Positions 1-64,000 of a stretch of DNA of 64,000 bases are shown here, piece after piece. The position numbers and the translations under genes were made by a program. The notes under the pieces were generated by a model. The model was not told where the DNA came from, searched no databases, and worked only from the letters and a program-made list of their open reading frames with translations. Source of the DNA: Chloracidobacterium validum (GTDB lineage Bacteria > Acidobacteriota > Blastocatellia > Chloracidobacteriales > Chloracidobacteriaceae); the NCBI RefSeq assembly GCF_018304825.1, contig NZ_CP072648.1, forward strand, positions 2,029,501-2,093,500. Reading direction: 5' to 3'. The first letter of the stretch is position 1; every line of letters begins with the position of its first letter.

Positions 1-1697
1 GCGCGGAGGTTTCCAGAAAGCTGCCCGGTGACATCGCCCGCGCCACGCAGCTCTAACCGAGCCTCATCGGTTTGCGTTGTGAGTGCTGGAATCTTGACCC
101 CCAACCACGTTGCCAGCGTTTGCGCCTGGGCGAGTTCAGGCGTGTGGTAATCCACCGTTGCCTCTACTTCACGTGCGCGCCAGCGATAACGTCCAGAAAC
201 AGTTAGCGTGCCTTCCCCAACACGGGCCAGAAACGGGTCAGCCTGCACGACCCCCGGGGTCAGGATGGCGCGCGCTTCAACCGAGAGCGGCAGTGGCGTG
301 GTGTCTGGGCTGGCATCCGGCGGACGGGCCTGCCCGGTCAAGGCGGCCTGTATCCGTCCGGTTGCCTGGAGCGCATCAAGCCCAGGCCATGTCACATCCA
401 GTTGCGCCTGTCCGCGCCCAGCCAGTGAACCGCGAGCAACGGCCAGGCGACGAGTAAGCTGTTCGACATCAAGCCCGCTGGCAGTCAGTTTGGCCATGGA
501 ACGTTCACGGGTGCCGGCTGGATAAGCCAGTCGCGCCTGCCCTTGCAACCGACCACCCAGGACGCGCGCGGTGATGTCGGTGATGTCCACGGCGACTGGC
601 GATACGGAAACATGCGCAGCCGGGGCGTCCAGGACATACCCGGCAAAGGTCACCTGTCCGGCCTTGACATCCGCCTCCGCGCGTTTTGGGACTTGCCCAA
701 AAGGTGTATCGAGAACGTAGGCCGCCGTCAGCCCAGCGACGGACGCGCCTCCCAGTCGCCCGGTCAGGGGTTCGAGGTTGCCCTCAAGCACGAGTCCCGT
801 CGCGTCACCGGCCACCCGAACCGGCATCTGAACCCGGCCCGTCAACGGAAGCCCATCCAAAAGCGACTGGCTGGCTGTCGCCAGATCGAGCACGACGTAA
901 GCATTGCCCTCGTAGCGCACGTTTTCATTCGGCCAGCGCACGGTGCCGGACAGCGTCATCTCGCCCATTGGGGTAGTGATGATTAGCGACTGGATGTTGG
1001 CGGCATCTTTTTTGACTTCGGCCGTGAGGCGCAACGTGGCGTCCCGCAACATCCGCCGCCGGCCATCCGTGGCGGTAATGCTTACCTCGCCAGCATCGAA
1101 GCCGGTTTCGACCTGAAGGGTTTGTTCATCCGCCGCGCGGCCAAAGAGATTGAAGTTACGGACTTGTCCTTGTACGCCATAGGTCTCGGCGCCAACGTTG
1201 ACTAGCCCATCCCGCACGACCACCCGTCCACCGCGCAGGACTTCATCTACCAGTGGTTCATCGGGTTCGGTGGGCAGCGTCCGTTTGCGTTCCGGCATCC
1301 GAATACGCGCTAGATTCACTCCCCGCTCGTCAAAAACGATATTGAGCGTTGGATGGTCAAGCGCCGCATGACGCACTGAAAAGGCCTGTCGCCAAAGGCT
1401 TTCGACTTCGACTTCAGCCGCCAGGCGATCAGCCGTGAAGAATGGTTTGGTGTCACCCGGTAGGAAACAGGCAATTTGCCTGGCTTCGGCCGATACAGAG
1501 AACACATGCACGCGCAGTTCACCGATTTCAGCCCGCACATCGGTTTGCCGTTCGAGTTCGGCAATGAGCAGGCGGCGCGCCCAGTCGTCCAACCCGCCGC
1601 GGTTGAGCCAAACGATGCCCCACGTCAGAAGGCTGACCATCGCCAGCGTCAGGCCAAGCAATCCGATGATGACGATTCGTCTGCGTGTCAAAGCCAT
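1..1697 (-). CDS. TamB/AsmA-like large envelope protein, N-terminal part
   Basis: Open frame on the minus strand from an ATG at 1697 to the left edge without a stop, so at least 565 residues are present and the C-terminus is missing. The N-terminus has an Arg-rich stretch followed by a hydrophobic segment (about residues 8-30), typical of an inner-membrane anchor with the rest in the periplasm. The body alternates short polar and hydrophobic beta-type stretches with many V-x-G and L-x-G patterns, as in AsmA/TamB proteins, which move lipids or help assemble outer-membrane proteins. The C-terminal TamB domain that would settle the family lies outside the window. The gene is divergent from the ECF sigma gene. 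Family call is from architecture, not from a diagnostic motif. Confidence 0.7.
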   Translation of the reverse strand, partial: MALTRRRIVIIGLLGLTLAMVSLLTWGIVWLNRGGLDDWARRLLIAELERQTDVRAEIGELRVHVFSVSAEARQIACFLPGDTKPFFTADRLAAEVEVESLWRQAFSVRHAALDHPTLNIVFDERGVNLARIRMPERKRTLPTEPDEPLVDEVLRGGRVVVRDGLVNVGAETYGVQGQVRNFNLFGRAADEQTLQVETGFDAGEVSITATDGRRRMLRDATLRLTAEVKKDAANIQSLIITTPMGEMTLSGTVRWPNENVRYEGNAYVVLDLATASQSLLDGLPLTGRVQMPVRVAGDATGLVLEGNLEPLTGRLGGASVAGLTAAYVLDTPFGQVPKRAEADVKAGQVTFAGYVLDAPAAHVSVSPVAVDITDITARVLGGRLQGQARLAYPAGTRERSMAKLTASGLDVEQLTRRLAVARGSLAGRGQAQLDVTWPGLDALQATGRIQAALTGQARPPDASPDTTPLPLSVEARAILTPGVVQADPFLARVGEGTLTVSGRYRWRAREVEATVDYHTPELAQAQTLATWLGVKIPALTTQTDEARLELRGAGDVTGQLSGNLR

Positions 1698-1974
1698 CAG
1701 AAAAACCTAAACCACAGAGGCTTTGGCGCTCCGCGCCACACTGCCAGTCAACGCAGCCTAGCATGGCGCGTTCCCTTTCCGCAGGGTTCCAGCCAATGGC
1801 TAGCTGCCCGGCTGAACCAGCAGATTGCCTTCTCCACAAAACCTTTGGTCAAATGGTGACCTTCGTGCCACAGCTAGCCTAACCAGTGGCGCGTCGGCTA
1901 AATCTTTTTATGCTTGCGATGAACTTTGCCTTATCCTTTGCTTATGTAGCGCCGTATAACCAGGAGAACTCTTC

Positions 1975-2577
1975 GTGGCACCATCTGCTGCATCAAACCT
2001 GGACTTACTCGATTTGATCCGCCGTATTGCCAGTGGGGATCAAGCCGCTCTGGGAGCCTTGTATGACGCCACCGCCCGGCAGGTTTTTGGCGTCGCAAAG
2101 CGGATCTTACGTGACGACAGTGATGCCGAAGAGGTGACGATGGCCGTCTATTTAGAGGTTTGGCGGCGCGCCAAAGACTATGAAGTGCAGCGCGGCCTTC
2201 CTATGTCCTGGCTACTGATGATGGCGCGCAGTCGCGCCATTGACAGTTTCCGCACGCGCCGTAAAGACCAGCACGTACGGATTGAGCTAGCCGAAAACGA
2301 TATTGGTTGTGCGGCGTTGGAGCCGTCGGAGAGCCTGCAAGGTATCGAACAACTTTTACTTGAGGCGCAACAGGGCGACCTTGTTCGTAAGGCAATTCAG
2401 ACGCTGTCGCCCGATCAGCGGCAGGTGATTGAGCTTACGTTTTTCGGAGGCTTGACCAATCAGGAAGTTGCCGATTACCTGGCCGTGCCACTGGGCACGG
2501 TCAAAGGGCGCATCCGATTGGCGCTTCAGCACTTACGACGCCGGCTAGAGCCAGCGATGAGAAAGGGATGGCTATGA
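1975..2577 (+). CDS. ECF-type RNA polymerase sigma factor
   Basis: 200-residue sigma-70-family factor of ECF size, starting at GTG with a GGAG sequence at 1963-1966. Region 2 spans about residues 25-95, with the DAEEV segment and the Trp-rich part used in -10 melting. Region 4 spans about 135-190, with the helix-turn-helix core LTNQEVADYLAVPLGTVKG. There is no long region 3, which is why it is ECF. The stop codon overlaps the next gene's ATG as ATGA, so the cupin protein is translationally coupled and is the obvious partner or anti-sigma factor. The arrangement resembles RpoE-ChrR, which in Rhodobacter responds to singlet oxygen. That role here is inference. Confidence 0.93.
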   Translation: MAPSAASNLDLLDLIRRIASGDQAALGALYDATARQVFGVAKRILRDDSDAEEVTMAVYLEVWRRAKDYEVQRGLPMSWLLMMARSRAIDSFRTRRKDQHVRIELAENDIGCAALEPSESLQGIEQLLLEAQQGDLVRKAIQTLSPDQRQVIELTFFGGLTNQEVADYLAVPLGTVKGRIRLALQHLRRRLEPAMRKGWL

Positions 2578-3188
2578 CAAACGCTGACTGGGGCGAGACG
2601 GAGCAACCACTGGAAGGGCTGCTTGGCTATGTGCTCGAAACCTTGGACGCAAGTGAGCGCCAAGCCATCGAGGAGGCCCTGGTGAATGATCTCTGGATGC
2701 GTGGCGAAGGGCTGGAGATCATCCGTCAGATAGCAGCTCACGTGCTGGAAGCGCAGGCGGTGGACGCCCCCCCAGCCCATCTGCGCGAACGATTGATGTC
2801 AGCCATTAGCCGTCAGCCATCTGATTCGGCAACAACGCCACCAGAGGCTATTGCCTATTCAACGCTTGCGCGCGCCAGTGACGCAGCTTGGATACCCTGG
2901 CGCAAGGGTTGGACGACACGACTGCTCTACCAAAACAAGACGGAAGACCTCATTGTGGCGGTGGTTCGCGCTGAACCAGGCGTTGCCTTGCCACCACATC
3001 GGCATAATAGGGCGGAAGAAGTGTTTGTCCTCGAAGGCGATTTGACCATCGGCGAAGCCGTGTTTGGACCAGGCGATTACATTCGGTCGGAAGCCGGCAC
3101 GCTCCATGCAGCCAACTTCACAACCACGGGATGCCTGATTCTGGTTCGCCGGTCACTCGCTGAATGCCAGGCCGAGATGTCAGACTAA
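2574..3188 (+). CDS. ChrR-like cupin protein, putative anti-sigma factor
   Basis: 204 residues, starting at the ATG of an ATGA overlap with the sigma gene, behind AAAGGG at 2562-2567; an ATG six bases upstream is less well placed. The C-terminal half is a cupin. It carries the metal-ligand pattern PPHRHNRAEEVF (His, His, Glu) and a later His in GTLHAAN, as in the ChrR C-terminal domain. The N-terminal half is mostly helical, as expected for a sigma-binding domain. It has no cysteine and no His-x3-Cys-x2-Cys, so the zinc anti-sigma module of ChrR is absent. Gene order and overlap argue for a sigma regulator; direct inhibition of the sigma factor is inference. Confidence 0.8.
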   Translation: MTNADWGETEQPLEGLLGYVLETLDASERQAIEEALVNDLWMRGEGLEIIRQIAAHVLEAQAVDAPPAHLRERLMSAISRQPSDSATTPPEAIAYSTLARASDAAWIPWRKGWTTRLLYQNKTEDLIVAVVRAEPGVALPPHRHNRAEEVFVLEGDLTIGEAVFGPGDYIRSEAGTLHAANFTTTGCLILVRRSLAECQAEMSD

Positions 3189-3410
3189 GCAGCCGTTGTT
3201 TTTTAGAGAGACCGGCAGGGGCGCGTTCAGCTACCCAGACGACCGACCAGACAACGAACAGAGGTGTAGGCTTATTGCCTGCGGCTACTATGCGATGCGG
3301 GCTGTCTGGTGCTATCGCACCAAGTCGCCCGCCGCGCTCATTGACAATGCGGATTGCTTGAAAGACGCAGTAACTGGGAGGCTCGACAACCGCTTGGCAT
3401 CAATCAAGTA

Positions 3411-3932
3411 TCAAGCAGCAACGGATTTCTCTGGCTCGATAATCTCATTGCCACGGCCAAACATGAACCGCGTTGGGTGATCGCGCATGATTTTGTCCTG
3501 CAACCGCATCAACCCATACAGCAGCGCCTCTGGCCGCGGGGGGCAGCCCGGCACATAGACATCTACCGGGATCACCCGATCAACCCCCTGCAATGTCGAA
3601 TAGGTGTTGAAGGGCCCACCCACATTCGAGCAAGAACCCATTGAAATCACCCACTTCGGGTCTGGCATCTGCTCGTAAACGCGGCGGACGACCGGGGCCA
3701 TTTTGAGCGTGACGGTGCCGGCAACAATGATGAGGTCAGACTGACGCGGGCTTGGACGAAAGACCCCTGCGCCAAAACGGTCGAGATCAAACCGCGATGC
3801 CCCGGTTGCCATCATCTCGATGGCACAGCAAGCCAAACCAAATGTCATCGGCCACAGGGCCGACTTACGCGCCCAGTTGAAAATGTAATCAACTGATGAC
3901 AACACCAAGCCAGGAGCCTCTTCGCGCACCAT
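3411..3932 (-). CDS. nuoB: NADH-quinone oxidoreductase subunit B
   Basis: Complex I subunit that carries iron-sulfur cluster N2 in the peripheral arm. The four ligands are visible: the adjacent pair in GLACCAIEM, the Cys in MGSCSNVGG and the Cys in [10 protein letters not shown] place the start at ATG 3932, which has AAAGGA eight bases upstream and gives 173 residues, a normal length. An in-frame ATG at 4043 overlaps the nuoA stop as TAATG. Using it would add 37 residues unlike the family and encoded partly by a 14-bp tandem repeat, so I think it is not the start. nuoA lies upstream; the gene downstream is convergent, so the other nuo genes are not in this cluster. Confidence 0.95.
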
Positions 3933-3980
3933 ATTTGCCATCCTTTCAAATCTTTTGTTTAGCCCTTGCGTTTGCCAGCC

Positions 3981-4020
3981 AGCCTGCGCAGTCCAGCCTG
4001 CGCAGTCCAGCCTGCGCAAC
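3981..4020. repeat. 14-bp tandem repeat in the nuoA-nuoB junction
   Basis: The unit agcctgcgcagtcc occurs at 3981-3994 and 3995-4008, followed by a partial third copy at 4009-4018. The period is not a multiple of three, so a copy change would shift any reading frame through it. This supports the shorter nuoB start. Confidence 0.95.
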
Positions 4021-4042
4021 GGCAAACCCCATCCGTCACTCA

Positions 4043-4393
4043 TTACACCCAGTCAAGCGCTCCCTTGCGCCAGGCGTAGTAGTAACCAACGATCAGAATG
4101 CCGATGAAAATAAATGCCTCAATCAAGCCAAACAGAGCGAGTTGGTCGTAGATGACGGCCCAGGGAAAGAGAAAAATTGTTTCCACGTCAAAAATCAGGA
4201 ACAACATGGCAATGATGAAGTAACGCACCGAAATGCGCTCACGGGCGTCGCTGACCGGGTCAACACCGCACTCGTAGGCCATCATCTTTTCAGGCGTCAT
4301 GACCGTTCGGCGGAAGAACCGCCCAACCGTCAGCGCGCCAAGTGGGATCGCCAAGGCAATGACAAAAAGGATGACAATCGGTATGTAGCCCAT
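4043..4393 (-). CDS. nuoA: NADH-quinone oxidoreductase subunit A
   Basis: Small membrane subunit of complex I next to the quinone site. It has three membrane segments: [16 protein letters not shown] at the N-terminus, [20 protein letters not shown] in the middle and [20 protein letters not shown] near the end. The conserved loop YECGVDP carries the family Cys, and the FDVE motif is present. From ATG 4393 the protein has 116 residues, a usual length. No clear Shine-Dalgarno is seen there; an ATG at 4459 would add 22 residues. It lies downstream of rplS on the same strand, with a small hairpin between, and its stop touches the longer nuoB frame. Confidence 0.93.
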
Positions 4394-4555
4394 GATGGGG
4401 CCGCGTACCGGGGTGTCCACTGCCGCTTGTTGCAAGAGAAAGAAAACCGTAGAAACCATAGTGCGCAGACAATGGGCGATGCGCGGGTGACTTTCTGTAA
4501 CACAGCATACGCTGACGGAAGCCACCCGGCGGCGCGCGCCTCGTTGGGCTTATTC

Positions 4556-4577
4556 CACAACTGCTTATCCAGTTGTG
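4556..4577 (-). terminator. hairpin downstream of rplS
   Basis: Perfect 8-bp inverted repeat (cacaactg / cagttgtg) with a 6-nt loop, 16 bases past the rplS stop. No T-run follows on the minus strand, so it may be a weak terminator or a stable mRNA 3' end rather than a full intrinsic terminator. Confidence 0.4.
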
Positions 4578-4593
4578 ACCTCTTCGGTTACGG

Positions 4594-5070
4594 TTACTCG
4601 GTCGCGGCTGGCGGCGCTTCACTCGCTGGCGCTTCCGGCTCCGTGCTCGGCGCGGCATTCAGTGGGGCACTGCTTTGGGCAGTGGCAGCCGGGGCTGGCG
4701 GTTCCTTGGTATCTTTCGTTTGCCGCGTGTCCAGCTCGCGGATGCGCGCGGCCTTGCCACGCAGCTTGCGGAGGTAGTACAGCTTCGCCCGGCGCACCCG
4801 TCCACGGCGAACAACTTCAATCTTGTCAATGCTTGGTGAGTGAAGCGGGAAAATCCGCTCGACGCCGATCCCAAAGCTCACCTTGCGGACGGTGAAGGTC
4901 TCGCGCACGCCGCCGTGCTTACGGGCAATGACCACGCCTTCAAAAACCTGGATGCGCTCTTTTTCACCTTCCTTGATCTTGACGTGGACACGCACCGTAT
5001 CCCCGGCAATAAAGGATGGGTGCTGGCGTAAGTAGGTTTGTTCAACGGCTTGCAATTCGGGCTTAATCAT
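4594..5070 (-). CDS. rplS: 50S ribosomal protein L19
   Basis: 158 residues. The first 115 or so match L19 throughout, with signatures such as [23 protein letters not shown] and the basic [15 protein letters not shown]19 sits at the interface of the 30S and 50S subunits. The last 40 residues are an Ala/Pro/Glu-rich low-complexity tail that the usual 115-120 residue protein lacks. It is the last gene of the conserved rpsP-rimM-trmD-rplS cluster. A GAGGA sequence lies upstream at a somewhat long spacing of about 12 bases. Confidence 0.97.
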
Positions 5071-5095
5071 CGGTTTCTCATTCCTCTCGCTGTAG

Positions 5096-5866
5096 TCATA
5101 GGTTGCATTCCACGGGCTGGGTCACCGGAGGTGGCGTGTGTAACAGTTCCGTCAGCAAACGGCGGTCCGTGTCATCCAGGCGGGTCGGATCGGCCAGCAG
5201 GTCGGGGCGATGGCAGAGGGTTTTACGTAAGGCTGCCCGCCGCCGCCATAGCTCAACTTCCGCGTGGTTGCCGGTGAGCAGTTCAGCCGGGACGGCGTGG
5301 CCACGGTAGCGTGCCGGGCGGGTGTACACCGGATAATCCAGCCGTCCGGTCTGAAACGACTCATGCTGGGCTGACGTTGGGCTGCCCAGTACATCTGGCC
5401 GCAGTCGAATCACGGCATCCATGACCACCATGGCCGCCGGTTCACCCCCGCTCAACACGTAGTCGCCAATTGACAGCTCTTCCGTGGCTAGATATTGCGC
5501 CACCCGCTCATCCACGCCTTCATAGCGGCCGCAAATCAATACGACCTGGGACGACTGGCTCAGGCGGTAGGCAGCGGCTTGGTCAAAGCGGCGACCCTGG
5601 GGCGTCAGCAAAACAATGGATGGGTTCGGTTGGTGATGCGTCAGTGCCTCGACCGCGCGAAAGATTGGCTCTGGCTTGAGCACCATCCCATCTTCTCCGC
5701 CATACGGGCGGTCATCCACGATGCGGTGGCGGTCATAGGTCCAGTCCCGCAGGTCATGGACGGCCACGTCGACCTGCCGCCGCTCACGAGCGCGACGCAC
5801 AATGCCATGCGCCAGGAAACCATCGAAGAAGGTCGGAAATATCGTGAGTACGTCGAACCGCATCAT
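5096..5866 (-). CDS. trmD: tRNA (guanine-N1)-methyltransferase
   Basis: SPOUT-class enzyme that methylates G37 of tRNAs reading CNN codons, using S-adenosylmethionine and preventing +1 frameshifting. The N-terminal [10 protein letters not shown], the loop [14 protein letters not shown] and the trefoil-knot SAM motif [13 protein letters not shown] are all present. At 256 residues the length is normal. It lies 57 bases downstream of rimM and 25 bases upstream of rplS in the same transcription unit. Confidence 0.97.
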
Positions 5867-5923
5867 TGCTTAGGCCGCTGCCTACATTCCCGCCTGAATG
5901 AGCCGTTGGCCGCCTCCCTTACT

Positions 5924-6478
5924 TCAGTCAAATAAACCTTCCGGTGGCGCAATCCGAATGCGTTTAGCCGTCACATCCACATCCGGGCAAATCGCGCGCA
6001 CAAACGGCACAAGGTGTTCCTGGCGCTGCCCATCCGGGTGGACTCGCTCAACAACCAGCACGCCACCGCCGTATGGCGCAAAGTCCACAACTGTCCCGAC
6101 ACCTTCCCCACTCATCAACTCAACCTGGCAACCGATCAAATCATCATAAAAAAACTCGTCGGGTGGCGGCGTCACCCGCGCCGAGAGCGGCACGCACACT
6201 TGGCAGCCGGTCAGCGGTTCAACGTCATTGATGTGGTTCAGTCCGACAAACTTCAGAATGACATTGTTTTTATGAAACCAAGCCCGCTCAATCACAGCGG
6301 GCCGCGCCGCGCCACGGGCTGGACGCAGCCACACCGACAGGCCAGCAGCAAACCGCTCTGGATAGTCGCTCAGGGAAATCGCTACCACCTCGCCGCGCAG
6401 CCCACGCGGGCGACGAATAGCCGCGATGGTGACGAGTTCCTCGCTGGGTGGCAGCGCCTGGTTCATGGCCAGCGTCAT
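5924..6478 (-). CDS. rimM: 16S rRNA processing protein RimM
   Basis: Assembly factor for the 30S head that binds S19. The N-terminal RimM domain (about residues 15-100) starts with the family pattern AAIRRPRGLRGEV. The C-terminal PRC-barrel (about 105-180) includes FFYDDLIGCQVE and ends near VTAKRIRI. The ATG at 6478 overlaps the khpA stop as ATGA, which supports this start and coupled translation. Length is 184 residues. Confidence 0.95.
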   Translation of the reverse strand: MTLAMNQALPPSEELVTIAAIRRPRGLRGEVVAISLSDYPERFAAGLSVWLRPARGAARPAVIERAWFHKNNVILKFVGLNHINDVEPLTGCQVCVPLSARVTPPPDEFFYDDLIGCQVELMSGEGVGTVVDFAPYGGGVLVVERVHPDGQRQEHLVPFVRAICPDVDVTAKRIRIAPPEGLFD

Positions 6479-6720
6479 TCGACAACCTCAAGCAGTACCC
6501 GGCGGGACACGCCCGCGCTGGTGGACGACAACAAGCTGCGGAGCGCCATGATGGTGCGTCCTTGGCGGCCAATAACCTTTCCGACATCGGGTGGTGCAAC
6601 CGTCAGCTTGACCAGGAGCGTCTGCCCCTGAAGTTCGGCCGATGCCGACACAGCCTCTGGGGCGTCCACCAGCCCGCGCGCCAAGTGCTCTACCAAACGA
6701 ACCACGTCCACCATGACCAT
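6475..6720 (-). CDS. khpA: KH-domain RNA-binding protein KhpA
   Basis: 81-residue single KH domain with the GxxG-type loop in VIGRQGRTIMALR, the RNA contact. Proteins of this family (KhpA, formerly YlqC) bind RNA broadly and are found between rpsP and rimM in many bacteria, as here. I chose ATG 6720, which has GGGTGG close upstream and gives the family N-terminus DVVRLVEHLARGLVD; a second ATG at 6714 is equally possible. A longer open frame upstream to 6771 has no support. It overlaps rimM by four bases. Confidence 0.93.
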   Translation of the reverse strand: MVMVDVVRLVEHLARGLVDAPEAVSASAELQGQTLLVKLTVAPPDVGKVIGRQGRTIMALRSLLSSTSAGVSRRVLLEVVE

Positions 6721-6813
6721 CCAGCCACCCTGATAATCCAGCCCGGTGGGGCCCAGTGCGAGCGTTCCCACGGGCAGGCGTCGTTGATTCGACGATACCT
6801 TACTCTACTCGCC

Positions 6814-7083
6814 TCATGCCTTGGACGCAGCCGTAGCGGCTTCGGCTTCACGCCGCGCCCGCGCAATTAATGCCCGTACCGTATCGGATGGTTGCGCGCC
6901 GCACTTGAGCCAGTAATCCACCCGATCAAGCTTGATAACGAGCTTTTCTGGGTCAGTCAGGGGATCGCGATAGCCGAGAATCTCGATAAAACCACCATCC
7001 CGCTTCGAGCGTTTTTCAGCCACGACGATTCGATAAAATGGCCGCCGATGCGCACCACGGCGCGTCAAACGAATGGAAAGCAC
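6814..7083 (-). CDS. rpsP: 30S ribosomal protein S16
   Basis: 89 residues from a GTG start at 7083, preceded by GGAGGA with an 8-base spacing. That is the best-placed ribosome binding site in this cluster, and it gives the canonical N-terminus (V/M)LSIRLTRRGAHRRPFYR. The frame continues upstream to 7152, but those residues do not fit S16. The family segments RPFYRIVVAEKRSKRDG and LGYRDPLTDP are clear. It is the second gene after ffh in the operon. Confidence 0.96.
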   Translation of the reverse strand: MLSIRLTRRGAHRRPFYRIVVAEKRSKRDGGFIEILGYRDPLTDPEKLVIKLDRVDYWLKCGAQPSDTVRALIARARREAEAATAASKA

Positions 7084-7158
7084 CGCTCTGTTCCTCCACC
7101 ACTGGTTGAAAAAAGTTATTTCCCGACGTGGGCTGGCAGCCTTGGCTGCCAAGTCACA

Positions 7159-8652
7159 TCACTTCCGTTTCTTCTTTTTCGACGGCGTGTGCTGCTTGCT
7201 GCGTTTTCCGCCACCCATGCCACCGCCGAATCTCATGCCGCCACCGCCGCCGCCACGCGGGCCGGTCGGGAGCAGTCCGCCCAGTCCACCACCCATCCCA
7301 CCACCAAACAGCCCGCCCAAGCCACCAAACAGTCCGCCACGGGTCATCTGCTGCATCATGCGCCGCATCATGGAAAACTCGTTTAGAAGCTCTTCGACTT
7401 TGCGTACCGGCATTCCGCTACCTCTGGCCACGCGCTTGCGCCGGGACAGTGTTTTGGCCAGCAGCGTATGATCCTCTCGCTCTTGCTTCGTCATCGAGTT
7501 GATGATGGCTTCGGTTTCCTTAAGCTTCCGCTGCATCATCTGCGTTTGCTGGGGTGTCATCCGTAAGTTCAGGCCTGGCAGTAGTCCATCGGGAAGCATT
7601 CCTAACAGCTTATCGAGTGAACCGAGCTTGCCGACTTGCCGCAACTGGGCCCGGTAGTCCTCCAGCGTGAAGCGGTTTTCCAGCATCCGCTGCTGGAGCC
7701 GAACCGCTTCAGCCTCATCTACCTCCTGCTGCACTTTTTCAATAAGCGAGAGCACATCCCCCATGCCCAGGATGCGTTGCGCAATCCGGTCGGGGTAAAA
7801 GGATTCAAGCGCGTCGTATTTCTCTCCGACCCCAACAAACTTGATGGGTTGGCCGATCATGCTCCGAATGGAGAGGGCGGCCCCACCGCGGGCGTCACCA
7901 TCCATTTTCGACAAGACGACGCCGGTCAGCCCGATGCGCTCATGAAACTCGGTCGCGCTGCGGACTGCGTCCTGACCAATCATCGCATCGGCGACGAACA
8001 GTGTTTCAATCGGATTGAGCTCAGACTTGAGCTGGGCAAGCTCCGTCATCAGCTCGTCGTCAATATGCAGCCGCCCGGCGGTATCCACCAGGAGCGTGTC
8101 AAAGCCACGCAACTGAGCGTCCCGATAGGCCGCGCGGGCCAGTGCAAGGGGATCATTGGTCGTGGCATCCTCATAGACCGGCACCCCAATCGCCTTGCCA
8201 ATGACTGACAACTGATCACGCGCCGCCGGGCGGTACACATCCACAGAAACCAGAAGTGGGTGGCGCTTGCGCTGTTGCGCCAAGAACCGGGCGATTTTGC
8301 CGGTCGAGGTGGTTTTACCCGACCCTTGCAACCCAACCATCAAGATGACGTTAGGATTGTGCGCCGTGAACGTCACCTCTGAAGCGTCTCCGCCGAGCAG
8401 CTCAACCATCTCATCAAACACGATTTTGACGACTTGTTGAGCCGGTGACAGGGACTGCCAAACTTCTTGTCCAAGTGCTTTTTCCTTGACCCGCTCAACA
8501 AACTGCTTGACGACACCGTAGTTGACATCCGCTTCCAGCAACGCGATCCGAATGTCACCCATCGCCGCGGTAATGTGCGCTTCCGTGAGTTTGCTCTCGC
8601 CACGAAGCGTTTTGAGCGTTTTTTTCAGTTTTTCCGAAAGCGTCTCAAACAT
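7159..8652 (-). CDS. ffh: signal recognition particle protein Ffh (SRP54)
   Basis: SRP GTPase that binds 4.5S RNA and signal sequences and docks with FtsY. The N domain begins MFETLSEKLKKTLKTLRG. The G domain has the P-loop GLQGSGKTTSTGK, the DTAGRL motif and SKMDGDARGGAA. The M domain has Met-rich helices and the RNA-binding GSGMPVRKVEELL segment. The ATG at 8652 sits six bases after GGAGGA and gives 497 residues. The C-terminal tail is a Gly/Met-rich repeat ending in a Lys-rich cluster, longer than the usual M-domain tail. It is the first gene of the operon running to rplS. Confidence 0.97.
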   Translation of the reverse strand: MFETLSEKLKKTLKTLRGESKLTEAHITAAMGDIRIALLEADVNYGVVKQFVERVKEKALGQEVWQSLSPAQQVVKIVFDEMVELLGGDASEVTFTAHNPNVILMVGLQGSGKTTSTGKIARFLAQQRKRHPLLVSVDVYRPAARDQLSVIGKAIGVPVYEDATTNDPLALARAAYRDAQLRGFDTLLVDTAGRLHIDDELMTELAQLKSELNPIETLFVADAMIGQDAVRSATEFHERIGLTGVVLSKMDGDARGGAALSIRSMIGQPIKFVGVGEKYDALESFYPDRIAQRILGMGDVLSLIEKVQQEVDEAEAVRLQQRMLENRFTLEDYRAQLRQVGKLGSLDKLLGMLPDGLLPGLNLRMTPQQTQMMQRKLKETEAIINSMTKQEREDHTLLAKTLSRRKRVARGSGMPVRKVEELLNEFSMMRRMMQQMTRGGLFGGLGGLFGGGMGGGLGGLLPTGPRGGGGGGMRFGGGMGGGKRSKQHTPSKKKKRK

Positions 8653-8820
8653 TGGCGGTCCTCCCCCACTTTTTGAAAGCTGCGTTGAGCAGACAGTCGG
8701 CGGCCAGGCTTCCACAAAGGAAAGCGGTGAGGATAACGACTGGCGCCACCTGCGTCAAGCGCCGCCCAAAGCAGTCCTCGCTCCGGCGCCACCAACCGGT
8801 TGCTCGCCAACGCTGACGAC

Positions 8821-8836
8821 AAGTCACTGGTGACTT
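8821..8836. promoter_or_regulatory. palindrome in the ffh-patatin divergent gap
   Basis: Two perfect 7-bp arms (aagtcac / gtgactt) separated by two bases, in the 295-bp gap between the divergent ffh and patatin genes. A TTGACT hexamer overlaps its right end at 8836-8841 and could be a -35 box, but the -10 is poor. Possibly an operator; otherwise I see nothing definite in this gap. Confidence 0.3.
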
Positions 8837-8947
8837 TGACTGGGCAGGAACGGATTGGATAGCTAGACTTACCTCCCCCTCTGCACTTGCTTGGGCGCAC
8901 CCCGCCCAGTCAGCCCCCTAGCTCGTCACCGGGTTCAACCTAGCGAC

Positions 8948-9703
8948 ATGGCTCAACGACTTTTGCCTTCTACCATTGGTCTCGCCCTCAGCGGCGGCGG
9001 ACCACGCGGACTTGCGCACATCGGCGTTGTCAAAGCGCTCGAAAGCTATGGCATGGTGCCGTCCTTCATTGCCGGCACCAGCGCCGGCAGCATTGTCGGC
9101 GCGATGCTGGCAGCCGGGATGTCGTGGCAAGAGATGCGCGCCATTGCGGCTTCGACCTTCTGGCCCGAGCTGTTTGATGGCAAAAACCTGGAACGCTTTT
9201 GCGCCCAGCACTTACCGGCAACCTTTGACAAGCTTGCCCGCCCCTTCGTTGCGGTTGCCAGCGAGTGGCCGTCACGGCGGCTGGTCGTCTTGCGGGAAGG
9301 TGACTTGCCCAGCGCCATTAGCGCCAGTTGCGCCCTGCCTGGCGTGCGGCGACCGGTCATCCGCGATGGGCTTTCCCTGCTCGATGGCGGCATGGCGTGT
9401 CCCCTGCCGTCCGCGCCAGCGCGCGACTTGGGTGCCACCTACATTATTGCATCAGACGTGCTGGGCATATCTTCCGTTTTGCGCGCGGTCGGCGTCGAGC
9501 CTACCGCGCCGACGGTCAGACGCTTTTTCCCGCGCCACTACCGACAGGCGCTCGATGCGGCGGATGTGCTCGTGTCACCAGCGATTCCACTTGCCGGGAT
9601 GCTACCCATCGGCAGCGGCCTCGATGCCGTGATTGCCGCCGGAGAAGCGGCAACTCACGCCATGCTTGGTTGTCAGCTCAAACAGAGCGCCCAAGTCGCC
9701 TAG
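8948..9703 (+). CDS. patatin-like phospholipase / serine hydrolase
   Basis: 251-residue RssA/YlbK-type patatin. It has the oxyanion-hole motif SGGGPRGLAHIG near the N-terminus, the nucleophile elbow GTSAG and the catalytic Asp in LLDGGMACPLP. Such enzymes form a Ser-Asp dyad and act as acyl hydrolases; the substrate is unknown. ATG 8948 is preferred over a TTG at 8891 because the 19 residues in between do not fit the family. No neighbour shares a clear pathway. The call as a patatin is secure, the biological role is not. Confidence 0.9.
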   Translation: MAQRLLPSTIGLALSGGGPRGLAHIGVVKALESYGMVPSFIAGTSAGSIVGAMLAAGMSWQEMRAIAASTFWPELFDGKNLERFCAQHLPATFDKLARPFVAVASEWPSRRLVVLREGDLPSAISASCALPGVRRPVIRDGLSLLDGGMACPLPSAPARDLGATYIIASDVLGISSVLRAVGVEPTAPTVRRFFPRHYRQALDAADVLVSPAIPLAGMLPIGSGLDAVIAAGEAATHAMLGCQLKQSAQVA

Positions 9704-9898
9704 CCAGACGCTTGACTGCCACCTTCAATGACCTTCAGTCGCCCCCGTGCAGGTGGTTGTTCCGGGATGAGCGATGAAAAAAGCAGGCGCTCTTGGAAAG
9801 TACCGACACTGGCTTTTGGGCCTGAAGTTGCCCCAGGCGCTTCCGGCAGGTGAAAAACCTTGCGGGGACTGCGCACTTGTGAAGAGGTTGCGAGCCTT

Positions 9899-10837
9899 TC
9901 AGCGCGGATTGCCTGGAACGGAGATAGCTTCTTCGTCGCCGGCCTCCTCAGTTACGGCTGAAAGCAAAACGGATTGCGCATCAGCCGGGGAAAGTGCTTC
10001 CAACTGACGTTCGAGTTCCAGAATGGCCAGACGACGGTTGAAGACGGCTCCGACCAGAAACACAAATGCAATGACATACATCCAGACCAGCAACACAATG
10101 ACCGTCCCAATGCTGCCGTAAATGCGTCCGTAGGCACTGAAGTTGGCCACATAGATACCGAAGCCAAAGGTTGCCAGTCCCCAGAGCGTGGTAGCAAAGA
10201 CGGCCCCGGGCAAGATATGCCGCCAGCGTGGTGGGCGACTTGGGGCCAAGCGATAGAGGAGCATTTGAATCAGAAAGACGCTCATCACGATGAAAACCCA
10301 CCGCGCGGCGGCCCAGACATAGCCAAAGGTCAGGCTGCCACCGCTGAGGCGGGTGATGATACTTTCGAGGTGTGCGCCAACCACGCCGGCAACCGAAACC
10401 AGCACCAGTGGAAGGCCGACCACAAAGACCAGCTCCAGACACAAAAGCTGCTCTCGCCAAAATGAGCGGCGGGGTGAGATGTTGTAGATGCGGTCCAACG
10501 CCCGCGACAGCGTCGCAATCAGGCCAATGGCTGGCAAGAGCGTTGCGAAAAACGACAGCAGCGCGACTTGTCCGGGACGGCCTTGCATGAGTTGCTGCAA
10601 GTAGGCTTCCACGACGCTAAAGGTGCCCGGCGGCATGATGCGCTGCAAGCCACTCAGAATCACGCCAGTCTGCTCGCTCCCCAGCGCCGCAAAGGCCGCC
10701 ACGAAAAACAACAGCAAAGGGAAAAAGGTGAGAACAAATGAGTAAGCAGCTTCCTTGGCAAAGCCGATGCAGTCGTAATCAAGCGTGTCAAGGATCGTTT
10801 TCCAGAGAAGGCGACGGAACTGTGCAAGCCGACCCAT
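9899..10837 (-). CDS. YihY/BrkB-family membrane protein
   Basis: 312-residue integral membrane protein with about six hydrophobic segments, matching the YihY/virulence factor BrkB (UPF0761) family. Typical stretches are DTLDYDCIGFAKEAAYSF at the N-terminus, where the family's AAxxFxxxxxLxP-like segment lies, and the later WRHILPGAVFATTLW and FSAYGRIYGSIGTVIVL. Molecular function of the family is not established. ATG 10837 has GAGGTAGG close upstream. It follows glgC by 58 bases on the same strand and may be co-transcribed. The C-terminal 40 residues are polar and cytoplasmic in appearance. Confidence 0.92.
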   Translation of the reverse strand: MGRLAQFRRLLWKTILDTLDYDCIGFAKEAAYSFVLTFFPLLLFFVAAFAALGSEQTGVILSGLQRIMPPGTFSVVEAYLQQLMQGRPGQVALLSFFATLLPAIGLIATLSRALDRIYNISPRRSFWREQLLCLELVFVVGLPLVLVSVAGVVGAHLESIITRLSGGSLTFGYVWAAARWVFIVMSVFLIQMLLYRLAPSRPPRWRHILPGAVFATTLWGLATFGFGIYVANFSAYGRIYGSIGTVIVLLVWMYVIAFVFLVGAVFNRRLAILELERQLEALSPADAQSVLLSAVTEEAGDEEAISVPGNPR

Positions 10838-10895
10838 GGCAACCTACCTCGTGCGCACTGGCTCGTTTGCCGTGGCCTGTTTGCCCTAACTTGAC

Positions 10896-12185
10896 TTACA
10901 GAGCCGTGTTGTCCGGCACAACGGCGTCTTTGGGGATGATAATGATGCCATCCCGGATGAAGTAATTTGGTCCATCGGCCTCTTTGATCCCGCTTTCATT
11001 GAGCAGGCGCACATTGTTTCCAATGCGAGCGCCCTTATCGAGAATGGCATTGCGAATGCTACAGAATTTTCCAACGCCAATGTCTGGCCGCCCGGCCGCG
11101 CGGTTTTCCCGAAGGTCATCGAGCGTTTCATATTCGTCCGCGCCCATCATGAGCACGTGGTCAAAGTTTGTTCCGCTTTCCACCCGGCTGCGAATCCCCA
11201 CAATCGAGCGCCGAATCGTCGCCTCATTGATGATACAGCCCTCATTCACAATCGAGTTGATGATTTGCGCGTTGCGCACCTTGGTGCCCGGCAGAAAGCG
11301 TGGACGGGTATAAATAGGCGCGACCATGTCGAAGAAGTTGAAGCGCGGCAACACATCGGTCAACTCGATATTGGCGCGGAAAAACGCGCTGATCGTCCCG
11401 ATGTCTTCCCAATAGCCGTCAAAGAGGTAGGCCCCGACCTGATGGGTTTCGAGCGCATGCGGAATGACTTCCTTGCCAAAGTCCACCCGGTTGGTGTCTT
11501 GGAGCAAGGCCTCCAAGACATCCATTTTGAATACATAAATCCCCATGGAAGCCAAGTAGGGGCGTTTGGCGGCTTCTTCCGCAGACAGACCGAAGCGCGT
11601 CGTGTCAACCCGCATGCTTTCCAGCGCCGCGCCGGTCGGCTTTTCCCGGAACTCAACCACGCGCCCGGCTTCATCCACTTTGAGCAAGCCGAATTCCGAA
11701 GCGTCGTCGGGCGGGATCGCCGTGACGGAAACCGTGATGTCGTTGCCAAATGACTCATGGTAAGCAAGGAACTTGGCGTAATCCATGCGGTAGAGATGGT
11801 CGCCCGACAGAATGAGAATCGTCGTCGCATGGGTGCTTTTCAAGTGCCGGAAGTTTTGCCGAACGGCGTCGGCCGTTCCCTGAAACCAGTCGGGATTTTC
11901 CGGCGTTTGTTCGGCGGCCAGAATTTCGACGAAACCGTTCGCAAACTGGCTGAAGCGATAGGTGCGGGCAATATGCCGGTTGAGTGAGGCTGAGTTGAAC
12001 TGCGTCAAGACCAGAATCCGGGCAATACCGGCGTTGATGCAGTTACTAACGGGGATGTCAATCAAGCGATACTTCCCGCCTAGCGGGACAGCCGGTTTCG
12101 AGCGTTCACGGGTCAGCGGATAAAGCCGCGTCCCCTTGCCGCCACCTAAAATGACAGCCAGAACTTTTTCCATTGCGCCAATCAT
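10896..12185 (-). CDS. glgC: glucose-1-phosphate adenylyltransferase
   Basis: ADP-glucose pyrophosphorylase, which makes ADP-glucose for glycogen. The nucleotide-binding motif [20 protein letters not shown] is at the N-terminus. The catalytic region includes [10 protein letters not shown] and the sugar-phosphate site VEFREKP. The C-terminal left-handed beta-helix carries repeated hexapeptides around [18 protein letters not shown] 12185 has GGAG seven bases upstream; an ATG at 12173 is also in frame. Length is 429 residues, as usual. No other glg gene is in the window. Confidence 0.97.
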
Positions 12186-12261
12186 TGGGGTACTCCAAAA
12201 AAGCTATGCCATTTTCCTGTGCTATTTTCCTTGGTATGACGATCCCCGATAGCGCCCAGAA

Positions 12262-12705
12262 CTAATCTTGCGCTTTTGGCAACCGAGGGCGGGGCGTCAC
12301 GAATAACCGGCGGTGGCGGTGCGTCCAGGGGCGGCGACTGCGCGTCACCCGCGGCGTTGCCAGGCCACGGCGGAGCGCCGCCACCTCAGTCGTCAGCCGC
12401 TCGATTTGAGCGCGCATGTATCGCTGCTCCACTTCCATTTTTTCCATCACATCAATCGAACGGGACTGGATATTCAACAATCGCCCCACTGTCTGCTGAA
12501 ATGAGTTGACAATGCGCGTCCCCACTTCAGCGAACAAACGCTCGACGCATTCAGAGACATAGGCCTCAAAGTGTTCTCTGGCTTCGTGTTCTCTGGCTTC
12601 GCCACCAGAACGTGTGGCAGCCTTCAGGGCAGAGATGCCCGGCGCATCACCCGACCGGGCATCAGAAGACAGTTCCTTAGACATTGGACTGAAACTACTC
12701 ATCAT
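12262..12705 (-). CDS. hypothetical protein with coiled coil
   Basis: Not recognised. About 147 residues from tandem ATGs at 12705/12702. The N-terminal third is polar and low-complexity. The middle (about residues 45-115) has a heptad-like pattern (FEAYVSECVERLFAEVGTR, later MEVEQRYMRAQIERLTTEV) suggesting a coiled coil. The C-terminus is very basic with many Arg. An in-frame 15-bp tandem duplication produces EAREH twice, and keeping the frame favours real coding. The open frame continues upstream to 13278, but that part is antisense to a better-supported gene. It is divergent from the unknown gene at 12826 and 76 bases upstream of glgC. Confidence 0.6.
   Translation of the reverse strand: MMSSFSPMSKELSSDARSGDAPGISALKAATRSGGEAREHEAREHFEAYVSECVERLFAEVGTRIVNSFQQTVGRLLNIQSRSIDVMEKMEVEQRYMRAQIERLTTEVAALRRGLATPRVTRSRRPWTHRHRRLFVTPRPRLPKAQD
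12571..12600. repeat. 15-bp tandem duplication
   Basis: Two identical adjacent copies of gtgttctctggcttc, at 12571-12585 and 12586-12600, inside the coiled-coil gene. It is in frame and encodes a repeated five-residue block. Confidence 0.95.
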
Positions 12706-12825
12706 TTGGATTTTTGGCTTCAGCTCCTGCGCGTTGAGCGTAGAGGCTGTACGCATGCTAGCACTGTTTTGCCAGTCGTTACCAAGCCACAGCGCGTAAG
12801 TCATACAGGAAAGGTCGTTACACTG

Positions 12826-13701
12826 ATGGACATTCCCCACTATTGGGCAAAGGCGGAGCGAACCGTTTACCGTGGGCAGGGAACCACTCGGCTTGAGCGC
12901 CATCTCATTGTTTGGCGTGGTTCTGACCGGTCGCTGGAAGAGGCTCAAGCTCGCGCGCAACACGAACTCGAAACCCGGATTACCCGCTTTCAACGGGGCG
13001 AACCACTCGGCGACTATCCCGGCGACATCCGGCCGCTCCGCGAACCGGTCATCCAGACCCTCGACGCCGCCACCGGCGAGCGCGTTGCCGTCGTCACCCG
13101 CAACGCTTCTGGCTGCCTGGTGCTCAACACCGCGCAGGTGATGTTCATTGACCTGGACTTTGCGACGGCCCTGGCCGGGGAGTGGCACAACAGTCTGACC
13201 AGGGTCTGGAACTGGCTGCGGGGCAAACCGGCTCCAGACGCGCAGGAGCGGTTGCTGGCGCGCATCCAAGACTGGCATGAACGCGAAGCGCGGGACTGGC
13301 AGGTAAGAGTCTATCGAACCCGCGCCGGCTTTCGCCTGCTGGTCGGGCAGGCGCTCTTTGAGCCGACGGCACCGGCCACCCAGGACCTCCTACGCCGGCT
13401 TGGGTCCGACCAGCGGTACGCCCGGCTCTGCGCCGTGCAGGCGTGTTTTCGCGCTCGGTTGACACCCAAGCCGCATCGGATCGGTCTCGCGCGTCCGCCG
13501 GGGCGTTATCCGTGGCTGACGGCCGACGACATCGAACGCCAGCGCCAGTGGGAAACGATCTATGCCTCACGCATCGGACAGTTTGCCGTCTGCCAATGGC
13601 TTTGTGACCTCGGCCCGCCGAATGTGCATCCAATGGTTTACGACATCCAACGCTTTCACGACGCGCACACCGTGCCGCCAACCAACAAGCCCCTAGCGTA
13701 A
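12826..13701 (+). CDS. conserved-looking hypothetical protein
   Basis: Not recognised. 291 residues from ATG 12826, with AGGAAAGG about 11 bases upstream. It is soluble with no signal peptide or membrane segment. It is rich in Arg, Trp and aromatic residues (for example NSLTRVWNWLRG, RQWETIYASRI) and has a buried-looking strand pair around residues 95-115 (SGCLVLNTAQVMFIDLDF). Two Cys lie in RLCAVQACFRARL and one in CQWLCDLG, without a clear metal motif. It reads as an ordinary folded protein with codon use like its neighbours. It is divergent from the coiled-coil gene, with 120 bp between the starts, and convergent with cvpA. Confidence 0.78.
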   Translation: MDIPHYWAKAERTVYRGQGTTRLERHLIVWRGSDRSLEEAQARAQHELETRITRFQRGEPLGDYPGDIRPLREPVIQTLDAATGERVAVVTRNASGCLVLNTAQVMFIDLDFATALAGEWHNSLTRVWNWLRGKPAPDAQERLLARIQDWHEREARDWQVRVYRTRAGFRLLVGQALFEPTAPATQDLLRRLGSDQRYARLCAVQACFRARLTPKPHRIGLARPPGRYPWLTADDIERQRQWETIYASRIGQFAVCQWLCDLGPPNVHPMVYDIQRFHDAHTVPPTNKPLA

Positions 13702-13749
13702 TGACGCGCGGCGACGAGCCATACAAAGAAAAAACTCCCCAGAAAACAC

Positions 13750-14376
13750 TCAGCGGTGATGCGCCGGACGACGGGCTGGGGCGGTCTCCGGCGCACTGGA
13801 GGCGGCTCCACGGGCTACGTCGGAGGCTGGGCTTCCGGCCGGCTTTGGCGACTTCAGGGCAGCGGCCTTCATCCGACGCAGTTCGGCGATACCCTGCTCA
13901 AAACGCGCCTTCAAATCAGCTTTGCCCAAGTCGGTGAGCAACCGGGACCCCGGCTTGATGAGCGGTGTCACCTGGGCGTTCAAAACGAAAGCTGGCTGCG
14001 CCGGAAAGGCCGTCAGCACCAAGTAGATCACCGACAGAATCAACCACGCCCGCCCGACCCCCAAGGCGCCACCGCCCACCCGGTCGAGAGTGGCCAGTGG
14101 AGTTTTTCGGAAGCGTTTGTGGAGCTGCCGGACGAGTAGGCTGCCCCCAAGGCCGGACAAGACCACCGGGGCCAAGACCCCCACGCCGGAGGCGACCGGC
14201 GACGCGACCCCAAGCGCCTGCAACCCTTGCCCAAGGTCATCGTAGAACAGCAGCGCCATCACCAAGCCCACCAGGAGCGCGCCACTGGCGATCACCGTCT
14301 TCGTCAGTCCCTTGATGGCGCCGCTGATGACTGAAAACGCAACGACGACCACCGCCAACCAGTCAAATGGCGTCAC
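13750..14376 (-). CDS. cvpA: CvpA family membrane protein
   Basis: 208 residues, GTG start at 14376 with GAGAGAGG upstream. The N-terminus FDWLAVVVVAFSVISGAIKG is the family hallmark, followed by three more hydrophobic segments. The C-terminal 60 residues are Ala/Pro-rich and probably disordered. CvpA-type proteins are named after colicin V production and are linked to envelope stress tolerance in other bacteria; the mechanism is unclear. The gene starts 13 bases after radA, so the two form an operon. Confidence 0.88.
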   Translation of the reverse strand: MTPFDWLAVVVVAFSVISGAIKGLTKTVIASGALLVGLVMALLFYDDLGQGLQALGVASPVASGVGVLAPVVLSGLGGSLLVRQLHKRFRKTPLATLDRVGGGALGVGRAWLILSVIYLVLTAFPAQPAFVLNAQVTPLIKPGSRLLTDLGKADLKARFEQGIAELRRMKAAALKSPKPAGSPASDVARGAASSAPETAPARRPAHHR

Positions 14377-14389
14377 AAGCCAACCTCTC

Positions 14390-15781
14390 TCAAAACAGCG
14401 CGTCGAGCGCGTCCAAAACCGACCGCACCCCGACGACGCTCAAGCCTTCCGGCAGTTCAAGACCTGGCAAATTTCCCGCTGGCATGACAACTCGCTCGAA
14501 CCCCATGGCGGCAATTTCACGCAGCCGGACGGCGGGCTGGCTCGTGGCGCGGACCTCACCGGCCAAGCCGACTTCGCCAAACACGACGGTTGCGGGATCA
14601 ATCGCCGTGTTGCGAAAACTCGAAGCCAGTGCCGCCACGATACCCAAATCTACGGCCGGTTCGTCGAGGGTCAGTCCCCCGGCCACATTGACGAACACAT
14701 CATCGCCGAGCATCTGGAGTCCGGCGCGCTTTTCGAGCATGGCAATCAACAGGGCAACGCGGTTGGGTTCGACACCTTCGACCGTCCGGCGGCCCGTGCC
14801 GTACTTACTGCTGCTGACAAGCGCCTGGAGTTCGACCAGCATCGGGCGGGTTCCCTCCATGCAGGCCACGACCACCGACCCGGCCACACCCACCGGCCGC
14901 TGCTGCAAAAACAGCGCCGATGGGTTGGCTACCGGCACCAGGCCCAAGCCGGTCATTTCAAACAGGCCGAGTTCATTGGTCGCGCCAAAGCGGTTCTTGG
15001 TGGCACGCATGATCCGGTGGTTGTGGTGCCGTTCGCCCTCGAAGTAAATGACCGTGTCCACGATATGTTCGAGGGTTTTCGGTCCGGCCAGCGCGCCATC
15101 CTTGGTCACATGGCCAATGAGAAACACCGGCACGCCCTGATGTTTCGCCAACAGCAAGCATTGTCCGGCAGTTTCACGTACTTGGGAGACACTGCCCGGC
15201 GCGCTGTCCAGTCGTTCGGAATAGGTGGTTTGCACGGAGTCCACCACAATGAGCGTCGGCCGAAGCTCGGCAACGACTTCCAGAACCCGTTCCAGACAGG
15301 TTTCCGGCAACAGGTGCAGGTCGCCGGGCTGGAGGCCCAGGCGTTCGCCGCGCAACTTGATTTGGCGCTCGGATTCCTCGCCACTCACGTAAAGCACCCG
15401 TTCACCGGCGCAACTCAATCCGGCTGCCATTTGCAGCAGGAGCGTTGACTTGCCGACACCGGGATCGCCGCCAATGAGCAATAGGCTGCCCGGCACGATG
15501 CCGCCGCCAAGGACGCGATCAAGTTCCGCCATCCCCGATGAGAAGCGGGCGTCGTCCTGACTGGGCACCTGCGCATAGTGGGTTGGCGCAACCCTGGTGG
15601 TTGCGCGCGCCCCAGGCTTCGCGCCGCCGAGACTCCGGGCCACCGCCGCCGCCGAGATGGTCTTTTCTTCACGTTCCTCAACAAACGTATTCCATGCGCC
15701 GCAGTCTGGGCAGCGGCCAAGCCACTTTCGGCTTTGGTAGCTACACTGCTGGCAGGCATAAATGGTTTTTTCTTTCGGCAT
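14390..15781 (-). CDS. radA: DNA repair protein RadA
   Basis: 463-residue RecA-like ATPase/helicase that helps extend recombination intermediates. It has an N-terminal C4 zinc finger (YACQQCSY, later RCPDCGAW), the Walker A motif GGDPGVGKST, the RadA-specific KNRFG motif and a C-terminal Lon-protease-like domain. I start at ATG 15781 (MPKEKTIYACQQC), which is the family N-terminus. A TTG at 15853 would extend into the queA region. It is divergent from queA and heads the radA-cvpA pair. Confidence 0.96.
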   Translation of the reverse strand: MPKEKTIYACQQCSYQSRKWLGRCPDCGAWNTFVEEREEKTISAAAVARSLGGAKPGARATTRVAPTHYAQVPSQDDARFSSGMAELDRVLGGGIVPGSLLLIGGDPGVGKSTLLLQMAAGLSCAGERVLYVSGEESERQIKLRGERLGLQPGDLHLLPETCLERVLEVVAELRPTLIVVDSVQTTYSERLDSAPGSVSQVRETAGQCLLLAKHQGVPVFLIGHVTKDGALAGPKTLEHIVDTVIYFEGERHHNHRIMRATKNRFGATNELGLFEMTGLGLVPVANPSALFLQQRPVGVAGSVVVACMEGTRPMLVELQALVSSSKYGTGRRTVEGVEPNRVALLIAMLEKRAGLQMLGDDVFVNVAGGLTLDEPAVDLGIVAALASSFRNTAIDPATVVFGEVGLAGEVRATSQPAVRLREIAAMGFERVVMPAGNLPGLELPEGLSVVGVRSVLDALDALF

Positions 15782-15876
15782 GGTCGGTTGTCTGCGGCCT
15801 GGCGCTGCGCCCCTGGAAGACTTAGATTTCCACGAATTTAGTTCATTCGACAATGCCCCACAGCCAGGCCACCATC

Positions 15877-16920
15877 ATGCAACTTTCCGATCTCGACTAC
15901 GTCTTGCCACCGGAATGTATCGCCCAGCAACCCTGTGAGCCACGTGACCAGGCGCGCTTGCTGGCGCTTGACCGGAAGACAGGCGCGCGGCGCGACTGCC
16001 GCGTGAGCGACTTGCCGGACTTGTTGCGTGCCGGCGATGTGCTCGTGCTGAATGATACCCGCGTCTTTCCGGCGCGACTCATCGGCCGGCGCGAACCAAC
16101 TGGCGGTGCGGTAGAAGTTTTTTTGGTTCGGGAAACTGCTCCCAAGACTTGGCTGGCGCTTGTCAAGCCGGGGCGTCGCGTGCGGGTGGGCGACCGCCTG
16201 ACGTTTGGCGATGGCGTCTTGCGCGGCGTTGTCACCGGTCGTATGGCGGATGGACGCCGCCTGATAACCTTCACTTGTGATGGCGATTTCTTTTCAACGC
16301 TCGATGTCATTGGACGTACGCCACTTCCGCCCTACATCACACGCGCGACCGAGCACCCAAACGACCGAGAACGCTACCAGACGGTGTATGCGGCCGCGCG
16401 CGGTTCGATTGCCGCGCCAACGGCCGGTTTGCATTTCACCCCGGCACTGCTGGCAATCCTGGAACGCCAAGGTGTCGAGATTGCCAAGCTGACCCTGCAT
16501 GTCGGCTATGGGACGTTTCAGCCCGTCCGTACGGAAAATCTGGCCGAGCATCGGGTTGAACCCGAAGTCTATGTCGTGCCGGAAGCAACCGCCCGGCAAA
16601 TCACCCTGGCCAAACGCTCAGGCCGCCGCGTCATTGCCGTTGGGACAACCTCCACCCGGACGCTTGAAACGGTCGCCCGCGCAACAGACGACGGCATGGC
16701 GGTCGTTCCCGGTCAGGGCATGACGGATTTGACGATTGTGCCGGGATTCGAGTTTCGCGTCCTGGACGGACTGCTGACCAACTTCCACCTGCCCAAGTCG
16801 TCGCTTTTGGCGCTCGTGGTGGCGTTTGGTGGCTACCAGCCGGTGATGGAAGCCTACCGCCATGCAGTTGCCGCGCGTTATCGTTTTTACAGTTACGGCG
16901 ACGCCATGCTGCTACTGTAA
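15877..16920 (+). CDS. queA: S-adenosylmethionine:tRNA ribosyltransferase-isomerase
   Basis: Makes epoxyqueuosine in tRNA by transferring and isomerising the ribosyl group of S-adenosylmethionine. The N-terminus MQLSDLDYVLPPECIAQ matches the family exactly from ATG 15877; an ATG at 15853 adds eight residues. Conserved blocks include VLNDTRVFPARL, APTAGLHFT and LHVGYGTF. At 347 residues the length is normal. It stands alone on the plus strand, divergent from radA; the other queuosine genes are not in the window. Confidence 0.97.
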   Translation: MQLSDLDYVLPPECIAQQPCEPRDQARLLALDRKTGARRDCRVSDLPDLLRAGDVLVLNDTRVFPARLIGRREPTGGAVEVFLVRETAPKTWLALVKPGRRVRVGDRLTFGDGVLRGVVTGRMADGRRLITFTCDGDFFSTLDVIGRTPLPPYITRATEHPNDRERYQTVYAAARGSIAAPTAGLHFTPALLAILERQGVEIAKLTLHVGYGTFQPVRTENLAEHRVEPEVYVVPEATARQITLAKRSGRRVIAVGTTSTRTLETVARATDDGMAVVPGQGMTDLTIVPGFEFRVLDGLLTNFHLPKSSLLALVVAFGGYQPVMEAYRHAVAARYRFYSYGDAMLLL

Positions 16921-17016
16921 GCCAATTAACATTGCCAATTCGACTGAAACTTCTGCCCCCCCAATTACATTACTTTGACTTGTCATTGCCCATTTCATCG
17001 TTTTGAGGTTTTGCCC

Positions 17017-19806
17017 ATGAAGCTTGCGTTGTTACGCGGGCTAACCAGCGCGGCGCTCGTGGTCGCGTTGGTTAGCCCTGCTCCGCTGTTCCCGCTGACA
17101 GTCAAGGCGCAGCCACCAGCCCAGTCTGTTGCCTTGCCACCCGGCGTCACGCGCGTCACGAGTGTCGAAGGCATCACGGAGTACCGGCTGGCAAACGGCC
17201 TGCGCGTCCTCCTGTTTCCGGATGCATCCAAACAAACCATCACGGTCAACATCACGTACTTGGTTGGGTCGCGCCATGAAAACTATGGCGAAACCGGCAT
17301 GGCGCACCTGCTCGAACACCTCGTGTTCAAGGGCACGCCACGTCACCCGGACATCCCCAAGGAACTTTCCGAACGGGGCGCGCGCCCAAACGGCACGACT
17401 TGGTTTGACCGCACCAACTACTTTGAAACGTTTCAGGCCACGGAAGACAATCTCCGGTGGGCGCTCGATTTAGAGGCCGACCGCATGGTGAACAGCTTCA
17501 TCGCCAAAAAAGACCTCGACTCAGAAATGACCGTCGTGCGCAATGAGTTTGAGGCAGGTGAAAACAGTCCCTATCGCGTGCTGCTTCAGCGGACGCAAGC
17601 CGTCGCCTACGACTGGCACAACTATGGCAAATCCACGATTGGCGCGCGCTCCGACATTGAAAATGTCCCGATTGAGCGCCTCCAGGCGTTTTATCGGAAA
17701 TACTACCAGCCGGACAATGCCGTGCTCTTGGTTGCCGGGAAGTTTGATGAGGAAAAAACGCTGAAGATGATTCACGAATACTTCGGCCCGATTCCAAAGC
17801 CCGACCGGGTGCTGCAACCCACCTACACGCTTGACCCGACCCAGGATGGCGAACGCACCGTAACCATCCGGCGCGTCGGTGATACCAAGGTGGTCCTCGC
17901 CTGCTATCACGTTCCCGCGGCGTCCCACCCAGACAAGCCGGCCGTTCAAATTCTTGCCGGCGTCATCGGCGATACACCTTCGGGACGTTTGCACAAGGCC
18001 CTGGTCGAAACCAAAAAAGCCGCCTTTGTGCAGGGGTTTAGCTTTGACAACAAGGAACCGGGACTGGTCAATTTCGGAGCCATTCTCACAAGCAGTTCAG
18101 ACATTGAAGAAGTCCGCAAACTTTTGCTGACGACCATTGAGGAAACGGCCACGGCAAAGCCCCCCACCGAGGAAGAAGTCGAGCGCATCCGCCAGCAGTA
18201 CCTGACCGACATCGAACAAAGCATCAACAACTCGGAACGGCTCGGGCTCGAACTCAGCGAGTGGATCGGCGCGGGTGACTGGCGGCTGTTTTTCCTCAAC
18301 CGCGACCGGCTCAAGCAAGTCAAGGTTGACGATGTGCAGCGCGTCGCCAAGGCGTACCTCAAGCCTGACAATCGCACGGTTGGCATGTTCATTCCAACCG
18401 AAAAGCCTGACCGCGCCGATATTCCGGCCACCCCGGACGTCGCCGAGTTGCTCAAGGACTACCGCGGCAGCGCAGCCATTGCGGCGGGCGAAGCCTTCGA
18501 GCCGACGCCTGAAAACATTGATGCCCGTTCACGCTTTCTGGCGGAGCAGGGCGGACTACAGATGGTTCTCTTGCCGAAAAAGACACGTGGCAATACCGTC
18601 ACCTTGGTCATGACGATTCGACTGGGCAATGAACAAGCGCTGCGCAATCAGGCGACGATCGGCAATCTGACGGGACAGATGCTCCAGCGTGGGACGAAGC
18701 GCAAGACCCGCCAGCAAATCGAGGATGAGTTCACCCGTTTGAAAGCGCAGGGCGGTGTTTTTGGCGGCGCGACAAGCATTAACTTCAGCGTGACGACAAC
18801 GCGGGAGAACCTGGCCGAGGTCGTACGCCTCGGGGCGGAGATTCTGCGTGAGCCGGCCTTCCCGGAAAGCGAGTTCGAGCAGCTCAAGCAGCAAATCATT
18901 GCCAGCATCGAGCAAAGTCGCCGCGAGCCGCAGAATGTGGCCATTACTGCTTTTTCACGTCACCTGTCGCCCTACCCCAAAGAAGACGTACGCTACCGGC
19001 CGCTGCCCGATGAAGAAATCGAGCAGGTCAAAGCCGTGACCATAGAAGACATCAAGCGTTTCTATGACACATTTTACGGTATCGCCAACGCGCAGATTGC
19101 GGTTGTGGGCGACTTTGACGCAACCGAGATGGAAAAGCTCGGCAACGAACTCTTTGCCGGATGGAAGGCCCAAACGCCCTTTGCCCGACTGGAAAACCCC
19201 TTCCGCGCGGTGCCGGCCGTCAGTGAAACCTTTGAGACGCCTGACAAGGCAAATGCCTTCTTCGTGGCGGGACAGCCACTCGAAATCCGCGACGACGACC
19301 CAGACTATCCGGCGCTGGCGTTGGCCGGTTATATCTTTGGCGGCGGCTTCCTGAACTCCCGCCTGGCAACGCGCATTCGCCAGAAAGAAGGGATCAGCTA
19401 TGGCGTCGGGGCGCAGCTTCAGGTTGGGTCGCTTGACCGGAACGGGCTCTTCATAGCCTTCGCCATTTACGCGCCGCAGAATCTGGAACGGCTCGAAACA
19501 GCCTTCAGGGAAGAAGTCGAACGCGCCATCCGCGAAGGGTTCACGGAGGCGGAAGTCACGGCCGCCAAGAGTGGCTACTTGCAGAGTCGGCAAGTATCAC
19601 GTGCGCAGGACGGCACGTTGGCGTCCGTATTGGCGAACTATCGCTACCTGGGGCGACGCCCAACGTGGGATGCCGACTTTGAAGCCAAAATCAAGGCACT
19701 GACGGCCGAACAGGTGTCGGCAGCGTTTGCCAAATACATTCGCTATGAAAACATGAGCCGGTTCAAGGCCGGCGACTTTGCCAAGGCCAAAGCCGCCCAG
19801 CCATAG
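17017..19806 (+). CDS. secreted M16 family zinc peptidase, two-domain form
   Basis: 929 residues with a signal peptide (about 1-31, ending VKAQ). The first M16 half has the inverted zinc motif H97-LLE-H101 followed by VFKGT, with the third ligand Glu in the NEFEAGENSPYR segment. The second half (about 500-929) has the M16 fold but lacks HxxEH, as expected for the inactive partner domain. It resembles periplasmic or secreted PqqL-like peptidases that close like a clamshell on peptides. ATG 17017 has GAGG eight bases upstream; an earlier in-frame start would bury the signal peptide. An intrinsic terminator follows. Confidence 0.93.
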   Translation: MKLALLRGLTSAALVVALVSPAPLFPLTVKAQPPAQSVALPPGVTRVTSVEGITEYRLANGLRVLLFPDASKQTITVNITYLVGSRHENYGETGMAHLLEHLVFKGTPRHPDIPKELSERGARPNGTTWFDRTNYFETFQATEDNLRWALDLEADRMVNSFIAKKDLDSEMTVVRNEFEAGENSPYRVLLQRTQAVAYDWHNYGKSTIGARSDIENVPIERLQAFYRKYYQPDNAVLLVAGKFDEEKTLKMIHEYFGPIPKPDRVLQPTYTLDPTQDGERTVTIRRVGDTKVVLACYHVPAASHPDKPAVQILAGVIGDTPSGRLHKALVETKKAAFVQGFSFDNKEPGLVNFGAILTSSSDIEEVRKLLLTTIEETATAKPPTEEEVERIRQQYLTDIEQSINNSERLGLELSEWIGAGDWRLFFLNRDRLKQVKVDDVQRVAKAYLKPDNRTVGMFIPTEKPDRADIPATPDVAELLKDYRGSAAIAAGEAFEPTPENIDARSRFLAEQGGLQMVLLPKKTRGNTVTLVMTIRLGNEQALRNQATIGNLTGQMLQRGTKRKTRQQIEDEFTRLKAQGGVFGGATSINFSVTTTRENLAEVVRLGAEILREPAFPESEFEQLKQQIIASIEQSRREPQNVAITAFSRHLSPYPKEDVRYRPLPDEEIEQVKAVTIEDIKRFYDTFYGIANAQIAVVGDFDATEMEKLGNELFAGWKAQTPFARLENPFRAVPAVSETFETPDKANAFFVAGQPLEIRDDDPDYPALALAGYIFGGGFLNSRLATRIRQKEGISYGVGAQLQVGSLDRNGLFIAFAIYAPQNLERLETAFREEVERAIREGFTEAEVTAAKSGYLQSRQVSRAQDGTLASVLANYRYLGRRPTWDADFEAKIKALTAEQVSAAFAKYIRYENMSRFKAGDFAKAKAAQP

Positions 19807-19829
19807 CCAAGCCCACCCCGTTTTCCAAG

Positions 19830-19869
19830 ACCGGTGCGTTGGAATTGTTCCGGCGCACCGGTTTGTTTT
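19830..19869 (+). terminator. intrinsic terminator after the M16 peptidase gene
   Basis: A 9-bp perfect stem (accggtgcg / cgcaccggt) with an inner 4-bp stem ggaa/ttcc closing the loop, followed by ttgttttg. It lies 24 bases after the stop. Confidence 0.8.
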
Positions 19870-20151
19870 GCCGTTTGTCCTAACGTGCTGGTGGAAGTTC
19901 CGAACATGGACGGGATCAAGGAACGCAGGCGCTCTCGTCTGGGGCCTGAAGGTAACGAAGGAGAAGAAGCGGTTGCCCCAGTTCTTTCAGACGCACTCGA
20001 TATTGGCTTGTGAGCAGTTGTGGAAATTCCCTGGAACTTACCAGCCATCTAATCGTGTTTTTGGGCAGGTTAAGTAAGTCACCGAACAGTGTGACACTCG
20101 CACCTAGCACGTCAAACTGGTGTCAGTTCTTTCATTCGAGGCAAAACCCCT
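19870..20151. other. intergenic stretch, no gene seen
   Basis: Between the terminator of the M16 gene and the PDZ gene. Short open frames here are not supported by codon pattern or ribosome binding sites. It presumably holds the promoter of the PDZ gene, but I cannot identify convincing -35/-10 boxes. Confidence 0.5.
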
Positions 20152-21210
20152 ATGCGGTTCAACGTTGCATTCAGCTTTTTCTCCAAGCCAGGCGTCCAGC
20201 GGCTTGACCGGGTGGCGCTGGCGCTCGCGGTTCCGTTTTGTTTATCAGCTTCGATACTGGCGCACGAGTCAGTCGTCACCACGCTCCCAACCGAAGCCCA
20301 GCAAGCGCCGGGGACCCCGCCGGATACCGAGACGCCCCTGCGCCAACCCAGCATTTACCTTGGCGTCTTCCCCCAGACGCTTTCTGAGCAGCGGGCCCAG
20401 GAACTTGGCGTATCGCCGGCTCAGGGCGTTTATTTGATGCGGGTCGTTGCCGACAGCCCGGCGAGCAAGGCCGGACTCAAAGCCGGCGACGTCATCGTTT
20501 CCATCAATGGTCAGTCGGTCGTCAACGCCGAACACTTTCGGGACCTCCTCCGCAAACAGTCACCAGGACAAGCCATGACGCTTGGGATCATACGCGACAA
20601 GCAGCTTGTCACCCTGACGGTCGTCCCAGAAAAACCACTGGTTGGCATTGTGAGACTGCCGAATGGACCGATCTCCATCACGATTGATCCGGGCGAAGTC
20701 CAAAAGACGGAAGAAATGGTGCGGGAGCTGGCCGACCGCCTTCGGCAGCAGGGCGAACAACGCCGGTCTGAACTCAAGTCAATGGCCGGCGGGTTGGTCG
20801 TGACGTTCAGTGACCGTGGACGATTGGGCGTTCGTACTCAACCCCTCTCCGAGCAACTTGCGAAGTATTTTGGCGCACCCGGCGGACTGCTCATCACGGA
20901 GGTCATACCAGACTCACCGGCCGCCAAAGCCGGGCTACGGGCCGGCGACTGTCTCGTGAAGATTGGCGACCAGGAAATTCATGACAGCCGTGACTTCCTG
21001 CGAGAACTTCGGCGGGTGGAGTCCGGCGAGGTCAAGCTGACGGTTGTCCGCGATAAACAAACCCAGGTGATGACGCCAACGCTTGGCCCGCGCACGCCAC
21101 AGGGTGCTGGGCTACACAACGTTTTGGAACTGTATCGTCTGCCGATGGTTCATCCGCTCCACCTAGACTTTCATCTTGAATCTGATTTCCCCATGGTTGG
21201 CCCGATGTGA
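20152..21210 (+). CDS. exported protein with two PDZ domains
   Basis: 352 residues. A hydrophobic segment near residues 22-38 suggests a signal peptide or anchor, so the protein probably acts in the periplasm. PDZ 1 lies at about 75-160, with the carboxylate-loop and core sequences YLGVF and SPASKAGLKAGDVIVSINGQ. PDZ 2 lies at about 215-305, with SPAAKAGLRAGDCLVKIGDQ. No serine-protease domain precedes them, so it is not a DegP/HtrA protease; it may be a binding or scaffold protein. It follows the M16 peptidase at 345 bp and has its own terminator. Substrate is unknown. Confidence 0.85.
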   Translation: MRFNVAFSFFSKPGVQRLDRVALALAVPFCLSASILAHESVVTTLPTEAQQAPGTPPDTETPLRQPSIYLGVFPQTLSEQRAQELGVSPAQGVYLMRVVADSPASKAGLKAGDVIVSINGQSVVNAEHFRDLLRKQSPGQAMTLGIIRDKQLVTLTVVPEKPLVGIVRLPNGPISITIDPGEVQKTEEMVRELADRLRQQGEQRRSELKSMAGGLVVTFSDRGRLGVRTQPLSEQLAKYFGAPGGLLITEVIPDSPAAKAGLRAGDCLVKIGDQEIHDSRDFLRELRRVESGEVKLTVVRDKQTQVMTPTLGPRTPQGAGLHNVLELYRLPMVHPLHLDFHLESDFPMVGPM

Positions 21211-21254
21211 CGGGTAACCGGGACGCGCTCGATGCTCAATCCAATGCCAAACGA

Positions 21255-21290
21255 CTTGAGCCGGGTAACTTCCCGGCTCAAGCTGCTTTC
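21255..21290 (+). terminator. intrinsic terminator after the PDZ gene
   Basis: Perfect 11-bp stem (cttgagccggg / cccggctcaag) with a 6-nt loop, then ctgctttc. The T-run is short. It lies between convergent genes and may also stop transcription from the other side. Confidence 0.75.
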
Positions 21291-21305
21291 GTGATTTGTC
21301 GTCGG

Positions 21306-21962
21306 TTATGACACTGGTTCGTTGAGCGCGGCTTCGATGGCACTGGTCAGTTCAGCCGACATCGGATCGACGCTCGACGGAAAAACAGCGCGCAACTTTC
21401 CATCGCGGCCGATGAGATACTTGTGAAAGTTCCAGCGCACTTCTCCGGCCAGCTTCTCATTGCCGCCGCCCGACGTGAGGTACTGGTACAGCGGATGCTT
21501 GTTAGGCCCCTTGACCGTTATTTTGGAAAACATGTCAAACTGCACGCCATAATTCGATGTGCAGAATTCCTTGATTTCAGCGTCACTCCCCGGTTCCTGG
21601 GCGCCAAAGTCGTTGGCCGGGAAACCCAAAACGCGCAGTCCCTTTTCACGATACTTTTGATTGAGCGCTTCAAGCCCCTTGTACTGCGGTGTATAACCAC
21701 ACCGCGAGGCAACATTGACCATCAAGAGGACGTTGCCTTTGTAGTCGCATAGATTGACTTCCTTGCCATCAATACTCTTCATCGTGAAATCCAGCGCCGG
21801 CGGACAACCAGGTGTAGGATTGGGATTCGTGTAAGCCGTCACAGGTGCAGTGCCTCCTTCAGGTTGGGCAGATGTGGATGACCGGGGAGATTCGGCCGAC
21901 GCAGCGCAGCCAACGCCCATGAGCGTCGCCAACGCCAGCGCAAACAAGGTTTTTTGATTCAT
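21306..21962 (-). CDS. glutathione/thioredoxin peroxidase family, exported
   Basis: 218 residues. The N-terminus has a signal peptide ending near MGVGCAAS, which is lipobox-like but with Gly at -3, so lipoprotein status is uncertain. The catalytic Cys is C88 in NVASRCGYTP, followed by FPANDFGAQEPG and the Trp of RWNFHKYL, as in Cys-type GPx proteins. These usually use thioredoxin rather than glutathione and reduce peroxides; an envelope location would protect lipids. It lies downstream of the zinc-ribbon gene on the same strand with a 147-bp gap. Confidence 0.92.
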   Translation of the reverse strand: MNQKTLFALALATLMGVGCAASAESPRSSTSAQPEGGTAPVTAYTNPNPTPGCPPALDFTMKSIDGKEVNLCDYKGNVLLMVNVASRCGYTPQYKGLEALNQKYREKGLRVLGFPANDFGAQEPGSDAEIKEFCTSNYGVQFDMFSKITVKGPNKHPLYQYLTSGGGNEKLAGEVRWNFHKYLIGRDGKLRAVFPSSVDPMSAELTSAIEAALNEPVS

Positions 21963-22109
21963 GTCACGTCCTCGTCAACTGAAACGTTATTCAACGTAAG
22001 GTCTCAGCAGAGTTGATGCTGGTGGGCGCAGGCAATGTGCCGCGCCAGTCCACGCCCTGACCGTACGTTTCACCGCACTTGGTACTTCGGCATCCGACAC
22101 ACCGGTGGA

Positions 22110-22706
22110 TTACTGAACTTTGGGGGTCAACTGATGCGGATCGTTGAGGAGTTCCGTCGTGCTTTCGGTCACACTTGGTGGCTGGGCGACGGTCGCCGGA
22201 GCCGGGAACGCGGACCGATAGGGGGTTTCCACACTGGGGGTCGGCATTGGATGCAGTGGCAACTGTCCGGTCATGCCAAGTTGTGGCGCAGGCAGCACGA
22301 CGACTTGTGGGAGCGGCTCGTTCTTGAAGGCCATGCGGACATACACCAGCAAGACGATGCCGGCGAAAAACATCAACCCGCCAAACCCGCTAAAGGAAGC
22401 CACAAACCGGGCCAGCCAGTGGCTGACGTTTTCCAATACGGAGGCTGAAATCCCAAGCGTTGCCGCCATAAGCGGGCCGCCGGCTATCAGCGCCCAACCG
22501 GCCCGACGAAGCTTTGTCCGCCACAGCATATCCTTGGAGTGCTGGAGGGTCGCCAATTGCTGCGCCACGGCTGCGGCCATGTCGCCTGGAACCTGACCGG
22601 AACTGGATTGCAGCGCATTGGTCACAGCGGTCAAGTTCATACCACACGCCTTGCAGAAGTTTTGATCGGGAATTTGCGTCTGAGTGCCACAGGTTGGGCA
22701 AAACAT
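22110..22706 (-). CDS. zinc-ribbon membrane protein
   Basis: 198 residues from ATG 22706, with GGAGG about 11-12 bases upstream. The N-terminus is a four-Cys zinc ribbon (MFCPTCGTQ, then FCKACGMN). Next comes a polar linker and then two hydrophobic segments at about residues 75-130 (WALIAGGPLMAATLGISASV and GGLMFFAGIVLLVYV). The C-terminus is Pro-rich and low-complexity. Proteins of this zinc_ribbon_2-plus-membrane plan are common but of unknown function. The N-terminus closely resembles that of the FGE-domain protein at 29257. Confidence 0.82.
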   Translation of the reverse strand: MFCPTCGTQTQIPDQNFCKACGMNLTAVTNALQSSSGQVPGDMAAAVAQQLATLQHSKDMLWRTKLRRAGWALIAGGPLMAATLGISASVLENVSHWLARFVASFSGFGGLMFFAGIVLLVYVRMAFKNEPLPQVVVLPAPQLGMTGQLPLHPMPTPSVETPYRSAFPAPATVAQPPSVTESTTELLNDPHQLTPKVQ

Positions 22707-22956
22707 GCGTGTCGAAAGCCTCCAAATCACAGCCTAGCCAAACCACAAAACACCACGGCTTGCACAAGGTATCTCACATACCGACTGGGGTGGTCAAAAG
22801 ATGCGCCAGCTTGTCAGTCTAGGTAACGGCACAGCCGGGCCTTGAGTTCCACGACGGCATACCGCACGCGACTTGGGCAAAGCCGTTGCCTGGCAGGGCC
22901 AGGCCCTCGGAACAAGACGCTTGCACTTGGCAGATATTCCAACGCACGATACCGGC

Positions 22957-24312
22957 ATGCCGAGCTTTCCACCGACATCGCCACCCATTGCCAAACCAAC
23001 CCTAACCCAGTTTTCACCCGAGGCCGAATCGTCACCGGCCGCTGACGCCTCCGCGCCGGAGAACATTCCAACTTGGCTGCCCACGGCGCTGCACGCCTTT
23101 GCCTTTCGAGACTACCGCCGCCAGTGGGCCGGGGCGTTTGCATCGAGCATTGGGAGCTGGATGCAACAAGTCGCCCAGGCCTGGCTCATCCTCGAACTCA
23201 CGTCCAGTCCGTTTTACCTTGGGCTGGACGCTTTTCTGGCCATGGCGCCAATGCTTGGGCTGTCGCTCGTCGGCGGGGCGATTGCCGACCGCGTTGACCG
23301 GCGCAAGCTTCTGCTGGCGTCCCAGGCCGTTCAACTCACCAGCGCGCTGACCCTCACCCTGCTGGTTGGGACGCAGGCGTTGCCGGGCATGCGGCTCGTG
23401 TACGCCATACTTGGACTGTCGCTCTTGACCGGCATGGCGCAAGCCATGAGTGGGCCGGCCTACATGGCGCTCCTGCCCAACCTGGTGCCGAAGTCCTTTG
23501 TCGGGCAGGCCGTGGCCGGTAACGCAATCCAGTTCAACCTAGCGCGCGTGATTGGCCCGATGCTGGCCGGGCTGGTGATGGCCTACTCCGGCGCGACGGC
23601 TTGCTTTGCGTTGAACGCACTGTCGTTTCTCGCGGTGATGGCGGCGCTGGCAACCATTCAGCCGCCACAACAGATCAGCAGCGGGCCATCGCTATCCTGG
23701 CGACAAGAAATCCTCACCGGCCTGCGCTATGTCTTCGGCGACCCGGCGCGGCGGCAGTTGTGCCTCCTTGCCGCGCTGACAACCGGCTTAGGGATTGCCG
23801 TCCCGACCTTGCTGCCGCAGTACACTAAAATCACCTGGCAAGGCGATGAAGTCTTGTTTTCACGTCTGGCAGCTTGTTCCGGTCTGGGTGCGGTCGGCGG
23901 AGCGATGCTCGTTGCCACGCTTGCCAAGCAAACGCATTCACTACTGTTCATTGCGGCCGCTCAGGTCGCGCTCGGCCTATGCATGGCGCTACTTGCCCTG
24001 ACAGGTTGGTTTTGGTTGGCGTGCCTGTGGCTTTTCCTGGGTGGGGCCCTCCTGGTCGCGGCCTATGCGCTGGTAACGACTTGTTTTCAGCAAATGATCA
24101 CCGATGACATGCGCGGGCGGGCGGTCAGTCTCTACATGGTTTGTTTTCGGGGCGGCATGGCCATTGGTGGCTTACTGGCCGGCGCGCTGGCGCACTGGTG
24201 GAATGTGCCGGGGACGTTCGGGCTGGCCGGCTTCGGGTTGACAGCCGTGGGTTTGTGGGCCGCTCTCGAACAACGCCTGGCCCCGCCGTCCGATGTCAAC
24301 CTCCAAACTTAG
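22957..24312 (+). CDS. MFS transporter (DHA3/EntS-like)
   Basis: 451-residue major facilitator with about 12 membrane segments. The loop motif GAIADRVDRRKLLLASQ between helices 2 and 3 is the MFS A-motif. The start of the fold, FRDYRRQWAGAFASSIGSWMQQVAQAWL, matches the DHA3 group that includes enterobactin exporter EntS. I use ATG 22957; a TTG at 22873 is also in frame. The first 45 residues are polar and Pro-rich and lie before the first helix. Substrate cannot be told. The YdcZ-like gene follows in the same direction. Confidence 0.9.
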   Translation: MPSFPPTSPPIAKPTLTQFSPEAESSPAADASAPENIPTWLPTALHAFAFRDYRRQWAGAFASSIGSWMQQVAQAWLILELTSSPFYLGLDAFLAMAPMLGLSLVGGAIADRVDRRKLLLASQAVQLTSALTLTLLVGTQALPGMRLVYAILGLSLLTGMAQAMSGPAYMALLPNLVPKSFVGQAVAGNAIQFNLARVIGPMLAGLVMAYSGATACFALNALSFLAVMAALATIQPPQQISSGPSLSWRQEILTGLRYVFGDPARRQLCLLAALTTGLGIAVPTLLPQYTKITWQGDEVLFSRLAACSGLGAVGGAMLVATLAKQTHSLLFIAAAQVALGLCMALLALTGWFWLACLWLFLGGALLVAAYALVTTCFQQMITDDMRGRAVSLYMVCFRGGMAIGGLLAGALAHWWNVPGTFGLAGFGLTAVGLWAALEQRLAPPSDVNLQT

Positions 24313-24444
24313 GAGATGACGTACAATGGGCAGCGCAAAGCTGTCCAGCCACCTCAACGAGCGTGCCGACTTGGGGACGTTCCCGATGACGACCTAGGTG
24401 AAAACGACGGTGACAACGCTCCGGCGTGACGAGGAAACACCACC

Positions 24445-24891
24445 ATGAAACTCGGATGGGTAACGGTTGTTTTACTGACCGGCATGATGCTGCCGGTTCA
24501 AGCGGCCGTCAACGCGAAGCTCCGTACGTTTGTCATCAACCCAATTTACAGCGCGCTGATCAGCTTCTGCGTGGGCACGGTTTTGCTGATTATTCTGGCT
24601 TCAACGATGGCATGGGCAGGTCAATCTGGTCATTTGCGGGCGGCCGCAGCCGCACCCTGGTGGACTTGGGTAGGCGGGGCGCTTGGGGCCGTTTTCGTGA
24701 CGATGGCCATTCTGGCCGTGCCACGGATTGGGGCGGCCGGCTACTCGGCAGCAATCATTACGGGGCAGCTCATTGGGGCGTTGATCCTCGACCACTATGG
24801 CTGGCTAGGGCTTCCCCAGCAGCCCTTGACGTGGTCACGGCTGCTCGGCGCGCTGCTCTTGCTCGTCGCGATCTGGCTCATCCAACGCTAA
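24445..24891 (+). CDS. YdcZ-like DMT-superfamily membrane protein (DUF606)
   Basis: 148 residues, nearly all hydrophobic, with five predicted membrane segments. The pattern MMLPVQAAVNAKLR near the N-terminus and the later YSAAIITGQLIGALILDHYGW are typical of the YdcZ/DUF606 family in the drug/metabolite transporter group. Such half-size proteins are thought to act as dimers. CGAGGAAA lies before the ATG. It follows the MFS gene by 132 bases. Substrate unknown. Confidence 0.9.
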   Translation: MKLGWVTVVLLTGMMLPVQAAVNAKLRTFVINPIYSALISFCVGTVLLIILASTMAWAGQSGHLRAAAAAPWWTWVGGALGAVFVTMAILAVPRIGAAGYSAAIITGQLIGALILDHYGWLGLPQQPLTWSRLLGALLLLVAIWLIQR

Positions 24892-24909
24892 CCTGCCATA
24901 TCTGGCGGA

Positions 24910-27339
24910 CTAATCGCGCCCCTGGGTAGCCGGCGGCCGCGGCTCACGCGCCGGTAGCCGCTCGGGCCGCGCCGGCGGCGGTGGCTCTGGCAACGGCAGC
25001 TTTACGTCAGGCTCAGTGATCAGTCCCGGGGCGTCCATTTCGTCCACGGTCGCCTGTGTGCAATCCTTCTGGGGCGCTGTCCCGGCAAGAAACCACTCCT
25101 CGATCGTTTCACCTTGACAAGCTGGTGACGGCAGCAATCCGGTCTGTAAATCCACAGTGACCTTCTCCACGCCCTCGGCCTCTGGAAACGCCTCGCCGGC
25201 CAAATCTGGACGAAACTTGAGCGCGGCCCGCAAGAAATTTATGAAAATCGGCAACGCCGAACTGCCACCAGTGATACCAAGCTGACGGTTATCATCGTAG
25301 CCGACATACACGACGCAAACCAGATGCGGCGTGAACCCAGCAAACCACCCATCGCGGCTGGTGCCGGTTTTGCCGGCCAGTGCCTTGGTTAAACCCTTGG
25401 CTTTGGTTGCCGTGCCGCGCTCAATCGGGCCGCGCAGGAGATGGGTCATGACGGCCGCGACGGCGGGCGACGTCACGCGCGTCGCGTGCGGCTCGACGTT
25501 TTCTACAAGGTTACCTTTCCCGTCGCTGATCAGCGTGAGCGCGCGCGGCTCGACCCGCATACCACGATTGGGAAACGCCGTGTAGGCGCGGGCGACTTCG
25601 AGCGGCGTCGCTTCTTTCGTGCCCAGTGCCAAGCTTGGGTACGCCTCCGGGCGCGGGAGTCCAAATCGCTCGGCCGTGCGCGCGACGCGATCATAGCCCA
25701 CAGCTTCGGCCACACTGACGGTGACGACATTGAGTGATTTGGTAAGAGCCGTGCGCACGGTTACGCTACGGTTGCTGTAGGCCTGGCCAAAGTTATCCGG
25801 GCTATAGGTTTGATTGTTCCCGTAGGTGAATGTCCGTTTTTCATCCTTGAATAACGACGATGGGGTGACGACTTCTTCTTCGATTGCTGCCGTGTAAACG
25901 AATGGCTTGAAGACCGATCCAGGCTGCCGCCGAGCCTCAGTGACCCGGTTGAGCTGCGACTGCGAGTAATCCCGCCCCCCGACCATCGCCAGGATGTCAC
26001 CCGTCCGGGCGTCGAGGGCGACCAGCGCCGCATCCAGTCCCGGTGCTGGCTTCTTGACGAGGTTGGCAACGCCATCTTGAACGGCTTCGACCGCCGCTTG
26101 CTGAAGGTTGATGTCCAGCGTGGTGTAGATGCGGGCAGCAGGATCGGACAGAACGTTATCCAGCTTGCGCTCGGCCAGAACCGTCTGGAGATAATCCAAA
26201 TAATACGGCGCATCCGCATTGCTGGCGGCGCGCCGTGGGGCAACGCCGAGCGGCGCGGCTTTGGCTTTTTCATACTCGGCTTGACTGATGAACCCGACTT
26301 CTAGCATGTCGCCAAGGACTTTGTTGCGCCGTTCGAGCATACGCTCCGGGTGCTTGAAGGGTGAGTAATAGCCGGGCCCACGAATCACGCCTGCCAGGAA
26401 AGCCGCTTCGGGCAGCGTCAGGTTGACAAGGTCTTTGCCAAAATAAAACCGCGCCGCTTCACCGACGCCGTTGATGGAATAGCTCCCGTCTTGCCCAAGA
26501 TAAATCTCGTTGCAGTACATCTGAAAGATTTGCTGCTTGGTCAGGCGGGTCTCCAAAATGATGGCAATGTAGGCTTCCTTGAGCTTGCGGCTCAGCGTCC
26601 GCTCTGGCGTCAGAAAGAAGTTTTTGACGAGCTGCTGGGTAATGGTTGAGCCGCCTTGCAGTCCGCCGTCGCGTTCGAAAAAGTTGCGGTAAATGGCGCG
26701 GAACAGTCCGCGGAAATCAATCCCCGGATGGTCAAAAAAGCGGCGGTCTTCGACGGCTACGATGGCGTTGACGAGGTGTCTTGGCAAATCGTTGAACTCA
26801 ACAATCTTACGCTTCTCGCGTTCTTTGTTGAGGGAGGTCAGTAGGGGTGGTTCAAGCAGGCATTCCGTGAGTTCGCGCTGGGTGGAGAGATCGCTGATGA
26901 CGGCTGGGGTGTTGCCGTTGAAGCGAATCCGTACCTTGGAAAACGTCCCCCCAGACAATTGCGCATCGGCGCTGGGCGTGATGTCGAGACGATTACCATC
27001 GAGCGCATAGCGTCCGCGGTTGGTGTCGCTGCCTTGAGACTGCGCCACATAGCCAACCCGCGCAAGATAGTCCAGAATTTGGGTCTTGCCAAACGGCCCA
27101 CCCTTGACCACCCGAACCGGTGCCGCATAGATACCGCTCGCCCGCACGAAGGACTCACCCCGTAGCTTGTTGTCAATCATCGTAGAGAAGACAACATAGT
27201 AGTAAATGAGCAAAGCGATAACCGGCAGTAAGGCGAGCGCCAGAAAAAAGATGCGACGCGGCGTGATGAGCCGCTGCCACCAGCGCTTAGCGCGAAAAAC
27301 CCGCGGATCATTCTTGAAAGCAGGGTTGTGTCCAGTCAT
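24910..27339 (-). CDS. class A penicillin-binding protein
   Basis: 809-residue bifunctional peptidoglycan synthase. A membrane anchor spans about residues 29-52. Before the GT51 domain a segment around GPFGKTQILDYLARVGY resembles the UB2H-type region of PBP1b. GT51 motifs EDRRFFDHPGID (about 197) and GGSTITQQLVKN follow. The transpeptidase has SVFK (about 475), SLN (about 535) and KTGT (about 656). The C-terminus is a Pro/Arg-rich tail of about 45 residues. The UB2H-like part favours a PBP1b relative, though I do not assign mrcB. It is divergent from the SDR gene. Confidence 0.95.
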   Translation of the reverse strand: MTGHNPAFKNDPRVFRAKRWWQRLITPRRIFFLALALLPVIALLIYYYVVFSTMIDNKLRGESFVRASGIYAAPVRVVKGGPFGKTQILDYLARVGYVAQSQGSDTNRGRYALDGNRLDITPSADAQLSGGTFSKVRIRFNGNTPAVISDLSTQRELTECLLEPPLLTSLNKEREKRKIVEFNDLPRHLVNAIVAVEDRRFFDHPGIDFRGLFRAIYRNFFERDGGLQGGSTITQQLVKNFFLTPERTLSRKLKEAYIAIILETRLTKQQIFQMYCNEIYLGQDGSYSINGVGEAARFYFGKDLVNLTLPEAAFLAGVIRGPGYYSPFKHPERMLERRNKVLGDMLEVGFISQAEYEKAKAAPLGVAPRRAASNADAPYYLDYLQTVLAERKLDNVLSDPAARIYTTLDINLQQAAVEAVQDGVANLVKKPAPGLDAALVALDARTGDILAMVGGRDYSQSQLNRVTEARRQPGSVFKPFVYTAAIEEEVVTPSSLFKDEKRTFTYGNNQTYSPDNFGQAYSNRSVTVRTALTKSLNVVTVSVAEAVGYDRVARTAERFGLPRPEAYPSLALGTKEATPLEVARAYTAFPNRGMRVEPRALTLISDGKGNLVENVEPHATRVTSPAVAAVMTHLLRGPIERGTATKAKGLTKALAGKTGTSRDGWFAGFTPHLVCVVYVGYDDNRQLGITGGSSALPIFINFLRAALKFRPDLAGEAFPEAEGVEKVTVDLQTGLLPSPACQGETIEEWFLAGTAPQKDCTQATVDEMDAPGLITEPDVKLPLPEPPPPARPERLPAREPRPPATQGRD

Positions 27340-27420
27340 GAGGCAATAGTACTGTGATTTTGTCGCTCGCCAAGCGCCGCTTTGCCAAGCCTTCGTTTTT
27401 TGCTGTTAGGAGTTTCGTGC

Positions 27421-28137
27421 ATGGATTTTACTGGAAAAGTGGTTTTGATTACGGGGGGAGGGCGTGGCATTGGCCGCGCGGCCGCTCTGGGGTTTGCCCG
27501 TCATGGGGCCGATCTGTCGCTGGCAGCCCGCACGGCGGCTGACTTGGAGTCCGTTGCGACTGAGGTTCGCGCCCTGGGCCGCCGGGTGGTGGCGATTCCA
27601 ACCGATACGACGCGCCGCGAGCAGGTAACGGCCTGGGTTGCCACGACCGTTGCCGAACTCGGTCGGATTGATGTGGTCGTCAATGCGGCCGGTATCGGCA
27701 TTCTGAAGCCCTTCTCTGATCTGACGGAAGACGACCTAGATCGCATGCTGGCCGTCAATGTTCGGGGCGTTTTCTCGGTCACGCAGGTGGCGGCAGCGGA
27801 AATGGCAAAAACTGGCGGGGGCATCGTCGTCAACATCCCAGGCATTCTGGGGCGAGCGGCAATGATGCAGGCGGCCGGGTACTGCGCCTCGAAGTTTGCC
27901 GTCACCGGGATGACGCGCGCGATGGCGCTTGACCTCAAACGCAGCGGTATCCGCTTTACCTTGCTTCACCTTGGTGGTGTGGATTCCCCATTTTGGGATA
28001 ACATTGCCATGCGCGTCCAACGTGACAAGATGCTGTCAGTTGAAGATGCGGCAAACACCATTTTGTTTGCCGCGTCGCAGACCGGTAATGGCGTGTTGAA
28101 CGAACTCGTTCTCCAGCCGGAGAGTCACCAAATGTAA
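27421..28137 (+). CDS. short-chain dehydrogenase/reductase, catalytic Ser missing
   Basis: 238 residues from ATG 27421, with TAGGAG about nine bases upstream. The Rossmann motif TGGGRGIG (residues 11-18), NAAG (88-91) and the active-site Asn in AVNVRG (N113) are present, as are Tyr154 and Lys158 in YCASK. The residue 13 before Tyr, normally the catalytic Ser of ISS, is Gly141 in NIPG. It may therefore be slow, specialised or non-catalytic. It lies 45 bases upstream of the panC gene on the same strand, with a strong hairpin between. Substrate unknown. Confidence 0.9.
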   Translation: MDFTGKVVLITGGGRGIGRAAALGFARHGADLSLAARTAADLESVATEVRALGRRVVAIPTDTTRREQVTAWVATTVAELGRIDVVVNAAGIGILKPFSDLTEDDLDRMLAVNVRGVFSVTQVAAAEMAKTGGGIVVNIPGILGRAAMMQAAGYCASKFAVTGMTRAMALDLKRSGIRFTLLHLGGVDSPFWDNIAMRVQRDKMLSVEDAANTILFAASQTGNGVLNELVLQPESHQM

Positions 28138-28142
28138 TTCAC

Positions 28143-28171
28143 GCGGCAAGGGCAAGCATCGCCCTTGCCGC
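28143..28171 (+). other. hairpin between the SDR and panC genes
   Basis: Perfect 11-bp inverted repeat (gcggcaagggc / gcccttgccgc) with a 7-nt loop, filling the gap of 45 bases. No T-run follows. It could be an attenuator-like or processing structure just before the panC start. Confidence 0.55.
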
Positions 28172-28182
28172 CATTGAGTTGT

Positions 28183-29046
28183 ATGGAAATCGTGACTCGT
28201 ATTCCACGCATGCGAATGCTTGCCCCACGCCTCAAACGCGATGGAAAGAAGTTGGCGCTCATTCCCACCATGAGTGCCCTCCATGATGGACATGCCAGCC
28301 TCATCCGGCGCGCGCAGATCATCGCCGACGTGGTCGTGGTTTCGATTTTTTTCAACCCCATTCACTTTCAACAGGGAGATGAGTTTGAAGTTCCCACCCG
28401 CGACTTGGCGCGCGACGCCGAACTCGTCGCCAATAAAGGCGTGGACGTCCTGTTTGCGCCAAGCGTGGATGAGATCTACCCGGAAGACTTCCTGACCTAT
28501 GTGACGACAGACATCCTGGACTGTCGGCTGTGCGGGGCCAATCAGCCAAACTACTTTCGTGGCGTGACCACGATCATCAACAAGCTCATCAATATCGTCC
28601 AGCCGCACTTCACTCTGGTTGGGCAGAAAGATGCCCAGCAATCCATTATCATCCGGCGCATGGTTCGTGATTTATCCATGGATACGGAAGTGGTGATTTG
28701 TCCGACGGTGCGTGGTTCTGATGGACTGGTTATTTCCTCACGCAATGCGTCGCTCAATCCGGCGGAGCGCCGCGCCGCGCTGGTGCTTTACCGCGGACTT
28801 CAACGCGCGCAAGAATTGGTTGAGCGGGAGGGCGTGCGAGAGGCTGCCACGCTGACCGAGGCCGTCCGCCAAGTGCTAGAAACGGAACCTCTGGTGCGCC
28901 CAGAATATGTCGCCTTGGTGGACATGGAAAACCTCAATCCCTTGACGACACTGGCCGATGACTCAGAGTCACTCCTGGCGCTGGCGGCCCATGTCGGCCA
29001 GGTGCGGCTTACCGACAACATCGTTCTGAGCACAGGCACGACCTAG
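28183..29046 (+). CDS. panC: pantothenate synthetase-like protein, atypical active site
   Basis: 287 residues from ATG 28183, aligned along its length to pantoate-beta-alanine ligase, which joins pantoate and beta-alanine with ATP. Conserved parts include the second motif His (LHDGH), FRGVTTIINKL, VFAPSVDEIYP-like LFAPSVDEIYP and DGLVISSRN. Several core residues differ: PTMG is PTMS, NPxQF is NPIHF (the pantoate-contacting Gln is His), EKDxQQ is QKDAQQ, and the His before FRGV is Tyr. It is a real PanC homologue, but its activity needs caution. The SDR upstream may be co-transcribed. panB and panD are not in the window. Confidence 0.88.
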   Translation: MEIVTRIPRMRMLAPRLKRDGKKLALIPTMSALHDGHASLIRRAQIIADVVVVSIFFNPIHFQQGDEFEVPTRDLARDAELVANKGVDVLFAPSVDEIYPEDFLTYVTTDILDCRLCGANQPNYFRGVTTIINKLINIVQPHFTLVGQKDAQQSIIIRRMVRDLSMDTEVVICPTVRGSDGLVISSRNASLNPAERRAALVLYRGLQRAQELVEREGVREAATLTEAVRQVLETEPLVRPEYVALVDMENLNPLTTLADDSESLLALAAHVGQVRLTDNIVLSTGTT

Positions 29047-29256
29047 CATCTCAGCGCACTTGTTGCGTCGGTCTGGCTTGGACGAGAGACTAGGCTTTCT
29101 TGCCGGGGGCTTTTTCAAGGTGGTACTATCAACAAGGTTTCGTCTTGGTGACCTTGACCTGTGGACGGCAACCTGCTCTATCTAAGTGCGGCCGGGAGAT
29201 AAGGTCTCCAGAATCTGCCTCGGTAGTGTGACCTGGGCCAGTGTGAGTCAACCATC

Positions 29257-30840
29257 ATGTTCTGCCCAAAGTGCGGTACCGAAAATCGCCCAAACGCTCG
29301 CTTCTGTAAAGCCTGCGGACATTCCTTCGGTGGAACAAGAGCGGACGAGTCATCACCGCTGACTGAATCATCTCCGATTGAGCAGACATTCATCATGCGC
29401 TCAGTCGGACCAGATGACCCAGGGCGAACGAATATATCACTTCCCTCGCTTGGACTGTCTCCCCAAGCGGCTGAACCAGCGATGCCGCCTGCCCACGCTG
29501 CTGACAATGGCAACCAAGCAGATGGGGAAGGCTTCATTTTAGGTGAAATTTCATCGCCTAACCTCAAGTCTCCGCCACGTGTCGCAAGGGAGTCAGAGCC
29601 TGAACCTAGCTTGTTTCTGAGTGATAACGAGCCACAACCGCCGCCGACTATCATCCCACCGCTTCCGCCACCACCACCGGCCGTGTTGCCGCCTAATGGG
29701 CCTGTTGCGAATACCAGCGCTCAAGGGAGTTGGCCACCGCCGCCGCCGGTCACACCAACCCCACCCAGCGGTGTTCCGCTTCCACCAGAAGTTGCCTCAA
29801 CGCCATTTCGTCCGATTGAGCCGTTAACTGGTGCGCCGCGTCCCATGGGACGCAACCAAACGAGTGAGATACCAGTTGTGCCGCCCAAGCCACCGGCTGA
29901 CCTTTTTGCTCCGGCGGTACCATCGCCTGCACCGGCAAGGGGTTTGTCATCTCGCCTGGGGTTGATCATCGGACTTGCCGTTGCCGTGGTTGTGCTTGTG
30001 ATTGGGGCAGTTGCGGTTGTCACCTACTTCCAGTTCATTGCGCCACCTGCGCCAACCGCTTCAGAGCCACCGTCCCCCGAGACAACCCCACCTGACAGCA
30101 TAACGCAGCCCCCTGCTGAGAAACCGCTAAAGCCAGCCATTCCGGAAAACATGGTTGCCATCCCAGGCGGTGAATATGACATCGGGCGGGACGCCGGTGA
30201 TTTCCTTGACCCCTACGAAAAGCCGCGACACACGGTGACACTGCGTCCGTTTTTCATTGACAAAACAGAAGTCACTAACGTTGATTACCTGAAGTTCATA
30301 GAGGCGACCGGCCATCCGGCACCAACCTCGTGGAACAATGGGCGAATTGAACCCGGTAAGGAGCTGTTTCCGGTCACGGGTGTCACCCTCACCGACGCTG
30401 AAGCCTATGCCAAGTGGGCTGGCAAGCGGCTGCCAACCGAAGAAGAATGGGAAGCGGCTGCGCACGGACGGACGCCAACCGTTTTCCCCTGGGGGAATGC
30501 GTTTGATCCCAGTCGTGCCAATGTCAAAGCAAGCGGTTTTGGCGCGCCGGCTCGGGTCGGTTCGTATCCAGCCGGGGCCAGCCCCTTTGGTGTTCTCGAT
30601 ATGACTGGCAATGTCTGGGAATGGACGGCCTCAGAAGCCACGCTTTATCCCGGAAGCAAAGCGTCCCCGCCCAGTTGGGACAAGCCACTCGACCCGGGTG
30701 CTCGGCTACAAATTATTCGCGGCGGCGCATTTAGCGAAGAGACAAAAAAGTGTACCGTGACCTATCGCAACTGGGTTCCCTCTAACTTCAGCGCCCGTGA
30801 ACTTGGCTTTCGGTGCGTCCTGGATCAACCGTCTCAGTAG
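29257..30840 (+). CDS. zinc-ribbon membrane protein with FGE-sulfatase domain
   Basis: 527 residues. Residues 1-25 form a four-Cys zinc ribbon (MFCPKCGTE, FCKACGHSF). Residues 30-225 are a Pro-rich low-complexity linker. A membrane segment lies at about 233-255 (LGLIIGLAVAVVVLVIGAV). The rest, about 295-525, is a formylglycine-generating-enzyme-like fold (MVAIPGGEY, DKTEVTNVDY, RLPTEEEWEAAA, MTGNVWEWT, IIRGGAF, ELGFRC). The paired catalytic Cys of true FGE are not apparent, so it is more likely a binding or structural domain placed outside the membrane. It precedes a TPR protein by 69 bases. Confidence 0.9.
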   Translation: MFCPKCGTENRPNARFCKACGHSFGGTRADESSPLTESSPIEQTFIMRSVGPDDPGRTNISLPSLGLSPQAAEPAMPPAHAADNGNQADGEGFILGEISSPNLKSPPRVARESEPEPSLFLSDNEPQPPPTIIPPLPPPPPAVLPPNGPVANTSAQGSWPPPPPVTPTPPSGVPLPPEVASTPFRPIEPLTGAPRPMGRNQTSEIPVVPPKPPADLFAPAVPSPAPARGLSSRLGLIIGLAVAVVVLVIGAVAVVTYFQFIAPPAPTASEPPSPETTPPDSITQPPAEKPLKPAIPENMVAIPGGEYDIGRDAGDFLDPYEKPRHTVTLRPFFIDKTEVTNVDYLKFIEATGHPAPTSWNNGRIEPGKELFPVTGVTLTDAEAYAKWAGKRLPTEEEWEAAAHGRTPTVFPWGNAFDPSRANVKASGFGAPARVGSYPAGASPFGVLDMTGNVWEWTASEATLYPGSKASPPSWDKPLDPGARLQIIRGGAFSEETKKCTVTYRNWVPSNFSARELGFRCVLDQPSQ

Positions 30841-30870
30841 GGGTCATCCAGTTTAGCTTTTGAATATCAT

Positions 30871-30902
30871 CTGCTGAATACTACTTCTGCTGAATACTAC
30901 TT
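30871..30902. repeat. 16-bp tandem duplication before the TPR gene
   Basis: Two perfect adjacent copies of ctgctgaatactactt, at 30871-30886 and 30887-30902, ending seven bases before the ATG of the next gene and occupying the place where a ribosome binding site would be. Confidence 0.97.
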
Positions 30903-30909
30903 CCGTCGT

Positions 30910-32562
30910 ATGGTTACCATTCAGCTTACTGCCGCGTGTTTATCCATCAAGTGGCTTGGTCGGCTATTGGCAACGAGTGCATTGGGGCTGCTCCTGCCTT
31001 CCCAAAGCATAGCCTTCGCACAGATCGGACGCTCCGATACACCACCCCCTTCCTCATCGCCAGCAGCGTCCCCATCGTCTGGGACGGCGGCTGGCAAGCG
31101 GCTGCCACCGCGCCGCCCACCAACGGTCAAGACGCCAACGGGTGTGATGATGCCTTTGGGACGGTCCCCCGAATTTTACTTCGAGGAAGGTAGCGAACTT
31201 TTCAATAAAGAAGACTTTGTTTCCGCGCGCATGTTCTTCGAGCAGGGCGGAAAGGTGGCGCGTCCCAAGAGTGAGCTAGCAGATGCATTGAACCGGCGGT
31301 CTGAAGTGACCAGCCACATGGTGCTCGGGATACAGTTCGAGCAACAGGGAAGCTTCAGTGAAGCACTATCGGAATACGACAAGGTCTTGGCTTTAGAGCC
31401 ATCTAATTTCCTGGCTAAAAAGCATGCCGGGCGGGCGCTCAAAGCGCTTGGGACGACAGCGATGGCAAACCAAGACTGGGCAGCAGCGATTGCCGCCTTA
31501 GACCGCTCGCGCGAGCTTGCGCCTGATTCGGCGACCGATGACGCACTGGTCTCGGCTTTACTTGGGCTGGCTCAACAGCAAAGCGATCTGTCTCAAGCCC
31601 AGGAAATCTACCAGCGCATTCTATCCATTGCGCCAAGCAACAGTGAGGCACGCAATGGGCTGCGCCGTACTGAGGCGGTGACTCGGATACGCCGGGCAGA
31701 AACGGCGTTCCAAGCCGGACGCTATAACGAAGCGCGGAGTGAGTACGAAGCAGCACTCAGCTTAGATCCGAGTAATGCTGACGCAGTGGCCGGCAAAGCA
31801 AAGGCAGAAGCTTACCTGACCCGCCTGTCCGCCGATGCTGCCTACAATCAGCGCGACTTCCGCACTGCCTACGCTCACTATCAGAAATTCAAAACGTTTG
31901 CGCCTAACGATCCGCAGGTGACAGCCCGCCTGGATGAGTTGTCAGTACGCCTAGAGCCGGCATTGCCCTTACGCGGTAGCCTAACCTACAAGTTCAAAAC
32001 GGCGAGTCCATTTCGGATTCGCTTACAGCGCGATCAAGTAACAAGTGCGCTTCTCGACAGTGAGCAGCCGATCGAACCAGAAGTGAAACTTCAAGGCCGG
32101 CTTCCAGCGCAAGATGCTCTGTTCCGCCTTGGCAAGTCATCACCCAATGTCACGGTCCGTATCACCATGATGCCATCAGCAGCCAATGACTACACGGCTG
32201 AACTGGTTGCCACGCCCAAGAATCCACGCTCCGAAGACATCACGGTGGTTGCAGAATGGACACTCCCCACCAAGGGCCTGCTTCAGTGGACAAAACAGCT
32301 CCAACCGGGCCTTTATCGGGTTTACTGGCAGGGTCCTTATTTCGAAGTCTTCGATCCTGCGGGCGTGTGTATTGAATCGGGCGTCCAATCTCGGCTTCCC
32401 CGACAACCCTTGGTGGTCAAGGTCAAGCCGGTCAAGGGTGTGACCTTCCAAATCGCTGAACAACCCAAACCGGAAAACAACTTTACCTTCGCCCTTAACC
32501 TGGCCGTCACCACCCCAACCAACCTGTTACTTGATTTGAGCTGGGCGGTTGGGGGCAAGTAG
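30910..32562 (+). CDS. exported TPR-repeat protein
   Basis: 550 residues with a signal peptide (about 1-37, ending IAFAQ) and a Pro/Ser-rich linker to about residue 85. Several tetratricopeptide repeats follow at about 85-345, with patterns such as FSEALSEYDKVLALEPSN and YNEARSEYEAALSLDPSN. The C-terminal 180 residues are beta-rich and not recognised; they include strands around GLYRVYWQGPYFEVFDPAG. No Shine-Dalgarno is seen before the ATG because the duplicated repeat sits there. Gene order suggests it works with the FGE-domain membrane protein. Function unknown. Confidence 0.85.
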   Translation: MVTIQLTAACLSIKWLGRLLATSALGLLLPSQSIAFAQIGRSDTPPPSSSPAASPSSGTAAGKRLPPRRPPTVKTPTGVMMPLGRSPEFYFEEGSELFNKEDFVSARMFFEQGGKVARPKSELADALNRRSEVTSHMVLGIQFEQQGSFSEALSEYDKVLALEPSNFLAKKHAGRALKALGTTAMANQDWAAAIAALDRSRELAPDSATDDALVSALLGLAQQQSDLSQAQEIYQRILSIAPSNSEARNGLRRTEAVTRIRRAETAFQAGRYNEARSEYEAALSLDPSNADAVAGKAKAEAYLTRLSADAAYNQRDFRTAYAHYQKFKTFAPNDPQVTARLDELSVRLEPALPLRGSLTYKFKTASPFRIRLQRDQVTSALLDSEQPIEPEVKLQGRLPAQDALFRLGKSSPNVTVRITMMPSAANDYTAELVATPKNPRSEDITVVAEWTLPTKGLLQWTKQLQPGLYRVYWQGPYFEVFDPAGVCIESGVQSRLPRQPLVVKVKPVKGVTFQIAEQPKPENNFTFALNLAVTTPTNLLLDLSWAVGGK

Positions 32563-32610
32563 GGCGCAGCGGCGCTTGCATGAAGCAATACTGATTGAAA
32601 GAATAAAATG

Positions 32611-32675
32611 ACAGCCGTACCCGAAGTTGAAGGCAGACCCCGCACGGACACTCCCTAGAGCCTGGGTACGGCTGT
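32611..32675 (+). other. long-loop 12-bp inverted repeat after the TPR gene
   Basis: Perfect 12-bp arms (acagccgtaccc at 32611-32622, gggtacggctgt at 32664-32675) enclosing 41 nt, followed by tctcttg. It lies in the 275-bp gap between the TPR gene and the ABC permease. Could be a terminator with a large loop or a small structured RNA. The rest of the gap shows nothing definite. Confidence 0.6.
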
Positions 32676-32837
32676 TCTCTTGAACATGAGAGCAGCAACT
32701 TTCATACCAATGTTTGATCTCGGCTGAAACTCGTATCCAGCCCAGTTTTTTGCCCTGAGTTGACAATTCTTTTCAACCGGCCAGTGTCATTTTTTGTCAC
32801 CTTAGACTTTTTTTGACAGGAAAAGGTAACATTTTTC

Positions 32838-33719
32838 GTGTCTGACCCTCTACTCCTTCTCCTTTCACTTTTTGGCTCGACGCTCCGCCTTTCAACTCCT
32901 TTGATTCTTGCTGCCTTGGGTGGGCTGTATGCCGAGCGGAGTGGCGTCATCAACATGGCGCTGGAAGGCATCATGCTGGCCGGGGCGTTCACAGCAGCGA
33001 CGGTGACAGCTCTCGTTGGAAATCCCTGGCTGGGTTTGCTGGCGGGACTCGGAGCCGGGCTCATGGTGGCAGCGCTCCATGCGTTTTGCTGTATCACCTG
33101 CCGCGCGGATCAAGTAGTAACCGGAACGGCTATCAACATTTTGATGCTGGGGATTCCGCCGTTGGTTTCGGGAGCGCTGTTTGAGTCCACCGGTTCGACG
33201 CCGGCGCTGGCCAAAACCCAGACGCTCCCGACCCTGCCAATCGTTGCGGCGCTGGTTGCCGTTCCGGCGACGATGTTCATACTGTTCAAGACACCCTTTG
33301 GGTTACGTCTCCGGGCAGTCGGCGAAACGCCGGAGGCAGTGGCCACGGCTGGGATTAGCGTGAACTGGCTGCGCTGGCAAGGGGTCCTAATTTCAGGCCT
33401 GCTAGCCGGGCTTGGTGGCGTTTATCTCTCGATCGGGCAAAACTCACTCTACACACGCAACATGACAGCCGGACGCGGCTACATTGCCTTGGCAGCACTC
33501 ATCTTTGGCAATTGGCTTCCCTTCCGGGTGCTGGTGGCGTGCTTGCTCTTTGGTTTCATGGATGCGGTGCAGATTCGCCTCCAAGGGACGGCTTCCCTGC
33601 CCACGCAGTTCATCCAGGTCATTCCATATATTTTTACGATGGTGGTTTTAGCTGGCTTCATCGGCAAGGCTGTGCCGCCGCGGGCGCTGGGAACGCCCTA
33701 CATCAAAGGGCGCCGCTAG
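32838..33719 (+). CDS. ABC transporter permease, BmpA/nucleoside-type
   Basis: 293-residue integral membrane protein with about eight to nine hydrophobic segments. GTG start at 32838 with AGGAAAAGG upstream. The family hallmarks are the N-terminal ERSGVINMALEGIMLAGAF and the later TPFGLRLRAVGETPEAVATAGISV, seen in the second permease of nucleoside/simple-sugar uptake systems (NupQ/YufQ type). The partner permease, the ATPase and the lipoprotein that normally precede it are not next to it here. Its stop overlaps the stop of the convergent panE-like gene in a CTAG. Confidence 0.9.
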   Translation: MSDPLLLLLSLFGSTLRLSTPLILAALGGLYAERSGVINMALEGIMLAGAFTAATVTALVGNPWLGLLAGLGAGLMVAALHAFCCITCRADQVVTGTAINILMLGIPPLVSGALFESTGSTPALAKTQTLPTLPIVAALVAVPATMFILFKTPFGLRLRAVGETPEAVATAGISVNWLRWQGVLISGLLAGLGGVYLSIGQNSLYTRNMTAGRGYIALAALIFGNWLPFRVLVACLLFGFMDAVQIRLQGTASLPTQFIQVIPYIFTMVVLAGFIGKAVPPRALGTPYIKGRR

Positions 33720-34741
33720 GAAGCCGTTTCACCCTGGGCAATGCGCGCTTGCAGTCGCTCGAGAGGAAACTGTCCGACGCCCTGTCGGGTTTGGATGGAC
33801 TCGGCAACTGCCGCCATGAGGGCGCGGTTGATTGGGGTTGGAACCCCATACTGCTGACCGAGGCGGACGATCTCGCCATTGAGGTAGTCAACTTCCGTTT
33901 CTGGACGGCGGAAGTGAAGGTCCTGCCACATCGAAGGGTAGCCGCGCTGCTCAGGCGGCGTGTCGGAAAACTCGAGGCGGCGCGCCGCAAAGGCCTCGAC
34001 TTGAGCGCGAATATCGAAGCGACCGGTGACATCGGCCGGAGAAATGCCGGCCGCAGCCAACACGCGCAACCCTTCGTCCATGATAGCCCGCATCATCGCC
34101 AGCATGGCTGGATCGGCAAAAGCCTTCTGCCAGTAGCAATCCGTCACCGCCAACAAGGCGTTGTTGAGATTGCCAATGAGCTTGCCCCACTTGACCGCCA
34201 TGGCGTCGGGATGCTCCCGGGTGGGGAGTCCAGCCACGGTGAGATCGGCCGCGACCTGAGCAGTGAGGGCGTCCGTTCCCGCCGGAAAGCGGCCTACGGC
34301 CAGAAAGTCGGTGATGGTCAGGATCACGCGCCCCGGTTCAGGCAGTACGGCGTTGAAAAGAACGAGCACCGGATACACATTGGCAAAAGACGTGGCGACG
34401 ACCGGCTCGTTGGCCACACCGTTTTGCAGGCAGAACACCGGGGTGTCCGCCGGGAAATGGGCGGCAAGTTCGGCAGCGGCCGCTGCCGTCTGGGTGGCTT
34501 TGACACTCAGCAGGATGGCATCGCCTGGGCTTGGCTTGAGCCTCGTCACGCTCGATTCGGCCGGCACGTCAAGGGTGAAGACTTCCGTTGGCGTTTCGAG
34601 TCGCAATCCCCGGTCGGCAATGGCGGAGACATGAGACGGACGAGCCATCAGGCAAACCTTGCGGCCGGCACGGTAGAGCAACCCACCGACGACGCTGCCC
34701 ACGGCACCCGCGCCATATACAATGTAACGCTCAATGGTCAT
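33716..34741 (-). CDS. ketopantoate reductase family protein
   Basis: 341 residues of the ApbA/PanE family, somewhat longer than the usual 300. The NADP-binding motif YGAGAVGSVVG is at the N-terminus. The catalytic-Lys region AVKWGKLIGNLNNAL and the C-terminal substrate region SMWQDLHFRRPETEVDYLNG followed by GVPTPIN are clear. Family members reduce ketopantoate to pantoate with NADPH, but many have other substrates. Its ATG overlaps the crtYd stop as ATGA, so it is translated with the lycopene cyclase subunits. That context makes a plain pantothenate role uncertain. Confidence 0.88.
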   Translation of the reverse strand: MTIERYIVYGAGAVGSVVGGLLYRAGRKVCLMARPSHVSAIADRGLRLETPTEVFTLDVPAESSVTRLKPSPGDAILLSVKATQTAAAAAELAAHFPADTPVFCLQNGVANEPVVATSFANVYPVLVLFNAVLPEPGRVILTITDFLAVGRFPAGTDALTAQVAADLTVAGLPTREHPDAMAVKWGKLIGNLNNALLAVTDCYWQKAFADPAMLAMMRAIMDEGLRVLAAAGISPADVTGRFDIRAQVEAFAARRLEFSDTPPEQRGYPSMWQDLHFRRPETEVDYLNGEIVRLGQQYGVPTPINRALMAAVAESIQTRQGVGQFPLERLQARIAQGETAS

Positions 34742-35049
34742 GCGCGTAGTTCTTTGGGAAGGAACAAGACCAGGCTTTGGGAGACCAGCAGGCTGGTTAG
34801 AAAAAAGAAAATAACTTCTTCGAGTGGAACGATACCAAGGTGAATACCCAGAATCTGATTGGCATCAAACAACCAGATTCCCTCGGCAATGGCCAGTGAG
34901 TCGGCGACGATGAAATACAGTCCGACGGCAATCACCGGAACAAAGACGGCGCGCGCGTTGCGCGTCAGAATCCGCCAACCAATGACCCACTGGAGAATGA
35001 CGATAGGGAGCATCCACCCCAATAAGTGAAACAGGTAGTTGGTTTTCAT
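34738..35049 (-). CDS. crtYd: lycopene cyclase subunit, CrtYd type
   Basis: 103-residue membrane protein with three hydrophobic segments and the family motif PLEEVIFFFLTSLLV. This is one half of the heterodimeric lycopene cyclase known from actinobacteria and fused in some archaea and fungi, which forms beta-rings on lycopene. The start overlaps the crtYc stop as ATGA and the end overlaps the panE-like gene. c/d assignment follows the gene order; the two halves are similar to each other. Confidence 0.87.
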   Translation of the reverse strand: MKTNYLFHLLGWMLPIVILQWVIGWRILTRNARAVFVPVIAVGLYFIVADSLAIAEGIWLFDANQILGIHLGIVPLEEVIFFFLTSLLVSQSLVLFLPKELRA

Positions 35050-35372
35050 GCCGGCCCTTCCTTGGAGTCCGGCGTTTGGCGCGGCCGCAGCAGGGCGACC
35101 GTCAAAAACCCGACACTGATGGTTTGCAGGAAGAAAAAGCCATATTCCTCAATCGGAAGCCGCCAAATACGGAACAAAATTTTGTCTTCCGGGAAATCCC
35201 AGATGCCAAGCTTGACGGCATGATTGTCCCACGGGGTCGTGAAGACAAAGACAATGAGACAGACCAGCCCAAGCCAGCGCGCGTGAGCGCGGGAAAACTT
35301 GCCACGCGCCAGCCAAGCCGTCACGAGGAGCAGTGGCAGGCTGAAGTAGAGGTGAAACTGCAAGTACGTCAT
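35046..35372 (-). CDS. crtYc: lycopene cyclase subunit, CrtYc type
   Basis: 108 residues from ATG 35372 (MTYLQFHLYF), with three hydrophobic segments and the motif PIEEYGFFFLQTISVG, matching the first half of the two-subunit lycopene cyclase. The open frame extends upstream to a TTG at 35432 but the family N-terminus begins at MTYLQF. No clear Shine-Dalgarno is present. It heads the crtYc-crtYd-panE-like cluster. Both Pro-x-Glu-Glu motifs, one per subunit, are present, which is consistent with an active cyclase. Confidence 0.86.
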   Translation of the reverse strand: MTYLQFHLYFSLPLLLVTAWLARGKFSRAHARWLGLVCLIVFVFTTPWDNHAVKLGIWDFPEDKILFRIWRLPIEEYGFFFLQTISVGFLTVALLRPRQTPDSKEGPA

Positions 35373-35612
35373 GAAAGGAAAATAACCAGGGAACGCGCTA
35401 GGGGCAATACAACTGGGGGCCAGCGTATCCAAGCTCCTTGGGCAGAGGAAAGTCTATGGCTTTCCTTACCTAAGAAATAATCAACGTGACACTGGACTGC
35501 GCTCCCAACCCGCGCAAGGCAGGTCAGGTCGCCAGTGCCTCGGCACGTCCCAGCGCCGGCAGTTTGCGGTTCAGCTTGCGGTTGCGTCGTGAAGTCCCGG
35601 CACCGATTCGGG

Positions 35613-36392
35613 TCAGGTCGCGGAGGCATCGCTGCCTAATGCGTGACGGCGGTTGGGGTTGAGCATATCCGTCGCGATTTGTCCGTCCCGAATCGTCAGC
35701 ACGCGATGGGCATGCGCGGCGATGTCAGGCTCATGGGTGACGACAATGATGGTGTTGCCGCGTTCGTGCAGCACATCCAGCAACCCCATGATCTCCCGAC
35801 TCGTCGCCGAATCGAGGTTTCCGGTCGGCTCGTCCGCCAGAATGATGGATGGGTTATTGACCAGTGCGCGCGCAATGGCAACCCGCTGACGCTGCCCACC
35901 GGAGAGTTCATTTGGGCGGTGGTGCATCCGGTGCGCCAAGTCAACCTGCTCCAGCGCCCGCTTGGCCCGCCGCAGTCGCTCCGCCGAAGGTACGCCGCTG
36001 TAGATCAGTGGCAGTTCCACGTTATGAAGGGCGGTAGCGCGCGGCAGCAAGTTGAAGGTCTGGAAGACAAAGCCAATTTCCTGATTGCGAACCTGGGCAA
36101 GTTCATCGTCATCCATGGACGACACCAGCTTGCCGTTGAGCCAGTATTCGCCCTTGGTCGGCGTGTCGAGACAGCCGATGAGGTTCATCAGCGTGGACTT
36201 TCCCGACCCGGACGGCCCAACGATGGCAATGTACTCATTCCGCTGAATCGTGAAGCTCACGCCGTGTAGCGCGTGGATGATTTCCTCTCCCATCCGATAC
36301 GTCTTCCACACATCTTTGGTCTGGATGACCGGCGGGGTGTGAACGATTGGGGGGATGGCGTCTGCCGTGATTGATGTGGTCTCAACAAACAT
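35613..36392 (-). CDS. ABC transporter ATPase, MacB/LolD type
   Basis: 259 residues. Walker [11 protein letters not shown]-loop FQTFNLLP, signature LSGGQRQR, Walker [13 protein letters not shown] and the H-loop VTHEP are all present. The sequence after the Q-loop places it with the LolD/MacB/FtsE-like group that serve FtsX-fold permeases. It lies 23 bases downstream of the MacA-like adaptor. An FtsX-type permease would be expected next but crtYc follows instead after 240 bases. Export role inferred. Confidence 0.94.
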
Positions 36393-36415
36393 AATTGGGC
36401 GGGGGTACTGAGGGA

Positions 36416-37888
36416 TTATCCCTTGGCTTTGTCAACATTGCCGGTTTGCGCGTCACGGGTAATCGTCGCGCCAGGTTTCAGGGTGCGCAGGAGCCGGTAT
36501 GGACCGACCACAATGTTTTGCCCCTCAGACAGGCCATTGACAATTTCAATGTCCGTTTCACCGAGGATGCCGGTCGTGACAGGAACAAACTTTGCCTTGC
36601 CACCTTCTTCAACGAAGACGCCTGAAACTTCAGCGCGCTTGGCCGGTTTCTTCTCGGTGTCACTGCCGGCCGCAGGTGGTGGGGTGGACGGCGTCGGTGC
36701 GGTGGATACATCGGCCGGATCGCGGCTGACCAGTGCTTGGAGGGGAATCACGAGGACGTCCCGCCGGGTGTCAGTCGTAATGACGGCCGTTGCCGACATG
36801 CCCGGCCGCAGGCGAGCCCGGTCTTTTTCGGAAGGGTTGAGACGAATCTTGACCTTGAAGTTTTTGGCTTCCTGGGACGTCGCATTGGCGGCAATGGTTT
36901 GCCCAGATCGGGTCACAGCGCTTTGACCGACTTCGGCAACCTGGCCGGGAATCTCCGTGTCACCGAGTGAATCCACCTTGACCTTGGCCGGCTGTCCAAT
37001 GCGGACGTTGGCAATATCGGTTTCATCAACCTGGACCTCGATGTTGATTTCTGACATGTCAGCAATGGTCATCAGCGCCGTGGTATTGAGATTGGCAACG
37101 GCGAACTCACCGACGCGCACGGGCAAGCTTGACACCACGCCGTCAATCGGAGACTTCCGAATGGTTTGATCGAGAAAATACTGGGAGTTGACCAACTGCG
37201 CGCGCGATGCCTTGACCCGCTGCCAGGCCGACTTGCTCGACTCCTCAGCTCGTTGAACGCCAATTTCGGCGTCCTGGACCACCTGCTTGAGCCGCTCAAT
37301 CTGAATCACCTGCGCATCGTAAGCGGCTTTGGCAACCTCATAGTTGGCCTGGGCGGTATCGAAGTCGGCCCGTGACACTACACCGGCTTCAAGCAGCTCG
37401 GTGGTGCGGCGGAGCTGGATTTTTTGTAAATCGAGCTGCGCCTTGAGCCGACTGAGGTCGGTTTCCGCCGCAATGAGCTGGGCCTTGTTCTGCGTGACCA
37501 AGTTACGGGCACTGAGGACTTGGGTCTCCGTGGCGCGCGCATCCTGCTCGGCGGCTCGGTAGTTGGCCTCGGCGCTCTGCTGAGAGGTCAGTTGCTGGGT
37601 GGGGTCCACCTTGACCAGAGGTTGCCCCTTGCGCACGACATCCCCTTCCTTGACGAAAATATCGGTGACACGCCCAGGAACTTCGGCCGTGAGGTTGTAC
37701 AGTGCAGCCGGTCGAACTTCGCCCGAAGCCGACACTTTGGCTTCGAGAAGTTCGCGCCGCTTGACTTGTTCAATCTGCACGCTAATGGCATCGGTGCGGC
37801 GGGTCAGCAGACTGGCAGCCATGATACTGACGACAAGCAGGGTTGCTCCGCCGACAATCAGCAACTTTTTGGTTCGACTAAGCGCCAT
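36416..37888 (-). CDS. MacA-like membrane fusion protein (HlyD family)
   Basis: 490-residue periplasmic adaptor with an N-terminal membrane anchor (about 8-28). A lipoyl half ([16 protein letters not shown]) precedes a long coiled-coil hairpin at about 105-240. The second lipoyl half, a beta-barrel and a C-terminal membrane-proximal domain follow; a Pro/Thr/Ala-rich insert lies at about 395-415. Such proteins link an inner-membrane ABC pump to an outer-membrane channel. It precedes the LolD/MacB-type ATPase by 23 bases. No permease or TolC-like gene is nearby. Cargo unknown. Confidence 0.92.
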
Positions 37889-38161
37889 GATGTGTGGAAG
37901 CCTTGGAGTTCTCGAGCAGGTTTAGACGGCTTTGGCGTTGGTAGTATTACCAGACGTGATGCGGACGCTTACGCCGAAGCCGGTACGCAGGTTTCAAGAA
38001 AATACATGGAGCGGCAACGTGCGTTTCAAAATTCAGTTCTGCGCTGCGGGACCAGACGATAGCCAAGCTTGGACTTTGTGCTTGATGATACGCCGCCGAA
38101 CGGCCAGGCTGTGTGTGGCGACGTACCTTGACCCTGGGGACACCAACTCAATCACGCTGCG

Positions 38162-39529
38162 ATGACAATACTTTACACAGCTCAATGGGTGATACCGGTG
38201 GCCGGTGTACCGATCCAGGATGGCGCGGTTGCGGTCCAGGACGGAAAGATTCTGACGCTTGGCCCAGAGTCAGAAGTCCGGGCACGACTCGCGCGCTTCG
38301 GCAATCTGGAAACTGTGGCACTCGGAAATGCCGCCATCTGTCCGGGTTTCGTCAATGTCCACGCCCACCTTGAGCTGACGGCGCTCCGTGGCCGCCTCGA
38401 AGACCTGTCGTTCTTCGATTGGATTCGCACGCTCACCGACTTGCGCGGGGCATGGATGCAGGCCGAAGACCTGGAGCTTTCAGCCCAGTGGGGCGTCGTC
38501 GAGGCAATCCGGGCCGGCATCACCACGCTTGCCGATACTGAAACATCCGGCGCTGGTTTTCGCGCCCTGTGCGCCGGTGGTCTGCGGGGCATCGCCTACC
38601 AGGAAGTCTTTGGTCCTGACCCGATGCAGGCCAAGAAAAGCTTAGCCGGACTCAAACGGCGCATCGAGGCGCAGCGTCCAGCCGAAACCGACTTGGTACG
38701 CCTCGGGGTTTCGCCCCATGCCGTGTATTCCGTCTCGGCGCTCCTGTTCCGACTGGTCATCGAATATGCCGAACGCCAGGGGTTGCCGGTGGCCATCCAC
38801 TGCGCAGAATCACAAGCCGAGGACGATTTTCTCCGCACTGGGCAGGGACCTTTTGCCGAGTTTTTGCGCAGCCGTGGCATCGGCTGGACCCCACCCCGCG
38901 TGTCGGCGATTCGGTATCTCAGCGACCTGAACGTACTGCGTGTCAAGCCGCTACTGATCCACGCCGTCCGCGCCACAGAAGAAGACATCGGCCTGCTGAC
39001 CTTTCATGGCGCGCGCGTTGCCCATTGCCCCAAGTCGAACGCCAAGTTCGGGCACGGCATTGCCCCGGTAAGCCGAATGCGCCAGCGTGGCGTGCGGGTT
39101 GGACTGGGGACGGACAGCGTCGCATCGAACAATGTTTGCGACCTTCTCGATGAAGGGCGGTTTGCCCAGCTCCTGAGCCGCGCCACGCAAGGGGATGGAC
39201 AGATGCTACCGGCAGCGGCGCTCTTGCAGTGGATGACCCTGGATGGGGCATGCGTGCTCGGACTCGACGACCAAATTGGGACGCTGGAGGTCGGCAAGGA
39301 CGCCGATCTGGTCGGTATCTCACTGGTTGGACCGCACCTCGAGCCGGTTTATGACCCGGTGGCGACGGTGACAACGGCCGCTACCGGGCGCGACGTGGTG
39401 TTGACCGTCGTCAAAGGGCGTGTTGTTTACGATGGGAAACGGGTTCTGACGCTCGATGAAGAACAACTGCGCGACCGCCTTCGCGCGCTCGCCGGGCGCT
39501 TGCATCCATCGCTTGCATCCATTAGGTGA
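38162..39529 (+). CDS. amidohydrolase family protein (MtaD/TrzA/MqnX-like)
   Basis: 455 residues of the metal-dependent hydrolase superfamily. Metal ligands are visible in PGFVNVHAHLEL, in AIHCAES and LLIHAVRAT, and in GLGTDSVASNN. The TRZ/ATZ group includes S-adenosylhomocysteine/methylthioadenosine deaminases, guanine deaminase and aminodeoxyfutalosine deaminase of menaquinone synthesis; N-V-H-A-H-L-E-L is closest in style to the last. I cannot choose the substrate. The 3' end holds a 13-bp tandem duplication that sets the last residues. It is upstream of yicC by 144 bases. Confidence 0.88.
   Translation: MTILYTAQWVIPVAGVPIQDGAVAVQDGKILTLGPESEVRARLARFGNLETVALGNAAICPGFVNVHAHLELTALRGRLEDLSFFDWIRTLTDLRGAWMQAEDLELSAQWGVVEAIRAGITTLADTETSGAGFRALCAGGLRGIAYQEVFGPDPMQAKKSLAGLKRRIEAQRPAETDLVRLGVSPHAVYSVSALLFRLVIEYAERQGLPVAIHCAESQAEDDFLRTGQGPFAEFLRSRGIGWTPPRVSAIRYLSDLNVLRVKPLLIHAVRATEEDIGLLTFHGARVAHCPKSNAKFGHGIAPVSRMRQRGVRVGLGTDSVASNNVCDLLDEGRFAQLLSRATQGDGQMLPAAALLQWMTLDGACVLGLDDQIGTLEVGKDADLVGISLVGPHLEPVYDPVATVTTAATGRDVVLTVVKGRVVYDGKRVLTLDEEQLRDRLRALAGRLHPSLASIR
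39497..39522. repeat. 13-bp tandem duplication at the end of the amidohydrolase gene
   Basis: Two perfect copies of cgcttgcatccat, at 39497-39509 and 39510-39522, just before the stop at 39527-39529. Thirteen is not a multiple of three, so the duplication shifted the frame and probably made the present C-terminus. Confidence 0.96.
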
Positions 39530-39673
39530 TACGCTTGAGACCGGCAGACGATAGCAAATCCATGAAACCTGGATTTTTTGGTATCATCCACCAGGTGCCA
39601 TAGCGAGAAGCCCCTGTGGGCGGGCAGTGGAGGCGCGTAAGCAGCGGGAAGTTAGCGACAGGTGTTTGTTGTC

Positions 39674-40555
39674 ATGAAGAGCATGACGGGTTTTGGCCGC
39701 GCCACCGTGGCCACCGATGAATTTTCCCTCACCGTTGAGTTGCGCGCGGTCAACAACCGATTTCTGGACATTCATGCGCGCTTGCCATCCGAGTTGACAG
39801 CCACGGAGGCAGACTTTCGCAAGCTTGTGCAGTCACGGTTGCAGCGGGGGCGGATTGACGCCACAGTGAGCTTGACCCAACACCGCCCGGTGACCTTCCT
39901 GGTCAATATCCCGCTCGTGCAGGGCTATGTCACGGCGCTCCGCCAAGCCCAGGCGGCAACGGGTGTGGCTGGCGACTTTGACCTGAGTTTGTTGGCACGG
40001 CTGCCGGGGGCAATTCAGCCCGCCATGGAGACGGATGAAGTGTTTGCTGCGCGCTTGTCGAATGGACTGCTTACGGCAGCGGGGCAGGCCCTCGACGCCC
40101 TCGATGCCATGCGCCAAACTGAAGGACGAGCGCTTGCCATGGAAATCTCGGCGCGGCTGGAGGCAATTGCCGAGCGCATTCCGGTGATTGAGGCGGCGGC
40201 AGCCACAGTTTTTGACGCTCAACGGGCGCGATTCGAACGGCGCATGCAGTCTTTGCTCCGCGATCTGGGCAGCATTGATGAAGGCCGCTTGGCACAGGAA
40301 GCCGCCTATGCCGCCGAACGCTGTGACATTACAGAAGAAATCGCGCGACTGCGGAGTCATGTTGCCCAAATGCGCGACTTACTCGTTCGTGAGGCAGCCG
40401 GTATTGGCAAGGCAATGGATTTTCTCTTACAGGAAATGAATCGTGAAGCGAATACGATGCTTTCCAAGGCCAGTGACACTACGGTTCACGATGTAGCGCT
40501 TTCGGTCAAAACCGAAATCGAAAAGATTAAGGAGCAAGCCCAGAATGTTGAATAG
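39674..40555 (+). CDS. yicC: YicC family endoribonuclease
   Basis: 293 residues from ATG 39674 (MKSMTGFGRA), the invariant family N-terminus. The C-terminal part EEIARLRSHVAQMRDLL and GKAMDFLLQEMNREANTM is equally typical. YicC-family proteins are stress-related endoribonucleases in other bacteria. It overlaps gmk by 11 bases, in the common yicC-gmk-rpoZ order. Confidence 0.95.
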   Translation: MKSMTGFGRATVATDEFSLTVELRAVNNRFLDIHARLPSELTATEADFRKLVQSRLQRGRIDATVSLTQHRPVTFLVNIPLVQGYVTALRQAQAATGVAGDFDLSLLARLPGAIQPAMETDEVFAARLSNGLLTAAGQALDALDAMRQTEGRALAMEISARLEAIAERIPVIEAAAATVFDAQRARFERRMQSLLRDLGSIDEGRLAQEAAYAAERCDITEEIARLRSHVAQMRDLLVREAAGIGKAMDFLLQEMNREANTMLSKASDTTVHDVALSVKTEIEKIKEQAQNVE

Positions 40556-41243
40556 CCACCTGCATCCTCGACGCCGCGGCATGCTGGTGGTTGTCTCTGC
40601 GCCATCCGGGGGCGGCAAGTCCACCTTGCTGCGGCGGCTCTTGGCTGAAGTGGACAATCTGCGCTACTCAATTTCTTACACCACGCGCCCGCCCCGGCCT
40701 GGCGAGCGGGACGGTGAGCATTACTACTTTGTGTCGCCGGATGACTTTGAGCGCATGCGCGAGCACGGGGAATTTTTGGAGTCGGCGCTCGTTCACGGGC
40801 ACTTTTACGGCACGCACCGCAAGTTTGTTGAAGCAACCTTAGACCGCGGACAAGACCTCATTCTCGATATTGATGTTCAAGGGGCCGAAAGTCTGGCCAA
40901 CATCATGCCGGAAGCGACGCGAATTTTCATCATGCCGCCAAGCTATGACGTGTTGTGCCAGCGGCTGCGCGCGCGCGGCAGCGATGACCCAGCGATCATT
41001 GCGCGCCGCTTGCGAAATGCTGGGCAGGAAGTCAGGCGCTTTCGCGAGTTTCACTATGTCGTCGTCAATGACGACCTCGACCGCGCTCTTCAGGCATTGA
41101 TCTGTATCATTGGCGCCGAGCGCGAGCGGTGGCGGCTCACCGAAAAAGCGCTCGATGCCATCGTTGCCACTTTTCAAACTGGAATCACCTTGTTGCCAGT
41201 AGAAGGAGGATACCCAAGCTATGACGACACCCAAGGAAACTAA
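40545..41243 (+). CDS. gmk: guanylate kinase
   Basis: 232 residues. Phosphorylates GMP to GDP with ATP. The P-loop is SAPSGGGKSTLLRRL; the GMP-binding segment YSISYTTRPPRPGERDGEHYYF and DIDVQGAESL follow. It overlaps yicC at its start and rpoZ at its end (23 bases), so the three are one transcription unit. The C-terminus beyond about residue 210 is a short extension. Confidence 0.96.
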   Translation: MLNSHLHPRRRGMLVVVSAPSGGGKSTLLRRLLAEVDNLRYSISYTTRPPRPGERDGEHYYFVSPDDFERMREHGEFLESALVHGHFYGTHRKFVEATLDRGQDLILDIDVQGAESLANIMPEATRIFIMPPSYDVLCQRLRARGSDDPAIIARRLRNAGQEVRRFREFHYVVVNDDLDRALQALICIIGAERERWRLTEKALDAIVATFQTGITLLPVEGGYPSYDDTQGN

Positions 41244-41469
41244 AACCGAAATACGTACCATTCCCGACAGCAAGTATCGGTTGATCCTGGTGGCCGCCGC
41301 GCGCAGCAAGCAAATCCAAAAGGGACGCGAGCCGCGGGTGCGTTCCGCCAATCACAAACCTACCCGGATTGCACTTGAAGAAGTCAGCCAGGGGTTAGTG
41401 CCGTTTGAAGTGCTGCCACCTCGTGAATCAACCATTCCCCATCACGAAGATGGCATCATTAGTATTTAG
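41221..41469 (+). CDS. rpoZ: RNA polymerase omega subunit
   Basis: 82 residues. The omega pattern SKYRLILVAAARSKQIQ and the later THKPTRIALEE-like NHKPTRIALEEVSQG identify it. It aids assembly of RNA polymerase. AAGGAGG lies 12 bases upstream, inside the end of gmk, which fixes the start despite the overlap. Position after gmk is the common one. Confidence 0.93.
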   Translation: MTTPKETKTEIRTIPDSKYRLILVAAARSKQIQKGREPRVRSANHKPTRIALEEVSQGLVPFEVLPPRESTIPHHEDGIISI

Positions 41470-41535
41470 CTTGGTCAGGATTGATTTTCGGATGCGCACA
41501 CTCTGGTGGATAGGTTCTCATCCAGGTGTGTTGCT

Positions 41536-41560
41536 GTTGCCGGGATGAATGCCCGGCAAC
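41536..41560 (+). terminator. hairpin after rpoZ
   Basis: Perfect 9-bp stem (gttgccggg / cccggcaac) with a 7-nt loop, 66 bases after the rpoZ stop. It is followed by A-rich sequence rather than T, so termination in this direction is uncertain. Confidence 0.45.
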
Positions 41561-41687
41561 AAAACCGAAGAGAACCAAAGCTGCGCGGAGCCTCCCCACT
41601 TCGCTTCGGCCACCGGCGGCGGATTGCGCCGCTGGTGCGCCGCCCTTGCGGGCGCAAATGCTGCACGGATAGCCAGTCGTTGACCCT

Positions 41688-42845
41688 ATGCGAATGATAG
41701 CCAGCCACGCTGACGATGCGTGGCATGTGTTGCGCCAACCAGGCGCTTATGAGTGGTGGTACTTTGATGCGCTGTCGGAAGACCAAGACTATGGGCTGGT
41801 GGCCATTTGGTTCTGCGGCATGCCGTTTTCGCCGGATTACAACGCGCACGTTGAAGCCTATGAACGCGGCCGGGCTGCGGCTCCAGACCCCTGCGATTAC
41901 GCGGCCTTTTCGTTTGCGCTGTATCACCGCGGGCGTCCGATTGCCTACGCGCTTACTGAATACGATACCTTCACCGCCTTGACGACGCAGCCGACGGTTT
42001 GCACCGGTCGGAACTGGTTTACCTATGACGCGGCGACAGCAACTTATCACCTCGTCGTGGACGTGGATTTAACGGAAGTCACAACTGCGATTCCGGTTGC
42101 CATCGGACGCCGTCTGACCGGAACGATGACCTTTCGCAACCTGACCGAGAACTGGTTTTCGCCAGCGCTGGCGGCATCGAGTCTCGGCCGGTTGTCGTCT
42201 GCCAACGGAACGCATACCTGGAATCTGGTTGCGCCCGTGTGCGCAACGCAAGGGACGCTCGAAATCACCGCGGCCGACGGACGGCGCGAGCGGCAGGTAG
42301 CGTTTGCCGGACGCGGCTACCACGACCACAACTACGACACGGTTCCGATGTCCCGCGCCATCAACCGCTGGCACTGGGGACGTTGCTGGCGTGGCGACCG
42401 CATGCTGATTTACTACCGCAACGAGCCGTTGCCTGGGCAGCCGGGAGACTTTTCATTTGGCGCGGTGTTCGACGGTGAGCGCCCCCAACTGGTCACGGAC
42501 GCCATTGATGTGGCCTTTGAGGCCCAGCAGCGCAATTGGTTGGGGTTGAAGTATCCGCACCGCCTGCGGGTCACATTGCCGTCCACCGGCGAAACCTGGA
42601 TGATTCGGCAGCGGCACATGGTGGACTCCGGGCCGTTTTACATCCGCTTTCTGAGCGGCTTGGAAGCCGAGTCCAATGACGATGCGCACGGCGTCTCAGA
42701 AACACTGGACGGCGTGCGCCTGCGGTGGCGGCTGTTCCGTCCGATGATCAATACGCGCATTCAACGGCCACCCAGCCGCCGGGCCCTGCTCCCAGCTCCG
42801 GTCATGCGATTGGGAAGGACGGCTCTGATCTGGCTCGTCACCTAG
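41688..42845 (+). CDS. crtC: carotenoid 1,2-hydratase (CrtC) family protein
   Basis: 385 residues, lipocalin-like CrtC/AttH superfamily. N-terminal YEWWYFDALSEDQ and central FAGRGYHDHNYDTVPM are the family signature and active-site region. CrtC adds water across the terminal double bond of acyclic or monocyclic carotenoids such as lycopene and neurosporene. In this genome it lies about 6 kb from the lycopene cyclase genes, so monocyclic hydroxylated carotenoids are plausible. Two ATGs (41688, 41694) are possible starts. It is convergent with the amidohydrolase gene at 42867. The family also has non-carotenoid members. Confidence 0.85.
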   Translation: MRMIASHADDAWHVLRQPGAYEWWYFDALSEDQDYGLVAIWFCGMPFSPDYNAHVEAYERGRAAAPDPCDYAAFSFALYHRGRPIAYALTEYDTFTALTTQPTVCTGRNWFTYDAATATYHLVVDVDLTEVTTAIPVAIGRRLTGTMTFRNLTENWFSPALAASSLGRLSSANGTHTWNLVAPVCATQGTLEITAADGRRERQVAFAGRGYHDHNYDTVPMSRAINRWHWGRCWRGDRMLIYYRNEPLPGQPGDFSFGAVFDGERPQLVTDAIDVAFEAQQRNWLGLKYPHRLRVTLPSTGETWMIRQRHMVDSGPFYIRFLSGLEAESNDDAHGVSETLDGVRLRWRLFRPMINTRIQRPPSRRALLPAPVMRLGRTALIWLVT

Positions 42846-42866
42846 CCGGGTTGGTATCGTTTGGCG

Positions 42867-44573
42867 TCACTTGGCGCTGAAGACGATCTCGCCGCCGACA
42901 ACGGTCATCACACACCGCAGCTTGAGGATGTCAGCTTCTGGGACGGTAAGGAGATCGCCGGACAAAATCGTGAAGTCGGCCCGTTTGCCAACGGTAATCG
43001 TCCCACTCTCTGCGTAGTCCTCGAAAGCGGCGTAAGCCGGCCAGAGCGTGAGCATTTTCAAGGCTTCAAGGCGGCTGACGGCCTGTTCGGGGTGCCATCC
43101 TTCGCCAGAAAAGCCGGTCAAGTCTTTCCGCGTGACGGCAGCGTAAAACTCAATCAGTGGCTCGCCGCGCTCGACCGGCGCATCGGACCCACCCGCGATG
43201 ATCGCGCCGGCCTCGAGCAGTGACCGCCAGGCGTAAGCTCCGGTCAATCGCTCCAGGCCGAGCCGGCGCGGCGCAAAATGAAGGTCGCTGATGGCATGGG
43301 AGGGTTGCATCGAAGCGATGACCCCAAGCCGGGCAAAACGTGGAATGTCGGCCGGGTTGAGAATCTGGGCGTGTTCGATGCGCCACCGCACGTCACGGCC
43401 TTGCCGTTGCCCAACCGGGGTTTCAGCCAGGACTTGTTCATAGATGTCCAGGACTTGCCGATTGGCCCGGTCGCCGATGGCATGGGTTTGAATCTGAATT
43501 CCAGCGCGCAGCGCCTGCCGACAGAGCGCCCGCAGGTCATCGGGTGGCGTCAGAACGAGGCCGGACGTATCGGCATCGGCGTAGGGTTCGAGCAATGCTG
43601 CCCCGCGTGATCCAAGCGCGCCATCCATGTAAGCCTTGATGGTTCGCATGGTGAAGCGGCCGCCGGCCTCACCGACAATCGGACCGCTCCGCAGTAGCGC
43701 CTCGACTTCGAGGGGACGGTTGGCGGCCGCGTTATAGACCCGCAGTTTAATTTTTCCAGCACGGCACAGCCGCCGCAGAATGTTGGTTTCAAGCAAGGAG
43801 CTACCGGCGTTGTGAACGGTGCACCAACCAAGCGATAGCTCGCGCTGCGCACCGGCCAGGGCGGCTCGTTCGTAATCTTCCGGTGACAGGCGTGGCAACA
43901 CACGTCGGACGAGGTCTTGTGCGCGGTCAATGAGCATGCCGGTCGGTCGGCCGGTGGATTGCTCACGCAAGATGTCGCCGCCAGGTGGATTGGGCGTTGT
44001 TTCGTCGAGTCCGGCCAGCTTGAGCGCCAGCGAGTTGACCACCGCAGCGTGACCATCGGCGCGTGTGAGAAAAACGGGGTGGTCAGGGGCGATCGCGTCG
44101 AGTTCGGCGGCGGTGGGGAACGTCGGAGGCGTCCAGAAGGTCTCGATCCATCCACGTCCAATGACCCATTCGCCCTTTGGGGTTTGGGCGACACGGGCCG
44201 CAACGGCCGCCAAAAAGGCTTCGCGGGTGCGTGTGCCTTCGAGGTTGAGCGTCAGCTCCCGCTCGCCAATGCCAAACAGGTGGCAATGCGCATCGGTGAA
44301 ACCGGGATACATAACCTGACCGGCGAGGTCGACGATGCGTGTTTTCGGGCCGCGATAAGCAAGGGCTTTGGCCCTAGCCCCAACGAAGACGATGCGCCCG
44401 CGCCGCACCGCAACGGCGGTAGCTTGTGGTTGTCGGTCATCGAGTGTGTGGATGAGACCATTGATGAACAGTGTGTCGGCAGGCGGAATACGCCCCAACG
44501 CCACCACCGGGAAGCTCATGAGCCACCCGATACAGAGCAAGGTTGCCGTCCAACACACCACCGACTGCCTCAT
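42867..44573 (-). CDS. exported amidohydrolase, YtcJ-like
   Basis: 568 residues with a signal peptide (about 1-26). The YtcJ/amidohydrolase-3 pattern is clear: PGFTDAHCHLFGIG near the N-terminus, QTHAIGDRANRQVLDIYE in the middle, WRIEHAQIL, and the catalytic Asp in GGSDAPVERGEPL. The family hydrolyses amide or ester bonds in varied substrates, often with zinc; the substrate here is unknown. No clear partner gene is adjacent. Confidence 0.92.
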   Translation of the reverse strand: MRQSVVCWTATLLCIGWLMSFPVVALGRIPPADTLFINGLIHTLDDRQPQATAVAVRRGRIVFVGARAKALAYRGPKTRIVDLAGQVMYPGFTDAHCHLFGIGERELTLNLEGTRTREAFLAAVAARVAQTPKGEWVIGRGWIETFWTPPTFPTAAELDAIAPDHPVFLTRADGHAAVVNSLALKLAGLDETTPNPPGGDILREQSTGRPTGMLIDRAQDLVRRVLPRLSPEDYERAALAGAQRELSLGWCTVHNAGSSLLETNILRRLCRAGKIKLRVYNAAANRPLEVEALLRSGPIVGEAGGRFTMRTIKAYMDGALGSRGAALLEPYADADTSGLVLTPPDDLRALCRQALRAGIQIQTHAIGDRANRQVLDIYEQVLAETPVGQRQGRDVRWRIEHAQILNPADIPRFARLGVIASMQPSHAISDLHFAPRRLGLERLTGAYAWRSLLEAGAIIAGGSDAPVERGEPLIEFYAAVTRKDLTGFSGEGWHPEQAVSRLEALKMLTLWPAYAAFEDYAESGTITVGKRADFTILSGDLLTVPEADILKLRCVMTVVGGEIVFSAK

Positions 44574-44603
44574 AAGTCACTGAACTTCCATATCAGAACT
44601 GGT

Positions 44604-45539
44604 TCAAGTGGCCCGAGACATCCGAACCCGACCAATGACTTGCTTGCCGACCATCACCAGAAGCAAGACGACGGCGCCAACTAGCACGCCAAATAACCCG
44701 TCGCTAATGGGGCTGACGAACCAGGCCAAGACTCGCCCAACGGCCGGGACGGTCTCTGTCCCATGCTCCAGCGCTTCCACCCAGTGATGCACCAGCGGCA
44801 AGCCATGGACCAGAATTCCACCACCGACCAAAAACATGGCGGCCGTGCCGGCAATCGAAAGAAACTTCATCAGATACGGAGCCAGCCCAACGATGCTCCG
44901 CCCGATGGTGCCCAGTGTGCCGGTGTAACGCTGGCTGAGATACAGCCCGGCATCATCCAGCTTCACAATTGCCGCGACCAGCCCATAGACGCCAATCGTC
45001 ATGAGAACGGCGACCGTCGCCAGCACCCCAACTTGGATCGAAAAAGGCTTGGCGGCGACTGTTCCAAGGGCAATCACGATAATTTCGGCCGATAGGATGA
45101 AATCCGTTCGGATGGCGCCAGCAATCTTGTTGCGTTCATCGCCAGGTGTCTCGGATGCGCCGTTCGGCGACTCCTGTTCGGACGCGCCATGGTCCGCATC
45201 ATGAGGCAGAAACTTGTGAACAAGCTTCTCGACACCTTCAAAGCACAGAAACGCGCCGCCGATCATCAGCAGTGGAATCACGAGCCAAGGCAGCAGGGCA
45301 CTGATGGCCAAGGCGCTGGGCACAAGAATCAGCTTGTTGATGGATGACCCCTTGGCCACCGCCCACACGACGGATAGCTCCCGGTCGGTCCGCACCCCGG
45401 TGAGTTGCTGGGCATTGAGTGCCAGGTCATCACCAACGACACCGGCCGTTTTCTTGGCAGCTACCTTGGTCATCACTGAAATGTCATCGAGCGTTGACGC
45501 AATATCATCGAGCAGCAGAAGAAGGCTTCCACCAGGCAT
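44604..45539 (-). CDS. DUF808 family membrane protein
   Basis: 311 residues from ATG 45539 with GGGAG six bases upstream; an earlier in-frame start would add 13 residues. The N-terminus MPGGSLLLLLDDIA and the segment MTKVAAKKTAGVVGDDLALNA are the hallmarks of the YedI/DUF808 group. Several membrane segments follow, with FLVGGGILVHGLPLVHHWVE near the C-terminus. Function is not known. It lies 30 bases upstream of the amidohydrolase on the same strand. Confidence 0.9.
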   Translation of the reverse strand: MPGGSLLLLLDDIASTLDDISVMTKVAAKKTAGVVGDDLALNAQQLTGVRTDRELSVVWAVAKGSSINKLILVPSALAISALLPWLVIPLLMIGGAFLCFEGVEKLVHKFLPHDADHGASEQESPNGASETPGDERNKIAGAIRTDFILSAEIIVIALGTVAAKPFSIQVGVLATVAVLMTIGVYGLVAAIVKLDDAGLYLSQRYTGTLGTIGRSIVGLAPYLMKFLSIAGTAAMFLVGGGILVHGLPLVHHWVEALEHGTETVPAVGRVLAWFVSPISDGLFGVLVGAVVLLLVMVGKQVIGRVRMSRAT

Positions 45540-45677
45540 GGCTGGGCTCCCAGGGTAGGTGAATGGAGCGCAAAGCATTCCTTGACGCCGATACCTTGCA
45601 GGGAGCGCTTTGCGGCAATCGTTTGAAGTGCGTTTTCAAAATACCATGCTGGCCGTGGAAAACCACTCGTCGGACGT

Positions 45678-47255
45678 TCAAGTTTCTGACGTTGAGCCGC
45701 GAGTGGTTTCGCGCGCGCCGTTCACTTCCGAATCACCAGAGCTTGCCGGTAAGTAAATATCAAACCGTGAGCCTGAACCGACACAGCTTTCCACTCGAAT
45801 AAATCCGCCCAAGTTTGCGATTGACAAGGCAACGGTGGCAAGGCCCAACCCAGTGCCCTCGTCCACCGGCTTTGTCGTGAAGAATGGCGTAAAAATGTTG
45901 GCCAGCGTTTCAGCGTTCATGCCAACGCCGGTGTCACTCACGGAAAGCAGGCTAAATTGCGCCGGTAAGCGCGTCAGCCAGGCGGTAACATCACCAATGA
46001 CCCGCCCTGTCGTCATCAGCCGCTGGGCGGCGTTGCTGTCAAGCTCAATCAGGTCGGTACAGATGGTGACGCTCCCGCCATCTGGCATCGCGTCATTCGC
46101 GTTGACCAGAAGCGTTATCACCACCTGCAACAACAGCACCGGATCGGCGTGAACGTATGGAGGATTCTTGGCTAGCACGAAGTGCAGGCTAACCAGTGGA
46201 CCAAGCGCCTTCTCTAGGGAGGCCCGATCCTGTTCAAGCAATGTGTTCAAATCAATTGGCCGTGGGTTCAGCCCACCAGGGTGCGCATAGGTCAGGAGGC
46301 GTTCGACTAACTGGTGGCCGCGGATGGCGGACTTTCGGATGTCGTTTGCCCGCCGGCGCTGGCGCGTTTCAGCTTCTGGCAAGGTGCGCAGCATCATTTC
46401 GCTGTAGCCCTGGACAACTGTGAGCAAATTGTTGAAGTTATGGGCGATGCCCCCGGCGATGTGGCTGAGGAGTTCGGCCTTTTGGGCTAGACGCAGGCGC
46501 TCTTCCTGCTGACGACTTTCCGTGAAGTCAAGCGCAACCACGAGAAAGCGCGCTTCTGGCGCTGCATCGCCTTGCACTGGGACAACTTTGAGATTCCACC
46601 ACCGCAGGGCTTGGCCCTGACGGGCCAGCAAGGATTGCGCCGTGGCCACTTGCCCACCACGCGCCTGGTCAAGCAGGGACTTTAAGGTTTCGGCTGCGGT
46701 GGGCGTCCAAAGCTGAAGCCAGTCCTGACCCTGCACGTCCCTCAGCGCGTTCGCCCCCAAGGATGCCAGCCCGGTCGGATTGATGAACTGTACCCGCCCA
46801 CCGTCGTCAAGCAGCTCAATACTGGCGGGCATGTGATCCAGAATGAGCCGGTTGAGCTGATCGGCCTGCGCCAGCGATCTGGCGAGCCGACGCCGCTCCA
46901 TAGCATGACGGATGGCGTGCCGCAGGGAGGCGATACCCAATTCGCTTTTTGCCAAGTAATCCTCGGCCCCAGCCTGGAGCGCCTGCATGTCCAGATCGCT
47001 TCCTAGCTCAGCCGTGAGCACGATGAGGGGCAAGGTTGGCGCGGCGGCCGACATGGCAGCGACCGTGGCCACCCCCTGCGAGTCAGGCAAGTTGAGATCG
47101 AGCAGGCAAACGTCAAAGGACTCCGCCGCAGCCAGGGAAAGTCCGTCGGCGAGTAGGGTCACATGATGACACTCAACCTCTGGGGCAAGGCGTTTGAGGT
47201 ACCCCTGTGCCACGGTTGCGTAAGCTACATCGTCTTCAATGAGCAGGACACGCAT
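45678..47255 (-). CDS. receiver-PAS-histidine kinase
   Basis: 525 residues. An N-terminal response-regulator receiver (Asp53 in LLDLNLPDSQG, Lys in LAKSE) is followed by a PAS domain at about 130-250. The HisKA region has His272 in GGIAHNFNNLL, and the HATPase core has NANDAMPDG, DTGVGM and GTGLGLATV. The HNFNN form is NtrB-like. No DNA-binding output domain is present. The receiver placed first suggests the kinase is controlled by another kinase. It is divergent from the SpoIIE-type phosphatase gene, which hints at a shared pathway. Signal unknown. Confidence 0.92.
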   Translation of the reverse strand: MRVLLIEDDVAYATVAQGYLKRLAPEVECHHVTLLADGLSLAAAESFDVCLLDLNLPDSQGVATVAAMSAAAPTLPLIVLTAELGSDLDMQALQAGAEDYLAKSELGIASLRHAIRHAMERRRLARSLAQADQLNRLILDHMPASIELLDDGGRVQFINPTGLASLGANALRDVQGQDWLQLWTPTAAETLKSLLDQARGGQVATAQSLLARQGQALRWWNLKVVPVQGDAAPEARFLVVALDFTESRQQEERLRLAQKAELLSHIAGGIAHNFNNLLTVVQGYSEMMLRTLPEAETRQRRRANDIRKSAIRGHQLVERLLTYAHPGGLNPRPIDLNTLLEQDRASLEKALGPLVSLHFVLAKNPPYVHADPVLLLQVVITLLVNANDAMPDGGSVTICTDLIELDSNAAQRLMTTGRVIGDVTAWLTRLPAQFSLLSVSDTGVGMNAETLANIFTPFFTTKPVDEGTGLGLATVALSIANLGGFIRVESCVGSGSRFDIYLPASSGDSEVNGARETTRGSTSET

Positions 47256-47278
47256 CTGAATTTCCAGCCTAAGTTCAT

Positions 47279-47311
47279 GGGACAGCCTTCCGTATCCGGG
47301 GGACAGCCTTC
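47279..47311. repeat. 12-bp direct repeat in the kinase-phosphatase gap
   Basis: gggacagccttc occurs at 47279-47290 and 47300-47311, spaced 21 bp. It lies in the 253-bp gap between divergent signalling genes, where a regulator could bind. I see no clear promoter. Confidence 0.6.
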
Positions 47312-47508
47312 TATGGAAGCAATGGTTGTCGGTTTAACGAGCAATCCGCCGCGCCAGCTTGTGAGTGTCCAGCAATACCGACGGCATAGCAAGCCATCCA
47401 TCCTGGCCGGTGCCTAGATGGCCAAGGGGCAAGACGGGTCGTCAGCGTGTGAAAACATGGCATTGTGAGTCCGGAAACGCTAAGGTCATGGCAGGGGAAG
47501 AAACCATC

Positions 47509-48816
47509 ATGTCTGCAACCTCCACCGACGCCACCGACACCGCCCCCTCAACCGCGACCGAAGCCCTTTCATTTGAAACAAAGTTTCGGCTCCTGCTTGA
47601 AATCACACGCGCCATCAGCACTTCGTTGGACCTCGATGAGACTTTATCGCTCATCATTGATTCCGTTAAGTCTTTTGTTCCCTACGACGCGGCGGCCATT
47701 TACATTCTGGAAACAAACGGGCGTGACCGGCGGATTCGGGCAACCGTTTATCGCGGCTATGATGAAGCCGCCATGGAGCGTATGCTCCATCTGGGCGAAG
47801 GCTTCGTGGGATGGGTCATCCAGTCGGGTGGCGCCATTGTCATTCCAGACGTGCGCAACGACCAGCGTTATATTAGCTCCGACCCGCTGACGATGTCGGA
47901 AATCGCCGTGCCCATCGTTGCCAACAATCGAATTATCGGCGCGCTCAACCTGGAAAGCCGAACCCTCAATGCTTATCGAGCGGCTGACCTGGAAGTGCTG
48001 ACGTTGTTTGCCTCCACGGCGGCCATCTCAATCGAAAAGGCTATTCTACACCAGGAACGGCTTGAGAAGCGTCGTCTGGAAAGTGAGTTGGCCATTGCGC
48101 GTCAGGTTCAGCGGAGCCTCCTGCCGAATCACGCCCCAGCACTCGACGGCTTTGACATTGCCGGACTCACCGTACCGAACGAGGCCGTCGGCGGGGATTA
48201 TTACGACTTCATTCCGTTCCCAAACCATCAGCTTGGGATTGCCATTGCGGATGTGTCGGGCAAGGGCGTCCCGGCGGCGCTCATCATGGCAACATTCCGG
48301 GCCTGCTTGCGCGCCCAGGTGCGCAACGACTTTTCCATCCGGGTCATTTTACGCAAGGTCAACTACCTGCTCTGGGAAAGCCTGGACAGCTCACAGTACG
48401 TTACGGCGATCTATGGCGTGCTTGATCCGGCAAACCGGCTCTTTAGCTACGGCGACGCCGGACATAACCCGGCGCTGCTCATCCACGCCGATGGCAGCCA
48501 TGAAAAGCTTTCCTGTGGAAACACCGTCCTGGGGCTGTTCGAAGACCGAAAATACATCGAGTGTTACCGCGCCCTACAACCAGGTGACATCGTGGTACTG
48601 TACACTGACGGGGTGACCGAGGCAGAGCGGGACGGAGAGGAGTTTGGCACGGAGCGGCTCTTGGCAACCGTGCAGCGTCACCGGCAAGCTTCAGCCCAGG
48701 AGATCGTCCAGGCAGTCTATCGTGAAGCCCAGGCCTTTGCCGGCTCATCGGCCCTCGGCGATGACCTTACAGTTGTCATCATCAAGGCACTTGACGTTTC
48801 CACGGATGCAACTTGA
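47509..48816 (+). CDS. GAF-SpoIIE serine phosphatase
   Basis: 435 residues from ATG 47509, with GGGGAAG nine bases upstream; longer in-frame starts at 47365 and 47488 are less well placed. A GAF domain lies at about 40-185, then a coiled linker (ERLEKRRLESELAIARQVQ). The PP2C-type SpoIIE domain covers about 215-430, with the metal-binding Asp residues in GGDYYDF, DVSGKGVPAALIM and GDDLTVV. RsbU-type phosphatases dephosphorylate anti-sigma antagonists. No anti-sigma or antagonist gene lies adjacent; the nearby kinase is a different type. Confidence 0.93.
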   Translation: MSATSTDATDTAPSTATEALSFETKFRLLLEITRAISTSLDLDETLSLIIDSVKSFVPYDAAAIYILETNGRDRRIRATVYRGYDEAAMERMLHLGEGFVGWVIQSGGAIVIPDVRNDQRYISSDPLTMSEIAVPIVANNRIIGALNLESRTLNAYRAADLEVLTLFASTAAISIEKAILHQERLEKRRLESELAIARQVQRSLLPNHAPALDGFDIAGLTVPNEAVGGDYYDFIPFPNHQLGIAIADVSGKGVPAALIMATFRACLRAQVRNDFSIRVILRKVNYLLWESLDSSQYVTAIYGVLDPANRLFSYGDAGHNPALLIHADGSHEKLSCGNTVLGLFEDRKYIECYRALQPGDIVVLYTDGVTEAERDGEEFGTERLLATVQRHRQASAQEIVQAVYREAQAFAGSSALGDDLTVVIIKALDVSTDAT

Positions 48817-48991
48817 AGTGGCTCAAATGGCACTAAAAGTAACACTCCTGAGCAACCCTCCGGCAGCGCGGCTTTTCCTTTGGAGGTAGCCATCTGATAG
48901 AAAAGCACTTAGCCTATGTGAGCGCGTGGCACTGAGTTTGCTGCTCATGCTTAGTAGATTGGAGTTATTGGCAAAGCGGAGGCTATCCACG

Positions 48992-49702
48992 ATGAAGACG
49001 CGAGCTGTCACACACACCGTCCGGCGCATTCGGCGCCAACGAGCGCGGCAATCCGGGGTGACACTGATTGAACTCATTTTGGCGCTGATGATCTTGTTTG
49101 TCGGGATGTTTGGCGCGTTAGCGTTCATGTCTATCGCGCTGACGAGTTCACTCAACGCCAACAAGTTGCTTCTGGCGCGCAACCTCGCGGAAGAGACGCT
49201 CAATCAGATTGTCATGATTCGTGAAATGAATGCCTTTGGTGGGATTCCGTCGCCAGAAAACCGAAATGGCAACACATTTCGCCGGTTGAGCAATCGCCCT
49301 GACAGTGATGGGATTTTTCCACTTGCGTTTCAGCCGGTTTACAACAGTCCGGGTTCTGACATGATCCGGGCCACCGGAGACACCGCTGAAGTGGGAAGCG
49401 GTCTCGACCCACGGTATGAATCATTTTCCATCCGCGTCTTGGTGCGGACCTCAGACGCCACGGTGCCCAACTTAGGCAACCCGACTGGCCCACCGCTTCC
49501 CATTTGCTTTGACCGGGAATATGACAACGAGTACGACCTCGGCAATACTGGCAACTGCCCGGAGGAAGGCATTGGGGATACGGTCAAGCGCGTGGTTGTG
49601 CAGGTGCGCTACCCATTCACCCGCGCGAATGGCAGCGCACTGCGGACGGTACAGATTATGACGCTCTTGACACAACCGCCCTCCCAGATTCGCGGTATCT
49701 GA
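48992..49702 (+). CDS. type IV pilin-like/PilV-GspI pseudopilin
   Basis: 236 residues from ATG 48992, with GCGGAGG nine bases upstream. A basic leader ends at a prepilin cleavage site (QSG followed by VTLIEL), with Glu at +5 of the mature protein, then a long hydrophobic helix (ILALMILFVGMFGALAF). The rest is a beta-rich globular domain with no recognised motif. Such minor pseudopilins are processed by PilD and prime pilus or type II secretion assembly. No other pilus gene is in the window, and a terminator follows at 49744. Confidence 0.87.
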   Translation: MKTRAVTHTVRRIRRQRARQSGVTLIELILALMILFVGMFGALAFMSIALTSSLNANKLLLARNLAEETLNQIVMIREMNAFGGIPSPENRNGNTFRRLSNRPDSDGIFPLAFQPVYNSPGSDMIRATGDTAEVGSGLDPRYESFSIRVLVRTSDATVPNLGNPTGPPLPICFDREYDNEYDLGNTGNCPEEGIGDTVKRVVVQVRYPFTRANGSALRTVQIMTLLTQPPSQIRGI

Positions 49703-49711
49703 TCGCGGGCG

Positions 49712-49739
49712 ACATCGCGCCAAATAACATCGCGCCAAA
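49712..49739. repeat. 15-bp near-tandem repeat after the pseudopilin gene
   Basis: acatcgcgccaaa occurs at 49712-49724 and 49727-49739 with a period of 15, just before the terminator hairpin. Confidence 0.9.
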
Positions 49740-49743
49740 CAGA

Positions 49744-49780
49744 AGCCTCCAGCCGCCAAAGCTGGAGGCTCGTTACTTTT
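49744..49780 (+). terminator. intrinsic terminator after the pseudopilin gene
   Basis: Perfect 10-bp stem (agcctccagc / gctggaggct) with a 7-nt loop, followed by cgttactttt. It also lies before the convergent hydrolase gene and could serve both strands. Confidence 0.85.
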
Positions 49781-49803
49781 CAGAAACTGCCTGTTGTCAA
49801 GCT

Positions 49804-50652
49804 CTATCTGTAGCCGGTGTCTTGCTGAAACTCGCGCAACAGCGTATTGACTTGCTCCGGTTGATCTTCGTGCGGGCAATGTGAAGCATTTGGCAAGACT
49901 TCCAGCCGCGCATTGGGCATGACCCGCAGAAGCTGTCGTCCACGGAGCGGCGGGACGAAGGTATCGCGTTCGCCCCACACAAGAAGCGTCGGCTGCGCGA
50001 TACGGCGCGCCATCGCGTCGTCCATCACGAAGTCATAAAACTGCTTTGTCACTTCAAACACGATTTCGCGGTTTTCAGGCGCAAAGAAACACTCCCGGTA
50101 ATGCGCGATGACCTCTGGGGTGACGGCCGCCGGGTTGGCATACAGCCGGTTGCGGATGTTCCACTCGACGAAGCGCGGCTGCACCAGGGTGTCAAAGAGC
50201 GGACGTCCCAGCAGTGGCGTCCGCATAAGCAAAAAAGGAAAGTTGACCAGCGAGCTTTGCAAGTAGCTCGCCGCGCCGGCCGAGGCAATGAGCACCAGCT
50301 TGGCAACGAGGTCTGGCCGTTGGTCGGCCACGCAGGCAGCGATGAGTCCGCCGAGCGAGTTGCCGGCCAACAACACCGGACGACGCACGACCGCCTCCAG
50401 AAAGTCTGTCACTTGAGCCGTCCACAGCTCGACCGTATAGGTGATGTCACGCGGCTTTGCCGAGCGCCCAAAGCCAAGCAGGTCGGGCACGAATACGCTG
50501 AAGTCAGCTTGAAGCGCGGCGACTTGGTGTCGCCATGTGAAGTGCGAAGTCGCATGGCCATGGATGAGCACCACCGGCGGAGCATCTGGATGACCAAGCG
50601 CTTGGTAAAAGCAGCGCCGACCGCGCCAATCAAAATACGTTCCGTCCTGCAT
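49804..50652 (-). CDS. alpha/beta hydrolase
   Basis: 282 residues. The fold has an oxyanion motif VVLIHGHATSHFTW, the nucleophile elbow GNSLGG and the catalytic Asp in LVWGERDTFVP. A His in NASHCPHEDQPEQ completes the Ser-Asp-His triad. Substrate unknown. I use ATG 50652; a TTG at 50670 is an alternative and would abut the M16 gene's stop. It is in one unit with the M16 peptidase upstream. Confidence 0.88.
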   Translation of the reverse strand: MQDGTYFDWRGRRCFYQALGHPDAPPVVLIHGHATSHFTWRHQVAALQADFSVFVPDLLGFGRSAKPRDITYTVELWTAQVTDFLEAVVRRPVLLAGNSLGGLIAACVADQRPDLVAKLVLIASAGAASYLQSSLVNFPFLLMRTPLLGRPLFDTLVQPRFVEWNIRNRLYANPAAVTPEVIAHYRECFFAPENREIVFEVTKQFYDFVMDDAMARRIAQPTLLVWGERDTFVPPLRGRQLLRVMPNARLEVLPNASHCPHEDQPEQVNTLLREFQQDTGYR

Positions 50653-50670
50653 CAGACATTGACCAACCAA

Positions 50671-51966
50671 TCAGGGATTGACCAGCCATCCAGTGGTGCG
50701 ATTGTCGCGGTGTAGATAGGCCGCGGTCACCCGCTGGATATCTTCGGCCGATACTTGTCGCACTTGGTGCAGATAGGCATCGAGGTAGCGATAGCCACGG
50801 GCTTCGGCAGGAATCCGTTCTCCGCAGGCAATGGTTTCATATTCGCCCAAAAGCATGGCCTGGTTGAGGATTTCCTCGTTGCCGAGAATGAATTGCGCCT
50901 CGGTTTGCCGCTTGGCCTTGGCCAGCTCCAAGTCACTTGGGGGTTCGTTTGCCAACCGTTCGATTTCTTCCGTGATGGCGGCTTCCACGGTTTCCAGCCG
51001 GTGGTCGGGCTTGATCTCGGCGGAGACGGTAAACAGTGATGGATCAATATGTTCGGCATAGTGTGCCGCGGCAAACGTCACGGATTCGTCCTTTTCCTGG
51101 AGTCGCCGATACAGCCGTGACGTGCGCCCGTAGGACAGCAGCATTGAAGCCACATGCAGGGCGTAGGAATCCGGGTGCGCCACTTCCGGCGCGTGGTAGC
51201 CGATGGTCAAGCGCGGCAGTGGGGTAGGTTTCTTGACGATGACGCGCTTTTCACCGCGTTGGGGCGGCTCACAGGCATGAGGGGGTTCGGGAGTCAGCCG
51301 GGCCGTCAGCATGCCAAAGGTTTCCTCAATCCGCCGCAAGGCTACCGCCGGGCGAATGTCTCCCACAACGACGAGCGTGGCATTATTCGGGCAGTAATGA
51401 CTTTCGTAGTACCGCTGCATGTCCTCCACGGTCAGGCGTTCGACATCCTCGCGCCAGCCAATCGTCGGGACATGGTAGGGGTGTTGCCGAAAAGCCGTTG
51501 CCCAAACCTCCATCTCCAACGCATCAAACGGGCTATCTAGGCACATCTGAAGCTCTTCCAGCACAACCTGCTTTTCAGCCTCGAATTCCGCCGGATCGAA
51601 GGTCGCGTTGCAGGCGCGGTCGGCTTCAATCTCAAGACCAACCTCCCAGCGGTCAGCCGCGAACGTGAAATAGTAAGCCGTGAAATCCATCCACGTGAAA
51701 GCGTTGTTGCGACCACCATTGACCAGCGTTAGATGGTCAATCTCTCCTTTGGCAAGCCGCTGCGTTCCCTTGAACATCATGTGCTCCAGAAAGTGCGACA
51801 GCCCGGTTTTACCCGCCGGTTCGTTGCGCGAGCCAACCCGGTACCAGATCATGGTCGAGACGATCGGGTGGGTTGGCACGTCCTTGACCAAAACCGTCAG
51901 GCCATTTGGCAATACGTGGCGCTGCACGCTGGCCGTCAAGAGTGAAGTCGTTGGTGTGGTCGTCAT
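50671..51966 (-). CDS. M16 family zinc peptidase, single-unit form
   Basis: 431 residues. The zinc site is H58-FLE-H62 followed by MMFKGT. No signal peptide is apparent; it starts MTTTPTTSLL. It is the shorter, PepR/YmxG-like member with two half-domains in about 430 residues, cytoplasmic in most species. It is followed at once by the alpha/beta hydrolase. A much longer M16 enzyme is encoded at 17017. Confidence 0.92.
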   Translation of the reverse strand: MTTTPTTSLLTASVQRHVLPNGLTVLVKDVPTHPIVSTMIWYRVGSRNEPAGKTGLSHFLEHMMFKGTQRLAKGEIDHLTLVNGGRNNAFTWMDFTAYYFTFAADRWEVGLEIEADRACNATFDPAEFEAEKQVVLEELQMCLDSPFDALEMEVWATAFRQHPYHVPTIGWREDVERLTVEDMQRYYESHYCPNNATLVVVGDIRPAVALRRIEETFGMLTARLTPEPPHACEPPQRGEKRVIVKKPTPLPRLTIGYHAPEVAHPDSYALHVASMLLSYGRTSRLYRRLQEKDESVTFAAAHYAEHIDPSLFTVSAEIKPDHRLETVEAAITEEIERLANEPPSDLELAKAKRQTEAQFILGNEEILNQAMLLGEYETIACGERIPAEARGYRYLDAYLHQVRQVSAEDIQRVTAAYLHRDNRTTGWLVNP

Positions 51967-52100
51967 GCGGCATCCTTACTTGGTAATCTCACTTCAGCAA
52001 TCCCAAAACACTTGTCTTCAGTGTACTCTTCAGCACCCCTTGTCAAAGCCTTTTCCAGCCATTGCAGGTAGGCAGATTCCGACAAAGCACCCACAAAGCC

Positions 52101-52343
52101 ATGCCCAAACTCAAGTCGAGGCAGATCGCCCAAGCGCGGCTGCGCGGCGACATCTTCAGCGCGCTGCGCAGCGAAGGCTTTCTCCCCATTTCAAAGCATT
52201 CGGCCACGGCGGACCTCCTCCAGACTCGGTTTGGAACGACCCCCGACGCTTTTTGGAAAGCAGTTCACGAACTGGAACGAGAGCGTTGCGTCAGGGTCAC
52301 GCCACAGGGCATCTATTTTGTTCCACCCGAAGAGCGCTGGTAA
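52101..52343 (+). CDS. small winged-helix-like hypothetical protein
   Basis: 80 residues from ATG 52101. The segment ADLLQTRFGTTPDAFWKAV resembles a helix-turn-helix of GntR style, followed by RCVRVTPQGIYF, which would be the wing. It ends five bases before the convergent cysS stop. Its basic start (MPKLKSRQIAQARLRG) fits a nucleic-acid binder. Not recognised; no clear Shine-Dalgarno. Confidence 0.5.
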   Translation: MPKLKSRQIAQARLRGDIFSALRSEGFLPISKHSATADLLQTRFGTTPDAFWKAVHELERERCVRVTPQGIYFVPPEERW

Positions 52344-52347
52344 ACGT

Positions 52348-53754
52348 TCAGGCCCGCCGCCAGCGTGTCCCGTCCTTACCATCTTCGAGGATGATGCCAC
52401 GGGCCATCAGTCGCGCGCGAATGTCATCGGCGCGCGCGAAATCCCTGGCTTGGCGTGCCGCCAGTCGCTCGGCAATGAGCGCCTCGATGTCGGCCGCGAG
52501 GAGTTCGGCCTGTGGCGGGTCAAGAATGCCAAGGACCGCCTGCACCGCGTCAAAGGCGGCCAGGGCCGCGGCCTTTGCCGCTGCGGTGAGTTCGTCACGG
52601 CTCAGAAGGATATTGACCTTCGTTTCAAGTTGGGCAACGGCCGCCAACGCTTCGGCCGTGTTGAGATCATCGTCCATGGCCGCGCCGAAGGATTGGCTAT
52701 AGGCTTGCAGGTCGGTCAGGGCAGCCGTGTCATCAGTCTCACCGGCAACGGGAACCGCTTCGCGCAAGCGCCGAACGGTTTCATTCAAACGTTTGAGGCG
52801 ACGTTCCGCGGCCTCGACACCTTCCAGGGTGAAATTGAGCGGTTTGCGGTAGGGGACGGCGGCCAGCACATAGCGCACGGCGCGGGGCGCATGCCCTCGT
52901 TCGAGGAGGTCGCGCAGGGTGTAGTAATTCCCCTCGCGCTTTGACATCTTCCGCCCATTGACCAGCAAATGCTCGGCATGGAGCCAGTACTTGACGAATG
53001 GTTTGCCGGTTGCCCCCTCGGACTGCGCAATTTCGTTCTCGTGGTGGGGAAACATCAAGTCCACGCCGCCGCAGTGAATATCAAACGACTCGCCCAGATA
53101 CTTCATCGCCATGGCTGAACATTCAATGTGCCAGCCCGGACGGCCTGGACCGAGTGACGAATCCCAGGTTGGCTCGTCCGGTTGCGTATGTTTCCAAAGC
53201 ACAAAGTCGCGCACGTCGTCCTTTTCATATTCGTCGGCTTCAACGCGCGCGCTGGCACCGGCGACATTGCCGGACAGCTTGCTGCCCGACAGCGCGCCAT
53301 ACCCTGGAAACGACGCAATGCGGAAGTAAACCGAGCCATCGCTGTGGTAAGCGCAACCACAGCGGACAAGCCGGCTGATCAACGCCACCATGTCTGGAAT
53401 GTGCTCAGTGGCGCGCGGCGCGACTTCAGGACGCTCAATCCCTAGGGCGTCAGCGTCTTCCCAGAAGTGGGTCACATATTTTTCGGTAAACGCCCGCAGC
53501 GACAATCCGGCCGCGCGCGCATCGCGGATAATCTTGTCATCCACATCGGTCAGGTTCATGACGTGCAACAATTCATAGCCACGCCACTTCAAATGGCGAC
53601 GCAGAATGTCCACGAAGACGAATGTCCGAAAGTTGCCGATATGGGCAAAGTTATAGACGGTTGGGCCGCAGGCGTACATGCGGACCTGACGGCCTTCGAG
53701 CGGCGTAAATGGTTCACGGGAACGAGTGAGTGAGTTGAAAAAATATAGGCTCAT
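52348..53754 (-). CDS. cysS: cysteinyl-tRNA synthetase
   Basis: 468 residues. Class I synthetase: the HIGH-type motif is HIGN near residue 38 and KMSKR is in GRKMSKREGNYY. The zinc-binding Cys are in MYACGPTVY, HIECSAM and nearby residues. Charges tRNA-Cys. It is the usual length. The small winged-helix-like gene is convergent at its 3' end. Confidence 0.97.
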   Translation of the reverse strand: MSLYFFNSLTRSREPFTPLEGRQVRMYACGPTVYNFAHIGNFRTFVFVDILRRHLKWRGYELLHVMNLTDVDDKIIRDARAAGLSLRAFTEKYVTHFWEDADALGIERPEVAPRATEHIPDMVALISRLVRCGCAYHSDGSVYFRIASFPGYGALSGSKLSGNVAGASARVEADEYEKDDVRDFVLWKHTQPDEPTWDSSLGPGRPGWHIECSAMAMKYLGESFDIHCGGVDLMFPHHENEIAQSEGATGKPFVKYWLHAEHLLVNGRKMSKREGNYYTLRDLLERGHAPRAVRYVLAAVPYRKPLNFTLEGVEAAERRLKRLNETVRRLREAVPVAGETDDTAALTDLQAYSQSFGAAMDDDLNTAEALAAVAQLETKVNILLSRDELTAAAKAAALAAFDAVQAVLGILDPPQAELLAADIEALIAERLAARQARDFARADDIRARLMARGIILEDGKDGTRWRRA

Positions 53755-54001
53755 AGCAGTATGGCATCGGCGGGCGCGTCGGTAGCCATCGTTTCACAGG
53801 TTTTGCTTGGGCGACGAGTATGCGCGCCAGGCCCCAGGTCTTTACTATCGCGCGACAGTTGAAGCTCTAGCGCCAACGCGCTCGTCACCGGATTCGGCCG
53901 ATTCGCCAGGGCGCGCCAGCTCAGCCGATTCAAACTGTACCACCCAAAGCGCATACTGCAATGGCCGCCGGTCACCTGCGGCAGCGCATAGATGGCTTAG
54001 T

Positions 54002-57000
54002 TCAACGGTCTGGCCAAGCTGGGAAACGACCGGGCGTGTGGGGCGCGCCTAACGAGTCCAGCGTCTTCTCAATCCGTTCCAGGTCGGCGGCGATGCCCCG
54101 TAGGTCGTCAAGTGCCTGGCGCAGGCCTTCAACCACAATGGCGTACTGTGCCTCATGGGTTTGCGTCGGACGCGCCAGCGTGCTGCTCCGCTCGGACACC
54201 ACTTCGGCCAGCCGTTCGGCCAAGCCTGGCGGGGTGTTCTCATTGCGCGCCTGAAGCGCCCGGTCGCCACGCAGGCGCACCATCAGCGCATTCATCCGCC
54301 GGGTCATGGCGCTGGTTTCATCGAGCAGCTTGAGGTCGGCAGCCGGGGCTTCCACAATCGCGCGCTTGACGGCATTGAGTCGCGTCTGGAGTTCCTGTGC
54401 CGTCTCCAACGCCCCGTGCATGGTTCGCTGGGCGGTCAGCAATCGGCGGTGAAAGTCTTCAAAGGCTCGGACGTCCTCTGCCGCTCGCTCGTCGAGGAAA
54501 CGCACCTGGAAGCTTTGGGGCGTCCCAAGTTGGGTTGTCACGCCATCAACACGCTGGTAGAGCGTCATCGTGTACGTTCCCGGCGGGACAAACCAACCGG
54601 CCGGGCGACGGGCGAAAGGATTGTCCTCATCACGGGACGGCGGCGGCAACTGCGGTGCCGGGGCGCGCAGGTCCCACGCCACGCGGTTGAAGCCGGTCGC
54701 GTGCGGAGCCGTCACGCGCCGGACGACGCCTCCCTTGTCATCCAGCACGACGGCAAAGGTTTCGGGCGCTTCTTCCTCGGCTTCGGCGCGCAAGTCATCG
54801 CGGGTCGGGTAGGGCGCGGCGCCTTTCTTTTCGGCTTCCTGGCGACGTTGTTTCTTTGTTTTCGGCGATTCCTTCAGGTAGTAGGTCAAGACCGCGCCGA
54901 ACGGCGGGTTGTCGGCCACGTACAGGGCATCCCCTTGGAAGCCGCGCTTCCCTCCCCCAAAGGGTTCCGCCTCGACGTACAAGTGAGCATCGCGCACCGG
55001 AAAGGTCTGCGCGGGTTGCTGCAACATTGCCTCAGTTGCCATCCGCAACGCGCGGTAATCATCCAGCACATAAAAGCCGCGCCCGAAGGTGGCAATCACC
55101 AAATCGTGTTCGCGGGTCTGGATGGCGATGTCGCGGACGGCGATGGTGGGCAGCCCGCCCTTGAGCCGCAACCACTGGCCGCCACCGTTGGGCGTGAAAA
55201 ACAAACCAAACTCCGTCCCGACAAAGAGCAGGTTAGGGTTGACCGGGTCTTCGACGATACATTTGACGGAGCCACGCTCGGGAAGATTGCCAACGCAAGG
55301 CGTCCAGGTTCGCCCCAGGTCAGATGACTTGAGCAAGTACGGTTTGAAGTCGGCGTTTTTGTGATTGTCAAAGGCGACATACACCACATCGGCATCGTGC
55401 TGTGACGGTGTGACGCGGCTCACAAACGTCTGCTCAGGAACACCCGGAAACTTCTCCACCGTACGCCAGTTCTTGCCACCATCTTCCGAGATGTGAACCA
55501 GCCCATCATCCGTGCCGACAAAAAGCACGTTCTCACGCTTGGGTGACTCGGCAATGGTCGTGATGTTGCCGTAAAACGATGTCGAAGCATGCTTGGCGAC
55601 GGCATCCGGTCCCCACACTTGGCCAAACACCGGGAGCTTGTCCCGGTCGAGCTGGCGCGTTAGATCGCCACTGACCGCGCGCCAAGAATCCCCACGGTCG
55701 TCGCTCCGAAAGAGCCGGTTGGCAGCAAAGTACAGTCGCTTGTGGTTGTGCGGACTGATGATGAATGGGGAGTCCCAGTTCCAGCGCAGTGGCGGCTCAT
55801 CCTTGCCGATCTTAGGCTGGATGCCGACTCGCTCACCGGTTCGTCGGTCAAAACGGAACAGATTTCCATACTGATACTCGCAATACACCGTATTGGGGTC
55901 GGTCGGATCGACGCGAACATGGAAACCATCGCCGCCGACGGTCACAAACCAATCGGCGTTGGTGATCCCGTGCGCATTGCGCGTGCGGGACGGTCCGCCC
56001 AGGGTGTTGTTGTCCTGGGTGCCGCCGTAAACGAAGTAAAATGGCTCGCTGTTATCCACAGTCACGTCATAGAACTGGGTGACTGGCAAGTTGGCCTTGA
56101 ACTGCCACGACTGCCCCCGGTCGAAGCTTTCATATACACCGCCATCGCAGCCCACGAGGTAGTAATCAGGGTCGGCGGGGTCAATCCATAACACATGATG
56201 GTCCACGTGGACGTGCCGCATGCCCGGCATCGGCGACAACGTTTTGCCACCGTCATTTGAAACCATCAGGAACACATTCAGGACATAGACCCGGTCCACA
56301 TCGCGCGGGTCAGCCACGATGGTGCTGAAGTACATCGCCGTTTGGTCGAACGGATTGCGCCGCTCCCAGGTTTCCCCACCGTCGAGTGAACGAAATACGC
56401 CCCCTTTGCCATCGGCGGCCTCCACGCTGGCATAGACGACATCGGGGTTAGCCGGTGAAATTGCCAACCCAATCCGTCCGAGGTGAACCGCTGGCAAGCC
56501 ATTCGTGACTTTGCGCCAGGTTTTGCCGCCATCGGTGGTTTTGTAGATGGCACTTTCCGGTCCACCGTCAATGAGCGTCCACACATGTCGTCGGCGCTGG
56601 TAAGCCGCTGCCAGCATGACCTCCGGGTTGCGCGGGTCCATGACCACTTCGGTCACGCCGGTATCGGGGCTGATGTCGAGGATGCGCTGCCAGGACTGCC
56701 CACCATCCGTGGTTTTGTACAGCCCACGGTCGCCGCCTGACCGCCAGAGTGGCCCCTGCGCGGCGACATAGACGGTTTCGGAATCCCGCGGGTCAATCAA
56801 AATCCGGGCGATATGCTCGGATTCCTTGAGTCCGACATTGCGCCACGTGCGCCCATCATCATCCGAACGATATAGGCCGTCGCCATAAGCGACACTGCGC
56901 TGCGAGTTATTTTCACCCGTCCCAACCCAGATGCGAAAAGGATGCTTCGGGTCCATGGCAACTGCACCAATGGAAAAAGACGGTTGATCGTCGAAAACGG

Positions 57001-57349
57001 GCGTCCAGGCGACGCCGGCATTGGTCGTTTTCCAGACACCGCCCGAGGCGACGCCGACGAAGTACCGGCGGCGATTGCGCCCATCAACCGCAATTGCCGC
57101 GATTCGGCCCGACGCGATGGACGGCCCAAGGGAACGAAACTTCAGTCCGGCAAAGGTGGCTTCGCTAAGTGAAGGCGCATCTTTTTTCGCGGCCGATGCG
57201 CTCGATTCGGATGGCTTGGGTTCAGCTTGTTGGCGATTGGCCGGTTGACGCCTGGACTGCGCCAGAGCAACGCCATCGAAAAAAGGAATCAAAACGAGCG
57301 CGGCGGCGAAGCACCGCGCCAGCCATAAGCAGCAGGTCGTACGTGGCAT
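54002..57349 (-). CDS. secreted BNR/VPS10-like beta-propeller protein
   Basis: 1115 residues with a signal peptide (about 1-30). About ten Asp-box/BNR motifs of the S/T-x-D-x-G-x-x-W type are spread over residues 100-790 (for example RSDDDGRTW, KTTDGGQSW, RSLDGGETW, SEDGGKNW). These build large propellers as in sortilin/VPS10 and exo-glucanase-like proteins. The C-terminal third includes a Pro-rich stretch and a helical, coiled-coil-like end around residue 1000. Catalytic residues of sialidases are not evident. ATG 57349 (MPRTTCCLW) starts the signal peptide. Function unknown. Confidence 0.87.
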   Translation of the reverse strand: MPRTTCCLWLARCFAAALVLIPFFDGVALAQSRRQPANRQQAEPKPSESSASAAKKDAPSLSEATFAGLKFRSLGPSIASGRIAAIAVDGRNRRRYFVGVASGGVWKTTNAGVAWTPVFDDQPSFSIGAVAMDPKHPFRIWVGTGENNSQRSVAYGDGLYRSDDDGRTWRNVGLKESEHIARILIDPRDSETVYVAAQGPLWRSGGDRGLYKTTDGGQSWQRILDISPDTGVTEVVMDPRNPEVMLAAAYQRRRHVWTLIDGGPESAIYKTTDGGKTWRKVTNGLPAVHLGRIGLAISPANPDVVYASVEAADGKGGVFRSLDGGETWERRNPFDQTAMYFSTIVADPRDVDRVYVLNVFLMVSNDGGKTLSPMPGMRHVHVDHHVLWIDPADPDYYLVGCDGGVYESFDRGQSWQFKANLPVTQFYDVTVDNSEPFYFVYGGTQDNNTLGGPSRTRNAHGITNADWFVTVGGDGFHVRVDPTDPNTVYCEYQYGNLFRFDRRTGERVGIQPKIGKDEPPLRWNWDSPFIISPHNHKRLYFAANRLFRSDDRGDSWRAVSGDLTRQLDRDKLPVFGQVWGPDAVAKHASTSFYGNITTIAESPKRENVLFVGTDDGLVHISEDGGKNWRTVEKFPGVPEQTFVSRVTPSQHDADVVYVAFDNHKNADFKPYLLKSSDLGRTWTPCVGNLPERGSVKCIVEDPVNPNLLFVGTEFGLFFTPNGGGQWLRLKGGLPTIAVRDIAIQTREHDLVIATFGRGFYVLDDYRALRMATEAMLQQPAQTFPVRDAHLYVEAEPFGGGKRGFQGDALYVADNPPFGAVLTYYLKESPKTKKQRRQEAEKKGAAPYPTRDDLRAEAEEEAPETFAVVLDDKGGVVRRVTAPHATGFNRVAWDLRAPAPQLPPPSRDEDNPFARRPAGWFVPPGTYTMTLYQRVDGVTTQLGTPQSFQVRFLDERAAEDVRAFEDFHRRLLTAQRTMHGALETAQELQTRLNAVKRAIVEAPAADLKLLDETSAMTRRMNALMVRLRGDRALQARNENTPPGLAERLAEVVSERSSTLARPTQTHEAQYAIVVEGLRQALDDLRGIAADLERIEKTLDSLGAPHTPGRFPAWPDR

Positions 57350-57498
57350 GGGCGAGCGGTCGAGCAATGTGGGTTGGTATGGGACAAACGCTTTGCCTGG
57401 ATAACCAAAGCCAGACGCCAAAGCAACCTCGGCAAGCTTCCTGGAACCAGGCCTCCCAAGACATTGCCGAGCTTGGAAAACGCCTTTGCGAGTCCGAC

Positions 57499-58443
57499 TT
57501 ACGAATTTGGGGCCGACGACGAAGGACTATCCACCGTTTCAGCCTCAATCAGTCGTCGCAAATCGTCACCGGAAAGCCGATAAATGGCGTTGCAGTAGTG
57601 ACAGGTCAGCTCAGCTTGGCCCTGCTCGGCCAGCAGGCCACGCATCTCATCCACGCCCAGGGCTACGAGCAGCCGTTCCGTCCGCTCCAGCGAACACGTG
57701 CAAACGAAGCCAAGCGGACGCTCAGTGAGGGGCCGCCAATCCAGGGCTCCCAACGCTTGACGAATAATGTCTTCCGGCGTCGCGCCGGCGCGCACCAGTT
57801 CGGTAATCGGCGGGGCAGCCGCCACGGTACGTTCGAGATGCGCAATGGTTGCCTCATCCGCCTCCGGCAACACCTGAACCAGAAAGCCGCCCGCCGCACC
57901 GACGACACCATCGCCAGCTTCCATGTACACACCCAGGCTCATCGCGGATGGGATTTGCTCTGAGTGGGATAGGTAATAAGTCAAGTCCTCGGCAATCTCG
58001 CCTGAAATCAGCGGCACCGAACCTCGGTACGCCTCCATCAACCCAATCTCAAAACCACCTTCCCGGATCACATGCAGCACGCCTTTGCCGACGGCGGCGC
58101 CGACATCTAACTTGCCGTCCGAACGCAGCGGCACATCCGTCTGAGGATGTCGCACGTAACCGCGTACCTCGCCGCGGGCGTTGGCTTCGGCGGTGATGGC
58201 GCCGACCGGCCCGCGCCCCTCGATATGCACCGTCACCCGCTCGCTGGTTTTGAGCGAGCTGGCGAGGAGTGCCGCCCCGGTCAGGGCGCGTCCCAAAGCA
58301 ACCGTGGCAGTTTTCCACGAACCATGGCGGCGACAAGCTTCCTGGACGAGGTGGGTGGTTGTCGCGGCGACAACGCGCACCCCATCATCGGCCGCCACGG
58401 CTTGCAAGAGACGGTCGGGCGTTGACGTGGTCGAGTGCTTCAT
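57499..58443 (-). CDS. hslO: redox-regulated chaperone Hsp33
   Basis: 314 residues from ATG 58443; the open frame extends upstream to 58512. The four zinc Cys are C248 and C250 (CTCS) and C281 and C284 (CHYC), the Hsp33 CxC-x30-CxxC switch. Oxidation of these releases zinc and activates holdase activity. It lies 69 bases downstream of rpoN on the same strand, so both may be transcribed together. Confidence 0.95.
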   Translation of the reverse strand: MKHSTTSTPDRLLQAVAADDGVRVVAATTTHLVQEACRRHGSWKTATVALGRALTGAALLASSLKTSERVTVHIEGRGPVGAITAEANARGEVRGYVRHPQTDVPLRSDGKLDVGAAVGKGVLHVIREGGFEIGLMEAYRGSVPLISGEIAEDLTYYLSHSEQIPSAMSLGVYMEAGDGVVGAAGGFLVQVLPEADEATIAHLERTVAAAPPITELVRAGATPEDIIRQALGALDWRPLTERPLGFVCTCSLERTERLLVALGVDEMRGLLAEQGQAELTCHYCNAIYRLSGDDLRRLIEAETVDSPSSSAPNS

Positions 58444-58512
58444 GCGGTTTGACGTCCTGGTGGTTTTGTGGCCTGGCAGCTTCGCCTCCAGGGCGCAAGC
58501 GTCATACACCAC

Positions 58513-60108
58513 TTAGTTGGTCATGGCTCGGCGTTCACGGGAACCGGGAATATGCATCTGGTCACGGTATTTCGCCACCGTCCGCCGCGAGATGCGTTGC
58601 CCGTCGCGGGCCAGAATGCGAGCAACCTCATCATCCGTGAGTGGTTCGCGTGGGTCTTCGTCGGCAATGAGTTTCTTGATTTTCAGCTTGATGATGTCGG
58701 TCGAGACTGACTCGCCATCATCATTGGTCAGGCCTTCCGTGAAAAAGCGGCGCAGTTCAAAGATACCCAGTGGCGTCTGGACGTATTTTCCGTTGACCAC
58801 CCGGCTGACGGTCGAAAGGTGAATCCCTACCTGTTCGGCGATGTCCTTGAGCAGCATCGGCTTGATATGGGTCGGCCCGTGGTCGAGAAAGTCCCGTTGG
58901 CGGGCGATGATGGCCTCGCAAATCCGGTAGATCGTCCGGCGGCGGTAATCAATGTTGCGCATCAGGTCAATGGCCGCGCGCAGCCGGTCGCGGACGTACT
59001 CGCGCTCCTCACGCGAAGCGTTTGGGTTTTCCAAAATACGGTAATACTTGGCGTTGATGCGCAACTGCGGCAGCCCATCATCGTTGAAACGAATGATGTA
59101 TTCATTGCCAAGCTTTTCAATCACAATTTCCGGCTGGATGAGTTGCGCCCCATTGAGCAGGCCTTCGCCAATCCGCGTGAAACGCCGGCCGGGAAAAGGT
59201 TCGAGCTGACGAATCAGCGCTATTTCTTCCGCGATGGCATCGGGGCTGACGCCAAGCAACTTGGCCAGCTCAGTCCGCCGGAACGGCGTGAGGCGGTCGA
59301 GATGTTCGCTCACCAGCCGCACGGCGAGGCGGTCGCCAGCCCCGCGTTGTTCGAGCTGCGTCACAAAACATTCACGCACATCGCGCGAAGCGCAGCCCAC
59401 CGGATCGAGCCGTTGCACAATCTGGCGGGCGGTTTCGACGACATCGAGCGGCCACCCGCCAATGGCGGCAATTTCTTCGTTGGTGTCCACCAAAAAGCCG
59501 CGTTCATCCAGGCTGGCGGCAATCGCTTCGGCCGCCGCCCGAACTTCCGCCGGCACCTGTAGCAGGTTGATTTGCGACTGGAGGTGCTCGTGAAGTGTCA
59601 GATGCTGTTTGAGCCGATTTTCGAGCGCATATTCTTCGCGTTCCTCATACTCCCCCAGCGCCCGATAGCCTGGGTCGAGGTAATGCTCAAAGGTCGCGCC
59701 AAAGTCTATTTCGGCAAACGGGTCAGGTGACTCGGTGGGTTCGTTGCCCGTCAGCTCCGAATCGGCGTCTGGCTCGGATGGCCCGTCGGGCAAGGCTTCA
59801 CCTTCGGTGGCAAGCATGGTGGGTTGGCCATCCACGGCCCCATTCGTCAGCCCAAGGGTGGTCAGCTCACCGTCGGCCAGGCCATCTGCCTCTGGCAAGC
59901 CATCATCGGTCAGGGTCAAGCCTTCGGCTGGCTCATGCGGGTCGGCTTCCTCCAGAATCGGATTTTCAGCCATCTCCTGTGTGGTCAACTCAACCAGATC
60001 GGTCAACGTCATGCTTAGCATTTCGATGCGTTGCCGCATCTGGGGCGTAAGCACCAGCCCAAGGCGTTGCTCCGTGCGGGGCGCGAGTTGTGGACGCAGG
60101 TTCATCAT
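58513..60108 (-). CDS. rpoN: RNA polymerase sigma-54 factor
   Basis: 531 residues from ATG 60108; a second ATG three bases on is equally possible. Region I is Gln/Leu-rich (LVLTPQMRQRIEML); region II is long and acidic (about 60-140); the core-binding domain follows. The C-terminal HTH and the RpoN box RRTVAKYRDQMHIPGS are present. Sigma-54 needs enhancer-binding activators, none of which is in the window. It is 29 bases downstream of lptB, as in many bacteria. Confidence 0.96.
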   Translation of the reverse strand: MMNLRPQLAPRTEQRLGLVLTPQMRQRIEMLSMTLTDLVELTTQEMAENPILEEADPHEPAEGLTLTDDGLPEADGLADGELTTLGLTNGAVDGQPTMLATEGEALPDGPSEPDADSELTGNEPTESPDPFAEIDFGATFEHYLDPGYRALGEYEEREEYALENRLKQHLTLHEHLQSQINLLQVPAEVRAAAEAIAASLDERGFLVDTNEEIAAIGGWPLDVVETARQIVQRLDPVGCASRDVRECFVTQLEQRGAGDRLAVRLVSEHLDRLTPFRRTELAKLLGVSPDAIAEEIALIRQLEPFPGRRFTRIGEGLLNGAQLIQPEIVIEKLGNEYIIRFNDDGLPQLRINAKYYRILENPNASREEREYVRDRLRAAIDLMRNIDYRRRTIYRICEAIIARQRDFLDHGPTHIKPMLLKDIAEQVGIHLSTVSRVVNGKYVQTPLGIFELRRFFTEGLTNDDGESVSTDIIKLKIKKLIADEDPREPLTDDEVARILARDGQRISRRTVAKYRDQMHIPGSRERRAMTN

Positions 60109-60137
60109 AGACGCACAGGCCAAATCTAAGACCAGAC

Positions 60138-60935
60138 CTAGAGTCGGAAGCTTTCTCCAAGGTAAACCTGCCGCACTTCTTCGTCCGTGGTCAGCTCGGC
60201 CGGCTTGCCAGCCCGAAAAATGCGGCCTTCACTAATGATATAAGCCCGATCGGTGATGGCGAGGGTTTCTCGCACGTTGTGGTCGGTAATCAGCACGCCA
60301 ATCCCCTTCTTGCGCAGCCGCGCTACGATGCCTTGAATCTCAATCACAGCCTTGGGGTCTATGCCGGCAAAGGGTTCATCCAGCAGGATGAACTTAGGCT
60401 CGATGGCTAAACAACGGGCGATTTCGGTCCGGCGTCGCTCTCCACCGGAAACGGCGTAGCCCATCGTTCGCCGGACGTGGGCGATGTCGAGTTCATCCAA
60501 CAGCGCCTCGAGTCGCGTCTGGCGTTCGGTGGCTGAAAGATTGAGCGTTTCAAGAATGGCAAGAATGTTGTTTTCGACGGTGAGTTTCCGAAAGATAGAA
60601 GCCTCCTGGGGCAGGTAGCCAATGCCACGGCGCGCCCGCCGGTACATCGGCAGCCCCGTAATGTCCTCATCATCCAGGGCGATGATGCCGGCGTCGGGCG
60701 TTTCCAAGCCAACGATCATGGCAAAGGTGGTCGTTTTCCCGGCACCGTTTGGACCCAGCAATCCAACGACTTCACCACACTGAATGGCCAGGCTGACGTC
60801 GGAGACAACCTCACGGCCGCGGTACGCTTTCCGCAGACGTTGTACGGTAAGGGTCACCGTTTTTTCTGGAAGCGAGGCAGTTTCATCGCCCGGCTCGACG
60901 ACTTGCAAATGAACGTTTTTCTTCTTCACACCCAA
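60138..60935 (-). CDS. lptB: LPS export ABC transporter ATPase
   Basis: 265 residues. Walker [11 protein letters not shown]-loop YLPQEAS, signature VSGGERRR, Walker [11 protein letters not shown] and H-loop TDHNVRETL are all present. LptB powers the LptFG machine that moves lipopolysaccharide. The order lptB-rpoN is common. The partners lptA and lptC, often just upstream, are absent; pcrA lies upstream instead. A polar N-terminal extension of 25 residues precedes the fold. Confidence 0.95.
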
Positions 60936-61050
60936 TCATTACTGCGTGTTTGAGTTATCAGGCACAGCCCTGCCGAACCGCACCGCGACTGTAGTGAGTC
61001 TGGCCGTGAAGCGTCAATGCACCTGTAAAAACTTCTGTTGGCTGACCGAT

Positions 61051-63306
61051 TCACCGCCGCGCCAGCTTGGTCAACGGCGCGGCTTCCGTCACAAATCGCT
61101 TGATGCCCTTGCCCGGAAAAGCAATGTCGAGCTTGCCATCCGCGACGCGAACGATTTGTCCCACACCAAAGGTAGCGTGTTCAACCCGATCCCCGACCTT
61201 GAAGCCCTGGCGGTCTGGGGCGTCTGCCATCGGGCGGGCCGAACTGCCCGGACGCGCGCGCCTCGGCTCAGGGGAGCCATCTCGCCTCCAAGGGGTTTCA
61301 CCAATCGGACGGGAGGCCGGTTCAAACCGTCCATCCGGAGCAGATGCCGTCTGGGCGCGGACGCCTGCCCAGGCGCTGATGGCGAGCGCGTCTTCCGGCA
61401 GTTCGTCGAGAAACCGCGATGGATCAGTGGGCTTCTCCTCACCATACACACGCCGCCGCTCAGCCTGGGTCAGGTATAGTTGTTGCTTGGCGCGCGTGAC
61501 GGCAACGTAAAACAACCGTCGTTCTTCTTCGAGTTCTTCCGGATCAACGGCGGCGCGCGCATGGGGGAAGAGGTCTTCTTCCAGACCGGCGATAAAAACC
61601 AAGGGGAATTCCAAGCCTTTGGCGCTGTGAATCGTCATGAGCGTCACGCGGGCCTGTTCGACAAGCAGATCCGTGTCAGCGACCAGCGCCGCTTGGTCCA
61701 GAAAGGCGCGTAGCGACTCGCCACGCTCGTCGGCTTCGGCGGCCGCGGTGATGAGTTCTTCGAGGTTTTGCTTGCGGCTTTCAGCTTCGAGCGTGCCTTC
61801 CTGGGCAAGCATGTCCAGGTAGCCAGACCGTTTCACGACGGCCTGCAACAGGTCGGCCAGCGTTGCGCCCTCGACCATCGCCTGGAGTCCACGCATCAGG
61901 CTCACGAAACTGCTCAGTGCCGTCAGCGCGCGCCCACCCAAGCTGCCTTCCGCAAGGAGGTGTTCGGTGGCCGTCCACCGTGAAACGCCAGTCTGGGACG
62001 CCCGGGCCGTCAGAATGTCGAGCGTTGCCTTGCCAATGCCCCGCGCCGGCACGTTGACAATCCGATCAAAAGCCGCGTCGTCGTGTGGATTGAGCAACAA
62101 ACGCAGATACGCCAGGGCATCCTTGATTTCTGCCCGCTGATAGAACGAAAACCCGCCCACCAAAACATAGGGCAAGCCGCGGCGCCGACAGGCCTCCTCA
62201 AACAACCGCGACTGGGCGTTTGTCCGATAGAGCACCGCCGCGCGCGTGTCGGCTTCAGGCAAGTGTTCACGCTGCCGCTGCCAGCGAATGATTTCACCCA
62301 CCACGAAATCGGCCTCGGCTTCGGCGTCCGGGGCGACCACGCATCGGATTGGCTCGCCGGTGGCGTTCTGCGTCGTGAGGCTTTTTTCTCGTCGTGCGCG
62401 GTTGTGGCGAATCACCGCGTTGGCGGCTCTGAGAATGGTTTTCGTCGAGCGGTAGTTCCGCGCCAGCGTGATGGTTTTCGCCTGTGGGTAGTGACGCTCG
62501 AAATCGAGGATGTTGCGAATGTCGGCAGCGCGGAACTTGTAGATGGACTGGTCCGGGTCACCCACGACACACAAATTCTGTTGCCGCTGCGTCAGCAACC
62601 GAACCAAGTTGAACTGCGGCGGGTTCGTGTCTTGATATTCATCAATGAGCAGGTAGCGGAACCGGTCGTTGTAGTCGTCGGCCACGTCCGGGAAACGCCG
62701 GAGCAAGCGGACGGTCAGCAGGAGCAGATCATCGAAATCGAGCGCGTTGGCCGCGGCCAGGCGCGCCTCGTAGAGGCGGAAGGTTCGGACGATGGCGTCG
62801 CGCTTCGGGTCTGAGCTTGGCGGCAGGGTGTCCGGGGTGTCGCCCCGATTTTTGGCGGCGCTGATGGCAGACTGAATCATTCGCGGGGGAAACTGCTTTT
62901 CATCGAGTCCGAGTTCTTTCAAGCAGGCTTTGACGAGCCGCCCCTGGTCGTCCGTGTCGTAGATGGTGAAGTCGCGCGTATAGGTTCCGCCAAAGCGGTC
63001 GAGATGCCGCCGCAGGACTCGGACGCAAAAACTGTGAAAGGTCGAAACCAGCAGCTCACCCCGTCGGCGCGTGGGTGGGACAAGCTGGTGAACGCGCTCT
63101 TTCATCTCGAGCGCGGCTTTGTTGGTGAAGGTCACCGCCAGAATTTGCTCCGGGCGCGCCAGTCCCTGGTCAAGCAAATAAGCCATGCGGTGAACAATCA
63201 CCCGCGTTTTGCCGGAGCCAGCCCCGGCGATGACCAGCAGTGGGCCGTCGGTCGTCGTGACGGCCAAGCGCTGTTCTGGATTGAGTCCATCGAGTAGGGG
63301 ATGCAT
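61051..63306 (-). CDS. pcrA: UvrD/PcrA-type 3'-5' DNA helicase
   Basis: 751-residue superfamily 1A helicase for nucleotide excision and mismatch repair and for removing RecA. Motif I is AGAGSGKTR, motif II is IDEYQDTNP, motif III has GDPDQSIYKFR and motif VI has VAVTRAKQQLYL. The C-terminal 60 residues (VGDRVEHATFGVGQIV) form the Tudor-like RNA-polymerase-contact domain of PcrA. A Ser/Pro-rich linker precedes it. PcrA and UvrD cannot be told apart securely by sequence alone. Confidence 0.95.
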   Translation of the reverse strand: MHPLLDGLNPEQRLAVTTTDGPLLVIAGAGSGKTRVIVHRMAYLLDQGLARPEQILAVTFTNKAALEMKERVHQLVPPTRRRGELLVSTFHSFCVRVLRRHLDRFGGTYTRDFTIYDTDDQGRLVKACLKELGLDEKQFPPRMIQSAISAAKNRGDTPDTLPPSSDPKRDAIVRTFRLYEARLAAANALDFDDLLLLTVRLLRRFPDVADDYNDRFRYLLIDEYQDTNPPQFNLVRLLTQRQQNLCVVGDPDQSIYKFRAADIRNILDFERHYPQAKTITLARNYRSTKTILRAANAVIRHNRARREKSLTTQNATGEPIRCVVAPDAEAEADFVVGEIIRWQRQREHLPEADTRAAVLYRTNAQSRLFEEACRRRGLPYVLVGGFSFYQRAEIKDALAYLRLLLNPHDDAAFDRIVNVPARGIGKATLDILTARASQTGVSRWTATEHLLAEGSLGGRALTALSSFVSLMRGLQAMVEGATLADLLQAVVKRSGYLDMLAQEGTLEAESRKQNLEELITAAAEADERGESLRAFLDQAALVADTDLLVEQARVTLMTIHSAKGLEFPLVFIAGLEEDLFPHARAAVDPEELEEERRLFYVAVTRAKQQLYLTQAERRRVYGEEKPTDPSRFLDELPEDALAISAWAGVRAQTASAPDGRFEPASRPIGETPWRRDGSPEPRRARPGSSARPMADAPDRQGFKVGDRVEHATFGVGQIVRVADGKLDIAFPGKGIKRFVTEAAPLTKLARR

Positions 63307-63675
63307 AAACCTCAGCGAGTGAATAACTGGTCAAGCCTAGCTTTCCAGGGGGCTTCGTCCATTTGTGGTCAGTGGTCAGAGTTCGGCGGTCAGTGGTTGG
63401 TGCGCGGTGGTCAGTGGCGCTGACCACGAATCACTGATCACTGGTCACGACCACAAGAACCGACCACCAGCCACACGCGGTCGGTCCCAACCACCGTCAC
63501 GGGGCTTCCGTCCGCCACGAAACCTAGCGCTTGCGCTGCCCAGAGTTCACCGGCGATGGAGACGAAACCACGCGGATTGAGCGGGGTCACGGCGTGGCCG
63601 GCCGCGCCAATCGCTGCGGCATGGGTTCCATCCCGCTTTTCCTGCCGCGTCTTCCGCCAGTGCGCCACCAGGCGA
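63307..63675. other. intergenic repeat-bearing stretch, no gene seen
   Basis: 369 bp between the pcrA start and the partial gene end. It holds the spaced repeat at 63366-63460. Open frames through it on either strand look like shadows: they are rich in Asp/His/Thr or Arg/Pro and have no ribosome binding site. Confidence 0.55.
63366..63460. repeat. 21-bp spaced ggtcagtgg repeat with inverted copies
   Basis: ggtcagtgg occurs at 63367, 63388 and 63409, exactly 21 bp apart, followed by an inverted copy (gtggtca at 63407-63413, tgaccac at 63421-63427) and degenerate inverted copies (ccacgaatcactgatcactg). It lies upstream of pcrA. Confidence 0.85.
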
Positions 63676-64000
63676 CTACAGGCGCAAAAAAATGTCTTCA
63701 TCCAGCTTGGCCAGGCGAAAGCGTACGTCACGAAGCTCGATCCGTTGCTTGAGCTTGCCATTTTCATAAAGCTCCTTGCGCATCGGGACAAGCAAGTTCT
63801 GGATGGCACGGAAGTCGTAAAATGACTCCCGAAAGCGCAGCGGCTTGTCGTCCGGCGTGGGCTGGACTTCATACTCAAGGTGCAAAATACGGTAGGTCTG
63901 GCTGCTGATGAAGTACTTTGTCTTGCTGCCATCCCGGTGGGTGAGTTCGAGTCCAATGGTATCAATCCCCATGATGCGCTCGCCTGGCACGCGCGTCACC
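63676..64000 (-). CDS. C-terminal fragment of unrecognised protein
   Basis: Open frame on the minus strand entering from the right edge; the last 108 residues are visible. They read as a beta-rich domain (GIDTIGLELTHRDGS, KYFISSQTYRILHLEYEV) with a charged C-terminus, like the tail of an outer-membrane-lipoprotein-sorting-like or similar beta-sheet domain. I cannot assign a family. The start lies outside the window. Confidence 0.7.
   Translation of the reverse strand, partial: VTRVPGERIMGIDTIGLELTHRDGSKTKYFISSQTYRILHLEYEVQPTPDDKPLRFRESFYDFRAIQNLLVPMRKELYENGKLKQRIELRDVRFRLAKLDEDIFLRL

Follow-up and report, generated by a model that had tools for sequence, protein, structure and literature searches.

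Organization of the locus

The window analysed is the whole stretch of 64,000 nucleotides from Chloracidobacterium validum, whose genome consists of two contigs with a combined length of 3,659,143 bases, 2,659,040 of them in the first. It carries a gene for a homologue of pantothenate synthetase (PanC), here called the PanC variant. The features of the locus are the following, with the residue numbers of M. tuberculosis PanC, which we take to be transferable to the variant when positioned by motif:

27421..28137, + strand: short-chain dehydrogenase-like gene directly upstream of the PanC variant, a possible functional neighbour
28143..28171, no strand assigned: strong GC-rich hairpin between the dehydrogenase gene and the PanC variant
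28183..29046, + strand: open reading frame of the PanC variant, 287 amino acids from its ATG, with an alternative TTG start at 28165
28264..28293, + strand: PTMSALHDGH, HxGH nucleotide motif kept, G41S changed
28354..28368, + strand: NPIHF in place of canonical NPxQF (pantoate Gln72 to His), from residue comparison
28390..28407, + strand: VPTRDL in place of canonical xYPRDL (Y82P, P83T), from residue comparison; gate region according to the excerpt of PMC7770189
28543..28566, + strand: QPNYFRGV in place of canonical RPGHFRGV (R132Q, H135Y), from residue comparison
28615..28641, + strand: LVGQKDAQQ, F157V changed, K160, D161 and Q164 kept, QKDAQQ being ordinary among near relatives
28729..28746, + strand: VISSRN, A194V changed, SSRN ATP motif kept

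Initiation at the TTG codon would lengthen the protein by 6 amino acids. The terms genus, family (f) and class designate groups assigned by the genome search set, the class of the compared genomes being, we assume, probably Blastocatellia.

The variant was found in eight genomes, corresponding to all seven of the genus and to one (G008) of a single sister genus. The dehydrogenase gene adjoins it in the five congeneric loci for which upstream context was available, and an orthologue with 78-100% identity is present in all eight carriers, whereas nine other genomes gave no match exceeding 40% identity (E 1e-30). Since all carriers belong to one clade, this co-occurrence counts as a single event. 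In G008, no PanC variant was present in the 553 bases examined downstream of the dehydrogenase gene. A strong intergenic hairpin, possibly a terminator or attenuator, recurs in all five congeneric loci for which the intergenic stretch is complete, built mostly from different letters (two of the five are identical). In the seven aligned dehydrogenase orthologues, the usual catalytic Ser, at the position that we presume for it, is replaced by Gly (NIPGILG) while Tyr and Lys are kept, and the product of 27421-28137 is possibly a non-standard or inactive enzyme, judging from these residues. An operon with the dehydrogenase was considered as a clue to the substrate of the variant, a notion weakened by the lack of the variant in those 553 bases of G008, the intergenic hairpin and the missing catalytic Ser. 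Further downstream, 4.7 kb from the variant, a PanE-like ketopantoate reductase gene (TIGR00745, 202 bits) occupies positions 33716-34741 on the - strand; a PanE-like gene is also found near the variant in four of the five other genus loci reaching that far downstream.

A PanC protein with an altered pantoate pocket

The variant matches the PF02569 profile over its full length with 291.1 bits (cut-off 20.7) and the PanC equivalog model TIGR00018 with 279.4 bits (cut-off 212.75). Its predicted structure (pLDDT 83.9, pTM 0.83) has solved PanC structures as best matches, with TM values of 0.91 to 2ejc and 0.89 to 1mop, and the PanC fold is thus recovered in the predicted model. Three segments were modelled with low confidence (62-64, 107-115 and 121-123), the first and the last of which lie within or beside altered motifs.

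The residues of the eight variant-clade sequences, this gene among them, were compared with those of 120 other PanC sequences, a background that was partly chosen by motif patterns and that includes other diverged copies. The residues involved in ATP binding and adenylation (H44, H47, K160, S196, S197 and R198) are present in all eight variant-clade sequences, as are N69, D161, Q164 and the complete SSRN motif. Of the two pantoate glutamines, therefore, Q164 is kept throughout; Q72, which is Gln in 110 of the 120 other sequences, is His in six members of the clade, Tyr in one and Gln only in the copy of G008. The pocket and gate residues G41, Y82, R132, H135 and F157 are all changed in 8/8. 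The Gly following PTM (G41) is invariant in the background (120/120) and is Ser in the whole clade, and the same pattern is seen at A194 (Ala in 120/120, Val in 8/8). The His preceding FRGV (H135) is kept in 113/120 sequences, with Tyr in four, and is Tyr in the eight clade members. The variant has Pro at Y82 (Tyr in 109/120), Gln at R132 (Arg in 113/120) and Val at F157 (Phe in 112/120). Apart from Q72, each altered position is fixed in the genus and in its sister alike.

These counts bear out three of the changes listed in the initial annotation of this DNA, namely PTMS for PTMG, NPIHF for NPxQF and Tyr for His before FRGV. A fourth, the reading of QKDAQQ as a departure from EKDxQQ, has to be withdrawn, because, of the five nearest canonical relatives, four have GQKDAQQ and one GQKDGQQ, and GQKDAQQ is also seen in the PanC structures of T. 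maritima and C. jejuni; the 120-sequence background cannot settle this column, since the scan pattern favoured it. Y82P, R132Q, F157V and A194V had been overlooked.

In the section consulted of PMC11317409, the pocket list of M. tuberculosis PanC includes G41, Q72, Y82, P83, R132, H135 and F157, and A194 does not appear in it. The excerpt of the review PMC7770189 assigns residues 75-88 to a gate and reports a pair of strongly conserved glutamines where pantoate binds. When all columns are considered, 8/44 pocket positions are changed in the variant, as compared with 9/87 elsewhere, an enrichment that is not significant on its own (p 0.16). The canonical copy described below has 1/44 pocket and 21/87 other columns changed, and differs from the variant in this respect (8:9 versus 1:21, p 0.005). 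The variant is not different from the canonical native copies of family f4 (3/44 and 10/87, p 0.26).

Two panC copies of different ancestry

A search for a second, canonical panC, proposed in the initial annotation, retrieved one in the same genome (G000:C1:219845-220672, - strand), which has a PanC score of 332.6 bits in a comparison where the variant has 290.7. It lies 0.7 kb from panD, with one open reading frame between them, and panB is located elsewhere in the genome. Both copies are present in the eight carriers; a genome with these changes and no other panC, which would have counted against the reading of the initial annotation, was found in 0/8. The canonical gene is within 1.5 kb of panD in seven carriers (in G002, this panD is a fragment at a contig end) and 11 kb away in G001, and in G008 panB, canonical panC and panD are found together on one contig.

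The two copies do not share a recent origin. In phylogenetic trees, the variant joins the native PanC proteins of its family with support 100/96, and the topology uniting it with the canonical copy was rejected (AU p 0.0027) in a tree of 43 of the 153 sequences, with which a separate tree agrees. A recent duplication of panC within the genome was rejected by the same test. The reported gene is thus the inherited PanC. The canonical copy branches outside the native PanC proteins of the class, and the trees point to no clear donor. It was presumably acquired, which is the simplest reading of these topologies, with an older duplication followed by losses as a possible alternative. One metagenome bin in the trees, L090, is titled Chloracidobacterium sp.; its PanC groups with Pyrinomonadaceae, which makes the label doubtful.

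The reading frame is open in all eight variant genes, and pairwise dN/dS values within the clade range from 0.03 to 0.24, with a median of 0.089 that resembles that of the canonical copies (0.082), figures that are rough given the many dS values above 1. The PanC variant is held by purifying selection.

PanC without panB in the class

The wider distribution of panC was surveyed in 104 genomes of the class with completeness of at least 90%. A PanC match was present in 103 and panB over the cut-off in 90. From the 14 panB-less genomes, 12 retain a full-length PanC (two in f3 g15, six in f7 and four in f8), and the other two have a PanC fragment (G069) or no PanC (G104). With best PF02569 scores of 225.7-321.3 bits, all 12 of these genomes rank below every panB-containing genome that was scored (88 genomes, at least 322.4 bits; Mann-Whitney p 1e-8, with kinship ignored), the gap being narrow at the border, where 321.3 bits face 322.4 and the latter belongs to a truncated gene. 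As a control, 129 genomes of the phylum with completeness of at least 95% were examined, 15 of which belong to the class. Among the others, none of the 21 that lack panB had PanC over the cut-off (one had a 19-bit fragment), and 93 had both genes. Retention of PanC without panB is thus 12/14 in the class versus 0/21 outside (p 1e-7). The contrast holds when counted by family, with 3/3 (f3, f7 and f8) versus 0/14 (p 0.0015), a count that omits f4, with its one panB-less genome carrying a PanC fragment and one lacking PanC. Incomplete genomes or overlooked divergent PanB proteins are possible explanations for single panB-less cases.

Half of the panB-less genomes that keep PanC (6/12) encode a type III pantothenate kinase, so that at least these six could draw on pantothenate taken up from outside. 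The persistence of PanC without pantoate synthesis implies another role, and suggests that a pantothenate-independent function was already present in the PanC of the class or is easily gained by it. The active sites of these proteins differ among families. The NPxQF motif is lost in the f3 g15 and f8 copies, the latter having also lost residues of SSRN. Changes are milder in f7, whose six panB-less genomes all retain Q164 and, in five cases, Q72, with K160 changed in four. L025 and L027, the sole PanC proteins of two panB-less genomes of one genus (G021 and G029), have PTRG or PTKG and no NPxQF motif. In f5, f9 and part of f8, a diverged native copy coexists with a canonical one in the same genomes. 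The diverged copies of f5, f8 and f9 have S197, R198 and the NPxQF motif changed, and their frames are open; dN/dS is about 0.12 for five f8 copies (median) and for one f5 pair. The f8 copies in question (L047, L049, L050, L051 and L183; median dN/dS 0.12), in which NPxQF is lost and APEN or ALEN replaces SSRN, are possibly PanC proteins that no longer act as ligases, if their motifs are a guide.

Canonical and diverged native copies have in common an N-terminal signature (E2, R9 and M10) that is less common outside. R9 is found in 94% of the canonical native copies (n = 31) and in 90% of the diverged ones (n = 29), as compared with 5% of 74 outside sequences, some of which are of uncertain class. 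The signature may mark a class-specific surface.

Proposed role and alternative explanations

In the explanation that we favour, and to which we give about an even chance of being right, the inherited PanC was displaced by an acquired canonical copy and kept as a ligase adenylating an acid other than pantoate. The reported gene is the PanC of the class, passed down vertically to Chloracidobacterium, and the common ancestor of this genus and one sister genus would have acquired a canonical PanC of different origin, which would then have taken over pantothenate synthesis. The old copy was retained, with its ATP and adenylation residues kept and residues of its pantoate and β-alanine pocket changed, and has since evolved under purifying selection. 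It would have lost its pantoate activity and would still adenylate another carboxylic acid and transfer it to an amine. A ligase with another acid is suggested by the adenylation residues, which are kept, together with the altered acid pocket and the strong constraint. The changed substrate put forward in the initial annotation finds indirect support in the two copies, the fixed states (Q72 excepted) and the purifying selection, and none in the supposed EKD to QKD replacement. According to the portion consulted of PMC12816986, C. validum grows with B12 as sole added vitamin, which is what pantothenate synthesis by the canonical copy would predict.

Some observations count against this explanation. 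The pocket enrichment is not significant, either on its own or against the f4 copies, and Q72 is retained in G008. No neighbour of the variant points to its substrate, and none is common to all diverged copies among 37 stretches, some of which end at contig ends. The panB-less f7 genomes that keep Q72 (5/6) and Q164 (6/6) could use imported pantoate.

At a broader scale, it is conceivable, with somewhat less than an even chance, that an old, unrecognised function of PanC, independent of pantothenate, persisted in four or more lineages (f1; f3 g15; f7; f5/f8/f9) upon loss of panB or in the presence of another PanC, in which case the gene in the window would show this function in isolation, probably with a different acid as substrate. 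Such a second role, if class-wide, cannot depend on adenylation, since residues of SSRN are lost in f5, f8 and f9, where at least the role would do without it.

For this reason, the main rival is a non-catalytic role, as the more diverged relatives lack the ATP motif too. The native PanC would play a structural or regulatory part, for instance by binding another protein or by forming a pair with its canonical counterpart, and its active site would drift once pantothenate synthesis was lost or performed by another copy. The open frames of the f5, f8 and f9 copies despite changes in S197, R198 and NPxQF, their constraint where estimated, and the survival of the R9 signature through divergence all fit this possibility. 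Nevertheless, the ATP residues are kept in 8/8 sequences of the window genus and its sister, the new pocket states are fixed instead of variable (Q72 excepted), and the outside set against which R9 was judged includes sequences of uncertain class. We regard a non-catalytic role as less likely than the favoured explanation, yet as a strong rival to it.

It is more doubtful still that the variant is a second pantothenate synthetase, one that works with different kinetics or in other circumstances. A score above the PanC equivalog cut-off, a whole fold like that of PanC structures, and the presence of Q164, the ATP residues and, in G008, Q72 would agree with such a role. They are set against the change in 8/8 of six near-invariant residues in or next to the pocket (G41, Y82, R132, H135, F157 and A194), the canonical copy in every carrier, and the altered PanC proteins kept by relatives without panB. 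Finally, a decaying relic of the displaced panC, which the lower score relative to the canonical copy might evoke, is scarcely credible, being strongly disfavoured by the low dN/dS, and at odds with the eight open frames and with identical altered states fixed across two genera.

To our knowledge, PanC is generally regarded as a single-purpose enzyme of vitamin B5 synthesis. Judging by titles and abstract openings, none of the papers retrieved treats a second panC of Chloracidobacterium or a pantothenate-independent role of PanC, and no word beginning with "pantoth" occurs in the main texts of two Chloracidobacterium papers (PMC12816986 and PMC8245765). In this class PanC outlives panB, yet among the other sampled genomes of the phylum it vanishes together with panB. 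This contrast points to another activity or to a partner, and the presence of panC in a genome of the class need not imply pantothenate prototrophy.

Comparison with known PanC systems

The PanC part of the cyanobacterial bifunctional PanC-cytidylate kinase (NF010004) matches the variant; identity with the bifunctional protein was rejected, with 265.8 bits against a cut-off of 524 and a match restricted to the first 282 of 514 model positions. Like the PanC proteins of T. maritima (2ejc) and M. tuberculosis (1mop), the variant has the full-length fold and keeps HxGH, N69, K160, D161, Q164 and SSRN. Unlike them, it carries G41S, Q72H, Y82P, R132Q, H135Y, F157V and A194V, and it shares its genome with a canonical PanC. 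Its nearest relatives outside the variant clade are the canonical PanC proteins of f1 and f2 (G007, G009, G010 and G011), with 55-60% identity and the same N-terminal signature; these differ from the variant in being encoded by single copies beside panB and in having an intact pantoate site. The diverged copies of f3 g15, f5, f7, f8 and f9 resemble the variant in being native proteins with altered active sites, in genomes where panB is absent or another PanC is present. However, they sit on other branches of the tree and their changes are unlike those of the variant, which, in contrast to the copies of f5, f8 and f9, has not lost residues of SSRN.
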